From Anaerolineales bacterium (GTDB lineage Bacteria > Chloroflexota > Anaerolineae > Anaerolineales > UBA11858), in NCBI GenBank assembly GCA_024763275.1, contig JANTFT010000015.1:1-49034 (forward strand): 49,034 nt of DNA, in the 5' to 3' direction. Within the stretch, counting starts at the first letter, position 1, and each line of letters opens with the position of its first letter. The position numbers and the translations under genes were made by a program. Below the pieces are notes generated by a model. The model saw nothing but the letters and a program-made list of their open reading frames with translations. It was not told the origin of the DNA and did no database searches. Below, piece by piece: positions 1 through 49,034 of the stretch.

Positions 1-97
1 TGATCGCCGCTGTCAGCGTGGTCTTCCCGTGGTCTATGTGCCCCATCGTCCCCACATTCAAATGCGGTTTCGTGCGTTCAAATTTCTCTTTTGCCAT
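1..97 (-). CDS. tuf: Elongation factor Tu, N-terminal part (cut by window edge)
   Basis: The 32 visible residues begin [20 protein letters not shown] and run into the P-loop [11 protein letters not shown], which is diagnostic of EF-Tu, the GTPase that delivers aminoacyl-tRNA to the ribosome. The start codon at 95-97 has an AGGAG ribosome binding site about eight bases upstream. The gene is the last visible member of the rpsL-rpsG-fusA-tuf string and lies 56 bases after the fusA stop. The rest of the protein lies beyond base 1, so nothing can be said about its length or kirromycin-site residues. Confidence 0.97.
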
Positions 98-153
98 TTG
101 TCTTCTCCTGACCTAAATGATCTCTAAGCCTTGACATTCCAATAGTGTGGGGA

Positions 154-2229
154 TTAAACCCCGCCTACAAGTTTTTTAGATAATTCCTCTGATACATTTG
201 AATAATGATCGAATTCCATGGTAAACGCGCCCCGGCCTTTGGTCGCTGAGCGCAGCTCAGTGGCATACCCGAACATCTCTGCCAGCGGGACCATCGCTCG
301 TACTCCCTTTGTACCTCCCGGATGGGCTTCCATACCCAGCACGTCTCCCCGGCGGGCATTAATCTGCCCAATTATATCACCCAGGAATTCTTCCGGAATG
401 ATAACCTCTACTTTCATGATCGGTTCCTGCAGTACAGGTGAGCCCTTCTGCACACCCAGTCGAAAAGCCATTGAACCCGCCATCTTGAAAGCCAGATCAC
501 TGGAATCTACCTCATGGGAAGATCCATCTACCAAAGTAACCTTGACATCGGTGACCGGATAGCCCGCTAATACGCCGGATTCCGCGGCGGCTCTGACACC
601 TTTCTCGACTGCGGGGATATATTCCCTGGGGATGGCACCTCCCCGAATGGTTTCCTCGAACACGATTCCACTGCCGTCCTTCCCGGGTTCCAGGTTGAGC
701 ACCACATGCCCGAACTGTCCATGCCCGCCGGTCTGCTTGACATGGCGGTATTCTACTTTCTCTACCGGTCGGGTGATGGATTCCTTATAGGCTACCCGCG
801 GACGGCCAACCCGGGCCTGGACCTTAAATTCCCGCAGCATGCGGTCTACCAGCACTTCCAGATGCAGCTCACCCATGCCGGAGATCAAAGTCTGGCCGGT
901 ATCCCCATCAACCCGTACCTGGAAGGTCGGGTCCTCTTCCGACAGTTTCTGGAGCGCCGTGGCCAGTTTTTCCTGATCAGCACTGGTTTTAGGCTCGATG
1001 GCAACCATGATCACCGGATCAGGGAAGGTAATATTTTCGAGGATAATAGGCGACTTGGCGTCACAGAGAGTGTCACCCGTAAAGCTTCCTTTCAATCCCA
1101 GCACAGCAGCGATGTCACCCGCTCCTGCTCGGGTGATGTCTTCCCTGCGGTCAGCGTACATCCTGATCAAGCGGCCGATGCGCTCCCGCTTGGTCTTGCC
1201 AGGATTGAACACAGTTGTACCCTGCTCGATCACGCCGGAATAAATCCGAATATAAGCCAACCTGCCCACGTACGGGTCAGTGACGATCTTGAATACCAGG
1301 GCGCTGAGCGGTTCGCTGTCATCCGGCTTACGCAGGAGGACCTCTTTTGTCTTGGGATCAACACCTTCCACCGGAGGGATATCCACGGGGGAGGGCAGAT
1401 ACTCCACTACCGCATCCAGCAGAGGCTGAACGCCCGTGCTGATCAGGGAGCTGCCGCACAAGACCGGCGTCAGCTTGTTGGCGATGACCGCCTCCCGGAG
1501 AGCTTTTTTCAACTCCTCTTCAGTGATGATCACATCTTCGAGATATTTCTGGGTCAGCTTCTCATCGGTTTCCGCAATTACCTCAACCAGCGTGTGGCGG
1601 GATTCTTCGACCTCTTCCTTCAGCTCCTCGGGGATCTCAACTTCCACCGGAGACCCTCCGTCCCGGGTTTCCCAGATATAGGCTTTGCGGGTGATCACGT
1701 CAATCACACCGCGGAACTGGTCCTCGGCGCCGATAGGCACCTGCAAAGGAAGTGGATTGGCACCCAGGCGTTCCCGGATCATGTCGACTGTGCGGTTATA
1801 TGAAGCTCCTACCCGATCCATCTTGTTCACAAAACAAATCCGGGGAACTTGATAGAGGTCCGCCTGCCGCCAGACTGTTTCGCTCTGGGGTTCCACGCCC
1901 TGGACTGCGTCAAAAACAACGACCCCTCCGTCAAGAACCCGCAGGGATCGCTGAACTTCAGCTGTAAAATCAATATGGCCAGGAGTATCAATGAGATTGA
2001 TCAGATGACGCTTCCAGACAGCAGATACAGCAGCAGAGACGATCGTGATACCGCGCTCACGCTCCTGATCCATCCAATCGGTAACAGTTGTCCCATCATC
2101 GACAGAACCGATTTTGTGCGTTTTGCCTGTGTAATACAGGATCCGCTCGGTCGTGGTGGTTTTACCCGCATCAATGTGGGCAATGATACCAATATTTCGG
2201 AACTGCTCGATTGCGTACTTTCTAGCCAT
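154..2229 (-). CDS. fusA: Elongation factor G
   Basis: This GTPase drives tRNA-mRNA translocation and ribosome recycling in the cytoplasm. Starting at [14 protein letters not shown] it has 691 residues, the usual EF-G length. Visible motifs are the P-loop [12 protein letters not shown], the switch I sequence R-G-I-T-I, D-T-P-G-H, N-K-M-D and the domain III signature S-G-M-G-E-L-H-L-E. The sequence continues through domains IV and V (G-G-H-G-Q-F-G, then R-G-D-V-L-G-M-E near the end). A TTG three codons upstream (2236-2238) could be an alternative start; I prefer the ATG because it matches the family N-terminus. No clear Shine-Dalgarno precedes it, and the rpsG stop is only about 20 bases away, so translation is probably coupled to rpsG. 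It looks like canonical EF-G, not a mitochondrial or resistance-type paralogue. Confidence 0.98.
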
Positions 2230-2249
2230 ACTTTTCAATCAAACGATCA

Positions 2250-2717
2250 CTAAACCCGGAAATGAGAGAATGCCCGGTTGGCTTTAGCCATCCGGTGGGC
2301 TTCTTCCCGCTTGCGGATTGCCGCGCCTTCGTTATTAACTGCGCTCAGCAGCTCGTCGGCCAGACACTGATCAAAGGGCAGACCTTTCCGAGAACGGGCT
2401 GCTTCCAGAAGCCAGCGGGTCGCCAGGGTAAACTGGCGGTGGGCCGGCACTTCCATGGGGATCTGATAGGTCGCACCACCGATCCGGCGGGGCCGGACTT
2501 CCATGCGTGGGGAGGCATTTTGAAGGGCCTGTTCAAAGAGCTCAACCGGATCCTTGCCGGTCTTTTCAGCCATGATATCAAAAGCCCCGTAGACTAATTT
2601 TGCTGCCACGTTCTTTTTACCACTTTTCAAGACATGATTGATGAAGGTCTGCACTTTAACGTTGTTATAGCGCACATCCGGCTCAATCTTTCTCCTCTCA
2701 GCTTTTCTCCGTCTCAT
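2250..2717 (-). CDS. rpsG: 30S ribosomal protein S7
   Basis: A 155-residue protein beginning MRRRKAERRKIEPDVRYNN, with the S7 core features F-I-N-H-V-L-K-S-G-K-K, G-G-A-T-Y-Q-I-P and the C-terminal R-K-R-E-E-A-H-R-M-A-K-A-N-R. S7 nucleates assembly of the 30S head by binding the 3' domain of 16S rRNA, and in E. coli it represses its own operon. A GGAGA ribosome binding site precedes the ATG. It sits 47 bases after rpsL and about 20 bases before fusA, the standard str-operon order. Nothing is unusual about its length or ends. Confidence 0.98.
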   Translation of the reverse strand: MRRRKAERRKIEPDVRYNNVKVQTFINHVLKSGKKNVAAKLVYGAFDIMAEKTGKDPVELFEQALQNASPRMEVRPRRIGGATYQIPMEVPAHRQFTLATRWLLEAARSRKGLPFDQCLADELLSAVNNEGAAIRKREEAHRMAKANRAFSHFRV

Positions 2718-2764
2718 ATTAAATCTCCATCAAATAGTTAACTGCTTCCAGAAATCGGGCAAGC

Positions 2765-3178
2765 TTAGGGGGCTTTGGTCCCGTATTTTGAACGGCCCTG
2801 TTTGCGGTCATCCACACCGCTGGAGTCCAACACGCCCCGAACGATATGGTAGCGAACACCAGGGAGGTCTTTCACACGGCCGCCGCGGACCAGCACAACT
2901 GAGTGCTCCTGCAGGCCGTGGCCTTCACCAGGGATATAAGCCGTTACCTCGATGCCGTTAGTCAGACGGACACGGGCGATTTTCCGCAGGGCCGAGTTAG
3001 GCTTTTTTGGCGTCATGGTTCGCACGATGGTGCAAACACCCCGCTTCTGGGGAGCGCCTCTTTCCTGGCGAATCCTGCGCTGCTTCATCGAGTTGAAGGT
3101 ATAACGCAGTGCCGGGGCTTTGCTCTTGGTTTTCTTCTCTACGCGTCCTTTACGGACTAACTGATTAATTGTTGGCAC
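2765..3178 (-). CDS. rpsL: 30S ribosomal protein S12
   Basis: A 137-residue S12, the decoding-centre protein of the small subunit. Diagnostic segments are [30 protein letters not shown] and [10 protein letters not shown]. The lysines where streptomycin-resistance substitutions usually arise (in [10 protein letters not shown] and GRVKDLPG) are wild type, so the protein predicts sensitivity at this target. Between APAL (21-24) and PQKRG (43-47) it carries an 18-residue stretch where E. coli has only three, like the longer loop known from Firmicutes S12. A GGAGG ribosome binding site precedes the ATG, and a perfect 10-bp hairpin lies 38 bases upstream in the leader. First gene of the str cluster, transcribed from its own promoter after rpoB. 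Confidence 0.98.
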
Positions 3179-3216
3179 ATTTGCCTCCGTACTAATCCTG
3201 ATTCCTTTTCAAATAG

Positions 3217-3246
3217 CAAGGCCATCGATTTTTCTAGATGGCCTTG
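3217..3246 (-). promoter_or_regulatory. Leader hairpin upstream of rpsL
   Basis: A perfect 10-bp inverted repeat, CAAGGCCATC at 3217-3226 and GATGGCCTTG at 3237-3246, with a 10-base loop. It lies in the 5' leader of rpsL, 38 bases before the start codon. No T-run follows it on the minus strand, so it does not look like an intrinsic terminator. A second, smaller stem (CCCTG/CAGGG around 3285-3301) lies further upstream in the same leader. A role in autoregulation by a ribosomal protein is possible but is only inferred from its position. Confidence 0.6.
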
Positions 3247-3313
3247 GATCGCTCATAAACCGCTATTCAATCGTTCGCTTACGCCCTGTGCTATTCAGGG
3301 GCAACGACTAAGC

Positions 3314-3342
3314 ATTTTAACACGCCCAATTTAGAGCGTCAA
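3314..3342 (-). promoter_or_regulatory. Promoter of the rpsL-rpsG-fusA-tuf cluster
   Basis: On the minus strand, TTGACG (3342-3337) and TAAAAT (3319-3314) are separated by exactly 17 bases, matching the housekeeping sigma consensus in five of six positions each. The start site would be near 3307, giving a leader of about 130 bases that contains two hairpins. It lies between rpoB and rpsL, where rpoC would normally be read through. Confidence 0.75.
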
Positions 3343-3392
3343 GCCAGTCCATCTCGCTAGCTTGATCGATTTTCTTTCCGGCAGAGTCCGGA

Positions 3393-6300
3393 TCAGCGGT
3401 TTCCCAGACCCAGCAATCCCGTACTCATGCGCGGAATCTGGGAGCGGGTATCTTCCTTTCCAAAGCTGATCACTTCGCCTTCATCCGTGATTGCTTCGAT
3501 TGACAGACCCAGGCTCTGCATCTCCTTTACCAGCACCCGGAACGAAGCCGGGATGCCGATTTCCTCAATAGGCTCACCTTTGACAATCGCCTCATAGGCC
3601 TGCACCCGGCCGACAACATCATCTGATTTTACAGTCAGCATCTCCTGCAGCGTATGGGCAGCTCCGTAAGCTTCCAGAGCCCAGACTTCCATCTCACCAA
3701 AACGCTGGCCACCGAACTGGGCCTTTCCGCCCAGAGGTTGTTGAGAGACCAGACTGTAGGGGCCGGTGGACCGGGCATGAACCTTATCCTCGACCAGGTG
3801 GTGCAGTTTAAGGATGTCCATCACGCCTACGGTAACGGGATTATAGTAAGGTTCACCGGTCTTGCCGTCATAGACGGTTTGTTTGCCAAACAGCGGCAGG
3901 GGCACCCCTTTTTCATCGACCAGCTCTTTCGCCTTTTCCCGGAGTTCAGCCAGCCCCAGTTTTTTCAGCTTGGAGGAGTCATCTCCACCGATCTCCGCAA
4001 TCCACATTTGCAAACAGGCAGTCACGGCTCTCTCATCCTGGGCATCCCGTTCCTTATTGGGAATCTCCTGATCCTCAAAGAACAGAATCTGGTCAGGATC
4101 ATAACCCCGGTCTTTCAGCCACTCCACCAGCACGGAGCGGCGGGCATAGATCTCATCCGAAACCAGCTTGTAAACGTCATACCCGCGTTCTCCCAGATAG
4201 TTTTCAAGGTACAGTCGCCGGGCTTCGTTGTTGTCCAGCAGGTCAGTGGGCTCGTAATCAAATCCCTCCAGCCATTCCCAGGCTTTCTCCTCGGCTTCCT
4301 TCCAGGCCTGTTCGATCATCCAGGTTCTGGCCAGCTCAGCTTCGATCTCGCTTTCCTTGGCCCCGTCAAATACCGGAGTGATAGCCCGGAATCCCAATTT
4401 TGTCGCTGCCCAGCCGAGGTGGGCTTCCAGGACCTGGCCGATGTTCATACGGCCTGGAACGCCGGTAGGCGACAGGAGCATGTCCACCGGAGTGCCATCT
4501 TCCAGGAAAGGCATGTCTTCCACCGGAACCACTGTGGAAACCACTCCTTTATTTCCGTGCCTGCCGGCGATCTTATCGCCCGCAGTGATGCGGCGTTTCT
4601 GGGCCACAAAGACGCGAACCATCTTTTCCACACCCGCGGAGAGATCAGCGTTGTCCTCTCTGGTGAAAACATTGACTTCAATGACCTTGCCCCGTTCACC
4701 GTGAGGCATGCGCAGGGAGGTATCCCGCACATCGCGTGATTTTTCGCCGAATATCGCCCGCAGCAGCCGCTCTTCCGGTGAGAGTTCCTTTTCACCTTTG
4801 GGGGAGATCTTTCCCACCAGAATGTCATTGGGTCCAACTTCAGCGCCAACCCGGATTATGCCGGTCTCATCAAGGTCTTTCAGGGATTCCTCTCCCACGT
4901 TGGGGATATCCCGGGTGATTTCCTCCGGGCCTAACCGGGTATCTCGGGATTCGACTTCATGTTCCTCGATATGGATCGAAGTATAGACATCATTCATGGC
5001 CAAGTGTTCAGAAATGACAACTGAGTCCTCAAAGTTGGCACCTTCCCAGGAGAGGAAAGCTACTGTGACATTCTGTCCCAGAGCCAGATTACCCTGTACT
5101 GTGGAGGACGAATCAGCAATCACATCACCTTTTTTCACCAGCTGGCTCTTGCGCACGATCGGCCGCTGGTCGATACAGGTGCTCTGGTTGGAGCGTTCAT
5201 ACTTCCAGAGCTTGTATTCCTTGGTTTCATTCTGCTTGTTGCGGATGACGATCTTGTCTCCCACAACAGAGATGACCTCGCCGTCTTCCTCTGCCAGCAG
5301 CACCTGTCCAGAATCCAGCGCCGCCGGTCTTTCCATTCCGGTTGAGACGCGGGGAATCTCCGGTGTCAGCAGGGGGACACCCTGCGCCTGCATGTTCGAG
5401 CCCATCAAGGCCCGGTTGGCGTCATCGTGGGACAGGAAGGGGATCAGTGCAGCGCTGATACCCACAATCTGGTTGGGTGCCACATCGATAAAATCGATAT
5501 CAATGGGCTTTACAAACAGGAAATCAGAGTGATGGCGGGCAGAGACTAATTCTTTGACAAATTCAAAATGCTCATTGATCTCAGCGTTCGCCTGGGCGAT
5601 CACGAAGCGGTCTTCGGAGTCTGCTGCCAGATATTCCACTTCCTCGGAAATAAAGGGAGTTACCGGCACCTCTTCGACTTTAGCCTTCTTGATATCCGCA
5701 GCCATTTTAGCGGTGATGCGTTCCCCGGCTTTCCCAAGTACCTTTCCAGAGGAGGGATGCAGAACATCCTCCCGCAGCTGAGCGCCCTCAATTTCAGGGT
5801 CCGCTGGTGAGGCTACATTGCGGACCTTACGGTAGGGGGTTTCAATAAATCCGTAATCATTCACCCGGGCATAGGACGCAAAACGCCCGATCAAGCCGAT
5901 GTTTGGTCCTTCCGGCGTCTCGATAGGACAGATGCGCCCGTAGTGGGATTGATGTACATCGCGGACATCAAAGCCAGCCCGCTGGCGGTGTAAACCGCCG
6001 GGGCCCAGAGCGGAGAGCGTCCTCTTGTGCCGGAGCTCTGAAAGCGGGTTGGTCTGATCCATGAATTGTGAAAGCTGACTGGACCCAAAGAATTCCCGCA
6101 GTGAGGCCACCACCGGCCGGATATTCACCAGGGTTACCGGTGACATTTTTTTCTTACCGCGGATGGACATCCTCTCCCGAATCACCCTCTCCATGCGGCG
6201 GAGGCCGACCCGGAGTTTGTTCTGGATCAACTCGTCCACGGTTTTGATGCGCCGATTGCCCAGATGGTCAATGTCATCCGGGTCTTCTATATTGTTGTTG

Positions 6301-7310
6301 ATCTCGATCATCCGCCGGATCAAATAGTAAACATCCCACTTGGTGATGGTCAGGTGGTCAATCGGCACTTTGTCGTCGAGGTCATATTTCTGGTTGAGCT
6401 TGTAGCGGCCAACCCGTTCCAGGTTGTACCGCCGGTCGTTGAACAGCTGGTCTTCCAGGAATTCCCGGGCGTTCTCAACGGTCGCCGGGTCACCTGGGCG
6501 CATGCGTTTGAAGAAATCGATCAAAGCCACTTCGGCAATTGTCATCCCTTCCGGAATCTCCCAATCCGGTTCCTGGGCGAAGCAGGCCGGAATAAACATG
6601 CGGTCGGGATTGGTATCGATATCCTCGAAGATCGAGATCAGCTCTTCGTCTGTACCTGTTTTAATGGGGGAATCCTTCAAGCCATCGTCAACAGCAGCCA
6701 GCGCCCGCAAGAATATGGTTACGGGGATGGTGCGCTGCCGGTTGAAGCGGATGGTCAGGTACCCGGTCTTGCGGGTCTCGAACTCCATCCAGGCACCCCG
6801 GTCGGGGATCAATTTTGAAACCGCCAGTCGCCTGCCGGTGGTCCGGTCCACTTCAGCTTCAAAGTAGACGCCCGGGGAACGGATGAGCTGGGACACTATC
6901 ACGCGCTCAGTCCCGTTGATGATGAAAGTGCCTTTGTCGGTCATCTCCGGGAAGGCGCCCATGAATATTTCCTGCTTGATGGGTTCAGGTACTTTCGCTC
7001 CTGCCAGCAGAACAGACACATACAGGTCAGACGCGTAGGTCAAATCACGTTCGACACACTCCTGCACAGAAAATTCCGGATCCTTAAAGCGGTAGGTCAG
7101 ATCCCATTGTTCTGCTTCCGGGGTTCTGCTGGGAAAATAGAGTTTCATCTTCCCGTTATAAGATTCGATGGGAGAGATCTCGTGGAATAACTCCTCAATT
7201 CCCTTTTCCTTCAAGCGCTTGAAGGAATCCAGCTGGACTTTGATTAATGGCGGCAAAGGATACTGGTAACTTATACGAGCGTAATTTTTGGCTTTATCTT
7301 CATGAGCCAT
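3393..7310 (-). CDS. rpoB: RNA polymerase beta subunit
   Basis: A full-length beta subunit of 1305 residues. The rifampicin pocket lies at about 409-451 (GSSQLSQFMDQ through H-R-Q-R-A-G-F-D-V-R); the equivalents of E. coli D516, H526 and S531 are D418, H428 and S433, all wild type. Other landmarks are EGANFEDSVVISE near 756-768, G-R-H-G-N-K-G-V near 917-923, G-R-M-N-I-G-Q-V-L-E-A-H-L-G and the C-terminal Q-P-L-G-G-K-A-Q-F-G-G-Q-R-F-G-E-M-E clamp segment. A large extra segment of about 140 residues separates F-D-G-A (981-984) from V-Y-D-G-K-T-G-E-P (1146 onward). An AGGAAGAGG ribosome binding site precedes the ATG. Neither rplL upstream nor rpoC downstream is present: the neighbours are era (divergent) and the str cluster. 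Confidence 0.99.
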   Translation of the reverse strand: MAHEDKAKNYARISYQYPLPPLIKVQLDSFKRLKEKGIEELFHEISPIESYNGKMKLYFPSRTPEAEQWDLTYRFKDPEFSVQECVERDLTYASDLYVSVLLAGAKVPEPIKQEIFMGAFPEMTDKGTFIINGTERVIVSQLIRSPGVYFEAEVDRTTGRRLAVSKLIPDRGAWMEFETRKTGYLTIRFNRQRTIPVTIFLRALAAVDDGLKDSPIKTGTDEELISIFEDIDTNPDRMFIPACFAQEPDWEIPEGMTIAEVALIDFFKRMRPGDPATVENAREFLEDQLFNDRRYNLERVGRYKLNQKYDLDDKVPIDHLTITKWDVYYLIRRMIEINNNIEDPDDIDHLGNRRIKTVDELIQNKLRVGLRRMERVIRERMSIRGKKKMSPVTLVNIRPVVASLREFFGSSQLSQFMDQTNPLSELRHKRTLSALGPGGLHRQRAGFDVRDVHQSHYGRICPIETPEGPNIGLIGRFASYARVNDYGFIETPYRKVRNVASPADPEIEGAQLREDVLHPSSGKVLGKAGERITAKMAADIKKAKVEEVPVTPFISEEVEYLAADSEDRFVIAQANAEINEHFEFVKELVSARHHSDFLFVKPIDIDFIDVAPNQIVGISAALIPFLSHDDANRALMGSNMQAQGVPLLTPEIPRVSTGMERPAALDSGQVLLAEEDGEVISVVGDKIVIRNKQNETKEYKLWKYERSNQSTCIDQRPIVRKSQLVKKGDVIADSSSTVQGNLALGQNVTVAFLSWEGANFEDSVVISEHLAMNDVYTSIHIEEHEVESRDTRLGPEEITRDIPNVGEESLKDLDETGIIRVGAEVGPNDILVGKISPKGEKELSPEERLLRAIFGEKSRDVRDTSLRMPHGERGKVIEVNVFTREDNADLSAGVEKMVRVFVAQKRRITAGDKIAGRHGNKGVVSTVVPVEDMPFLEDGTPVDMLLSPTGVPGRMNIGQVLEAHLGWAATKLGFRAITPVFDGAKESEIEAELARTWMIEQAWKEAEEKAWEWLEGFDYEPTDLLDNNEARRLYLENYLGERGYDVYKLVSDEIYARRSVLVEWLKDRGYDPDQILFFEDQEIPNKERDAQDERAVTACLQMWIAEIGGDDSSKLKKLGLAELREKAKELVDEKGVPLPLFGKQTVYDGKTGEPYYNPVTVGVMDILKLHHLVEDKVHARSTGPYSLVSQQPLGGKAQFGGQRFGEMEVWALEAYGAAHTLQEMLTVKSDDVVGRVQAYEAIVKGEPIEEIGIPASFRVLVKEMQSLGLSIEAITDEGEVISFGKEDTRSQIPRMSTGLLGLGNR

Positions 7311-7337
7311 AGAATGTCCCTCTTCCTTTTTCTACTT

Positions 7338-7395
7338 GACCAAACTGGTCGGTAGCGGTTACTATACGCGTTAATACGCTCTGGTCTCGAACCAG
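7338..7395 (-). promoter_or_regulatory. Hairpins in the rpoB leader
   Basis: Two short perfect inverted repeats lie in the 5' leader of rpoB: GACCA-AAC-TGGTC (7338-7350) and CTGGT-CTCGA-ACCAG (7381-7395). The first ends 28 bases from the start codon, just upstream of the ribosome binding site. They may affect translation, but the stems are only five base pairs long. Confidence 0.3.
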
Positions 7396-7460
7396 GGCAT
7401 GAGAATCGTCCGTTAAATCTGAACACGGATACTGTTTTTATTAACAAGTACCCTCTGGGC

Positions 7461-7490
7461 TTGCAATTAACCCAGACACACAATTATATA
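7461..7490 (+). promoter_or_regulatory. Putative promoter of era
   Basis: Plus-strand TTGCAA (7461-7466) and TATATA (7485-7490) with an 18-base spacer. The start site near 7497 would give a leader of about 70 bases before the era ATG. It shares its AT-rich core with the rpoB promoter on the opposite strand. Confidence 0.5.
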
Positions 7491-7511
7491 AAATTGTGTT
7501 TTATCGGTCAA
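7483..7511 (-). promoter_or_regulatory. Promoter of rpoB
   Basis: Minus-strand TTGACC (7511-7506) and a perfect TATAAT (7488-7483) with a 17-base spacer. The start site would be near 7476, giving a leader of about 165 bases. The -10 box lies inside a near-perfect 22-bp palindrome (7478-7499) and overlaps the -10 box of the divergent era promoter, so the two polymerases cannot both occupy the site. Confidence 0.75.
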
Positions 7512-7568
7512 GGCATCAGTTTTACTATTCAGAGATCCTGCGGCAGCCCAGGAACCAGGGAAACACCT

Positions 7569-8468
7569 ATGGAAACCAGCTTCAAATCCGGTTTTATCGC
7601 CGTCATGGGGCGGCCCAACGTCGGGAAATCAACCCTGCTTAACCGCATCCTGGGACAGACCATTGCAGCAGTATCCCCCAAACCCCAGACTACCCGGCTC
7701 CAGCAACTGGGGATCCTCACTCTCCCGGAAGCCCAGCTGGTATTCGTAGACACTCCCGGGCTGCACCATCCCCAACATAAACTGGGGGAATTCATGAACC
7801 AGGACGCTCTGCACGCCCTGGAGGACGCTGACCTGGTACTGCTGGTCGTGGACGCCAGCTCCCCTCCCGGAGAGGAGGACCTGATCTTCAAGGACACTCT
7901 CAAAGAGCTGGACCCACCCCCTCCGGTGCTGTTGATTCTCAACAAGATCGACCTGATCAGCCCCGCAGAACTGCGAAACCGCCAGGATCAGTATCAGAAG
8001 CTGGCTCCAGGCGCCCCGGTGATACCGATCTCAGCTACAATCGGCGATAATCTGGATGATCTGGAAGCCAGGATCATTGAGATCCTGCCGGAAGGTCCTC
8101 CTCTCTATCCCGAGGATCAGGTGACCGATCTGTTTGAGCGCGAGATCGCGGCCGATTTGATCCGGGCAGCAGCCATGAACCTGCTCGAAAAAGAACTGCC
8201 CCATGTGATAGCGGTCAGAATTGATGAATACAAGGAAAGAGAAAGCGGCGGTGCTTACATCGAGGCCACGCTCTTTGTGGAGCGCGACTCGCAGAAAGGC
8301 ATCCTGATCGGAGAGGGGGGTAAAATGATCAAAGCCATCGGAACCGCGGCCCGCAGGGAAATAGAAGACATGAGCGGCAGAAAGGTGTTTTTAAGACTGC
8401 GGGTGAAGGTCAAAAAGAACTGGCGTAACGATTTGAACGCTTTGCGTTTGTTTGGATTCAAGAAATAG
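7569..8468 (+). CDS. era: GTPase Era (16S rRNA maturation, 30S assembly)
   Basis: A 299-residue Era, an essential-type GTPase that binds the 3' end of 16S rRNA during 30S assembly. The GTPase domain shows G-R-P-N-V-G-K-S at 14-21, the switch region Q-T-T-R, D-T-P-G at 61-64 and N-K-I-D near 125. The C-terminal KH domain shows G-E-G-G-K-M-I-K-A-I-G and ends in the Era-like K-V-K-V-K-K-N-W-R. The open frame extends 36 codons upstream, but the family N-terminus matches the ATG at 7569 (METSFKSGFIAVMGRPNVGK), so I use that. It is transcribed away from rpoB and converges with the PBP-like gene 45 bases downstream. A short CTCCCA-ACC-TGGGAG hairpin (8473-8487) follows the stop without a T-run. Confidence 0.97.
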   Translation: METSFKSGFIAVMGRPNVGKSTLLNRILGQTIAAVSPKPQTTRLQQLGILTLPEAQLVFVDTPGLHHPQHKLGEFMNQDALHALEDADLVLLVVDASSPPGEEDLIFKDTLKELDPPPPVLLILNKIDLISPAELRNRQDQYQKLAPGAPVIPISATIGDNLDDLEARIIEILPEGPPLYPEDQVTDLFEREIAADLIRAAAMNLLEKELPHVIAVRIDEYKERESGGAYIEATLFVERDSQKGILIGEGGKMIKAIGTAARREIEDMSGRKVFLRLRVKVKKNWRNDLNALRLFGFKK

Positions 8469-8513
8469 ATTCTCCCAACCTGGGAGCGATGCCCGCAGGG
8501 TGCCCGGTGCGCG

Positions 8514-11402
8514 CTATTCTTCAAGAACGACGCGGAACTCAATTTTCAGATCAGCCCGATTTCCAGCCTGATCCAGGGCTTTCACAGTTAAGACATGATC
8601 CCCTGGAACCAGAGCCCAGGGAATCAGAAAAGGTTCCACTTTGCGGGACGCCAGGAATTCGCCATCCATCCGGAATTCCACCCTTTCGATCTCCGAGCTG
8701 TTTGTGAACTGAACTTCCAGCAAGAGCTCTTTACCTGGTTGATAGCTGATCTCCCCCCCGGAAAGATCTGTGATCAGGATAATCTCCGGAGGGGTATTGT
8801 CTACCGATAACAGCAGGGAGGTCTTTTCAATGCCCTGGTTTTCCTTGAACAGCACCAGCTGCAGAGCATAAATACCCTCTTCCAGCTCGGTGGTGTCCCA
8901 GGTACCCAGGTAACCGCGCTCTACGGGGGTGCTGATCTCATCCCCTATCTGAAGCCAGGAATGGGGATTCAAGCCGGGTCCGAACTGCAGACGAGCAGAG
9001 ATAAAATCCTCTTCCTGTATCGATCCGGTGATGATAACCCGGCCGCGGACAAAGGAGAGGTTTTCGGGAGTCAACAGGGTTAACCCACCCTGCTCCCGGT
9101 TTTGATCCCCCAGATCATATAAAGAAGGAGCTGTTGGGACTCCCGCCTGGGCTGCCCAGTCCTGGGCCCGGGGTGGTACATTTAGAAATACCTGCTGCTC
9201 GATAGCCTCAGCAGGGGTGAAAACCGACGCCAGCAGGCCGGTTTCTCGATTGACTTCCAGGGCCTGGTAAAGAGTATCCGGAACCAGGGGCTCATAACCC
9301 GTGATGAATACTTCCCTGACCACCCTGGGGCAGTAATCTGTTGGCAGCTCTCCAGAGGGATAACATACATCCCTGGTGATTATTCCCGGGGGCATCTCCC
9401 AACCCTGGCTGCCCTCTTCCCGGGAAGCATACTGGGTGACCGCTCGCCACAAACTGGAGGAAACACTCTCTGGATCAACGTCCCCGCCCCTGTTCTCACC
9501 AGAAAGTCCCGCCCAGGCACCTACTACCAGCCTGGGAGTATAACCAATTGCCCAACCGGACTCCTCCCCAGGCACATACCCTGTTTTAACCCCTGCCGGC
9601 CTGCCAATGCGATAGAATTCCCGGTCCCGGGGATCCAGCCAGGCTTCCTGGTCGCTTAACACATGGTTAAGAAGATAAGCCAACTCCTCGCTGATAATCT
9701 TCCTTTCTTCCAGGGGAGTGGTCAGAGGGTACTCCACCCCGGCAGGGTCCGCAATGCGCAGCACCGCGGCTGGATGGGATTCCAGGCCTGAACCTCCAGG
9801 AGCCCTGCCCATCAGGTAGCCCCGATTGGCAAATACTCCATAACCCTGCAGCAGGTCAACCATCTCCAGAGGTGAACTTTCCGGAAATACAGAACACTCC
9901 TGGCAGATACCCGGCTGAAGCGACATTCCAAATAGCGCCAACGTATTCCGCAGCTGGCCGCCGCCCTGAGAGTGGAGGGTTTGGACAGCGGGAGAAAGCA
10001 GATCGTTTACCAGAGCTGTCCGGATATTCACCGGACCGAGATATGCACAATCCTGACCGCATCCTGGATGGAGGTCTTCCAAATTAAGCTCACTTTCCGG
10101 AAGCGGTATATCCCAAACCAGAGAAGCTGGTTCAAATCCCTGGGTGAAAGCTTTGAGATAGATGAAGGGGGTCACCAGCGATCCAGGGAGTCGGGGTTGG
10201 TCAAGGGTAAGCGGCAGGCTGGATGTGTTCCGCCCCTCGAGCGCTAACAGTTCCCCACTAACCGGATCAAGCACGGCCAGATTCAGTTCCAACGAATCCG
10301 TTTCCGCCAGGGTATCTCCCTGATATTTAGGAAGCAAACGGGCAGCTTCACACTCCGGATCCAGCTCCGGGTCCTTACCCACCACACGCAGAGACATGAG
10401 CTTCAGGGTGCAGGTTATCTGGTCCTGCAGCCGATAATCCAGGGTGGAAGTGATCAGAAAACCGCCCCGCAGCAGACGTTCAGCTGGAATCGCCTGGCTG
10501 GCGTCCCGGATGACGAAACCGATATAGGCAGGCTGTCCCGCTTCAGGAGAGACCTCCGGATCAGCGTAGATGAGCTTTACCCGGGCAGCGCTGGCCGCCT
10601 CCCCCTCAGAGATGAATCCCGCTGCGGCCATCTCTTCCAGTATGACCATCTGATTCTCTTTGGCGGCTTTGGGAGCATCCAGCGGATTCAACGCCGGGAA
10701 GCTGCCGACCGCCGCCAGCAGAGCACATTCACTGAGATTCAGATCCTTCAGGTCCTTGCCAAAGTAGAACTCCGCCGCCTGGGCCGCTCCATAGATCGAA
10801 TTCCCATAAAAAGCGCTGTTCAAATACCATTCCAGGACCTTCTTTCTTCCATAGCGGGCCGTAATCTGGTCCGCCAGCAGCCCAACGCGGATCTCGTGGT
10901 AAGGACGGTCACTCTCCTGCCACAACAGCAAATCCTCTACCAGCGTTTCCGGGATAGGATCATCTGAAGTATCAAGGATCCCGGAGAGGAAAGCTTCCGG
11001 GCGCTCCAGATAGGCTGGATCAAGGGCTGCCAAGGTAGCCAGAATCAGGGGCTCGGGAACTTCACTGTAAAAGAAGATCTCCCCATCGGTAATGGCCGCG
11101 TAATGCCGAGAGGGAATCGCCGGGTTCTCAAAACGCCACAGCTCGATCTGCCCTGACCGATCAAAGATCCGGGTAGGAGTCAGCAGTGTGCCGCTGACCG
11201 GGTCCAGCAGCACCTCCAGAGTTTTCGGTGTAGGAAGGTCTTTGACGACCTCAGCATAGCGATTTACTCCGTAAATCACACCTCCTGCTCCGGTGATACT
11301 GAGAAGTGCCGCAAGCAGAAAACCGATCAAACCCAGCGGATTGGATCGGCCTTTGGTGCGTTTAGCCTTTCTGGAATGCAAGATCAAGGGTGCTTTTTCC
11401 AT
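8514..11402 (-). CDS. Class-A penicillin-binding-protein-like protein with altered catalytic motifs
   Basis: A 962-residue membrane-anchored protein with one TM segment at about 24-46. A GT51-like region spans about 95-280 and a transpeptidase-like region about 370-660. An Ig-like tail runs from about 865 to 962, resembling the C-terminal domains of PBP1C-type proteins. Recognisable family parts are K-K-V-L-E-W-Y-L-N-S-A-F-Y-G (187-200) and the K-T-G box at 606-608. Key residues are missing. The GT51 E-D-x-x-F-Y motif reads D-G-E-I-F-F-Y (106-112), and no G-G-S-T-I-T-Q-Q motif is visible. The S-x-x-K box reads S-L-V-T (408-411), and the S-x-N box reads D-L-L before S-P-A-V (467-473). It may therefore be inactive, a scaffold or a regulatory homologue. 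It follows recN by 12 bases at the end of the nadK operon. Confidence 0.8.
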   Translation of the reverse strand: MEKAPLILHSRKAKRTKGRSNPLGLIGFLLAALLSITGAGGVIYGVNRYAEVVKDLPTPKTLEVLLDPVSGTLLTPTRIFDRSGQIELWRFENPAIPSRHYAAITDGEIFFYSEVPEPLILATLAALDPAYLERPEAFLSGILDTSDDPIPETLVEDLLLWQESDRPYHEIRVGLLADQITARYGRKKVLEWYLNSAFYGNSIYGAAQAAEFYFGKDLKDLNLSECALLAAVGSFPALNPLDAPKAAKENQMVILEEMAAAGFISEGEAASAARVKLIYADPEVSPEAGQPAYIGFVIRDASQAIPAERLLRGGFLITSTLDYRLQDQITCTLKLMSLRVVGKDPELDPECEAARLLPKYQGDTLAETDSLELNLAVLDPVSGELLALEGRNTSSLPLTLDQPRLPGSLVTPFIYLKAFTQGFEPASLVWDIPLPESELNLEDLHPGCGQDCAYLGPVNIRTALVNDLLSPAVQTLHSQGGGQLRNTLALFGMSLQPGICQECSVFPESSPLEMVDLLQGYGVFANRGYLMGRAPGGSGLESHPAAVLRIADPAGVEYPLTTPLEERKIISEELAYLLNHVLSDQEAWLDPRDREFYRIGRPAGVKTGYVPGEESGWAIGYTPRLVVGAWAGLSGENRGGDVDPESVSSSLWRAVTQYASREEGSQGWEMPPGIITRDVCYPSGELPTDYCPRVVREVFITGYEPLVPDTLYQALEVNRETGLLASVFTPAEAIEQQVFLNVPPRAQDWAAQAGVPTAPSLYDLGDQNREQGGLTLLTPENLSFVRGRVIITGSIQEEDFISARLQFGPGLNPHSWLQIGDEISTPVERGYLGTWDTTELEEGIYALQLVLFKENQGIEKTSLLLSVDNTPPEIILITDLSGGEISYQPGKELLLEVQFTNSSEIERVEFRMDGEFLASRKVEPFLIPWALVPGDHVLTVKALDQAGNRADLKIEFRVVLEE

Positions 11403-11414
11403 AGGCGGTCAGGG

Positions 11415-13136
11415 TCAGCGGGCGGCTGTCATCCGGGCCAGCAGCTCCCGGGCGGAGGCGAGGTTCTTTTCACTGACCCCACCCAGCATGGTGGCCAGTT
11501 CCTCAATCCGTTCTTCTCCGGTTATTTCTCGCACCTGAATGATAGTGCGTCCCCCTGAGATGGACTTGAATACCTGAAAATGCTGCTGACCGAATCCGGC
11601 CAGCTGCGGCAGATGAGTTATGCAAATCACCTGATGCTCTGCAGTCAGCCGGTAGAGCTTCTCCCCCACCACAGCACCTATGCGCCCCCCGATCCCCTGA
11701 TCGATCTCATCGAACACCAGGGTAGGTATACGGTCTGCCTGAGCCAGTACATTCTTCAATGCCAGCATCAACCGGGCGGTTTCACCTCCTGAAGCAGTTT
11801 TCACCAGGGGTTTTAAGCCCTCACCAGGGTTAGTTTCCACCAGAAACTCGACCTTTTCCAGACCGTCCGGATAATACTTCACTCGCTGGCCGCTTTCAAG
11901 CTGAATACCTGCTGGATCTGCCGCCGTGTTTAAAGCTACCTCAAAGCGGGCGCCGGCCATTTTTAGATCTGCCAGCTGGGATTCCAGCTCCGCAGCCAAC
12001 CGGTCCGCACCCTTCTTCCTGGCTCTGGAAAGACCCTGCCCGCAGTGCGCCAATTCCCCGAGCAGCTCCTTTTCAATCCTTTCCAGGTCGCCGATGCGAG
12101 TGCTCCGGCCGGAAATTTCCTCCAATTCCTGATGGGCGCTGTCGCGGTAATCTAGAATTTCAGGCACTGTTTCCCCAAATTTCCTTTTCAGCTCCTGGAT
12201 CAGCACCAGCCGGTCCTGGATCCTATCCAGCTCTCCAGCGTCAAATTCGAGATTATCCAGGTAGATCCGGAGATCGCGGCCGAGTTCAAACAGCCCGTCA
12301 TTCAGTTCGGAGATCTTTTCATTCAAGGGTGTCAGACTGGGATCTGTCTTAGTAAGCGCCTCGAGGGAGCTGACGATCTGGCCCACCAGGTCTATCACAG
12401 TTGGTTGATTCCCCGGGGCTTCATCCAGCAGCAGGAGGATCTGCTGGCTGAGTTCCGCCAGTTTCTCAGCGTTCAAGAGTCGGTTGCGGTGCTCGACCAA
12501 ACTCTCCTCTTCCCCTTCCCTCAAATCAGCCTGGTCAATTTCCTCAACCTGAAAGGCAAGCAGCTCTTTTCTTTTATCAGCTTCCAGGCCGATCTGCCTG
12601 AGCCGCTCCAGTTCATCCTGGGTCTGGCGCAGTTTCCGGTATCTATCCTGGTAGTCTTCCAGGAGAGGAGCTGACCCCGTAAATCGGTCCAGCAAACCCA
12701 GATGCTGGCTGACGCGCATCAGCGACAGGTGTTCTGATTGCCCGTGAATATCAACCAGGTGTTCTCCCAGCTCTACCAGTACGGCCACGCTGGTGCGGTG
12801 TCCATTCACCCGGGCAGTGTTGGGCCGGTCCACCCGCAGCTCCCTTGTCAGGGTGAGATAATCACTACCATCCAGCAGCTCTTCTTTTCTGAGCAGGTCC
12901 AGCAGCCCTTCTTTGCCTCTCGGAGGGATTTTAAAAACTGCCTCCACGCTGGCAAAGTCGCTCCCTTTACGCATGGTTGACATATCCACGCGCTGGCCGA
13001 GCAGCATTTCCAGCGCTCCCATTATGATCGATTTACCCGCACCGGTCTCGCCCGTCAAGATCACCAGCCCTGGATGAAATTCCAGATGCAGGGAATCGAT
13101 GATGGCAAAATTCTTAATCCGAAGTTCAAGCAGCAT
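11415..13136 (-). CDS. recN: DNA repair protein RecN
   Basis: A 573-residue SMC-like ATPase that acts at double-strand breaks. It has Walker A G-E-T-G-A-G-K-S at 29-36, a long central coiled-coil region rich in Glu, Leu and Arg, the ABC signature S-G-G-E-T-A-R-L-M-L-A-L and Walker B T-L-V-F-D-E-I-D followed by Q-G-I-G-G. The N-terminus MLLELRIKNFAIID is typical of RecN. It starts one base after the stop of the zinc-finger protein gene and belongs to the nadK operon; nadK-recN neighbourhoods are common in bacteria. Length and motif order are normal. Confidence 0.97.
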   Translation of the reverse strand: MLLELRIKNFAIIDSLHLEFHPGLVILTGETGAGKSIIMGALEMLLGQRVDMSTMRKGSDFASVEAVFKIPPRGKEGLLDLLRKEELLDGSDYLTLTRELRVDRPNTARVNGHRTSVAVLVELGEHLVDIHGQSEHLSLMRVSQHLGLLDRFTGSAPLLEDYQDRYRKLRQTQDELERLRQIGLEADKRKELLAFQVEEIDQADLREGEEESLVEHRNRLLNAEKLAELSQQILLLLDEAPGNQPTVIDLVGQIVSSLEALTKTDPSLTPLNEKISELNDGLFELGRDLRIYLDNLEFDAGELDRIQDRLVLIQELKRKFGETVPEILDYRDSAHQELEEISGRSTRIGDLERIEKELLGELAHCGQGLSRARKKGADRLAAELESQLADLKMAGARFEVALNTAADPAGIQLESGQRVKYYPDGLEKVEFLVETNPGEGLKPLVKTASGGETARLMLALKNVLAQADRIPTLVFDEIDQGIGGRIGAVVGEKLYRLTAEHQVICITHLPQLAGFGQQHFQVFKSISGGRTIIQVREITGEERIEELATMLGGVSEKNLASARELLARMTAAR

Positions 13137-13137
13137 A

Positions 13138-13659
13138 TTATTTTCGCAACTGATAATAGACGTTAGCTGTCACGATAACCCCATAAGCCAGGCGCCAGGC
13201 CATGTCATACCAGCCCCAGGCAAGTCCGATCCCCGAGAGCCAGTAAACCCGATAATAATATATGAAAGCGGGAAAGATGCTGGCCAGCAGGGCGCTGGTG
13301 CTCATGACTATTTTCAGCAGGGGAGAGCGCCGATTACTGATGGCTTTTTTTGTCGCGAGTACAGCCAGATAGCCTGCTCCCAGGGCAATGAAGATCGTAT
13401 AAAAGCCCACCAGCCCGGTCAGCAGGCTGCCAGCAAAGGCGACCGCCCCCGTGATCAGGGCAGCAATCACCTGGTCATACCATTTAGTGGTTATAAAAAC
13501 CTTTTGCTGGGAGCGGATGCACTCGGGGCAGCGGTAGCCGGTCGGGGTATGGGTGGCGCATTTTATGCAGATCGGCCTGTTACAGCGGTTGCAGCGCAGG
13601 GTGGTTTCCCGGTTGGGGTGGAAAGCGCAGGTAAGGGTATTCTCTGTCTCAGGCATCAT
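13138..13659 (-). CDS. B-box-type zinc-finger membrane protein
   Basis: A 173-residue protein of unknown function. The first 50 residues form a cysteine/histidine cluster like bacterial B-box zinc fingers: C11, H14, C23, C26, C31, C34, H37, C44 and C47. After a short basic linker come about four hydrophobic segments (roughly 63-85, 86-103, 118-137 and 150-168), so the finger is probably cytoplasmic and tethered to the membrane. The ATG overlaps the last 11 bases of nadK, and the gene ends one base before recN, so it is translationally embedded in the nadK-recN operon. Proteins of this plan occur next to rhomboid or stress genes in some bacteria, but I cannot assign a role here. Confidence 0.8.
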   Translation of the reverse strand: MMPETENTLTCAFHPNRETTLRCNRCNRPICIKCATHTPTGYRCPECIRSQQKVFITTKWYDQVIAALITGAVAFAGSLLTGLVGFYTIFIALGAGYLAVLATKKAISNRRSPLLKIVMSTSALLASIFPAFIYYYRVYWLSGIGLAWGWYDMAWRLAYGVIVTANVYYQLRK

Positions 13660-14527
13660 TTTTCTTTTTAATAGAGGGATTCTGATCCATGTAGGGAATC
13701 AAGTTCCGGTAAAAGTAACCTGGGTCCTGGAAGCGTACAAACCTGACCACATCTTTACTGGCAGAGATGTCAACCCGGTCTTCGTTTTCCAATCTGAAAG
13801 GCTTCTGGCCGTCAACACAGATCACAGCTTGATGGGAAGTAAAGACATGAACTGAGATCTGCACAGATTCCGCCAGCACCAGCGACTGCTCAATCGACAA
13901 ATGAGGAGCCAAAGGTACCAGAAGGATGTTGCGCAGTTCCGGCGACAGGATTGGTCCACCAGCAGCCATGGCATAAGCTGTTGAACCGGTGGCCGTTGAG
14001 GCTATGATCGCGTCCGCCACGATCGTGCTCAAGTGGCGTTGGTTGATAAAGATCTTCAGCTGGATCGGACGGACCTCTTCGCCGCGGCTGATTACCGCAT
14101 CGTTCAGGGCATTCCACCGGCCAATCTCCTCCCCGGCTCGGATCAACACGGATTCCAGCATCATGCGTTCTTCCAGCCAGTACTCACCAGCCAGGACACG
14201 CTGGATAGCATCCTGCCATTCATCGCGCTGGATCTCGGTCAGAAAGCCATACCTGCCCAGGTTTATCCCCAGTATAGGCACCTGGGAATTGGCGCTGATA
14301 TGCCCGGCCCGGAGCATGGTCCCGTCCCCTCCCAGGGCGATCAGCAAATCTTGATTGCCATTGAGCATACCGTCCTGGAGGGTGGCTTCATCCATCCGCC
14401 CCAGCAGGACTTTTTTCCCCGCTTGTTCCAGGAACCCATGGATTTCTTTGGCCAGGGAATAAGCCTGGTCATTTTTCGGATGCACGGCAATGGCTATGCT
14501 GTTGAATTCCTTAGGTTGTGTTGGCAT
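13649..14527 (-). CDS. nadK: NAD kinase
   Basis: A 292-residue enzyme that phosphorylates NAD to NADP with ATP or polyphosphate. It shows the nucleotide-binding G-G-D-G-T at 66-70, the N-D motif in N-A-L-N-D-A-V-I and the substrate-loop signature T-A-T-G-S-T-A-Y. It is the first gene of an operon with the zinc-finger protein, recN and the PBP-like gene. No Shine-Dalgarno lies in the usual window; instead a perfect TATAAT on the minus strand ends nine bases before the ATG, which suggests a leaderless or nearly leaderless mRNA. No better internal start is visible, and the N-terminal residues MPTQPKEFNSIAIAVHPKND fit the family. Confidence 0.96.
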   Translation of the reverse strand: MPTQPKEFNSIAIAVHPKNDQAYSLAKEIHGFLEQAGKKVLLGRMDEATLQDGMLNGNQDLLIALGGDGTMLRAGHISANSQVPILGINLGRYGFLTEIQRDEWQDAIQRVLAGEYWLEERMMLESVLIRAGEEIGRWNALNDAVISRGEEVRPIQLKIFINQRHLSTIVADAIIASTATGSTAYAMAAGGPILSPELRNILLVPLAPHLSIEQSLVLAESVQISVHVFTSHQAVICVDGQKPFRLENEDRVDISASKDVVRFVRFQDPGYFYRNLIPYMDQNPSIKKKNDA

Positions 14528-14535
14528 AAGGCTGT

Positions 14536-14544
14536 ATTATAACA
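14536..14544 (-). promoter_or_regulatory. Extended -10 promoter of nadK, possibly leaderless
   Basis: On the minus strand the sequence TGTTATAAT ends at 14536, giving a perfect TATAAT with a TGn extension. Transcription would start at about 14528-14530, within a few bases of the nadK ATG (14525-14527). No good -35 hexamer is present 17 bases upstream (CAGCTG), which fits an extended -10 promoter. Confidence 0.6.
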
Positions 14545-14575
14545 ATCCTGCTGCGATCCAGCTGGAGCCTGCTGG

Positions 14576-14884
14576 TTACTCTTTTGGTGGCTGAAAGAGG
14601 CTGTCCGCCAGGGAAGAGCTGCCCGGAATGGTGATCTCCCCATAGCTGGCCTCAAATTTGGCCAGGTTATCACCCAGTGCTTTGAAAATCAGTTTCGCAC
14701 TCAACGGACTCAGTAAAATACGGGACATTAACCGGGGAGCTTTCATTCCGGGGAGCATTTGAGCAAAGTCAAACACAAACTCGGATGGCGAATGTGTGAT
14801 CCGGGCCAGATTGGCATAGTTTGCTTCCAGATCCTGGGGAAGTTCCAGCGCGGGAATTTTTCTCTCACTTGAGTTTTGAGCCAT
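14576..14884 (-). CDS. DUF3467 family protein
   Basis: A 102-residue protein matching by eye the small DUF3467 family, in which the segment Y-A-N-L-A-R-I-T-H-S-P-S-E-F-V-F-D-F is typical. No enzyme motifs, signal peptide or TM segments are visible. The open frame begins nine codons earlier at a TTG, but the ATG at 14884 has a GAGGG ribosome binding site eight bases upstream, so I use it. It lies about 30 bases downstream of ssb and is very probably cotranscribed with it. The function of the family is unknown. Confidence 0.85.
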   Translation of the reverse strand: MAQNSSERKIPALELPQDLEANYANLARITHSPSEFVFDFAQMLPGMKAPRLMSRILLSPLSAKLIFKALGDNLAKFEASYGEITIPGSSSLADSLFQPPKE

Positions 14885-14913
14885 ATCTATACCCTCACTC
14901 GGGATCAGCAAGT

Positions 14914-15339
14914 TTAGAAGGGAATATCATCCTCATCTACAGTCTCAACCCCGCCTCCACCACCGGATCGCTCCTGGAAGGCTTGATCTTCCGCCTTGGA
15001 TGACAAGAAAGTCACATTCTGGGCAGTCATCTCAAAACTGGCAGCCGGAGTGCCATCATTGCGGGTCCAAACCCGGGGTCCGCCAGTTTCCGGGTCTGGG
15101 CGGAGATAACCTTCCACCAGAACCTTGCTTCCTTTCCTGAGATACTGGTTGACTGTTTCCGCCCTGCCCCCCCATACTGAAACGCGGAACCAGGACGTCT
15201 CTTTGACCCGCTGGCCATTGGAGTCTGTATAAGTCCGGTTGGTCGCCACAGACATATCTGTCACTGCCTGGCCGCTCGGCAGGTAGCGCATTTCCGGATC
15301 CCTTCCCAAGTTCCCAACGATGATTAATTTCTGATACAC
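14914..15339 (-). CDS. ssb: Single-stranded DNA-binding protein
   Basis: A 141-residue SSB with the OB-fold N-terminus M-Y-Q-K-L-I-I-V-G-N-L-G-R-D-P-E-M-R-Y, the E-T-S-W-F-R-V strand, a short glycine-rich linker and the acidic C-terminal tip D-D-I-P-F that recruits repair and replication proteins. The fold extends to about residue 113, and the linker is short. A strong GGAGGAA ribosome binding site precedes the ATG. It is not next to rpsF/rpsR as in many bacteria; its partner here is the DUF3467 gene. A TATAAT box about 70 bases upstream and a hairpin in the leader suggest an independent promoter. Confidence 0.97.
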   Translation of the reverse strand: MYQKLIIVGNLGRDPEMRYLPSGQAVTDMSVATNRTYTDSNGQRVKETSWFRVSVWGGRAETVNQYLRKGSKVLVEGYLRPDPETGGPRVWTRNDGTPAASFEMTAQNVTFLSSKAEDQAFQERSGGGGGVETVDEDDIPF

Positions 15340-15361
15340 AATTCCTCCTCTGGAGCAGTTC

Positions 15362-15416
15362 TTCCCTCAACGTTTTTTTCGTGAGGAATACTGCAAGCCA
15401 TTTTCCAAGTATTATA
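15362..15416 (-). promoter_or_regulatory. Putative ssb promoter and leader hairpin
   Basis: A perfect minus-strand TATAAT lies at 15416-15411, giving a start site near 15404. The -35 region is poor. In the resulting leader, a stem of about nine base pairs with a bulge (TTCCTCA-CG / CG-T-TGAGGGAA, around 15362-15389) encloses an A-rich loop, about 20 bases before the ssb ribosome binding site. Confidence 0.45.
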
Positions 15417-15485
15417 CCCTGTCTCAGTTTCTGAAGGCTGGGCTGATAAATATGCTTCCATTCTGGCGATCCCCCTGCTGGCGGG

Positions 15486-16250
15486 TTACTTGGGCATTAC
15501 TTCCCTGACCAGCAAATCAGAAAAACTGACAGTGAGGGCGGTATCGCCCACAGAGCGGGCGTAAACACCGAATGAGCCCACGCTGATGGGCTGGTTGTCG
15601 ATAGAGAACTGGGGATAGCCATTGATATACAGGTAAATCTGATCGTCCAGGGCAAGCACCGCCAGTTTGGATACACTCGGTGCCCCGACAGGAACGGACG
15701 CGCTCCTGGTCCAGGGATACAGAACAGCTGAGCCCTCCCCGGAAAACCTGTCCAGCCGGATTTCTCCACTGCACGATAAAGCAAATCGGTAATATTGATC
15801 CCCGCCGTATACCCGGAATAAAAACCCGTATTCATCCCGGGATGAACATAAAACCGGGCTGGCTGTGATCTCAGCGTAAAAATCGCCCAGATCCGGTTTT
15901 TCCAGGGTCGCGGAAAGAATGGTCCCGGGCTGATTGATGATGATATTGATTTCCCCGCCGCTAATATTAACCTGCCCCCGCCCCGAGTTTGGCAGCGTCC
16001 AATCCCCGGGCGAAGTCAAAGGGTCACGGAAGATCACCTCTCCCAGCTCGGCCATCACCCCGGGAGTGGGAGTGATTTCCTGCGTGGGAGTGATCACGGG
16101 GGTGTCCGTAGGTGGGAACCATACTACTGTGGACGTAGGTGTCAACGTAGGTGCTGATGTCACACTCGGCGTGCTGCGCGGCTGTGGTGGTTCCACAACC
16201 AGGCAGCCCGCGAGCAGCAAAGGCAGCAGGACAAGGTGAACTCTTTTCAT
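15486..16250 (-). CDS. Putative lipoprotein with lectin/glucanase-like domain
   Basis: A 254-residue exported lipoprotein. The N-terminus MKRVHLVLLPLLLAGC is a signal peptide ending in a lipobox, with the lipidated cysteine at 16. A Pro/Thr-rich linker (about 20-65) follows, then a beta-rich domain (about 70-250) with alternating strands and segments such as Y-R-F-A-L-S-C-S-G and G-S-F-G-V-Y-A-R. This pattern resembles the concanavalin-like / DUF1080 fold that binds or cleaves glycans, but I see no catalytic signature, so it may only bind. It starts six bases after the purA stop, so it is probably cotranscribed with purA although functionally unrelated. Confidence 0.7.
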   Translation of the reverse strand: MKRVHLVLLPLLLAGCLVVEPPQPRSTPSVTSAPTLTPTSTVVWFPPTDTPVITPTQEITPTPGVMAELGEVIFRDPLTSPGDWTLPNSGRGQVNISGGEINIIINQPGTILSATLEKPDLGDFYAEITASPVLCSSRDEYGFLFRVYGGDQYYRFALSCSGEIRLDRFSGEGSAVLYPWTRSASVPVGAPSVSKLAVLALDDQIYLYINGYPQFSIDNQPISVGSFGVYARSVGDTALTVSFSDLLVREVMPK

Positions 16251-16256
16251 AAATTT

Positions 16257-17546
16257 TCAGCGTTGAATCACCTGGGAACGCTCAGGACCCACAGAAATAA
16301 TCTTTACAGGCACTCCCACCCGATCCTCAATGGTGGAAACGTAATCGCGGGCGGCCTGGGGGAGCCCCTCCCAGGAGCGGATCCCGGTCAGGTCCTCGCT
16401 CCAACCCTCTACCTCCTCATAAACAGCCTGGACTGCAGCCAGGTCAGCCGGACCCAGCGGCAGGGTTTCGGTTATCTCGGTTCCAATCCGGTAGGTCGTG
16501 GCCAGCTTGATTGTACGCAATCCGGAGAGGATGTCCAGCTTGGTCAGAGCCAGCTCACTGATCCCATTGATCCGCACCGCGTAGCGCAGCAGAATAAGAT
16601 CCAGCCAGCCGACTCGGCGGGGACGTCCGGTTGTGGTACCGAACTCATCCCACTCGTTCTCACCAGTGCCGCGCAGACGGGCTGCCAACTCCCCTTCCAG
16701 CTCAGTTGGAAAAGGACCTTCCCCAACCCGGGTCTGGAACGCTTTCACAACCCCGATCACCTGGTCCGCGGATCCAACTCCCAGTCCCAACCCCACCAAT
16801 GCGCCCGGCGCTGTGGGCGTTGAGCTGGTCACATAGGGGTAGGTCCCGTGATCCAGATCCAGCAAGGTGCCCTGAGCCCCTTCGGCCAGAATCTTCTCCC
16901 CCGCCGCGAGAGCTTTGGCTGCCAGGGCTCCGATCTCTCCAATATAAGGCCGGAGCTGATCGCCATAGACCCGGTAAGCGGCAATGATTTCCTCGCTCTT
17001 CAGCGGTTCTGCTCCATAGAGCGCTTCCAGTTGATGGTTGACATCCCCGATATGGGCGCTTAGCGCTGCCAGGAATAGATCAGGGTCAAGGATGGATTCC
17101 ATACGCAATCCAGAACGATTCACTTTGGAAGTGTAGGCAGGTCCAATCCCGCGTCTGGTAGTGCCAATCTTGCCAGCACCCCGGGCTTCTTCCCGGGCAG
17201 CATCGAGGGCCAGGTGCCCGGGTGTGATTAAATGTGCCGCATGGGAAATCCTGATCCGGTCCTGGTTGATCTCAATCCCGGCTTCCCGGACCTGTTTAAT
17301 TTCCTCCAACAGGGTGGCAGGATTGATCACCATACCGTTTCCCAGCAGTCCGATCGTATGAGGATGGACGATGCCCGAAGGCAGAAGATGCAGCTTAAAG
17401 GTGCGGTCCCCAACGGTGACCGTATGTCCAGCATTATCTCCGCCTGAGTATCTCGCAACGATATTTGCTCTGCCTGACAGCAGATCGATCACCCGGCCTT
17501 TCCCTTCATCGCCCCATTGGGCACCGACAACGATATCCAAAGGCAT
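16257..17546 (-). CDS. purA: Adenylosuccinate synthetase
   Basis: A 429-residue enzyme that joins IMP and aspartate with GTP, the first committed step to AMP. The N-terminal glycine-rich loop V-G-A-Q-W-G-D-E-G-K-G-R includes the catalytic aspartate; G-H-T follows near 40. The signature Q-R-G / G-I-G-P-A-Y segment and T-T-T-G-R-P-R-R-V-G are present. An AGGAG ribosome binding site precedes the ATG. The gene is monocistronic except for the lipoprotein six bases downstream and is divergent from the tdh gene. Confidence 0.98.
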   Translation of the reverse strand: MPLDIVVGAQWGDEGKGRVIDLLSGRANIVARYSGGDNAGHTVTVGDRTFKLHLLPSGIVHPHTIGLLGNGMVINPATLLEEIKQVREAGIEINQDRIRISHAAHLITPGHLALDAAREEARGAGKIGTTRRGIGPAYTSKVNRSGLRMESILDPDLFLAALSAHIGDVNHQLEALYGAEPLKSEEIIAAYRVYGDQLRPYIGEIGALAAKALAAGEKILAEGAQGTLLDLDHGTYPYVTSSTPTAPGALVGLGLGVGSADQVIGVVKAFQTRVGEGPFPTELEGELAARLRGTGENEWDEFGTTTGRPRRVGWLDLILLRYAVRINGISELALTKLDILSGLRTIKLATTYRIGTEITETLPLGPADLAAVQAVYEEVEGWSEDLTGIRSWEGLPQAARDYVSTIEDRVGVPVKIISVGPERSQVIQR

Positions 17547-17615
17547 GGTTTACTCCTGAAAATAATATGATTTCCCTCACGGGGAGAATTTGTGAAATGC
17601 CTGTACAATAGCACT

Positions 17616-17639
17616 TATAAGAGACTAGAATCATTCTAG
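17616..17639 (+). promoter_or_regulatory. Palindrome in the purA-tdh divergent region
   Basis: A perfect 15-base palindrome CTAGAAT-C-ATTCTAG (17625-17639) lies in the 151-base region between purA and tdh. It directly follows a TATAAG sequence (17616-17621) that could be a -10 box for tdh, so it would sit at the start site, a usual operator position. The matching -35 is weak. Confidence 0.35.
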
Positions 17640-17697
17640 CACAGAAAGAGAACACTATTCCATACTATCGCCCAATTGGAAATGAGCAGGAGAGCAT

Positions 17698-18708
17698 ATG
17701 CCAGAAAGAACGGTTCTAATAACCGGAGCTAGCGGTGAGATCGGTCAGGCCTTGATCGAGGCGCTGTCCGAAGATCACCAATACAGGATTATCTCCCTTG
17801 ATCTGAAACCCCTCCCCGGAAAATTGGAGGGCAAATCCACCCATATTACTGGAAATCTGCTGGATAAAGGCCTCATCGAACAGCTCGATAAGGAATACTC
17901 TTTCAACCAGATCTTCCATCTAGCAGCGGTCCTCTCTACCACAGCAGAGCACAATCCCTACCAGGCCCATAAGATCAATACCTGCATCACCATTGACATG
18001 CTGGAAATGGCAGTCCGACAGAGTCAGCGGGGGGGCAAACCGGTTAAGTTTATCTTCCCCAGCTCCATTGCCGTTTATGGTCTACCAGATCTGGAAACAA
18101 AAATAGATCTCCCCCCTCTGACCGAAAACCAGTGGACAGAACCGAAGACCATGTACGGCTGTTCAAAACTTTACTGCGAAAAGGTGGGAACATACTACAG
18201 TGAAGGCTACCAGCAGCTCGCTGAGGAGATTCCGGTCCGGCTGGATTTCCGGGCCATTCGCTTTCCAGGAATCGTCAGCGCCTTCACCGTTCCCAGCGGA
18301 GGCACCAGTGACTTCGGCCCGGAGATGATCCATGCTGCCGCCCAGGGCAAGCACTATGAGTGTTTTGTCAGGGAAGATGTCAGGATCCCCTTCATGGTCA
18401 TGCCTGATGCGGTACGGTCCCTCCAGATGCTCGCCAATGCCCCCCGTGAGGGATTAAAACAGCGGGTTTACAATGTCACCAGCTTCAGTTTTTCGGCGGC
18501 GGATTTCGCGGCTTTCACAAAACAGGGTTTCCCCCAGGCAGAGATCAGCTTCAAACCTGATCCACCGCGCCAGGCCATCGTGGATTCCTGGCCGGCTGAT
18601 GTGGATGACAGCGCCGCCCGGTCCGACTGGGGGTGGGAAGCGCTTTATGACGGAGAGCGCGCCTGCCAGGAATATCTCCTCAAGAACATCAAAGCTCATT
18701 ACTCGTAA
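17698..18708 (+). CDS. tdh: L-threonine 3-dehydrogenase, SDR (epimerase-like) type
   Basis: A 336-residue extended-SDR protein. The Rossmann loop is T-G-A-S-G-E-I-G (9-16) and the catalytic Y-x-x-x-K is Y153/K157, with serines at 122-123 in F-P-S-S-I-A-V-Y-G. The C-terminal half matches the NAD-dependent threonine dehydrogenase group rather than sugar epimerases: R-F-P-G-I-V-S, G-G-T-S-D-F, I-P-F-M-V-M-P-D-A-V and A-I-V-D-S-W-P-A-D-V-D-D-S-A-A-R-S-D-W-G-W. This enzyme oxidises threonine to 2-amino-3-oxobutyrate. No kbl (glycine C-acetyltransferase) gene is next to it. A strong AGGAG site precedes the ATG. A short CCCCAA-CGC-TTGGGG stem follows the stop. Confidence 0.85.
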   Translation: MPERTVLITGASGEIGQALIEALSEDHQYRIISLDLKPLPGKLEGKSTHITGNLLDKGLIEQLDKEYSFNQIFHLAAVLSTTAEHNPYQAHKINTCITIDMLEMAVRQSQRGGKPVKFIFPSSIAVYGLPDLETKIDLPPLTENQWTEPKTMYGCSKLYCEKVGTYYSEGYQQLAEEIPVRLDFRAIRFPGIVSAFTVPSGGTSDFGPEMIHAAAQGKHYECFVREDVRIPFMVMPDAVRSLQMLANAPREGLKQRVYNVTSFSFSAADFAAFTKQGFPQAEISFKPDPPRQAIVDSWPADVDDSAARSDWGWEALYDGERACQEYLLKNIKAHYS

Positions 18709-18829
18709 TTACCCCCAACGCTTGGGGACTCCGACCAACCGGATGCCAGCCCAGGATCCGGGTATTCCACATAATGTAGTATGATGGGGTTTTAATAAGC
18801 CAGATCAGTCAGTCAGCCAGGATCGTTCC

Positions 18830-19885
18830 ATGACCAATCATCTACCCTTCCAACCGGGTCCGATCGCCTTCTTTGGATCAGGGGAGACTGCACCGGGCGG
18901 ACAGAAGATCTTTGATTTTCTGTTCCAGCTGATATCCCCTTCTCCAAGGGTAGCGATCCTGGAAACCCCGGCCGGATTTGAGCTGAATTCCCCCCTGGTC
19001 GCTGGCAATGTGGGTGATTTTATCGAACGGCATCTCCGAAACTATAACCCTGAGATTCAGATCGTTCCCGCCAGGAAAAAAGGCACCCCGTTCAGTCCGA
19101 ATGACCCTGAAACCGTCAGCCCGATCCTGAAATCAAATCTGATATTCATGGGGCCAGGCAGCCCGAGCTATGCCGTGCGTCAGCTCCGGGATTCCCTTGC
19201 CTGGGAATACATCCTGGCCCGCCATCACCTGGGCGCGGGGCTGGCATTTTCCAGCGCCGCCACGATCGCCATCAGCTCTTCAGCTCTGCCTGTGTATGAA
19301 ATCTACAAGGTTGGTCAGGACCTGCACTGGATTCCTGGTTTGGATTTTTTCGGCGACTACGGCCTGCAGATGGTTTTCATCCCCCACTGGAACAACCAGG
19401 ACGGGGGAGAAAATCTGGATACCAGCCGCTGCTATATGGGAAAAACCCGCTTTGCCGAGCTGCTTGACTTGCTGCCGCAGGATCAGATAATAATCGGTAT
19501 AGACGAGAACACCGGTCTGATATTTGACTTTCAGAAAGGCTGTGCCTATGGTGTGGGCCAGGGAAAGATCACCATCCTGAGGGGCAGTGGCCAGCAGAGA
19601 ATCAAAGCTGGGAATGAGATCGATCTGACAGACCTGGGAGATTTCCAGCTTTGTGATCCCCAGTCCGGGATCTCGTCGGCCAGCTGGCAGGCTGCTCTGC
19701 AATCGCAGGCCATAACCTCAGCACTTGATCTCCCTGATGAGCGGATAATTCAGCTGGCAGAAAGAAGAGAAAATGCCCGGTCTGGTAGCGATTGGGCTCT
19801 GGCTGATCAGCTCAGGGACGAAATCGAATCTCTGGGTTGGCTCATCCAGGATAATCCTGATGGCTATCACCTCGTGCAGAAATGA
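18830..19885 (+). CDS. Cyanophycinase-like (S51-fold) protein with CysRS-like C-terminal tail
   Basis: A 351-residue protein in two parts. Residues 9-285 resemble the S51/cyanophycinase fold: F-F-G-S-G-E-T-A near 14-21, F-M-G-P-G-S near 106-111, a possible nucleophile serine in F-S-S-A-A (140-144), an H-W at 186-187, and I-G-I-D-E-N-T-G-L (222-230) corresponding to the family G-I-D-E-x-T-A. Residues 304-350 look like the C-terminal region of cysteinyl-tRNA synthetase (E-R-R-E-N-A-R-S-G-S-D-W-A-L-A-D-Q-L-R-D, then G-W-L-I-Q-D). No synthetase catalytic core is present. Activity could be peptidase, amidotransferase-like or none. It precedes a beta-hydroxyacid dehydrogenase by 59 bases. Confidence 0.65.
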   Translation: MTNHLPFQPGPIAFFGSGETAPGGQKIFDFLFQLISPSPRVAILETPAGFELNSPLVAGNVGDFIERHLRNYNPEIQIVPARKKGTPFSPNDPETVSPILKSNLIFMGPGSPSYAVRQLRDSLAWEYILARHHLGAGLAFSSAATIAISSSALPVYEIYKVGQDLHWIPGLDFFGDYGLQMVFIPHWNNQDGGENLDTSRCYMGKTRFAELLDLLPQDQIIIGIDENTGLIFDFQKGCAYGVGQGKITILRGSGQQRIKAGNEIDLTDLGDFQLCDPQSGISSASWQAALQSQAITSALDLPDERIIQLAERRENARSGSDWALADQLRDEIESLGWLIQDNPDGYHLVQK

Positions 19886-19944
19886 TCCATCGACACCCCT
19901 GCCCGGGGACGAAGGCTTTAATTTGAACAGAAGGAGACCAATTT

Positions 19945-20841
19945 ATGAAAGACGAACCCAAATTAGGTTTTATTGGATTGGGCATTATGGGCAGGCCCAT
20001 GGCCCAGAACTTGCTCAAGGCCGGCTATCAGCTGGTGGTCCACAACCGCAGCCGGGAAGCTGTCAAGGCTCTGGTGGAACAGGGCGCCCAGGAAGCTTTC
20101 TCCCCCCAGGAGGTAGCCTCCCAGGCTGATATTGTCTTTACCAATCTGCCTGATTCGCCGGATGTCGAACTGGTCGCTCTGGGTCCGGATGGTATTCTGG
20201 AAAGCGCCCGGGAGGGTTTTATTTACGTGGACCATTCGACCATCAAACCCTCCCTGGCCAGGAAGATAGCCCGCGAGTTCCAGGCCAGGGGGGCATTTGC
20301 CCTTGACGCTCCCGTAAGCGGAGGTGATATCGGAGCCCAGAAAGGCACCCTGGCGATTATGGTGGGCGGCCCCGAGGAAGCTCTTCAGCAGGTCAGGCCG
20401 ATATTCGAGGTTGTTGGAAAGACTGTCACCCACGTTGGCGAGTCAGGCTCAGGTCAGATCGCCAAAGCCGCCAACCAGATCATGGTGGCCGCCCAGATGG
20501 TTGCTATGGGTGAACTGCTGATCCTGGCGAAAAAAGCCGGGGCGGATCCCGCCCGCGTGGTTCAAGCCATCCAGGGGGGCGCGGCCCAGTGCTGGACCCT
20601 GGATGTTAAACCGGAACGCCTGTTTGCCGGGAACCGTCAGCCTGGCTTCAAAGCTTACATGCAGGAGAAGGATCTCAACATAGTGATGGAAACCGCCCGT
20701 GAATATGGGGCTCCCCTGCCCTCGGCCGGACTCCATACTCAGCTGTATGGTGCCATGCTGCAGATGGGAATGAAAGACCTGGACAATTCAGCTGTGATTG
20801 CCGTGTTGGAGGAATTGGCTGCAACCTCCCTACTTGACTGA
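19945..20841 (+). CDS. 3-hydroxyisobutyrate / tartronate-semialdehyde reductase-type dehydrogenase
   Basis: A 298-residue NAD(P)-dependent beta-hydroxyacid dehydrogenase. The N-terminal Rossmann motif is G-F-I-G-L-G-I-M-G (8-16), the substrate-binding signature is D-A-P-V-S-G-G (121-127), and the catalytic lysine is K174 within G-S-G-Q-I-A-K-A-A-N-Q. Substrate preference among 3-hydroxyisobutyrate, 2-hydroxy-3-oxopropionate and succinic semialdehyde cannot be read from the sequence. A GGAG site precedes the ATG. It is followed by a strong intrinsic terminator. Confidence 0.9.
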   Translation: MKDEPKLGFIGLGIMGRPMAQNLLKAGYQLVVHNRSREAVKALVEQGAQEAFSPQEVASQADIVFTNLPDSPDVELVALGPDGILESAREGFIYVDHSTIKPSLARKIAREFQARGAFALDAPVSGGDIGAQKGTLAIMVGGPEEALQQVRPIFEVVGKTVTHVGESGSGQIAKAANQIMVAAQMVAMGELLILAKKAGADPARVVQAIQGGAAQCWTLDVKPERLFAGNRQPGFKAYMQEKDLNIVMETAREYGAPLPSAGLHTQLYGAMLQMGMKDLDNSAVIAVLEELAATSLLD

Positions 20842-20870
20842 AAGGGAGTATCTGACCTACTGCGCCCCCG

Positions 20871-20905
20871 AAAAAGGCAGAAGGGACTCCTTCTGCCTTT
20901 TTCTT
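20871..20905 (+). terminator. Intrinsic terminator after the dehydrogenase gene
   Basis: A perfect 14-bp stem, AAAAAGGCAGAAGG and CCTTCTGCCTTTTT, with a four-base loop GACT, followed by more T and C. It works on paper in both directions but serves the plus-strand gene ending at 20841. Confidence 0.9.
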
Positions 20906-20912
20906 CAGCAGT

Positions 20913-20918
20913 TATAAT
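20913..20918 (+). promoter_or_regulatory. Putative -10 box of the YitT gene
   Basis: A perfect TATAAT just after the terminator, 28 bases before the start codon at 20947. The -35 region overlaps the terminator stem and is weak (CTTCTG), so this is a tentative call. Confidence 0.4.
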
Positions 20919-20946
20919 TTGGCAGGGGATCGAAGCAGGAGGACCC

Positions 20947-21837
20947 ATGAAAAAAACCTTATCTAATCTGCAAAATTTCCACCTGGACTCTGTGGCCTTG
21001 GGCGATTATCTGGTAATCCTACTGGGATCCGCTTTACAGGCGGCTGCCCTGCGGGTCTTCCTGGTACCGGCCAAGCTGGCCAGCGGAGGGATCAGCGGAT
21101 TGTCCCAAATCATCAACAACTATACCGGCTGGCCGATCGGAGTCATGGTGCTGCTGGGCAACCTGCCGCTTTTTATATTGGGCTGGCGCTTTCTGGGAGG
21201 TCCCCGTTTTGCCGCTCGAACAGCTTTTGCTATCATTTCCTTTTCAATCCTAGTGGACATCCCTCTGGACTTCCTCCCCGGGGAAGGGATCACCTCGGAC
21301 ATCGTCCTGAACTCCCTCTACGGTGGTGTGATCAGCGGGATCGGCTTCGGATTGGTTTACCGCGGCAGAGGAACCAGTGGAGGCTCAGATATCCTGGCCA
21401 GGATCCTGAGCAGCTGGCGCGGAATTCCGGTCACTCAGAGCTATTTGCTGACCGATGCCCTGATCATTTTCCTGGCTGGGATCTCCTTCAGCTGGGAAAA
21501 CGCACTCTACGCCCTGGTGATGTTGTATGTTAGCGGAATTGCCGCAGAATCCATCAGCCAGGGATCCAATATCCTGCGGACGGGGCTGATCATCACTGCC
21601 TATCCAGACCCAATCATCCAGGAAATATTTGACCGCCTCAAGAGGGGCGTCACCATTCTGGATGGGAAAGGGGGATATTCTGGCGAACACAAAGCCATCC
21701 TGCTCTGTGTGGTCACCCGGGCGGAGATCCCCCATCTTAAGGCGCTGACCCGGGACCTGGACCCGGGCGCCTTTTTGATCATCGGCCAGGTCCACGAAGT
21801 TCGGGGAGAAGGGTTTTTACCCATTGTAGAGGATTGA
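20947..21837 (+). CDS. YitT family membrane protein (DUF161/DUF2179)
   Basis: A 296-residue integral membrane protein with about six hydrophobic segments between 17 and 205 and a soluble C-terminal domain of about 80 residues (210-290). The segment F-L-V-P-A-K-L-A-S-G-G-I-S-G-L-S-Q-I and the later R-G-R-G-T-S-G-G-S-D-I-L-A are the two characteristic YitT repeats. The C-terminal part (G-V-T-I-L-D-G-K-G-G-Y-S-G) is the DUF2179 domain, which in related proteins may bind a nucleotide or other small ligand. The transported substrate, if any, is unknown. A GGAGG site precedes the ATG. Confidence 0.9.
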   Translation: MKKTLSNLQNFHLDSVALGDYLVILLGSALQAAALRVFLVPAKLASGGISGLSQIINNYTGWPIGVMVLLGNLPLFILGWRFLGGPRFAARTAFAIISFSILVDIPLDFLPGEGITSDIVLNSLYGGVISGIGFGLVYRGRGTSGGSDILARILSSWRGIPVTQSYLLTDALIIFLAGISFSWENALYALVMLYVSGIAAESISQGSNILRTGLIITAYPDPIIQEIFDRLKRGVTILDGKGGYSGEHKAILLCVVTRAEIPHLKALTRDLDPGAFLIIGQVHEVRGEGFLPIVED

Positions 21838-21851
21838 AACTCTATTGGCTT

Positions 21852-21876
21852 GCAACTTTAGCGCCTGAAGGTCGTA
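21852..21876 (+). promoter_or_regulatory. ECF-type promoter upstream of the first sigma gene
   Basis: GCAAC (21852-21856) and CGTA (21873-21876) are separated by 16 bases, the AAC-N16-CGT pattern known for ECF sigma factors such as Bacillus SigW. It lies 34 bases before the GTG start of the ECF sigma gene, the position expected for autoregulation. A housekeeping reading (TTGCAA-N19-TATATT) is also possible but has poor spacing. Confidence 0.5.
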
Positions 21877-21910
21877 TATTCTAGCAAGGCAGGGCGCGAG
21901 GAGAAACTGG

Positions 21911-22522
21911 GTGGCAAACGAAGCACAATGGATTGCTGACGCGAAAACCGGCGATAAGGAGGCATTTTGCAAGCTGGTCGAAAAATATCAAAAACCGGTT
22001 TACAGCATATGTTACCGGATGTTGGGCACTCCCACCGCGGCGGAGGACGCCGCTCAGGAAGCTTTCATCCGGGCCTACCAGGCTCTAGATCGCTATGATC
22101 CGAAAAGATCATTTGCCACCTGGCTGCTGTCAATCGCTTCCAATTACAGCATTGACCAGCTCAGGAAGAAAAAAGTGACTATCCTGTCCATGGACAGTGA
22201 TAAGCATGCCTGGTTGGCACCGCCTGACCCGGGCCCCAGTCCTGAGCGGGCTGCCCTGGAAAAGGAAAAACAAGCCCTGGTTCAGGAAATGCTTGCTGAG
22301 CTTAACGAAATCGATCGGGCCGCTGTTATCCTGCAGTTCTGGCACGATTATTCCTACGAGGAAATCGCTGAGACCCTGGACCTCAGCAGCAGCGCGGTAA
22401 AAAGCCGCCTGTTCAGGGCCAGGCGTACTCTGGCAGAAAAATGGCAGGAAACGCAGGACGTTTCCGCCAAACCACAAAACCAGGCTGGAGAAAGGATTGC
22501 ACATGAATCACCAACAATATAG
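21911..22522 (+). CDS. ECF RNA polymerase sigma factor
   Basis: A 203-residue group 4 sigma factor starting with GTG after a GAGGAG site. Region 2 spans about 14-85 and includes the core-binding D-A-A-Q-E-A-F-I-R-A-Y and F-A-T-W-L-L-S-I-A-S-N. Region 4 spans about 115-180 and includes the Y-S-Y-E-E-I-A-E-T-L-D-L-S-S-S-A-V-K-S-R-L-F-R-A-R helix-turn-helix. The gene overlaps by 20 bases with the anti-sigma gene, which in turn overlaps the bactofilin-like gene by four, so the three form a tightly coupled operon. The signal and regulon are unknown; the third gene suggests an envelope stress or envelope structure role. Confidence 0.95.
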   Translation: MANEAQWIADAKTGDKEAFCKLVEKYQKPVYSICYRMLGTPTAAEDAAQEAFIRAYQALDRYDPKRSFATWLLSIASNYSIDQLRKKKVTILSMDSDKHAWLAPPDPGPSPERAALEKEKQALVQEMLAELNEIDRAAVILQFWHDYSYEEIAETLDLSSSAVKSRLFRARRTLAEKWQETQDVSAKPQNQAGERIAHESPTI

Positions 22523-23045
22523 TAACTGGATCCTGCTGGAGGATGACCTCGATCAAGAGCAGCAGCGAGAGCTCCATCTGCATTTGAAAGGATGCTCCCA
22601 ATGCCAGGCGCTTTACCAATCCATTCACCAGCTGGACCACCTCTTTAGAACCGCATCTGTCCCCACTCCCGGACCGGATTTCAGCTCCAGGTGGATGGAG
22701 CGGATCGAAAAGCGGGAAAGACGCAGGAACTACAGGATTCTTGGGACAACCCTGGGAATCGTATCTCTGGCTACCGTAGGGCTGCTTTCAATCATCGGAC
22801 TGGAAATTCGCTCAGTTGTAGATTTCTTCCCCCAGGTGATGCTGCAGCTGGTAACGTTGCTTGCAGAATGGTTGGTATTCCTGAGCCAACTCAGCAACAT
22901 CCTCACCCCGCTTTTTCTGGTGGGACTTAAATTAATCTCTCCCCTCTGGCTGTACACGATGCTATTCAGCCTGGGAGGAGCTGCTGCAGTCTGGGTTGGC
23001 AGGTCGATAATCAACCGGACCCTGCATAAGGAGCTAAACGCATGA
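22503..23045 (+). CDS. Anti-sigma factor with zinc-finger HxxxCxxC domain
   Basis: A 180-residue membrane protein. The N-terminal cytoplasmic domain holds H27-x3-C31-x2-C34, the zinc-binding signature of ZAS-type anti-sigma factors. About four hydrophobic segments follow (roughly 79-100, 110-125, 130-147 and 148-166), with little extracytoplasmic sequence, so any signal is probably sensed in or near the membrane. The ATG at 22503 has a GGAGAAAGGA site and lies inside the end of the sigma gene; an in-frame TTG two codons earlier is less likely. Translational coupling with the sigma gene fits a 1:1 partner. Confidence 0.85.
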   Translation: MNHQQYSNWILLEDDLDQEQQRELHLHLKGCSQCQALYQSIHQLDHLFRTASVPTPGPDFSSRWMERIEKRERRRNYRILGTTLGIVSLATVGLLSIIGLEIRSVVDFFPQVMLQLVTLLAEWLVFLSQLSNILTPLFLVGLKLISPLWLYTMLFSLGGAAAVWVGRSIINRTLHKELNA

Positions 23046-24217
23046 AAACCATTACACGCATCCTGATTCTGTTGCTGCTTGCATCCACAATAATCATACC
23101 CTCCACAGCATTCGCCTCTGGGTTTGAGGATGACAAAGTGATTATGGGTGGGAACTACATCCTGGAGGAAGGAGAAACCCTTAACGGCAACCTGGTCGTT
23201 TTTGGCGGTAATGTCACATTAAAAACGAACTCTACCGTAAACGGTGACACTGTGGTGCTGGGAGGTTCTGTCACTTCAAACGGGACCATTAACGGCAACC
23301 TGGTCGTCCTGGGAGGGATCGTCACCCTGCAAAGTGCAGCCCGGGTTAACGGGGATCTCACCGTCCTGGGAAGCAGTATTGAACAGGACCCGGGAGCGAT
23401 GATCAGCGGGAACATAGTCACTGAACAGAATATCCCATTTGATTTCAAAACACCGAAGAGCTTCGGATTTTTTAAAGGGGATTTCCCCCGGGTTCAATTC
23501 CCCCAGCTTCCCTTTGTGGCGGCTGCCTGGTTCGTCTTCAGGATCTTCATCTGGACTGGTTTGGCTGTGCTGATCACCCTCTTTGCCCAAGAGCAGGCGG
23601 TGGTAATCAACCGGACCGCTTTCAAAGAAGCCTGGATGTCCATCCTGGTCGGCCTGGGGGTAATCCTGGTCGCTCCCCTGGTGGCGCTGGCCCTGATCAT
23701 TACCATCCTGCTCAGTCCTGTCAGCCTGATAGGCATTTTTGCCTTGATCGCTGCCTGGGTGCTGGGGCTGGTGTCCCTGAGCATCGAGGTCGGCCGCAAA
23801 TTATCGCAGAGCTTCCATAAGAGCTGGCCAGAACCACTGATGGCGGGATTGGGTATGTTTATACTGGTCCTGATTTTCAATGGCTTCAGCCAGCTGGTAC
23901 CTTGTGTAGGCTGGCTGCCAAAATTCATCCTCGGTGCCTGGGTTCTGGGTGCGGTTATCCTGACCCGTTTCGGCACTCACAGCTACCCTGACCAGGAATC
24001 TGAGCAAATCACTTCCTCTGATCAGCTTCTTCCCGAGGCATTCCCTCCAGAAGAACCGGTGAAAGGGGTCCATCCTGGTCCTGCGGTAGAAAGCACACCA
24101 GCCGCCCGCCAGCTTGCAGAGCAGGAAGACATTGACCTGAACTCGCTTACTGGCAGCGGCGCAGGCGGTAAGATTACCATCAACGACGTCCGCCGGGCCA
24201 TCAAAGAGCGCGGTTAG
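23042..24217 (+). CDS. Bactofilin-like membrane protein with a C-terminal peripheral-subunit-binding-like domain
   Basis: A 391-residue protein with an unusual layout. A signal peptide (1-26) is followed by a beta-helical repeat region (35-128) of the polymer-forming/bactofilin type, with recurring units such as G-N-L-V-V-F-G-G-N-V and G-N-L-V-V-L-G-G-I-V. About five hydrophobic segments lie between 158 and 310. The last 40 residues (352-391) resemble the peripheral subunit-binding domain of 2-oxoacid dehydrogenase E2 proteins: T-P-A-A-R-Q-L-A-E, then D-L-N-S-L-T-G-S-G-A-G-G-K-I and N-D-V. The repeats would face outside and the tail probably the cytoplasm. Its ATG overlaps the anti-sigma stop by four bases, so it is the likely target or output of this sigma module. 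Confidence 0.75.
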   Translation: MKTITRILILLLLASTIIIPSTAFASGFEDDKVIMGGNYILEEGETLNGNLVVFGGNVTLKTNSTVNGDTVVLGGSVTSNGTINGNLVVLGGIVTLQSAARVNGDLTVLGSSIEQDPGAMISGNIVTEQNIPFDFKTPKSFGFFKGDFPRVQFPQLPFVAAAWFVFRIFIWTGLAVLITLFAQEQAVVINRTAFKEAWMSILVGLGVILVAPLVALALIITILLSPVSLIGIFALIAAWVLGLVSLSIEVGRKLSQSFHKSWPEPLMAGLGMFILVLIFNGFSQLVPCVGWLPKFILGAWVLGAVILTRFGTHSYPDQESEQITSSDQLLPEAFPPEEPVKGVHPGPAVESTPAARQLAEQEDIDLNSLTGSGAGGKITINDVRRAIKERG

Positions 24218-24245
24218 AACCAATCTTGAACGCAGGAGTACAATG

Positions 24246-24271
24246 AAGCCCCGGGAGACCGGGGCTTTTCT
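24246..24271. terminator. Shared terminator between the two ECF modules
   Basis: A perfect nine-bp stem AAGCCCCGG / CCGGGGCTT with loop GAGA, followed by TT-T-C-T-T on the plus strand. It lies between convergent operons. A second inverted repeat, CCTCCTTCC / GGAAGGAGG (24282-24305), follows without a T-run. Confidence 0.75.
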
Positions 24272-24327
24272 TATTCAGCTTCCTCCTTCCCGGGCAGGAA
24301 GGAGGGAACTTTCCAATTACCGATGGA

Positions 24328-25176
24328 TCAGGATACCTTCCTGCGCTTGGACCAGGCAGCGCTGGCAAAACCAGCGGCTCCCAACCCCAGAGAGATTTCT
24401 AAGATCCGGATCCAGGGAACTCCCCGGCGGGGAGGAAGCTGACCTGTTTCCCCGGCCGGGGTATTTGAGATCTGTTCCGGTTCCGGAACAGCAGTGTAAG
24501 CCGGAACGCTGGCGGAATCACCCCTGTTTTGAGGCTCTTCACTCACCTGCTCCTCAGCTACCTGTTCTGTTCCTTCCGGAGCGGTTTTTACCTCCTCTTG
24601 CTCCGCAAAGGTTTCTGCAGTCGCAACGCTTTCTTCAGACGGCTGTCCGGCAGCCTCGGGGGCTCCGCTCTCTTCTTCGGCGGCAATCCCGACCGCTTGG
24701 TCAGCAGTCTCCTCGTTTGGAAGGGCTTCTTCAGCTTCCCGCACAGCAGGTTCTTCCGAAACTTCCTCAGCCACAGCAGCATCCGCGGCGGCTTCAGGAA
24801 GCGCTTCCAAGGCTATTTCTTCAGATTTAGGGGCGGAGGCTGCGAGCATTCCTCCCTTTAACATACCGGAGCCCAGATCGACTACCGCCACGGCAACAAA
24901 CAAGAAAGACAGCGCTGCTGCCGCCAGCCGGTATCCCCGCTCAGGAGACCGCCTGTGAGGTTTTCCAACCATAGCCGGAGTCAGCGTGAAATTCCGGGGA
25001 ATCCCAACCCGGGGCGTCAATGACAGAATCTGCTTGGTCCTTTTGATCTCGTTCAGGGCAGCTCGAAGCCCAGGCCGGTGTTCCAACCTGGTTTTCAACC
25101 TGCTCATTTCGCGGGGATTCAATTCGCCATCCAGATATGCGGACAGCTGAGTCCAATCCTTATTAGAGACCTTCAT
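24328..25176 (-). CDS. Putative membrane anti-sigma factor with acidic extracytoplasmic linker
   Basis: A 282-residue protein paired with the ECF sigma gene that it overlaps by four bases (ATGA). The N-terminal 50 residues (L-S-A-Y-L-D-G-E-L near 11-19, then a helical region) look like an anti-sigma domain, but the HxxxCxxC zinc motif is absent. A TM segment at about 83-104 is followed by a roughly 100-residue Glu/Ala/Val-rich acidic region (118-217), a short Pro-rich stretch and a second TM segment at 254-275 with a basic K-R-R-K tail. The acidic region is low-complexity and may act as a spacer across the cell wall. Regulation of the partner sigma by membrane proteolysis is plausible but inferred. 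Confidence 0.75.
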   Translation of the reverse strand: MKVSNKDWTQLSAYLDGELNPREMSRLKTRLEHRPGLRAALNEIKRTKQILSLTPRVGIPRNFTLTPAMVGKPHRRSPERGYRLAAAALSFLFVAVAVVDLGSGMLKGGMLAASAPKSEEIALEALPEAAADAAVAEEVSEEPAVREAEEALPNEETADQAVGIAAEEESGAPEAAGQPSEESVATAETFAEQEEVKTAPEGTEQVAEEQVSEEPQNRGDSASVPAYTAVPEPEQISNTPAGETGQLPPRRGVPWIRILEISLGLGAAGFASAAWSKRRKVS

Positions 25177-25787
25177 TCTGTTGCCACCTCATCTAGATGA
25201 CGAAATCTGCCTGGCAAAAGTTCCTGGAAGCCCCGCAGGCATTCCTGGAGACTCTTCCGGGCTCTTGCCAGACGACTTTTCACTGTGCCCAGGGGATTGT
25301 TGGTGATATCCGCAGCCGAAGCGTAATCCATTCCCTGAATATCCACCAGAACTACCATCATCCTGAAATCAAATTCCAGACGGTCAAGGCAAATCTGAAT
25401 AGCCCGGGAAAGTTCGCTGCGTTCGGCCGATTGTTCCGGACTCTCCCCGGGATCCTCAAGCCAGGAGGCTGTTTCCAGTTCTTCCCCTTGCTGATTTTCG
25501 GGTATCAGGGGTACGACGGGCTGTCTTTTTCGGCGGCGGTATTCATCATAACAAGCGTTGCTGACAATACGCAGCAGCCAGCTCTTGAACGAACCGCCCC
25601 GGTAAGTATGCAGTTTTCTGTACGCGGAAATAAAAGCTTCCTGAGTTGCGTCAGCAGCGGCATCCGGCTCGCCAATGATCCGGTAAGCCTGGTTGTAAAC
25701 CTGGGACTGGAACTGGAGGACTAACTGGTTGAAAGCATCCAGGTCGCCCGCCAAGGATCTTGTGATGTTCTCGTTGAGATCTATCAT
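25173..25787 (-). CDS. ECF RNA polymerase sigma factor
   Basis: A 204-residue group 4 sigma factor from the ATG at 25787; a TTG three codons earlier (25796) is an alternative start. Region 2 includes D-A-A-A-D-A-T-Q-E-A-F-I-S-A-Y and S-F-K-S-W-L-L-R-I-V-S-N. Region 4 includes the M-D-Y-A-S-A-A-D-I-T-N-N-P-L-G-T-V-K-S-R-L helix-turn-helix. An acidic linker of about 35 residues separates the two. It overlaps its anti-sigma by four bases. It follows the TPR gene by about 80 bases, so it may be part of the polA-TPR transcription unit or have its own promoter; I could not find an AAC-N16-CGT motif upstream. Confidence 0.94.
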   Translation of the reverse strand: MIDLNENITRSLAGDLDAFNQLVLQFQSQVYNQAYRIIGEPDAAADATQEAFISAYRKLHTYRGGSFKSWLLRIVSNACYDEYRRRKRQPVVPLIPENQQGEELETASWLEDPGESPEQSAERSELSRAIQICLDRLEFDFRMMVVLVDIQGMDYASAADITNNPLGTVKSRLARARKSLQECLRGFQELLPGRFRHLDEVATE

Positions 25788-25867
25788 CCTTGCCAATCCG
25801 CTGTCTATCCCGGCTTCTGCTGATCTCCGGGAGTCCTGAAAGCGATCAGGTTGTTGTAAAGGGTTTA

Positions 25868-28189
25868 TCAGCTCTTCATTTGGTCAAGTAATTTCTGATA
25901 AGCTTCCACATTGGGTGGATTGAGGGTAATGATTTCGTGGACGACTTCCAGGGCATCCTCTTTTCTTCCCTTATCCAGCAGCAGATCGCCCAATCCATCA
26001 AGCTCCGCAATGGCCTGCTCGGTGTGGCCCAGTCCTTTATAGAAATCAACCAGCTGCCTGATGATAAACTCCTCCCTGGGGATTTCCTGCTTGAGGGCAG
26101 TCAGGTAACTGTGAATGATCTCTCCTTCGGTAGCAGGATCAAGCCGGGCAACAAAGCGCTCGATTTCCCTCTCCGCAGCCTGATACTTATCTAATCTGTA
26201 GTTCAAATCCACTATTGAGATACTGGCTTTCTGGTTGGTTGGGGACACTTCACATATTTCCCGGAAGGTGTTGATAGCGGATTCCCAGTCCAGACGCTGG
26301 ACGTCCAGGTCAGCCAGGCGCTGGAGAAGGCGCAGGCTGGCACCGCCGTCATCGGACAGGGTCTTCGCCAGGGTCAGAGCCCTGGTATACGCGGTGCGGG
26401 CACTGTCCAGTTCTGCCAATGGGAAAAACACCTCAGCCAGGTTGATATACTCCTGAATGGCTTCTTCCTTTTGTCCGTATTCCTCCAGCAAATCGATCAT
26501 GCGCTGGCGAATTTCAATATTCATGGGCTCAAGCTCAATAACTTTCCTCAACATTGCTAAAGCCCGCTCGGTCTTACCCTGGACAGTGTATACATCCGCG
26601 ACAGCCAGATACTTGGTGACCGCTCCGGAAGTTTTTCCCTGCTCCATCAGCAGATCCCCAATCGTGATATGCAGAGGCAGGAAAGTCGGAGCGTTGTGCA
26701 AGGCAAAGAAAGCCATTTCCATGGCTGCTCCATAATAGCCTGCCTGGGATAATTCGATGATCCTGCGATGCATGCTCATAATCTGGCTTCTGCGGTCGTC
26801 CAGCAAGGCATCCAACTGGGGGAGCATAAAGCCGTCCGCTGTTTTGCCATCGGCCCGCAGCTTGGACAGGATATCTTTCCAGTCGGGGCGGAGCAGCATC
26901 TCCTTGATATGTGCGCTCATCTCGATATATGCTTCATCCCCTTCCTGCTGTTCGAGATCATCCATCATCACTTCGTATAAGTGGATCAGATCTTCCACTT
27001 CTTCTTTATCCGCCAGCGAAGTATCCGCTATCCGTAATGCTTCCAGGTATTCCCGGCTGGCGTCTACCCATTCTTCCTTACTGGCATGATTTTCGGCCAG
27101 GAGCAGACGGGAAGCCAGGGCGAAATTCTCGTGAGAAACAGATTTGTTGAGTGAGCGCACAGCGCTTTCCATCCTGCCCAGGTTGCTGAAGAGGTAGCCC
27201 AGCATGAAAAAAGCTGCCGGGTTGGAATAACCTTCATCGAGGGCCAATTTGATATGCTCTGCTGCTTCCTTCTCATTGCCCGCTGAAAAGGCTTCAATGG
27301 TCTGGGAAACATGGAGCTTGACAGTGCTGTCACCCTCCACAGTTTCCCCATCCTCCGCATTCCAGCTCAAGGCTGAATCCAGATCCCTTCCACTATCTTT
27401 GTTTGCGCCTGGCGCCAGAGGTTCTTCTTCAAACAGAGCTTCCGCCAGGATGACCAGGGCTTTTTCAACCGCTTCCGCGATGGGATTCTCATAAGTGGTT
27501 GGCTCATCTGGTTGGGGGGTATCAAGCTGGGGTGTTTCCAGATCGATCTCCGGTTCCGGTTCCGGTTCCCTTACGATCGGCTCCGGAAGGGGCAGCTGTC
27601 TGCCCTGGTGCAGGATCTCCTTGGCGCGCAGAGCGATGATGTTCTCCGGTGAACACCTCAAAGCCCGCTCAATTGACTCAGCCGCTTTCTCTGTGTTCCC
27701 GCTCAGTTGCAGCAGGCTGGCAGTATGGATATATTCGCTGACAGCCAGCTTCTTTCTACCCATGCGCTCATACACCATACCCAGCCGGGCGTGAGCTTTG
27801 ATGTTCCTGATATCCAGTTCCAGCACCCTCTTCCAGTTTTCAATAGCCTTCTGGATGTCCTCGTTTTTCAAATGGGCTTCAGCGGCCTGAAGGGCAGCTT
27901 TGACGGCTTCGGGCGTCTGATCGATGTCCCTGTAAATCAGGAACCTTTTTTCATGGGGAGCCGGATCTTCGGCATTCAGCTCGACTGCCTTACTGTAGGC
28001 TTCCAGTGCTTCCCTGTACTCCCGCATTTCATAATAAGCCAAACCAAGATTGGTCAGCGCCTTGAAATTTTCCGGATCAATATCGAGAGCCTGCTGGTAA
28101 TAAACGGCAGCATCATTCCAATTCTTTTCCCAGGCAGCAGAGTTGCCTTTTGACAGTAGATTCTGCAGCTCTTGATTTTGTTCAATCAT
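25868..28189 (-). CDS. TPR-repeat protein
   Basis: A 773-residue cytoplasmic protein of helical repeats. The N-terminal block (about 10-190) carries at least four TPRs with the usual W/G/Y/A/P pattern, for example A-A-V-Y-Y-Q-Q-A-L-D-I-D-P-E-N. A Pro/Glu-rich linker with E-P-E-P-E-P-E (about 205-235) follows, then a second block of repeats from about 290 to the end. No signal peptide or TM segment is present. It starts 23 bases after polA and precedes the second ECF sigma gene. Such proteins usually scaffold complexes; the partner cannot be read from the sequence. Confidence 0.9.
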   Translation of the reverse strand: MIEQNQELQNLLSKGNSAAWEKNWNDAAVYYQQALDIDPENFKALTNLGLAYYEMREYREALEAYSKAVELNAEDPAPHEKRFLIYRDIDQTPEAVKAALQAAEAHLKNEDIQKAIENWKRVLELDIRNIKAHARLGMVYERMGRKKLAVSEYIHTASLLQLSGNTEKAAESIERALRCSPENIIALRAKEILHQGRQLPLPEPIVREPEPEPEIDLETPQLDTPQPDEPTTYENPIAEAVEKALVILAEALFEEEPLAPGANKDSGRDLDSALSWNAEDGETVEGDSTVKLHVSQTIEAFSAGNEKEAAEHIKLALDEGYSNPAAFFMLGYLFSNLGRMESAVRSLNKSVSHENFALASRLLLAENHASKEEWVDASREYLEALRIADTSLADKEEVEDLIHLYEVMMDDLEQQEGDEAYIEMSAHIKEMLLRPDWKDILSKLRADGKTADGFMLPQLDALLDDRRSQIMSMHRRIIELSQAGYYGAAMEMAFFALHNAPTFLPLHITIGDLLMEQGKTSGAVTKYLAVADVYTVQGKTERALAMLRKVIELEPMNIEIRQRMIDLLEEYGQKEEAIQEYINLAEVFFPLAELDSARTAYTRALTLAKTLSDDGGASLRLLQRLADLDVQRLDWESAINTFREICEVSPTNQKASISIVDLNYRLDKYQAAEREIERFVARLDPATEGEIIHSYLTALKQEIPREEFIIRQLVDFYKGLGHTEQAIAELDGLGDLLLDKGRKEDALEVVHEIITLNPPNVEAYQKLLDQMKS

Positions 28190-28212
28190 AAAATCTCACT
28201 CATTTCCTCATT

Positions 28213-31014
28213 TCAGGCAGCGTATTTTTCCAATGTGCCCCAATCCTTACCATACTGGGCTTCGGTGACCAGGGGAATCTCCAATGAGTATACATCCTCC
28301 ATGTCAGATTGTACAAGCTGAATTGTCGCTTCGGTTTCCTCCCGGGGGGCTTCCAGCACCAGCTCATCGTGGACCTGCAGCAGGATCCGGGCTTTAAGGG
28401 GTGATTTTTCCAGATCGTCAGCCACGGCGATCATAGCCAGCTTCATGATATCAGCCGCAGTTCCCTGGATTGGCGCATTGATGGCCTCCCGCTCTTCCCG
28501 GCGCCGCTCATTCTGGTTGGTGGCGGTGGCCAGGCGGGGAAAATAGCGCCTTCGCCCCAGTAGAGTTTCCACATAGCCCTTTTCCCGGGCCTGTTCACGG
28601 ACATCATCCAGATAGGCTTTGATGCCCGGAAAGCGCTGAAAATAGGTTTCAACAAAGTCCTCTGCTTCTGCTAAGGTCAGGTCGGTTGTCTGGGTTAAAC
28701 CATAAGGGCTCATCCCGTAGAGCAAGCCGAAGTTGATGGCTTTGGCCTCCCGGCGCTGCTGTGTGGTAACTTGCTTCAGGGGTATGTCCAGGATAGCCGC
28801 CGCCGTGGCGGCGTGAATGTCCTTCCCCTCCCGGAAAGCCTGCAGCATGGCTTCGTCCTTGGACATGTGAGCAGCTACCCGGAGCTCGATCTGGGAGTAA
28901 TCCACCGCAACCAGGTAGCAGTCTGGCCCAGCTACAAAGGCTTTCCTGACCTGCCTCCCTAGCTCTGTACGGATGGGGATGTTCTGCAGATTGGGGTTGG
29001 TAGAGGCTATTCTTCCAGTCACGGATCCGGTCTGGTTGTAGGAGGTATGCACGCGATTGGTGCGCGGATTGACCTGCGTCTGCAATGCGTCTACATAGGT
29101 CGATTTGAGCTTGGAGTACTCCCTGTATTCCAGCACCCATGCTGGAACCTGATGCTGATTGCGGAGAGACGCAAGCACATCAGCCGCTGTGGATAAATAC
29201 CCGCTGGCAGTTTTCCCTCCCCGGTCTGGCGGCACCAGCCCCAGAGTCTTAAAGAGTACCTCAGATAATTGTTTGGGGGAATTCAGGTTGAACTCGTATC
29301 CCACTGCCTGGTAGATCTTCTTCTCCAGCTTGTGCAGGTCTTCCTCTAAACTAACTGACATCTTTTGCAAGAACTCAATGTCCAGCCCAATACCGGTCAT
29401 TTCCATTCCAGCCAGAACTTTGATCAGCGGCATCTCCAGGCTGTCGAACAGATCCCGGCTGTGGGTTTCTTCCAATTCTCCCTCAAGGACAGGTTTGAGC
29501 AGCAGCACCATCACCGCGTCTTCCACAGCATACCTGGCCGCATCCTGGATGGCTACCTCAGCCATGGTAATCTGGGATTTACCTTTCCCGATCAGACTCT
29601 CAATTTCCTGCATTGTGCGGTTGAGTCTCACCCAGGCCAGCTTCTTCAAACCCAGATTTCGCGAGGAAGGGTTGATGAGCCATTCCGCAATCATACTGTC
29701 GAAACTCAAGGGTTGGACTTCCAGGCCCGCCCGGGCCAGGATAATATAGTCATACTTCAGGTTGTGACCGGCTTTGGGAATACCAGGATCTGTCAGGGGC
29801 CCTCGCAGGGACTCCAGAACTGTTTCTAGTTCCAGCTGCTTCCCTTCCTGATGTCCAACTGGAATGTAATAACCACCGGTCTCAGAGGTCGCCAGGGAGA
29901 TTCCCACCAGCTCCGCCATCATCTGGTCCGTTGAGGTCGTTTCCGTATCAAAGGAGATCAAGGAGGCCTTCTTGAGAATTTCGACCAGAGAATCCAACTC
30001 TTCCGGGGTATCTACTATCTTGACGCCGATGGATCCCGGGGGAGCATTCTTGGTTAAGAATTCTCCCTTCTCTGGGTCCGGTTCACTGAACATTGCCATC
30101 TGCCCTTCAGGGATGGATTTGCCGTAGATTTGCTCTACAGTGGAAAGCCTGTTCATTAAAGCGTTGAATTCCAGGTTTCGGAAAAGCTCTCTAACCTTCA
30201 GGGGATCGAATTTGTCGGGTTTAGCCTGGTCCAGATCAATTTCCACTCCCAACTCGCTGACAATCCGGGCCAGCTTCTGACTCAAATAAGCGTTCTCTTT
30301 CCCCTCGATCAGTTTGTTCTGGAAGCGGGGAGCAACCTCATCGATATGCTCATAGATACTGTCCAGGTCGTGGTATTTTTCAAGCAATTTGACCGCTGTT
30401 TTTTCCCCCACCCCGTATACACCAGGAATGTTATCCGACCGATCGCCAATGATAGCCTTGAGATCCACAACTTGTTCCGGCCAAACACCCAGGGATTTTT
30501 TGACATCCTCTGGAAAATAATCACGGGCATCGCTCAGTGATCTACCGGGCAGGTTCACGGAAACGCGGTCGTTGACCAGCTGGAGCAGATCCCGATCCCC
30601 GGTAATGATCTTGACTGCCAGACCCTTGTCAACCGCCCAATGTGCCAGGCTGCCCAGCACATCATCCGCTTCATAGCCTTCCAGCTCTGCCCGGGGGATG
30701 TTAAAGGTATCCACCAGATTGCGGATCCTTTCAATTTGGGGGCGGAGGTCTTCAGGCATCTTCTCCCGGGTAGCCTTATACTCAGGGTAGATGTCATCCC
30801 GGAAAGTTTTCCCGGTATCGAACACCACAGCCAGGTAATCCGGGCGCTCCTGCTCCAGCAGCCGCAGCAGCACACTGGCAAAACCGTACACTCCAGCGGT
30901 GGGTTCTCCCTTGCTGGTCAGCCAGCGGGCAGAATTGGTGCCACCGCTGGTAAGCGCATAATATGCCCGGTAAGCAAGAGCATGGCCGTCAATCAGATAG
31001 AGGGTAGAGGTCAT
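28213..31014 (-). CDS. polA: DNA polymerase I
   Basis: A 933-residue family A polymerase with three domains. The 5'-3' nuclease (about 1-290) starts T-L-Y-L-I-D-G-H-A-L-A-Y-R-A and contains G-Y-E-A-D-D and G-D-R-S-D-N-I-P-G. The 3'-5' exonuclease domain (about 320-520) keeps its acidic residues: F-D-T-E-T-T-S, H-N-L-K-Y-D and Y-A-V-E-D. The polymerase domain has motif A D-Y-S-Q-I-E-L-R, motif B K-A-I-N-F-G-L-L-Y-G and motif C V-H-D-E-L-V. Proofreading therefore looks intact. The open frame extends 13 codons upstream to a TTG; I chose the ATG because it matches the family N-terminus, though its ribosome binding site is weak. It is followed closely by the TPR gene. Confidence 0.97.
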   Translation of the reverse strand: MTSTLYLIDGHALAYRAYYALTSGGTNSARWLTSKGEPTAGVYGFASVLLRLLEQERPDYLAVVFDTGKTFRDDIYPEYKATREKMPEDLRPQIERIRNLVDTFNIPRAELEGYEADDVLGSLAHWAVDKGLAVKIITGDRDLLQLVNDRVSVNLPGRSLSDARDYFPEDVKKSLGVWPEQVVDLKAIIGDRSDNIPGVYGVGEKTAVKLLEKYHDLDSIYEHIDEVAPRFQNKLIEGKENAYLSQKLARIVSELGVEIDLDQAKPDKFDPLKVRELFRNLEFNALMNRLSTVEQIYGKSIPEGQMAMFSEPDPEKGEFLTKNAPPGSIGVKIVDTPEELDSLVEILKKASLISFDTETTSTDQMMAELVGISLATSETGGYYIPVGHQEGKQLELETVLESLRGPLTDPGIPKAGHNLKYDYIILARAGLEVQPLSFDSMIAEWLINPSSRNLGLKKLAWVRLNRTMQEIESLIGKGKSQITMAEVAIQDAARYAVEDAVMVLLLKPVLEGELEETHSRDLFDSLEMPLIKVLAGMEMTGIGLDIEFLQKMSVSLEEDLHKLEKKIYQAVGYEFNLNSPKQLSEVLFKTLGLVPPDRGGKTASGYLSTAADVLASLRNQHQVPAWVLEYREYSKLKSTYVDALQTQVNPRTNRVHTSYNQTGSVTGRIASTNPNLQNIPIRTELGRQVRKAFVAGPDCYLVAVDYSQIELRVAAHMSKDEAMLQAFREGKDIHAATAAAILDIPLKQVTTQQRREAKAINFGLLYGMSPYGLTQTTDLTLAEAEDFVETYFQRFPGIKAYLDDVREQAREKGYVETLLGRRRYFPRLATATNQNERRREEREAINAPIQGTAADIMKLAMIAVADDLEKSPLKARILLQVHDELVLEAPREETEATIQLVQSDMEDVYSLEIPLVTEAQYGKDWGTLEKYAA

Positions 31015-31392
31015 AGTTGTCTCAGAGGACAGTTGGGGACCAGTCGGGGTCAAACCAGCCGATCCGGGAGGGATTCCTGATTATTCTGAATGCTCCTATT
31101 ATATCCTGCAACAGCTCGGCTTCTCATAACAACCCGTTCAACCTTCAAAAATGAAAGATACCTGAAAGCTGAACCTTTCCGCCAATGTTGTTAGTTTAAC
31201 ATGGTTGAATCAGCCCTTCAAGACGGGGGGCAACTCCCTCAGGCAGGAAAGATAAAAGGGTACCAATGTATGCTTATCTGACCCCAGAGAGGGATCAGGG
31301 AAGAATACAGTCCTTAGCGGATATCTTGGCCCGGATTAAACTTCAGAATATCCCCCAGTGGAAATGTCCGGAACAACGGGTTGAATACCGCC
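31015..31392 (-). other. Region between the 64-residue protein gene and polA
   Basis: No convincing gene is seen in these roughly 380 bases. On the minus strand there are two candidate promoters for polA: TTGAAG (31221-31216) with TAAACT (31198-31193) at 17 bases, and a perfect TATAAT (31103-31098) with a weak -35. No terminator-like hairpin with a T-run was found. Confidence 0.45.
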
Positions 31393-31587
31393 TCAATCCT
31401 CCAAGAGGATTCCTGCCAGATCCAGGAACTCCTGCCATTCCTCCTCGAAGAAATGGACGGTCAGATTGTTGAGCTCCAGATGGTAGGTACTTTCTCCATC
31501 CGGCTCATCAGCTCGCCAGGCCAGATAGCTCTCGGTTTCGGCGATGACTTCAGTTTCCAAATCCTGATCGTTGACATCTTGAGTCAT
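31393..31587 (-). CDS. Small acidic protein of unknown function
   Basis: A 64-residue, strongly acidic protein (MTQDVNDQDLETEVIAETES at the start, ending in L-L-E-D) with no signal peptide, TM segment or cysteine motif. A very good TGAGGAG site lies six bases before the ATG, and it starts 23 bases after the M23 peptidase gene, so I regard it as real and cotranscribed with rho and that gene. The sequence L-A-W-R-A-D-E-P-D-G-E-S-T-Y-H-L-E-L suggests a compact beta-rich fold. I do not recognise the family. Confidence 0.7.
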   Translation of the reverse strand: MTQDVNDQDLETEVIAETESYLAWRADEPDGESTYHLELNNLTVHFFEEEWQEFLDLAGILLED

Positions 31588-31610
31588 TGCAGCTCCTCAA
31601 ATCAATAATA

Positions 31611-32678
31611 TTAGGGTGGAGGCAGCACGAACCAGGGGTTGACAAAACCTCCCTGGAAGCGAACCTCAAAGTGCAGGTGGGCGCCGGTTGAATTGCCGGT
31701 ACTTCCGCCCAGACCGATAGTCTGCCCCTGGAGGACACTTTGCCCACAGCCTACTGTTACCGCTGAGAGATGGGCGTACAGGGTCTGGTATCCATTACCG
31801 TGGTCAATTATTACCACATTGCCGTACCCGCCTGTGGACCAACCAGCGAAGACCACGACGCCTGTGTCCGCTGCGGAAACCGGTTCACCGACAACCAGCC
31901 CGATATCGATAGCCAGGTGGCCTGACCAGTAATCATTGCCGGAAAGGGAGTGGCCGATGGTAGGCCAGATAAATCCGCCGCCACCGTACAAACCCTCAAA
32001 AGGCCCCGAGCAGGCGCCGGATCCGTAAACGCCGGAAGACACCCCGGCAGCGCCCCTGGCAATAGTGGGGATGATCCACTGCTGGAATTCGCGCTGGCCG
32101 CCAGGGATCATCACCATATCCCCCGCTTTCACCACCGGATTGAGCAGATCCAGATCATTGCCGATCCAGCTAATGATCAGCTCCGGATCGGTCTTGAATT
32201 TCTCGGCGACGGATTCAAAGGTATCGCCAACCTCCCATTGGTAATAAATCCCATCAATGGGGGGAATCTGCAGCTCCATACCCGGCCTCAGGGAATGGGG
32301 GTTGTCCTGAAGCACATCATAGTTAGACCACAGAATGGACTCAGGTTTTATATTATATTGATCAGCCAGTCCAAATAAAGAATCGTTAGCAGCAACCAGA
32401 TGGGTGATGACCTCGGTGTTCTCCCGCTCGGGGATGACTGTGTCTAACTTTGGGGCTCTGGTAATGGCCAGCTGGCTGTGAGTCCGGACAAAGTCAGGAA
32501 TACGATAGCCCTGCTGCTCACGGCGGGGAATATCTACCGCCTGTTCAGGGGCAGGAGTAGCGAAAGATATTCCCTGATCGGTGAAATAATGCAGATAGGC
32601 CAGCGTGCCGGCCCCAGCCAGGAGGATAAAAGCCACAACCCATAAGAACCAGGAAAACAGAATGTCCCTGCGCATCAT
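31611..32678 (-). CDS. LysM-containing M23 family metallopeptidase
   Basis: A 355-residue envelope protein: one N-terminal TM anchor (8-31), two LysM-like modules (about 90-140 and 145-194) and a C-terminal M23 (lysostaphin-type) peptidase domain (about 235-345). The zinc and catalytic residues are present: H254 and D258 in H-L-A-I-D, H303 in Y-A-H, and H336 in H-L-H-F-E. Such enzymes cut peptide cross-links in peptidoglycan, and the LysM modules bind its glycan. It starts 22 bases after rho, so it is likely cotranscribed with it. Confidence 0.93.
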   Translation of the reverse strand: MMRRDILFSWFLWVVAFILLAGAGTLAYLHYFTDQGISFATPAPEQAVDIPRREQQGYRIPDFVRTHSQLAITRAPKLDTVIPERENTEVITHLVAANDSLFGLADQYNIKPESILWSNYDVLQDNPHSLRPGMELQIPPIDGIYYQWEVGDTFESVAEKFKTDPELIISWIGNDLDLLNPVVKAGDMVMIPGGQREFQQWIIPTIARGAAGVSSGVYGSGACSGPFEGLYGGGGFIWPTIGHSLSGNDYWSGHLAIDIGLVVGEPVSAADTGVVVFAGWSTGGYGNVVIIDHGNGYQTLYAHLSAVTVGCGQSVLQGQTIGLGGSTGNSTGAHLHFEVRFQGGFVNPWFVLPPP

Positions 32679-32700
32679 TGAAAATATATCCCAGGTGTTC

Positions 32701-33972
32701 TTATTCGTTCAGGGTGGCCAGAAATTCTTCGTTGTCCCTGGTCTCGCTGATCCGCTTCAGGATGGTCTCAGTAGCGGAGGCCTGATCCATGCCAGCTCCG
32801 TGGGGGGGATCAGAGACCATTTGATCGTACATCCGGCGCATCAACCACACCCGCGGGGTGAGGTCCGGTCCCAGCAGCAGCTCTTCCCGGCGCGTGGAGG
32901 AGCGGGAAATATCTATAGCCGGAAAAACACGGCGCTCCTGCAGGGTGCGGGAAAGATGCAGCTCCATATTGCCGGTGCCCTTAAACTCCTCGTAGACCAC
33001 GTCATCCATCCGGGAACCCGTGTCAACCAGGCAGGTGCCAATAATGGTCAGCGAACCGCCTTCTTCAATATTCCTGGCAGCGCCAAAAAAGCGTTTAGGA
33101 GGATAGAGCGCAGAGGGATCAATACCGCCAGAAAGGGTGCGACCAGAGGGATTGACCACCAGGTTGTACGCCCTAGCCAGACGGGTGATGGAATCAAGCA
33201 TGACCACCACATCCATCCCGGATTCAACCAGGCGTTTGGCCCTCTCCAGGACCATCTCTGCTACGCGGACATGGGAGGATACCGGTTCGTCGAAAGTTGA
33301 AGAAATCACTTCCGCATCCACCGAGCGGTCCATGTCAGTAACCTCTTCCGGACGTTCACCAATCAGAGCGACGATCATGTGCACTTTGGGATATTTCCCT
33401 GATATAGCATTGGTCATTTCTTTCAGGATGGTCGTCTTCCCAGCTTTAGGCGGAGAAACGATCAAACCTCTCTGTCCCCGACCCACCGGGGTAATCAGGT
33501 TGATCAATCTGGTGGATATGATGTGGGGGGAGGTTTCCAGGTCAAAACGCTCATCAGGGAAGATCGGGACCAAAGAGCGGAATTCAGGACGCCGTTTGGC
33601 TTCCTTGGGTTCCAGGCCGTTTACACTCTCTGCCTTGAGCAAACCGTAATGGCGCTCAGAATTCCGGGGCGGCCTGACATGCCCGATCACCAGGTCCCCG
33701 CTGCGCAGGTCAAAGCGTTTGATCTGGGATTGGGAGACATATATATCATCAGGACCGGAGACATAATCGGCTGAGCGTAAAAAGCCGATGCCTTCGCTCA
33801 TGATTTCCAGGATACCTCCCCGGACCTCACGACCGTTCAGCTCGGCCTCAGCCCGTTGGATTTCCAGCACCAGGGCTTCTCTCTTGAGCCGTTTTGCGCG
33901 GTCGACATCCAGATCGACAGCAATTTGACGCAGTTCGGCTAAAGGTTTGGCAAATAGTTCTTTAGTTTCCAT
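32701..33972 (-). CDS. rho: Transcription termination factor Rho
   Basis: A 423-residue hexameric RNA helicase. The N-terminal helical and cold-shock-like RNA-binding domain (about 1-120) includes R-G-G-I-L-E-I-M and G-F-L-R. The ATPase core has Walker A P-P-K-A-G-K-T-T, Walker B M-D-V-V-V-M-L-D-S-I-T-R-L-A-R and the Q-loop/R-loop region G-A-A-R-N-I-E-E-G-G-S-L-T-I. The N-terminal insertion found in some actinobacterial Rho proteins is absent. The ATG at 33972 is preceded by G-A-G-A-G-A-G; a TTG four codons earlier is less likely. It heads an operon with the M23 peptidase and the small acidic protein. Confidence 0.97.
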   Translation of the reverse strand: METKELFAKPLAELRQIAVDLDVDRAKRLKREALVLEIQRAEAELNGREVRGGILEIMSEGIGFLRSADYVSGPDDIYVSQSQIKRFDLRSGDLVIGHVRPPRNSERHYGLLKAESVNGLEPKEAKRRPEFRSLVPIFPDERFDLETSPHIISTRLINLITPVGRGQRGLIVSPPKAGKTTILKEMTNAISGKYPKVHMIVALIGERPEEVTDMDRSVDAEVISSTFDEPVSSHVRVAEMVLERAKRLVESGMDVVVMLDSITRLARAYNLVVNPSGRTLSGGIDPSALYPPKRFFGAARNIEEGGSLTIIGTCLVDTGSRMDDVVYEEFKGTGNMELHLSRTLQERRVFPAIDISRSSTRREELLLGPDLTPRVWLMRRMYDQMVSDPPHGAGMDQASATETILKRISETRDNEEFLATLNE

Positions 33973-34129
33973 ACTCTCTCTCAATAGGGATAAACTTGAT
34001 AGGATAAGAATACACTGTGAAATAAATTGGAGATATGTCCAACAACATGCATCAGTTTATGCGCGCCTGAGCGATAATGGGGAATAAACCAGGTTCAATT
34101 TTTCCTTAACGAGGGGTTTGAACGCCTAA

Positions 34130-34158
34130 ATTATAGCACGAAGGGCAGGAGCGCGCAA
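34130..34158 (-). promoter_or_regulatory. Promoter of rho
   Basis: Minus-strand TTGCGC (34158-34153) and a perfect TATAAT (34135-34130) with a 17-base spacer. A TGC just before the -10 makes it an extended -10 as well. The start site would be near 34123, giving a leader of about 150 bases before rho, which could host the autoregulation known for rho leaders in other bacteria. Confidence 0.65.
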
Positions 34159-34255
34159 CATTGTTCATAAAATCTCCGGGAGGTTTTTTCCATTCCAGGA
34201 TGGCTCTCTCCCCCCCTGATCCTGCAGTTCAAGCCGGGGAATCCTGAGTCCAAGA

Positions 34256-34264
34256 TGGTATAAT
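34256..34264 (+). promoter_or_regulatory. Extended -10 promoter of prfA
   Basis: TGGTATAAT contains a perfect -10 with TGn extension. The -35 position is G-rich and does not match. The start site would be near 34271, about 37 bases before the prfA ATG. Confidence 0.6.
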
Positions 34265-34307
34265 TTTCCCGCAATCAGGTTCAGGTCAAGGGATCGCGTG
34301 AAAAGAT

Positions 34308-35387
34308 ATGAAGATGCTCTTAGAAAAATTATCCGGCATAGAAAGCCGCTACGAAGAGATCAACCAACAACTGCTGACAGTAGGAGATGACTATCAGCTG
34401 GCAGCTGAGCTCGGCAAGGAAAAGGCTGACCTGGATCCATTTATCGACGATATCAAAGAGTACCGGGAATCCCTGGCTCAGCTTGAGGAAGCTCAGACGC
34501 TGGCTGAAAGCGCCGAACCGGAAATGCGGGAACTGGCAGAACTGGAGATTGAAAACCTGACGGAAAAGATCGCTGTCCTTGAAAACGACCTGAAGCGCAT
34601 GCTGGTACCCAGGGATCCCCGGGATGATCGCAATGTGATCCTCGAGATCAGGGCTGGAGCCGGAGGCGATGAAGCCGGGTTATTCGCAGGAGATCTCTTC
34701 CGGATGTACAGCCGCTACGCCGAACGCCAGGGATGGAAAGTCGAGGTGATGTCCCTCAGCGAATCTGGTGTTGGTGGGATAAAAGAGGTCTCAGCCCTGA
34801 TTAAGGGCCGGGGGGCATATTCCAAGCTCAAGTATGAATCCGGGGTCCACCGGGTTCAGCGCGTCCCGGAAACCGAATCCCAGGGCCGCATCCATACCTC
34901 CACCGCTACTGTGGCTGTCCTGGCTGAAGTTGACGACGTGGATGAAATTGACATTCCAGCCAGCGATATCGAGATGGATGTCTACAAAGCAGGCGGCCCA
35001 GGTGGTCAAAATGTCCAGAAGAATTCCACCGCCATCCGCCTGACCCACAAACCCACCGGCATTGTAGTCCAGTGCCAGGATGAGCGCTCTCAGGCCCAGA
35101 ACAGGGCCCGGGCCATGAGCATTCTCAAAGCCCGGCTGTATGAAATAGAAGAAACCAAACGCCGGAAAGAACAGGATGCCGACCGCCGCTCCCAGGTAGG
35201 ATCGGGCGATCGTTCTGAAAAGATCCGCACATATAACTTCCCCCAGTCGCGGATCACTGACCATCGGATCAATTTTTCAGTCCACCAGCTGGCTGCTGTA
35301 CTGGACGGCGAAATCGATCCTTTTATTGAGGAGCTGGCAACCGAGGATGAAGCCAAACGCCTCGCCGAAGCAGGTTTTGACGAATAA
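34308..35387 (+). CDS. prfA: Peptide chain release factor 1
   Basis: A 359-residue release factor for UAA and UAG. The type-1 recognition P-x-T motif is P187-E188-T189 in [14 protein letters not shown], and the catalytic G-G-Q is at 232-234 in [12 protein letters not shown]2 would instead have an SPF motif. The N-terminal helical domain and C-terminal [10 protein letters not shown] are normal. prmC, whose product methylates the G-G-Q glutamine, overlaps its 3' end, the classical arrangement. Confidence 0.97.
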
Positions 35388-36231
35388 GCAACACCCGTCA
35401 CAAACCCTGCTGGCAAAAACCAGGGAACATCTGGCAGATCACAGCGAATCTCCCTATCTTGACAGCCTGGAGCTGCTCTCTCATCTTACTGGAATCCCCC
35501 GGTCGCGGATACTGGCTCATCCAAACCCCAAACTATCCCCACAGCAGCGCCAAGATCTGGAATCAGCCCTGCAGGAACTCAGAGGTGGGACCCCCCTGCC
35601 CTACGTGCTGGGGAAGTGGGAATTCTTCCAGCTCAGCTATCAGGTCACTCCGGACGTGCTCATTCCCCGTCCGGAAACCGAAGGATTGGTAGAGCTGGCG
35701 CTGGAGTGGTTGAAAAACCATCCAGGACATAGATCCTGCCTGGAAGTTGGCACAGGCAGCGGCTGCATTGCAGTCACCCTGACCAGGATGCTCCCCGCCC
35801 TGCAGGTCACAGCTACAGACATCTCTCCAAAAGCCCTGGCGATTGCCAGGGAGAACGCCCAGCTCAATGGAGTTGAGGGTCAGGTGGAGTTCCTCGAGCG
35901 GGATCTGCTGGCGGAGATCAGCGGAGGATTCGATCTGCTGATTGCCAATCTCCCCTACATTCCCACTGAAAAGCTCAAAACCCTGGCAGTTTACCAAAGC
36001 GAACCCACTCTGGCCCTGGACGGCGGGCAGGATGGATTGCGCCTTATCAAGAAATTCCTTCAAGGAGCCCCTGAGCACGTTAACGCTGGGGGTGCGATCC
36101 TGCTGGAGCTTGATGAGGATACAGGAGCCACCGCCCTGGCGCTGGCCCGGAATGTCTTCCCCGGGGCAGCAATCCAGCTGGGCCAGGACCTTTCCGGCCA
36201 AGACCGCTATCTATCCATCCAATGCCAATGA
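35347..36231 (+). CDS. prmC: Release-factor glutamine methyltransferase
   Basis: The enzyme methylates the GGQ glutamine of RF1 and RF2 with S-adenosylmethionine. The methyltransferase motif I is [11 protein letters not shown]. The substrate-binding N-P-P-Y reads N-L-P-Y here (A-N-L-P-Y-I-P), a variant also allowed in this family. The N-terminal helical domain covers roughly 20-90. The start is uncertain: the frame opens at TTG 35326, and I use the ATG at 35347, which overlaps prfA by 41 bases. A TTG at 35377 would give an N-terminus closer to the conserved part. It overlaps the downstream TsaC-type gene by 10 bases. Confidence 0.9.
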
Positions 36232-36860
36232 AACAAGAACCTGCCCTCCTGCCCATCGACCACCCTGCTGCCTTCGAGCGGGCTGTCAGCCTGATTTCCT
36301 CCGGCGGTTTGATCGCTTTCCCAACAGACACAGTGTATGGAATTGGGGGATCTGCCTTTCTACCCAGGGCAATTGACGAAATCTACCGGGTGAAAGAGCG
36401 CTCCCACCTCAAAGCCATTCCCATCCTGCTGGCAGACAGCGAGGATCTGGAAAAAGTCACACCCCAGTTGACTGAGATAGCTCAAAACCTGATCGAACAA
36501 TTCTGGCCCGGCGCACTAACCCTGATCCTGCCTCTCCTGCCCTCCCTGCCCGAGAATCTCTCCCCAGGTCCAACGGTCGGAGTCCGGATACCGGATCATG
36601 AACTCACCCGCCACCTTCTGCGGAAAACCGGACCTCTGGCAGCTACCTCTGCCAACCTGGCGGGAGCCCCTCCCGCCCTGACAGCGGAACTTGTCCATAA
36701 GCAGCTAGGAGGCCGGGTAAGTCTGATCCTGGACGGGGGAAGGGCACCCGGAGGTGTGCCATCTACCGTGATAGACTGCACTGGGGGTAGACCAGAACTG
36801 CTGCGTGAAGGGCCACTGGCTTGGCGGGAGATTGAGGAGTTCCTCGCAACACATCCCTGA
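36222..36860 (+). CDS. L-threonylcarbamoyladenylate synthase (TsaC/Sua5/YwlC family)
   Basis: A 212-residue YrdC-domain protein that makes threonylcarbamoyl-AMP for the t6A37 modification of ANN-decoding tRNAs. It shows F-P-T-D-T-V-Y-G-I-G, the K-x-R region R-V-K-E-R-S-H-L-K-A-I-P, and A-T-S-A-N near the end of the domain. The C-terminal Sua5 domain is absent, so it is the short form. The gene overlaps prmC by 10 bases. tsaD, which acts later in the same pathway, is about 2 kb away on the other strand. Confidence 0.94.
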   Translation: MPMKQEPALLPIDHPAAFERAVSLISSGGLIAFPTDTVYGIGGSAFLPRAIDEIYRVKERSHLKAIPILLADSEDLEKVTPQLTEIAQNLIEQFWPGALTLILPLLPSLPENLSPGPTVGVRIPDHELTRHLLRKTGPLAATSANLAGAPPALTAELVHKQLGGRVSLILDGGRAPGGVPSTVIDCTGGRPELLREGPLAWREIEEFLATHP

Positions 36861-36987
36861 AGTTAAGGGAAAGTATCTGCGTCTTCCTTACTATCCCCTT
36901 TCAAACCAGCTCTGATAACAAATCTCTGATATGATATTCAATAAATGGGAACTTTCATTATTTCAAGCTTTTCAGGAGGGTTGAACT

Positions 36988-37860
36988 ATGGAAAATGAGC
37001 TGAACTTTCCACAAGATGACCAGGGGGAAAAGCGAACCTTTGCCGAAAAGCTGAATTGGCTTTTTAAAGGATTTGTCTATCCTCTCTGGAGCCGCCCATT
37101 TTACAAGGAGGCTGCCGGCAAACGCCTGGGAACTGCGCTGGTATTCCTGCTGATCTTTGCCCTCCTGCAAACAATCATCACAACAACCATCATAGCTTTT
37201 AACCTATCGAGTTTCGGACGGGAGATCGAAAGCGCTTACAGCAGTGGCGAGATCCCAGATATCAGAATCGAAAACGGTGTCGCCAGCGCTTCAGGATCGG
37301 GCAGGTACCTGATTGAAAACAACCGCCAGGTATTTGGCGTCGATACTACCGGAACCACCACCCAGATTGACACGAGCCAGTACAGCGAGGGGCTGCTGCT
37401 GACCCGGACCGAGATCCACCTTGTAAACGAGGATGGCTACCAGGTAATTCCTCTGACAGAGGTTAACCAAACACTCGGCGACCCGATCGTTCTGGATGGG
37501 TCAAATGTGACCAGGTTATGGTATGGTATCTCGGTTTTCGTAGACCTGGCAATGCTGGTGGGCGGATTCCTGTTCTTCTCTGCAGGGCGCTTCGTCTATC
37601 TGGTCCTGCTGGGGTTGGTGGTATGGGGAGCATCTTCTCTTAGTAAAAAGGGGGTGGATTTCGCGCCGGTTCTGATCACTGGGATTTACGCCAATGTCCC
37701 CACGACCTACCTGATGTTCGTGCTCCGCAAGATCGGGATCGCCTTCTTTGGCTTACGGGCAGTCATCCTGTTCATCATCTGGGGTATCGCCATCGCCTAT
37801 TTTTTGAAAGAATCCGGAGAAGCCCCATCCGCTGAGCCAGAGCCCGACGGATCCCTGTAA
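36988..37860 (+). CDS. DUF1189-like membrane protein
   Basis: A 290-residue protein. A short cytoplasmic N-terminus (L-F-K-G-F-V-Y-P-L-W-S-R-P-F-Y) precedes a TM segment at about 50-70. An extracytoplasmic domain of about 100 residues follows, containing F-G-V-D-T-T-G-T-T-T and L-L-L-T-R-T-E-I, and then three or four hydrophobic segments (about 179-272). This plan fits the DUF1189 family. Function is unknown. An AGGAGG site precedes the ATG. It is separated by about 130 bases from the TsaC-type gene and may have its own promoter, though I found only weak -10 candidates. It converges with the nitroreductase gene. Confidence 0.7.
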   Translation: MENELNFPQDDQGEKRTFAEKLNWLFKGFVYPLWSRPFYKEAAGKRLGTALVFLLIFALLQTIITTTIIAFNLSSFGREIESAYSSGEIPDIRIENGVASASGSGRYLIENNRQVFGVDTTGTTTQIDTSQYSEGLLLTRTEIHLVNEDGYQVIPLTEVNQTLGDPIVLDGSNVTRLWYGISVFVDLAMLVGGFLFFSAGRFVYLVLLGLVVWGASSLSKKGVDFAPVLITGIYANVPTTYLMFVLRKIGIAFFGLRAVILFIIWGIAIAYFLKESGEAPSAEPEPDGSL

Positions 37861-37901
37861 GACAGGGCACTTAACTTACAGTAAGCTGTTCGGGGTTGGA
37901 G

Positions 37902-38879
37902 CTACAGGTCGAGGATGGTCTCCTCCAGCGCCCTTTTCGGCACATGATGGCGGTCCTTTTCGTCCCGCCAGTACTCGATATCCTCTCCCGGTCCGAGATC
38001 TTCCAGCACCACCTGCTCCGCCGGTTTACCAAGGGCGATCACCAGTAGAATCTGATAGCGCTCGGGAATGGAAAATTCTTCCCGCAGCCTTTCCCTATTG
38101 ATCGATCCAACCAGACAGGCACCCAGACCCAGCTCAGCTGCTCCTAGAGTGATGCTCTGGCTGGCAATCCCGGCGTCATACTGGAAGCTCTTGGCCAGCT
38201 CGCTGTCCCCGAGAATGATGATGTAGGCGGCCGGGCGTTCACCCTCTGCGGGACCAGTCCATTCCTTTAAATACCCTGCCCAGGAAAGGGACGGGAATAT
38301 CCGCCGGTTCTTCTCGGGAGTGTTGGAAAGGATGAATTTCAGGGGCTGCAGGTTGGCCCCGGAAGCGGACTGGCGGACCAGATTAACCAGCTTCAGGAGG
38401 ACCTTTTTCCCGATCCGGCTGCTTTCTATAAAACGGCGATAGCTGCGGTTCAATTTGGTCAGCCGGTCCAGTCCCTTCCAGCTGGCAGTGATACCGCCGA
38501 TCAGCGCTGCCAACCCCACCGGGGCCGCTGCCACCACCGCAGCCAGAAAGAAAAACGCTCCCAGGAATCCAACCAGCTGGCCAATGACCGGGATCTGCCC
38601 CGCCTTGGTTCCAAGGGCATCAAAAAGATTGTGCAGGATAGCCCCAATGGGAAACGCTGCCAGAGAGATTATCAGCAGCATCCAGTACTCCCGGGGAGAA
38701 CGCCAATTCCAGAGCCAGGCACCCGCCAGACAAACCAGTGCCAAGTAAAGCAGGCCAATGCCCGGAAGGTTATCTGACACACCGATCAGCAGAGCGACTG
38801 CCCCAACAACCAATCCTACTCCTAGCAGGACCCACTGGGGGAATAGCATCCTGGAAAGGGTATTTCGAAAAGCGTTCAT
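37902..38879 (-). CDS. Membrane-anchored nitroreductase-domain protein
   Basis: A 325-residue protein. The N-terminal 130 residues hold about four TM segments (12-34, 38-58, 65-84 and 98-130). Residues 145-286 form a nitroreductase-type FMN domain: R-S-Y-R-R-F near 145-150, R-Q-S-A-S-G-A-N-L-Q-P (169-179), G-I-A-S-Q-S-I-T-L-G-A-A-E-L-G-L-G (237-253) and L-L-V-I-A-L-G-K-P at the end. The soluble domain is a little short for the family. The substrate is unknown. It starts 56 bases after tsaD and is the last gene of the operon that begins at 43086. Confidence 0.82.
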   Translation of the reverse strand: MNAFRNTLSRMLFPQWVLLGVGLVVGAVALLIGVSDNLPGIGLLYLALVCLAGAWLWNWRSPREYWMLLIISLAAFPIGAILHNLFDALGTKAGQIPVIGQLVGFLGAFFFLAAVVAAAPVGLAALIGGITASWKGLDRLTKLNRSYRRFIESSRIGKKVLLKLVNLVRQSASGANLQPLKFILSNTPEKNRRIFPSLSWAGYLKEWTGPAEGERPAAYIIILGDSELAKSFQYDAGIASQSITLGAAELGLGACLVGSINRERLREEFSIPERYQILLVIALGKPAEQVVLEDLGPGEDIEYWRDEKDRHHVPKRALEETILDL

Positions 38880-38935
38880 GACCCACCTCCGGTGGTTTCA
38901 GGGGCCCGTCAGGCAACCAATAAGGGAAACTTCAG

Positions 38936-40009
38936 TTAGAGATCAGCAATTGACCAGGAAGGGGCTGCATCCATTTCCAGGTCGTCCCGCTGACCAGCGA
39001 AATAGCGGAAGCAGCCTGCCCCGGCAATCATAGCCGCATTATCGGTGCAAAGCGCCAGGGGGGGGATATGAACCCGGTATTTCCGCTGGGCTTTGAATTT
39101 CTTGCGCAGTGCCTGGTTGGCTGACACGCCACCAGCCACCAGGATATCGCTGGTCTGGTATTCCCCGGCAGCCTGAATGGTCTTTTTGAAAAGCACCTCC
39201 ACGACCGCAGCCTGGAAGCTGGCTGCCAGGTCAGCCTTCGGCAGGGAACTTTTTTGTTTTTCCAGCTGCTGGACCGTTCGCAGGACGGCGGTTTTCAATC
39301 CGCTGAAAGAGAAGTTATAGGAATCATCCAACCAGGCCCTTGGGAAATCAAATCTGGTTGGATTCCCTTCCGCGGCAGCTTCCTGGATGGCCGGACCTCC
39401 CGGATATCCCAATTCCAGTAAGCGGGCAACCTTATCAAATGCCTCTCCCGCAGCATCATCCAGGGTCCCACCTAACCATTCATAAGTCAGATGGTCCTTC
39501 ATCAGGATCAGCTCGGTATGCCCTCCAGAAACTATCAGGGCCAACAGTGGAAAACGGGGGGGCTCTCCCAATTTCTGGCCCTCCTCCCCCAGCCAGGCCG
39601 AATACAGGTGGCCTTCCAGATGATTGATCCCTAACAAGGGCAATCCACTGCCAATAACCAGGCCCTTGGCCATATTGATCCCAACCACCAGGGAACCCGG
39701 CAGACCCGGACCACGGGTCACTGCAATACCGTCCAGGTCCGTCAATTTGAGATGGGCTTCTTTGAGAGCTTGGTCAACGATTGGGTAAATAGAGAGGATA
39801 TGCTGACGGGAGGCAACTTCGGGAAAGATTCCCCCAAACTGAGCGTGCAAATCAACTTGGGATGCTACCGCGCTGGACAATATCACCCGTCCGTTCTCAA
39901 CAACAGCAGCCGCAGTCTCATCGCAGGAGCTTTCAATGCCCAGGATACGGGCGAGCGGATTATTCAGATCTTCCGGCAGGGAACTTTCCAGTACTCTCTC
40001 ACTCATCAT
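38936..40009 (-). CDS. tsaD: tRNA t6A threonylcarbamoyltransferase subunit TsaD
   Basis: A 357-residue Kae1/TsaD ASKHA-fold protein that transfers the threonylcarbamoyl group to adenosine 37 of tRNA. It has I-L-G-I-E-S-S-C-D-E-T (22-32), the metal-binding H130-x3-H134 in N-H-L-E-G-H, I-V-S-G-G-H-T-E, L-D-D-A-A-G-E-A-F-D and G-G-V-S-A-N-Q. A GAGGAG site precedes the ATGATG start. The N-terminus has about 20 extra residues before the fold. It follows the M24 peptidase gene by 31 bases. Confidence 0.97.
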   Translation of the reverse strand: MMSERVLESSLPEDLNNPLARILGIESSCDETAAAVVENGRVILSSAVASQVDLHAQFGGIFPEVASRQHILSIYPIVDQALKEAHLKLTDLDGIAVTRGPGLPGSLVVGINMAKGLVIGSGLPLLGINHLEGHLYSAWLGEEGQKLGEPPRFPLLALIVSGGHTELILMKDHLTYEWLGGTLDDAAGEAFDKVARLLELGYPGGPAIQEAAAEGNPTRFDFPRAWLDDSYNFSFSGLKTAVLRTVQQLEKQKSSLPKADLAASFQAAVVEVLFKKTIQAAGEYQTSDILVAGGVSANQALRKKFKAQRKYRVHIPPLALCTDNAAMIAGAGCFRYFAGQRDDLEMDAAPSWSIADL

Positions 40010-40040
40010 CGCTCCTCAAACTGCCCTTTCCTGGCCTGCC

Positions 40041-41288
40041 CTATTTGTGCCAGTTTTTCATAGGTAAAACCAGGTCATAAGGATAATCCGCCAGAATCTC
40101 CATCTCGCCATCCGGACGAACCCAGACGGTATCCTCTAGGCGGCAGCCCAAGCCCTTTTCGGGATAATACAAACCAGGTTCGATCGTCACCACCGACCCG
40201 GCCGCGAGTCGGTCCGCCTGCCTGCCGCGCTTGCTGAACCAGGGCCGTTCATGAACATCCAGCCCCAGGCCGTGTCCCAGACTGTGCACATAACCAGACT
40301 CAAGCTGGCTGTTCTGGCGGATGGTGGGATGACCGCGCTCCTCAAAGAGCTCACAGGTGCGGTCCTGGAAAAAGGGCGCTTCTTGACCCATTTCCAATTC
40401 GCCCATAATGGTGTCATAAACATATTTGACATCCGCGTAGACCTTGGCTTCCGCTTCGGGAGCGTAGCCCAGGCACCAGGTGCGAGTGAAATCGAAAAAA
40501 TAACCTCCCCCGGTCTCACAGGGGAAAATGTCATAGATGATGGTTCTGCCCAGTCTGATCGGGTCATCCGGGTTTCCAGTGTTGTGGGGCACTCCAGCAT
40601 CCCGTCCAATCGCAAAGATGGTTCCTTCTGGATTTTCCGCGCCCCGTTCTGCCAGCCAGAGATTGATGAGGTTCTTCACCTCGCCAACAGTTAGCGGGGC
40701 ACCGGCAGCGTTCAACAGGATCTCATCCTGATTCACCTGACTGTTTTGGAGCAGGGCCGCGGTCTTGCCCACCACCTCAGTGGTGATCCTTCCCATCTTA
40801 CGGATGTGTTCAATTTCCTCTCGATCCTTGGTTGCCCTGGCTTCGAGGAGAACTGAGTCCTGGCTTTCCCCGAGGAATTGAACCCCCGGCAGGAGTTTCT
40901 CCAGCTCCTTGATCACACCAAACACAACTCCTACCTCTTTCTTGCCGTAGATCGCAACCCGCCCGCTGGTGATTCCCAGCTCCTCGAACATCATCTTATG
41001 AACCTTAGCACTGGTGAGCAGCAGGTCACCGCCGGATTCTTTCAGCACTTTCTGAAACTGATACTTGGCAGTAACGATCACTTCACAGCCGGAGGCAGCA
41101 GCCTCTTCCCTCTCCATCGAGTTGCAGAAAATCACCGGCTGCTTGCCCCTGCGCAGGATCAGGTCCGCCTGGCTAACATGTACATTTCCGGTAAAATAGG
41201 TCATGGCCGGGTTGTGTGTGGCCGCCCCCACGATCCAGACCACATCGATATTTTCCCTTTCCAGGATCCGTTCAAGATCACTTTTCAT
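40041..41288 (-). CDS. M24 family metallopeptidase (Xaa-Pro aminopeptidase type)
   Basis: A 415-residue pita-bread metallopeptidase. The N-terminal creatinase-like domain covers about 1-165. In the catalytic domain the metal ligands are visible: aspartates in Y-D-I-F-P and F-F-D-F-T-R-T, histidine in S-L-G-H-G-L-G-L-D-V-H-E, and glutamates in I-E-P-G-L-Y and R-L-E-D-T-V. The start at 41288 overlaps the last 11 bases of selA, a coupling that fixes the start better than the longer frame. It probably cleaves N-terminal residues before proline; a creatinase-like role cannot be excluded. Confidence 0.92.
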   Translation of the reverse strand: MKSDLERILERENIDVVWIVGAATHNPAMTYFTGNVHVSQADLILRRGKQPVIFCNSMEREEAAASGCEVIVTAKYQFQKVLKESGGDLLLTSAKVHKMMFEELGITSGRVAIYGKKEVGVVFGVIKELEKLLPGVQFLGESQDSVLLEARATKDREEIEHIRKMGRITTEVVGKTAALLQNSQVNQDEILLNAAGAPLTVGEVKNLINLWLAERGAENPEGTIFAIGRDAGVPHNTGNPDDPIRLGRTIIYDIFPCETGGGYFFDFTRTWCLGYAPEAEAKVYADVKYVYDTIMGELEMGQEAPFFQDRTCELFEERGHPTIRQNSQLESGYVHSLGHGLGLDVHERPWFSKRGRQADRLAAGSVVTIEPGLYYPEKGLGCRLEDTVWVRPDGEMEILADYPYDLVLPMKNWHK

Positions 41289-42645
41289 AGGCACTCCAGG
41301 CTTGATGAAACGCTTTAATGAAATCCGCATCCGATTCCGGAAATACAGTCCGGGGATCGAAAAGCAGCTGATCGTCCTCCACCCGGCCGATCACAGCCGG
41401 AGCATTAACCCGGAGAATCTCCTGGAGCTTGTTGGGGTGATCCACATCCACGGCCAGATTCCAGGTGGGCAGTGTTTCCCCGGGAAGGGAACCCCCGCCA
41501 ACCATTGAATTCCCTTCCACCACCCGGCCACGCTGGATGTTCCGCTGCCAACTCTGAGCCCTGACCTTGAGATCGTTAGCATCCGCTGAGATCATGCGCC
41601 AGACCGGGATCTCGGAGAGAGCATCTTCCTTGAGATAATGATCCAGGGTAGCGCTCAGAGCTGCCAGGGCCATTTTGTCAGCCCGGATCGCTCGCGCCAA
41701 AGGATGCACCTTAAGCTGGTCGATCAGGTCCTTCCTGCCCAGGATGACACCTGCCTGGGGACCTCCCAGCAGCTTGTCACCGGAAAAGCACACCAGGTCA
41801 GCCCCGGCCGCCAGAGATTCCTGGACCATGGGTTCATGCTTTAGGCCAAAGGGGGCGGTGTCCAGTAAAGCTCCGGAACCCAGGTCGTCAAAGAACCACA
41901 GACCGGCCTGGTGAGCGCTGGCTGCGATCTCCTCTATTTCTGGTTCGCTGGTAAAGCCTACAATGGCATAATTGGAAGTATGTGCTCTCATCACTGCTGC
42001 GGTTTCCGGGCTGTAGGCTCTTTTATAATCGAAAAGGTGGACCTTATTGGTGGTCCCGACCTCCACAAGCTCCGTCCCGGAATGGCGCAGGACCTCCGGG
42101 ATCCGGAACCCGCCCCCAATTTCTACCAGCTGGGAGCGGCTGATGATCACCTTTTTCCCTCGCGTTAACACTGTCAGGACCAATAAGACAGCTGAGGCGT
42201 TATTGTTGACCACCAGAGCCGATTCCACCCCAAGCAGCTGGCGGAACAGAGATTCAGCATGAATCAGGCGCGAACCCCTTCCCCCGGAGGCAAGGTCAAA
42301 CTCCAGGGTGGAGTATTTCCCTCCAACCTCCTGGACTGCCCGCAGCGCAGCGTTGCTCAAAGGAGCCCTTCCCAGATTGGTATGGATAATTACACCGGTA
42401 GCATTGATGACCGGAAATAAAGTTGGACTGAGGTTCCGTTCCAATTCAGCAGAGGTCATTTCCAGGATCCCCTCTATACTCGGAACATCCCCTTTCCCTT
42501 CCAGAAAGGCCTTCCTGATTCGTTCGAGGGTCTCCCGGACAGCCGTGAGTGTGGGCTGTCGCCCATAGCGTTCTTCCAGGTCTTTGGCCCGGGGGTCTTT
42601 TAATATCCGGTCTACTGAAGGCAATTTACTGAGATCACTCATCAT
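41278..42645 (-). CDS. selA: L-seryl-tRNA(Sec) selenium transferase
   Basis: A 455-residue PLP enzyme that converts seryl-tRNA(Sec) to selenocysteinyl-tRNA(Sec) using selenophosphate. The PLP lysine is K291 in S-G-D-K-L-L-G-G-P-Q-A-G, and the N-terminal segment L-P-S-V-D-R-I-L is typical. Other parts include N-A-T-G-V-I-I-H-T-N-L-G-R-A-P-L-S and G-G-R-G-S-R. Its presence implies a selenocysteine system, but selB, selD and selC are not in the window. The start is the ATG at 42645 (next ATG three bases later); a TTG ten codons upstream is less likely. Confidence 0.96.
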   Translation of the reverse strand: MMSDLSKLPSVDRILKDPRAKDLEERYGRQPTLTAVRETLERIRKAFLEGKGDVPSIEGILEMTSAELERNLSPTLFPVINATGVIIHTNLGRAPLSNAALRAVQEVGGKYSTLEFDLASGGRGSRLIHAESLFRQLLGVESALVVNNNASAVLLVLTVLTRGKKVIISRSQLVEIGGGFRIPEVLRHSGTELVEVGTTNKVHLFDYKRAYSPETAAVMRAHTSNYAIVGFTSEPEIEEIAASAHQAGLWFFDDLGSGALLDTAPFGLKHEPMVQESLAAGADLVCFSGDKLLGGPQAGVILGRKDLIDQLKVHPLARAIRADKMALAALSATLDHYLKEDALSEIPVWRMISADANDLKVRAQSWQRNIQRGRVVEGNSMVGGGSLPGETLPTWNLAVDVDHPNKLQEILRVNAPAVIGRVEDDQLLFDPRTVFPESDADFIKAFHQAWSAYEK

Positions 42646-42690
42646 AGAAGTACTCTTCAACCCTGCTGCGTCCAATTACAGGCAAAATCA

Positions 42691-43086
42691 TCATTCCGGG
42701 TGCCATTCACTCCGGTTGCGGAGCCGCAGGAGCAGCTCGATCAACAACAAACCAACAGCCAGGATCAAAGCTAATCCAAAACTCAGCACCTGACCTTTAT
42801 TGAGCCAGATTAATATCCCGGCATAGATACCGATCATGGTAGCTTCCCGGACGACAATCTCAAAGGTTGCCTGCCCAAATGGTTGAATGACCCGGTTCAG
42901 ATATGCAACCACCGGGATCAGAGAACCGGTCAGTGCAAAGACCACACAAACATAGAACAGCCAGCGGTTTCCCAGATCAGGGACTGTCTGGGTCATCAAA
43001 TAGATCAAACCAAACCACCCTGGCAGGGCCAGTATTAAGGTGATAGGGAGCACCGTCCGGAAGCGGAGAGAATCTTTATCTTCCAT
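42691..43086 (-). CDS. Small four-TM membrane protein
   Basis: A 131-residue integral membrane protein with about four hydrophobic segments (roughly 13-33, 41-62, 83-96 and 101-122) and a charged C-terminus R-L-R-N-R-S-E-W-H. No known motif is visible and I do not recognise the family. It lies 45 bases upstream of selA on the same strand and may head that operon. Its own ribosome binding site is weak. Confidence 0.7.
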   Translation of the reverse strand: MEDKDSLRFRTVLPITLILALPGWFGLIYLMTQTVPDLGNRWLFYVCVVFALTGSLIPVVAYLNRVIQPFGQATFEIVVREATMIGIYAGILIWLNKGQVLSFGLALILAVGLLLIELLLRLRNRSEWHPE

Positions 43087-43653
43087 GTCTCAAATTCTAA
43101 CATAGAGTTATCTGCTTCTGGGGATAGTGGTATAGCCTCGAACTTTCCTCTCCGGATCGGGGAGGAAAGCAGGGAATGGATGCAAACCAGTATTTCAGAT
43201 GTATGATTGAAACCTTAAAAAATTAGAATGGAGCCAGTTAAGGGCTAAGATTCAAGTTTGTGAATGAAAATACTCCTGGCCCAGTCCGCAAATAATCTGA
43301 AATATTTAAGATTCAAACCAAACGCGTTGAAAACACCCCCATCTGTAGGGGGTGTCATGGAGTATATCCCCAAAACCTAGGACTAATAATACTGTGGTAG
43401 GGTTTAGTATTTAATTTCAACAAAATATTAATTTCTTAAGATTATTTACCTTAATAAATCGATTTTTTTTAGGGGGCGGGATTGCTGGACATTGATCCAT
43501 CCGCTAAAATTAAGCCTGAAGCGTTCCCCCATTCAGGGATTTTATTTAGTAAGAAAATACGTATTTAGAGCACTGCTGACAGGAGTTTCCCACAGGGGAG
43601 AAACCAGCATAAGAGGGGCCCTCAGTTCAGCCAGAGGTGAGGAGGTTCTGTTA
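43087..43653. other. Region upstream of dnaA: AT-rich stretch and hairpins
   Basis: About 570 bases without a convincing gene. It holds a strong hairpin (43143-43169, 12-bp stem with one G-T wobble, loop GAT), a second perfect eight-bp hairpin ACACCCCC / GGGGGTGT (43333-43355), and an AT-rich stretch from about 43383 to 43475. Only imperfect DnaA-box-like sequences are seen (for example TTTCCCACA around 43586, two mismatches to TTATCCACA). A dnaA promoter is listed separately. It could contain oriC or only regulatory DNA; I cannot show an origin. Confidence 0.5.
43482..43510 (+). promoter_or_regulatory. Putative dnaA promoter
   Basis: TTGCTG (43482-43487) and TAAAAT (43505-43510) with a 17-base spacer, giving a start site near 43517 and a leader of about 137 bases. 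It lies just downstream of the AT-rich stretch. Confidence 0.5.
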
Positions 43654-45015
43654 ATGGAAGGAGAGCAAGCTTGGCAAGCTGCCTTGGGACAGCTTCAACT
43701 GGAAATGCCCAAAGCCGCCTTTGATACCTGGGTCCGCGACGCGGAATTGATTTCGGTATCCGATGGTGATTTCGAGATCGGTGTCCACAACGCTTATGCT
43801 CGCGACTGGCTTGACAGTCGATTGAAAAGCACCATCATCAAGCTGCTAGCCGGAACCATAAACCGTCCGGTAGACGTCAATTTTGTGGTTAAGAATGGTT
43901 CCAAGAAGACCGCTCCCCCTGCAGAAGCGGTTTCCCAGGAGGAAAAGTCCTCCCCGGTTTACAGAACAGGGACTACCTCCTCCCAGCGGGTATCTATCAA
44001 CTTCCGCTATAACTTTGACAATTTTGTGGTGGGCCCCAGCAACCGGCTGGCCCATGCCGCCTCCCTTGCCGTGGCTGAAAAACCCGCCCAAACCTACAAC
44101 CCGCTTTTCCTATACGGTGGTGTTGGGCTGGGTAAAACCCATTTGCTCCACGCGATCGGAAATGTCTGCCAGGCCCAAGACCTTGAAGTCCTGTACGTGT
44201 CCTCGGAGGAGTTCACCAACGACCTGATCACAGCCATCCGGGGCCATACCACCCAGGCATTCCGGGAGAAATACCGCCGGATCGATGTGCTGCTGATCGA
44301 TGATATCCAATTTATCGCCGGTAAGGAATCTACCCAGGAAGAATTTTTCCACACATTTAATACCCTGCATGGCCAGAACAAACAGATCGTGATGACCTCA
44401 GACCGCCCCCCGCGCGCCATGGTCACCCTGGAAGAGCGCCTGCGTTCCAGATTTGAATGGGGACTGGCGGCGGATATCCAACCCCCTGATTTTGAAACCC
44501 GGGTAGCCATCCTGCAATCAAAAGCGGAGCGCATGGGTTACTCTCTGCCTGACACGATCCTGGAAGACATCGCCCAGCGCTTCCAGACCAACATCCGTGA
44601 ACTGGAAGGAGCAATGACCCGTTTGATGGCCTACGCCGATCTGAGAGGTATGGTGCTGGACGAAAAATTGGTCGAATATGCCTTGGCAGATTTAATGCCG
44701 GAAACCCGGGAAATCGAGCCTGATCAGATTCTGCGCACTATTGCCCAGGAATACGGGGTTACACTGGATGATCTGCTCAGCCAGAGCCGCAGTCAGCGGG
44801 TGGCTTTCCCCCGCCAGGTTGCGATGTACATGCTTCGGGAGGAAAGCGAACTGTCACTCCCCAAGATTGGGGAAATTCTAGGCGGTAGGGACCATACCAC
44901 GATCATGTACGGGCACGAGAAAATCGCTGATCTGCTGGAGCGGGACAAGAACCTGCGCCGGAAATTAGTCAATATCCAGGAGATTCTTTACTCTCCAGTC
45001 AGTGTACCTATGTAA
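43654..45015 (+). CDS. dnaA: Chromosomal replication initiator protein DnaA
   Basis: A 453-residue DnaA in four domains: domain I (about 1-80, W-Q-A-A-L-G-Q-L near the start), a short linker, the AAA+ domain (about 115-325) with Walker A G-G-V-G-L-G-K-T (155-162) and Walker B L-L-I-D-D-I-Q-F, and the DNA-binding domain IV with the signature G-G-R-D-H-T-T-I-M-Y-G-H-E. The open frame runs 54 codons further upstream, but the ATG at 43654 has a GGAGG site and matches the family start. dnaN and recF, usual neighbours, are absent; dnaA ends in a terminator facing a convergent AI-2E permease gene. Confidence 0.98.
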   Translation: MEGEQAWQAALGQLQLEMPKAAFDTWVRDAELISVSDGDFEIGVHNAYARDWLDSRLKSTIIKLLAGTINRPVDVNFVVKNGSKKTAPPAEAVSQEEKSSPVYRTGTTSSQRVSINFRYNFDNFVVGPSNRLAHAASLAVAEKPAQTYNPLFLYGGVGLGKTHLLHAIGNVCQAQDLEVLYVSSEEFTNDLITAIRGHTTQAFREKYRRIDVLLIDDIQFIAGKESTQEEFFHTFNTLHGQNKQIVMTSDRPPRAMVTLEERLRSRFEWGLAADIQPPDFETRVAILQSKAERMGYSLPDTILEDIAQRFQTNIRELEGAMTRLMAYADLRGMVLDEKLVEYALADLMPETREIEPDQILRTIAQEYGVTLDDLLSQSRSQRVAFPRQVAMYMLREESELSLPKIGEILGGRDHTTIMYGHEKIADLLERDKNLRRKLVNIQEILYSPVSVPM

Positions 45016-45033
45016 TGCAGTAGCACTGAAACT

Positions 45034-45066
45034 AAAACACCTGCTGAAGAGATCAGCAGGTGTTTT
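45034..45066. terminator. Bidirectional terminator between dnaA and the AI-2E permease gene
   Basis: A perfect 13-bp stem AAAACACCTGCTG / CAGCAGGTGTTTT with a seven-base loop. The A-run and T-run on either side make it usable for both convergent genes. It ends four bases before the permease stop codon. Confidence 0.9.
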
Positions 45067-45070
45067 CTGT

Positions 45071-46276
45071 TTAATCCAGACCACCTTTTTTCCTTTCCCG
45101 TACCCTCTTAAGCCACTCTTTCAGCTGCCGGATCCAGCGGTACCAGGGAAATTCCACGGGTACCGCTTCCTCTTCGTCCTCAGGCCAGGGATCAAGATCA
45201 AGCATCTTCCGCAGCACATACAATCCCACCGCCTTGGTTGTTGCCACGATAGGAGCAGCCAGAAAAATACCCACCAATCCGAATAGACTGGCCATGAACA
45301 GGGCAGCGACAAGGACCGCTGCGGGATGGATGTCCAGGGTACGCCCCAGAAAGCGGGGGGAAATGTAATTATCAAAGATGAAATTGATCACCAGAGCTAT
45401 ACCCAACACCAGGACAGAATACTGCCAGGGCTGCAGACCAAAATAATTACTTGATTGGAAAAAAGTCACCAACACCATGACGATGGCGGTTGTCCAAAGC
45501 CCCACATAGGGAATGAAGATCGCCAAGCCAGTCAGGGCCGCCAAAGCGATGGAAAAGCGCACCCCCAGGGCGGACAGCACGATCAAATAAACCACAAAAA
45601 CCATCATAAAGATGATGATCTGCCCCCGGAAGAAGGAATCCCAGATCTGTCTCAGCTGACGTCCCATACGGCGGATATCGTAACCATAGTGGGGTATTTG
45701 AGCGAGCTGGAATTCTCCCACCTGGCCACTTTCAGAAAGAATAAAATAAGCTATTAGCAGCACAAAGAAGATCCGGCCTATACTGACAGCGGCCCCGGTC
45801 GCTATCGAGCCCACAATCGACCCGGCCTGACCCAGCAAAGGCTGGATAGCTGCCAGGGCGCGATTAGCCAGATCGTTTAAATTAACCAGCTCGCCCACGT
45901 TGCCGTACTGCGCTAAAAAGGCTGAGAGATTGCCTGCCAGTTTTGGAAGGTCATTGGCGAATTCCTGCACTACCCGAACCAGACCAGCCAACTGCTGAGC
46001 AATTGCCAGCCCTGCGCCTGTCAGCAGTCCAAGCAGCAGAATCACCATTAACAGGAAAACCAGGGTCGAGGCCATTCGCCAGGACAGATTAGTTCTGCCA
46101 ACCAGCCAGTTGGCAACCGGTCGCAGCAGATAGGTGATGATAAATGCCAGAATCAGCAGGGAGACAATCGACCGGTAATATATCAATATCCCGGCAAAAA
46201 GAGCAACCAGGGAAAGCCCCACGACCAGCTTGGTTGTGGTAGTCCAGGTTGGAGAACCTTGCTCTTCAGCTGTCAT
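45071..46276 (-). CDS. AI-2E family transporter (PF01594-type permease)
   Basis: A 401-residue polytopic membrane protein with about eight TM segments and a charged cytoplasmic tail. The N-terminal L-L-I-L-A-F-I-I-T-Y-L-L-R-P, the middle F-R-G-Q-I-I-I-F and I-P-Y-V-G, and the C-terminal I-S-P-R-F-L-G-R-T-L-D-I-H-P are the usual family landmarks. Members have been linked to autoinducer-2 export or to Na+/H+ exchange, so the substrate here is open. It follows the sortase gene by 76 bases on the same strand and may be cotranscribed. Confidence 0.92.
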   Translation of the reverse strand: MTAEEQGSPTWTTTTKLVVGLSLVALFAGILIYYRSIVSLLILAFIITYLLRPVANWLVGRTNLSWRMASTLVFLLMVILLLGLLTGAGLAIAQQLAGLVRVVQEFANDLPKLAGNLSAFLAQYGNVGELVNLNDLANRALAAIQPLLGQAGSIVGSIATGAAVSIGRIFFVLLIAYFILSESGQVGEFQLAQIPHYGYDIRRMGRQLRQIWDSFFRGQIIIFMMVFVVYLIVLSALGVRFSIALAALTGLAIFIPYVGLWTTAIVMVLVTFFQSSNYFGLQPWQYSVLVLGIALVINFIFDNYISPRFLGRTLDIHPAAVLVAALFMASLFGLVGIFLAAPIVATTKAVGLYVLRKMLDLDPWPEDEEEAVPVEFPWYRWIRQLKEWLKRVRERKKGGLD

Positions 46277-46352
46277 CGAATAATTTTCCCCATAAACATC
46301 ATCTCTATCCCATCAGGGAAGCCGATAATCATTCCCTGCTTCTGTTAACCCC

Positions 46353-47264
46353 TCAGCCATCGATAAGCTTCGCGATCACGATAATGCGCTTGTTATCCAC
46401 CATGTAAGGGTAACAGGAAATCAGGGTGGTAATTGGCTCTCCGGTGGATTCAAGGTACTCGACCTGGTCCGGTTCCACGACCAGCACCCGTTTAACAGCG
46501 TAGGTGTAGCTCTGCCTGGCCGAAAAGAGAATCACCAGGTCTCCTTCCTCAAGCTGATCCAGGTTCCGGAAGATTTCCCCGTGAATATCGTTATGGGCTG
46601 ACAGAACCACGTTGCCGGTCTCCCCAGGATTGGCAGAGAAAATATTATGCCCCACGCCTTTTTTCAGCTGCTCCGGCCCATCACCCTCCACAACAGGCAC
46701 ATCCTGCCCGATTTTGGGAATCTGCAGTCTGATAGCATGATTTGGCCCTGGTGTGGGGACAGGTATCTCCCAGTATGATTGAACGACCGGCCTTAGATGA
46801 GAAGGGATTTCCTCGATATTGGGTTTGCTCCCTCCGGGGGAGTTAGGGGGTGTATGACCTCCAGGGAGGACAACTGCCCTGATAAGGGGTGTTGGAGTCA
46901 AAGTTGGCTGCTCCAGGGCCAGGGCAACTTCCCTGTTCAGCTGCTGCAGGATGTCCAGGCCGTTGAACAGCACAAAGAACAGCCCGATGACGGCCAGGAT
47001 CTCCACTGCCAGCAGAAATCCATCAACCACGCGTTTGTTTCTCTGCTTGCTCTCCTCGACCGGGTCGGGAGGACCCTCGCCAGGGGGATATGATGTGCGC
47101 AGATCCTCCCAGCTGGTTTCCCCTTCATCAGAAACCAGTTTGACTACCCGGCCGGTCTCGCGGAAGCGGTCAATGCGCTCTTGCCTGCCCGCGCGCTGTT
47201 TCTCAATCAACAGGCGGCGCAGTTCGTTGACGCTTAATTCCCGGGGGTCCCTTTTTCTTACCAC
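46353..47264 (-). CDS. Sortase (class uncertain)
   Basis: A 303-residue membrane-bound transpeptidase-type protein. A basic, Arg/Lys-rich cytoplasmic region (1-78) leads into a TM anchor at about 79-101, a Pro-rich linker (about 120-175) and the sortase beta-barrel. The catalytic triad is H224 in L-S-A-H-N-D, C284 in T-T-L-I-S-C-Y-P and R293 in N-K-R-I-I-V. The TLxxC sequence resembles class D/E enzymes. No obvious substrate with a sorting signal is encoded in the window. The start is GTG at 47264, only six bases after a perfect -10 box, suggesting a leaderless message. Confidence 0.9.
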   Translation of the reverse strand: MVRKRDPRELSVNELRRLLIEKQRAGRQERIDRFRETGRVVKLVSDEGETSWEDLRTSYPPGEGPPDPVEESKQRNKRVVDGFLLAVEILAVIGLFFVLFNGLDILQQLNREVALALEQPTLTPTPLIRAVVLPGGHTPPNSPGGSKPNIEEIPSHLRPVVQSYWEIPVPTPGPNHAIRLQIPKIGQDVPVVEGDGPEQLKKGVGHNIFSANPGETGNVVLSAHNDIHGEIFRNLDQLEEGDLVILFSARQSYTYAVKRVLVVEPDQVEYLESTGEPITTLISCYPYMVDNKRIIVIAKLIDG

Positions 47265-47595
47265 TCCCTGATTATAATCTGGCTTAACACAGATGCCAAG
47301 TCAGGGAAACTCCCTCTGTCCCCAGGGCGTTTCTGCTTCAAAGTGCCAATCTACCGAGCTACACCCTGGTGATAATGGAGAACCTCACCCCGGGATTACC
47401 CCACTTCTGGCGAGAAGGTTGGACAGCTTCCCTGACCTCTCCAACCTGACCCTTGCGGTTTGCGGATCGCTGATCTCATGCTAGAATCAAATGCCAGGAA
47501 GTTAACTCACTCTGATGTTGATCTCCTGGTTTGTTGAAAAAAACAGTTATATTTCTGAAGATCCATTGTTTACTCAAGGATCCCGGGGAGGTAAC
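47265..47595. other. Sortase-DUF6125 intergenic region
   Basis: About 330 bases without a gene. It holds the sortase promoter, a short AGGGA-AAC-TCCCT hairpin (47304-47316), and a minus-strand stretch that resembles a tRNA D-arm (TAGCTCGGTAGA, about 47352-47363) but lacks a T-arm. I found no convincing promoter for the downstream plus-strand gene. Confidence 0.4.
47271..47299 (-). promoter_or_regulatory. Promoter of the sortase gene, apparently leaderless
   Basis: Minus-strand TTGGCA (47299-47294) and a perfect TATAAT (47276-47271) with a 17-base spacer, five and six matches to consensus. The predicted start site falls on the GTG start codon at 47264 itself, after a six-base CAGGGA gap. Confidence 0.7.
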
Positions 47596-48144
47596 ATGCC
47601 GGACCGCGAACTGCTCTATTCAATGTCCAAAGAAACCCTGATCGACATGCTGGAAGACCAGGCCAAGAACTGGCTGGCCCATGATGGCCTCTGGTTTCAG
47701 GCTGTGGAGCGGCACTTTGGCCTGGAAAAAGCCATTGAGCTGGATAAGGAAGCCTGGATCAGTTTTACCCAGATCGAAGCCAAGAGGATCATGCGCCGGC
47801 AGGGAATCGAATCCGGTGGCGGGTTGACCGCTCTCAAAAAAGCGCTCCAGCTGAGATTGTATTCCCGCATCAACGAACAATCCTTGATCGAAATCGACTC
47901 CACCCACCTGCGCTTTGAGATGAACGATTGTCGGGTGCAGAGCGCCCGCAAACGCAGAGGTCTGGACGATTTTCCCTGCAAGCCAGTAGGGATCGCCGAA
48001 TATGCCTATTTTGCTCACACAATAGATCCACGCATCCGCACAGAAGTGATCAGCTGTCCACCTGACCCCCATCCAGAGGGCTACTACTGCGCCTGGCAGT
48101 TCACCCTGGAAGAACATCCAATCCCCGTTGAAGAACTGCCCTGA
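47596..48144 (+). CDS. DUF6125-like protein
   Basis: A 182-residue soluble protein starting MPDRELLYSMSKETLIDMLE. The segment K-N-W-L-A-H-D-G-L-W-F-Q-A-V-E (about 24-38) followed by a helical region fits the DUF6125 family, and the C-terminal half has several cysteines and histidines (C110, C123, C153, H157, C164 approximately) that could bind a metal or cofactor. The open frame extends 27 codons upstream but the ATG at 47596 has a GGGAGG site. Function is unknown. It ends before a strong terminator. Confidence 0.75.
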   Translation: MPDRELLYSMSKETLIDMLEDQAKNWLAHDGLWFQAVERHFGLEKAIELDKEAWISFTQIEAKRIMRRQGIESGGGLTALKKALQLRLYSRINEQSLIEIDSTHLRFEMNDCRVQSARKRRGLDDFPCKPVGIAEYAYFAHTIDPRIRTEVISCPPDPHPEGYYCAWQFTLEEHPIPVEELP

Positions 48145-48164
48145 GAGGTAGGACCCCCTGAATT

Positions 48165-48201
48165 AAAAAAAATCCTGAACTTGCTGTTCAGGATTTTTTT
48201 T
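48165..48201. terminator. Bidirectional intrinsic terminator
   Basis: A perfect eight-bp stem TCCTGAAC / GTTCAGGA with a five-base loop TTGCT, flanked by eight As on one side and eight Ts on the other. It serves the plus-strand DUF6125-like gene and the convergent UPF0316 gene. Confidence 0.93.
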
Positions 48202-48231
48202 GCTTCTATAAAAAGCGTATGTCAGGAGGTT

Positions 48232-48765
48232 TTACTTCGCCTGCCAGAATCCCCGCCTTACTGCAATAACATCCTCTTTAGTGATAAAGGCATTCTTGTC
48301 GATATCCAGGACCAGTTTCTCAAATTCAGGAACCTGGCTGCGTCGGATGCTGCTGGTGATCACCGAGACAGTTCCGTCCTTTCCTCTAGCCGGGATCTCA
48401 GTCACGGCATAATTATGCTTCCGCAGAGCATCAAGTATGGCTGCTCCCCATTTGGGGCTGATGACCCTCACCTCAGTAAAACCAATGGCTAATTTCCCCT
48501 CGATGAACATACCAACAACGTTGCCCGTGGCAAAACCGCCCGCGTACATCAGCACATTCACAAAGTTATTGATATCCGAAAGCACAAAAGCGAAGGTCAT
48601 CACCCAGATCACAGAGTTGAAAAATCCCAGCAGCCAGACCCAGATCTTATTGCTGCGCATGGTAAAGATCAAGCGCAGGGTATCCAGGCTGGTTGACACC
48701 ACCCGGACCAGGAAAATCAGCAGAGCGATCAACAGCGCTTGGGTAGTGAATTCAAAGCTAAACAT
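48232..48765 (-). CDS. UPF0316 family membrane protein (DUF5698/DUF2179)
   Basis: A 177-residue protein with three hydrophobic segments (about 8-30, 42-62 and 68-88) and a soluble C-terminal DUF2179 domain of about 80 residues. The segments R-V-V-S-T-S-L-D-T-L-R and Y-A-G-G-F-A-T-G-N-V-V-G-M are typical of UPF0316. The soluble domain is related to that of YitT, which also occurs in this window, so both may bind a similar ligand. The ATG has a GGGAGA site and lies 23 bases after the glgP-like stop. Confidence 0.9.
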   Translation of the reverse strand: MFSFEFTTQALLIALLIFLVRVVSTSLDTLRLIFTMRSNKIWVWLLGFFNSVIWVMTFAFVLSDINNFVNVLMYAGGFATGNVVGMFIEGKLAIGFTEVRVISPKWGAAILDALRKHNYAVTEIPARGKDGTVSVITSSIRRSQVPEFEKLVLDIDKNAFITKEDVIAVRRGFWQAK

Positions 48766-48788
48766 AGCTATCTCCCAGTGGAATCAGG

Positions 48789-49034
48789 CTATTTCTCCCT
48801 GTCCAGCAGTTCAAAGTACATCTCAGTGGCATAGGCCTTGACCATCCGACGCATGCTGAATTCCGGAGCCAGGGTGCGAATAGACTCTTTCATCCTGGCT
48901 ATCCATTCGAGCGGCAGGCCACCGGGGGTACGGTCATAATAGAGCGGTACGATCTCATTCTCAAGAGTATCATAGAGATTTTCCGCATCCATGTCATCCT
49001 GGAATTTGTGGTCCGGGTAACTTACATCTGCGCC
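48789..49034 (-). CDS. glgP: Alpha-glucan phosphorylase, C-terminal end (cut by window edge)
   Basis: The last 81 residues of a larger protein whose start lies beyond the window. The C-terminal sequence D-A-E-N-L-Y-D-T-L-E-N-E-I-V-P-L-Y-Y and S-I-R-T-L-A-P-E-F-S-M-R-R-M-V is characteristic of the alpha-glucan (glycogen/maltodextrin) phosphorylase family, which releases glucose-1-phosphate from alpha-1,4-glucans. The frame is open to base 49034. PLP-binding and active-site residues lie outside the window, so activity cannot be judged. Confidence 0.85.
   Translation of the reverse strand, partial: GADVSYPDHKFQDDMDAENLYDTLENEIVPLYYDRTPGGLPLEWIARMKESIRTLAPEFSMRRMVKAYATEMYFELLDREK

Follow-up and report, generated by a model that had tools for sequence, protein, structure and literature searches.

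A membrane protein ending in a domain of the peripheral subunit-binding type (PSBD) is encoded by the third gene of an ECF sigma factor operon in the window, i.e. the whole stretch of 49,034 nucleotides analyzed here, and in the same bacterial clade a like domain is joined to ribosomal protein S16. PSBDs are textbook components of pyruvate and 2-oxoglutarate dehydrogenases; as small docking domains they normally keep the pyruvate dehydrogenase complex assembled. The architecture of beta-solenoid, membrane helices and PSBD is real and unusual, and as the same tail was found in four further species, it is not a product of chance. About even chances are given to the reading that the PSBD constitutes a lineage-specific docking module, carried by an envelope-stress protein and by the ribosome, with a new partner in preference to the pyruvate dehydrogenase (PDH) complex. 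The interpretation should shift from envelope-tethered metabolism, as proposed in a first-pass annotation of this DNA, to a PSBD module that an envelope-stress protein and S16 have acquired for docking of a new kind.

Protein architecture and ECF operon

The open reading frame 23042-24217 (+) encodes a membrane solenoid protein of 391 aa with a PSBD tail. Its ATG overlaps the 3' end of the anti-sigma open reading frame by four bases, and it takes position three in an ECF sigma/zinc anti-sigma operon with the following features:

21851..21876 (+), SigW-like ECF promoter, TGCAAC-N16-CGTA, conserved upstream of family ECF genes
21911..22522 (+), ECF sigma factor, 203 aa (PF04542 81 bits, PF08281 63 bits)
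22503..23045 (+), anti-sigma-like membrane protein with HxxxCxxC zinc motif (zf-HC2, RsrA-like TIGR03988)
23042..24217 (+), membrane solenoid protein with PSBD tail, 391 aa (open reading frame, Pfam, alignment, AlphaFold2)
23042..23119 (+), its signal peptide, aa 1-26 (AFA-SG site by inspection; kept by relatives)
23135..23422 (+), its predicted exported bactofilin-like beta-solenoid, aa 32-127 (AlphaFold2, sub-threshold PF04519, Foldseek)
23510..23971 (+), its five membrane helices, aa 157-310 (AlphaFold2 model and hydrophobic spans)
23972..24088 (+), its acidic, variable, proline-containing linker, aa 311-349 (pLDDT about 30, poorly alignable among relatives)
24089..24205 (+), its PSBD / E3_binding domain, aa 350-388 (PF02817 score, PSBD fold match)
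24245..24268 (+), intrinsic terminator closing the operon (10-pair stem, then T-rich run)

A hydrophobic span at aa 1-28 covers the signal peptide. In the AlphaFold2 model, which at full length is weak (mean pLDDT 59, 10 sequences) and was interpreted for the solenoid, the PSBD and the helix spans, a regular beta-solenoid appears at aa 32-127 with a pLDDT of about 80, followed by helices at aa 157-181, 197-224, 228-257, 264-285 and 287-310, in agreement with the hydrophobic spans. As the number of helices is odd, the C-terminal tail is predicted to be cytoplasmic if the solenoid is outside. An extracytoplasmic beta-repeat region, about five transmembrane segments and a cytoplasmic PSBD-like tail, all read from the letters alone in the first-pass annotation, are thus found again in the prediction.

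The designation ‘bactofilin-like’ from the same source holds for the fold, as the solenoid resembles the Thermus thermophilus bactofilin 6rib_A (TMt 0.62, Foldseek), but not for family membership, because PF04519 reached 24.6 bits, below its cut-off of 27.9 (Pfam search), and the protein is probably exported. Short right-handed beta-solenoid repeats are shared with bactofilins (PF04519; BacA 2N3D, T. thermophilus 6RIB), whereas the signal peptide, the five C-terminal membrane helices and the sub-threshold Pfam score set the protein apart. Bactofilins are typically cytoplasmic and rare membrane forms carry N-terminal transmembrane helices (PMC12448750); here, a signal peptide precedes the solenoid, which is predicted to lie outside the cytoplasm, unlike the cytoplasmic criterion for Bactofilin.

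For the tail, a profile search had been set beforehand as the refuting test, and aa 352-384 matched PF02817 (E3_binding) at 41.4 bits (E 1.6e-10) with a curated cut-off of 23.7. The AlphaFold2 model of the tail consists of two helices (aa 353-361 and 380-390, pLDDT about 80) and superimposes on solved PSBDs with an rmsd of 0.6-1.0 A over 35-42 residues and a target-normalised TM-score of at most 0.90 (Foldseek). By sequence, the nearest solved chains were the PSBD-bearing PET hydrolase 7QJM and E2 PSBDs. With the latter (PF02817; 1W4I, 2EQ7, 1EBD) the tail shares a profile score above cut-off, the two-helix fold and the flexible linker; it differs in being carried by a membrane protein without lipoyl or acyltransferase domain (no match to PF00364 or PF00198 in the 391-aa protein, Pfam search), in its neutral or acidic helix I, and in being retained where PDH E1 and the E2 PSBD were lost. 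An independent precedent for a PSBD outside dehydrogenase complexes is PET hydrolase 202 (7QJM), the domain of which is called a PSBD in the paper on it (PMC9772341), although its host protein is an alpha/beta hydrolase unrelated to the solenoid protein. In a full-text search of the open-licence PMC literature, no paper was found on a combination of PSBD and bactofilin. A DNA-binding role of the PSBD was considered and rejected, as it found no backing in the literature search and fits poorly with the acidic surface.

The ECF operon noted in the first-pass annotation is recognised by sigma regions r2 and r4, a membrane anti-sigma factor and a promoter of its own. The best NCBIfam resemblance of the sigma factor is to SigW (147/138 bits, below cut-off), and the zf-HC2 domain PF13490 of the anti-sigma-like protein scored 19.4 bits, just under the cut-off of 22.2, with the HxxxCxxC motif visible in the sequence. 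The order sigma factor, anti-sigma factor, solenoid protein is kept in nearly all sufficiently long family loci, and TGCAAC-N16-CGT stands 52-77 bases upstream of the sigma factor start in 17/18 family ECF regions, compared with 0.6% in shuffles. The SigW consensus is TGxAAC-N16-CGTA.

A stricter pattern, TGCAACT-N15-CGTA, had four sites genome-wide in the genome of the window (G000), compared with one for the reversed control pattern. The four lie before the operon itself, before a solenoid paralogue on contig C30, before a LiaF-TM-like gene on contig C32 and near no clear gene. The site on C30 (C30:18818-18843; L120 / L028) is upstream of an exported solenoid paralogue of about 450 aa without PSBD, and in the related genome G005 (L027) the ECF promoter is likewise found upstream of an exported solenoid paralogue. 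On C32 (C32:12048-12073; L121) the pattern precedes by 108 bases a 208-aa membrane protein, which scored 22 bits against LiaF-TM, below the cut-off of 27; this promoter link was seen in one genome. Because the promoter recurs before the solenoid paralogue and possibly before the LiaF-like gene, these genes and the operon likely belong to an envelope-stress regulon. Zinc anti-sigma factor, TGxAAC-N16-CGTA promoter and membrane-protein targets are likewise features of SigW/RsiW-type ECF regulons and LiaF-type proteins, but the target here is a solenoid membrane protein, in one clade with a docking domain.

A second ECF sigma/anti-sigma pair (24328-25796, -) is convergent with the operon and adjoins it in most clade members; its anti-sigma-like protein has a long Glu/Ala-rich region.

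Distribution of the tail and its occurrence on ribosomal protein S16

The solenoid membrane protein was detected in 21/21 family genomes and in 241/396 class genomes. In contrast to this wide occurrence, its PSBD tail was present only in G000, G002, G005, G006 and G007, which all belong to one genus, and was absent from all other genomes sampled in the genus, the family and the class. The genomes are MAGs of 84-93% completeness, so that absences of genes are uncertain; the records that carry a name are Chloroflexota, several of them labelled Anaerolineales. In the clade tree, tailless G008 groups with G005 and G007 (99) within the tailed clade (100); its solenoid protein shows no PSBD remnant and ends in an acidic stretch, followed by a terminator-like hairpin. 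Nested as it is in the clade, G008 has most simply lost the tail. The sigma factor row of G006, whose contig begins inside the anti-sigma gene, is the paralogous second ECF, which results in a long branch and low local support there and leaves the placement of G008 (99) unaffected. The tail is a recent acquisition, confined to one clade, of a protein that is widespread and as a rule tailless. Absence of the architecture from relatives, which would have refuted the first-pass annotation, did not occur.

In G000, PF02817 gave four matches, two of them in E2, one in the solenoid protein and one in a fusion with ribosomal protein S16. This fusion of 260 aa (L003:1486-2265, -, contig C91) carries an N-terminal PF00886 domain (76.2 bits), to which a C-terminal PSBD (PF02817, 46.5 bits) is joined by a long acidic Glu-Pro linker. 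It is found in all six clade members, G008 included (further loci L031, L045, L047, L048, L060), while a search for S16 in 298 class genomes gave, among the matches listed, none outside the clade that reached the tail. The full-text search of open-licence PMC literature found no paper on E3 binding domain and ribosomal protein S16 together. Across the genus, a lineage-specific PSBD profile matched only S16, the bactofilin-like protein and E2, weaker matches being insignificant. One further candidate, G007:C14:1-102, was rejected as a fourth PSBD protein, since a neighbouring contig overlaps there and repeats the end of the bactofilin-like gene.

In the order sample, the module profile scored 78-84 bits on the S16 and bactofilin-like tails and at most 63 bits outside the clade, there mostly in E2-sized frames, a gap which exists partly by construction, as the profile was trained on tail sequences. 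In a PSBD tree of 37 columns both kinds of tail formed one group (UFBoot 98), which weakly suggests a common origin as sister copies. Such kinship, together with a clade distribution that is the same except for G008, would fit a common tag by which both proteins reach one shared partner, e.g. a factor of quality control or secretion when the envelope is under stress. This seems quite improbable, however, since the two genes have no operon in common, the genome scan of G000 gave no ECF promoter near S16, G008 retains the S16 tail only, and there is no candidate partner.

A Nei-Gojobori comparison of G007 with G005 gave dN/dS values of about 0.34 (bactofilin-like tail) and 0.23 (S16 tail), from small counts. 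The PSBD fold is intact in five (solenoid) and six (S16) diverged species with 61-66% protein identity, and the domain was conserved while the linkers diverged almost beyond alignment. Both tails appear to be under purifying selection. Neutral drift of a functionless PSBD fragment, once acquired through recombination, as its restriction to one clade and its clean loss in G008 might indicate, is scarcely credible against dN/dS values below 1 and a domain that outlasted its own linkers.

Dehydrogenase genes, docking surface and proposed role

In G000, G005 and G006 the PDH operon is intact, with genes for E1 alpha, E1 beta and an E2 with two PSBDs adjacent to each other. No match to E1 of PDH was obtained in G002, G007 and G008. 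The E2 of G002 (L108:7461-8465, 335 aa) retains lipoyl and catalytic parts without a PSBD, and in G007 an E2 remnant of 195 aa (L109:5777-6361) is located next to the E3 gene, and the usual downstream neighbour of E2 is in place; the contiguous flanks of the remnant indicate a deletion, not an assembly gap. PDH decay was independent in G002 (E2 without PSBDs, no E1) and G007 (truncated E2 remnant). In G008 neither E2 nor E1 was found.

The bactofilin-like tail therefore persists after E1 and the E2 PSBDs were lost twice (G002, G007), and the S16 tail persists in three species without E1 (G002, G007, G008). This weakens the link between metabolism and envelope organisation suggested in the first-pass annotation, which predicts co-dependence with PDH, as does helix I of the tails, which is basic where it docks E1 or E3 and here neutral or acidic. 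Recruitment of the whole PDH complex or of E1 by the tail would agree with the known function of the PSBD family and with the intact operon in three genomes; moreover, an E2 gene survives at least in part in each of the five species with a bactofilin-like PSBD, and G008 has neither E2 nor that tail, possibly a sign of a loose tie to PDH. We nevertheless consider such recruitment very improbable, in view of the two tailed species without E1 and E2 PSBD, the reversed charge of the docking surface, and G004, which has no tail and whose PDH is complete, though different.

The mean net charge was +1.7 in E2 PSBDs (n=18), -0.4 in bactofilin-like tails and -0.7 in S16 tails, and for helix I it was -1 to -3 in the bactofilin-like tails and 0 in the S16 tails. 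The position equivalent to Bacillus stearothermophilus Arg139 is Glu in 11/11 tails, and position 136 is acidic in 4/5 bactofilin-like tails. As the basic charge of helix I is lost or reversed, a canonical docking mode of the tails is unlikely. Arg135, on the other hand, is kept in 3/5 bactofilin-like tails and is Arg or Lys in all S16 tails, so that weak binding of E3 (dihydrolipoamide dehydrogenase) is possible, and with it a link of the tail to E3 alone.

E3 was found in 21/21 family genomes; it is a canonical PSBD partner and the sole such partner present in all six tail-carrying genomes. Canonical docking of E3, by which NADH-linked dithiol chemistry would be tethered to the membrane and via S16 to the ribosome, is rather unlikely all the same: besides Glu at 139, the acidic residues at 136 and the negative helix I of the bactofilin-like tails, E3 is equally present in tailless relatives, which renders its co-occurrence uninformative. 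Because the tails outlive E1 and the E2 PSBDs and the basic surface of helix I is lost, a lineage-specific protein, or E3 in a new use, is the more likely partner when compared with the PDH complex.

Under the preferred reading of a lineage-specific docking module, the solenoid gene would act as effector in an envelope-stress operon of a SigW-like ECF factor, and its product, exported via the signal peptide, would expose a short beta-solenoid on the outer side of the membrane, in which five helices anchor it. In one clade a PSBD would have been joined through a flexible linker to the cytoplasmic end of this protein, and a sister copy to ribosomal protein S16. We infer that the PSBD may serve as a docking tag by which a soluble protein of the cytoplasm is brought, during envelope stress, to the membrane scaffold or, where the tag is on S16, to the ribosome. 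More tentatively, and with somewhat less than even chances, the PSBD might have been freed from dehydrogenase assembly altogether to become a general docking tag on the acidic arm of S16 and on the envelope-stress membrane protein. If true, such a tag would couple translation and envelope stress to a partner outside 2-oxoacid dehydrogenase complexes. How a docking domain changes its partner can be studied here in a natural experiment, as a single module is carried by a ribosomal protein and by an envelope protein under ECF control and has, in close relatives, outlasted the dehydrogenase.

The clade's own E2 (L112:4151-5470, -) has two unlike PSBDs, the second of them with a basic helix I and Arg at the 139 position, the first with Glu there in 2/3 species, which suggests specialised partners.
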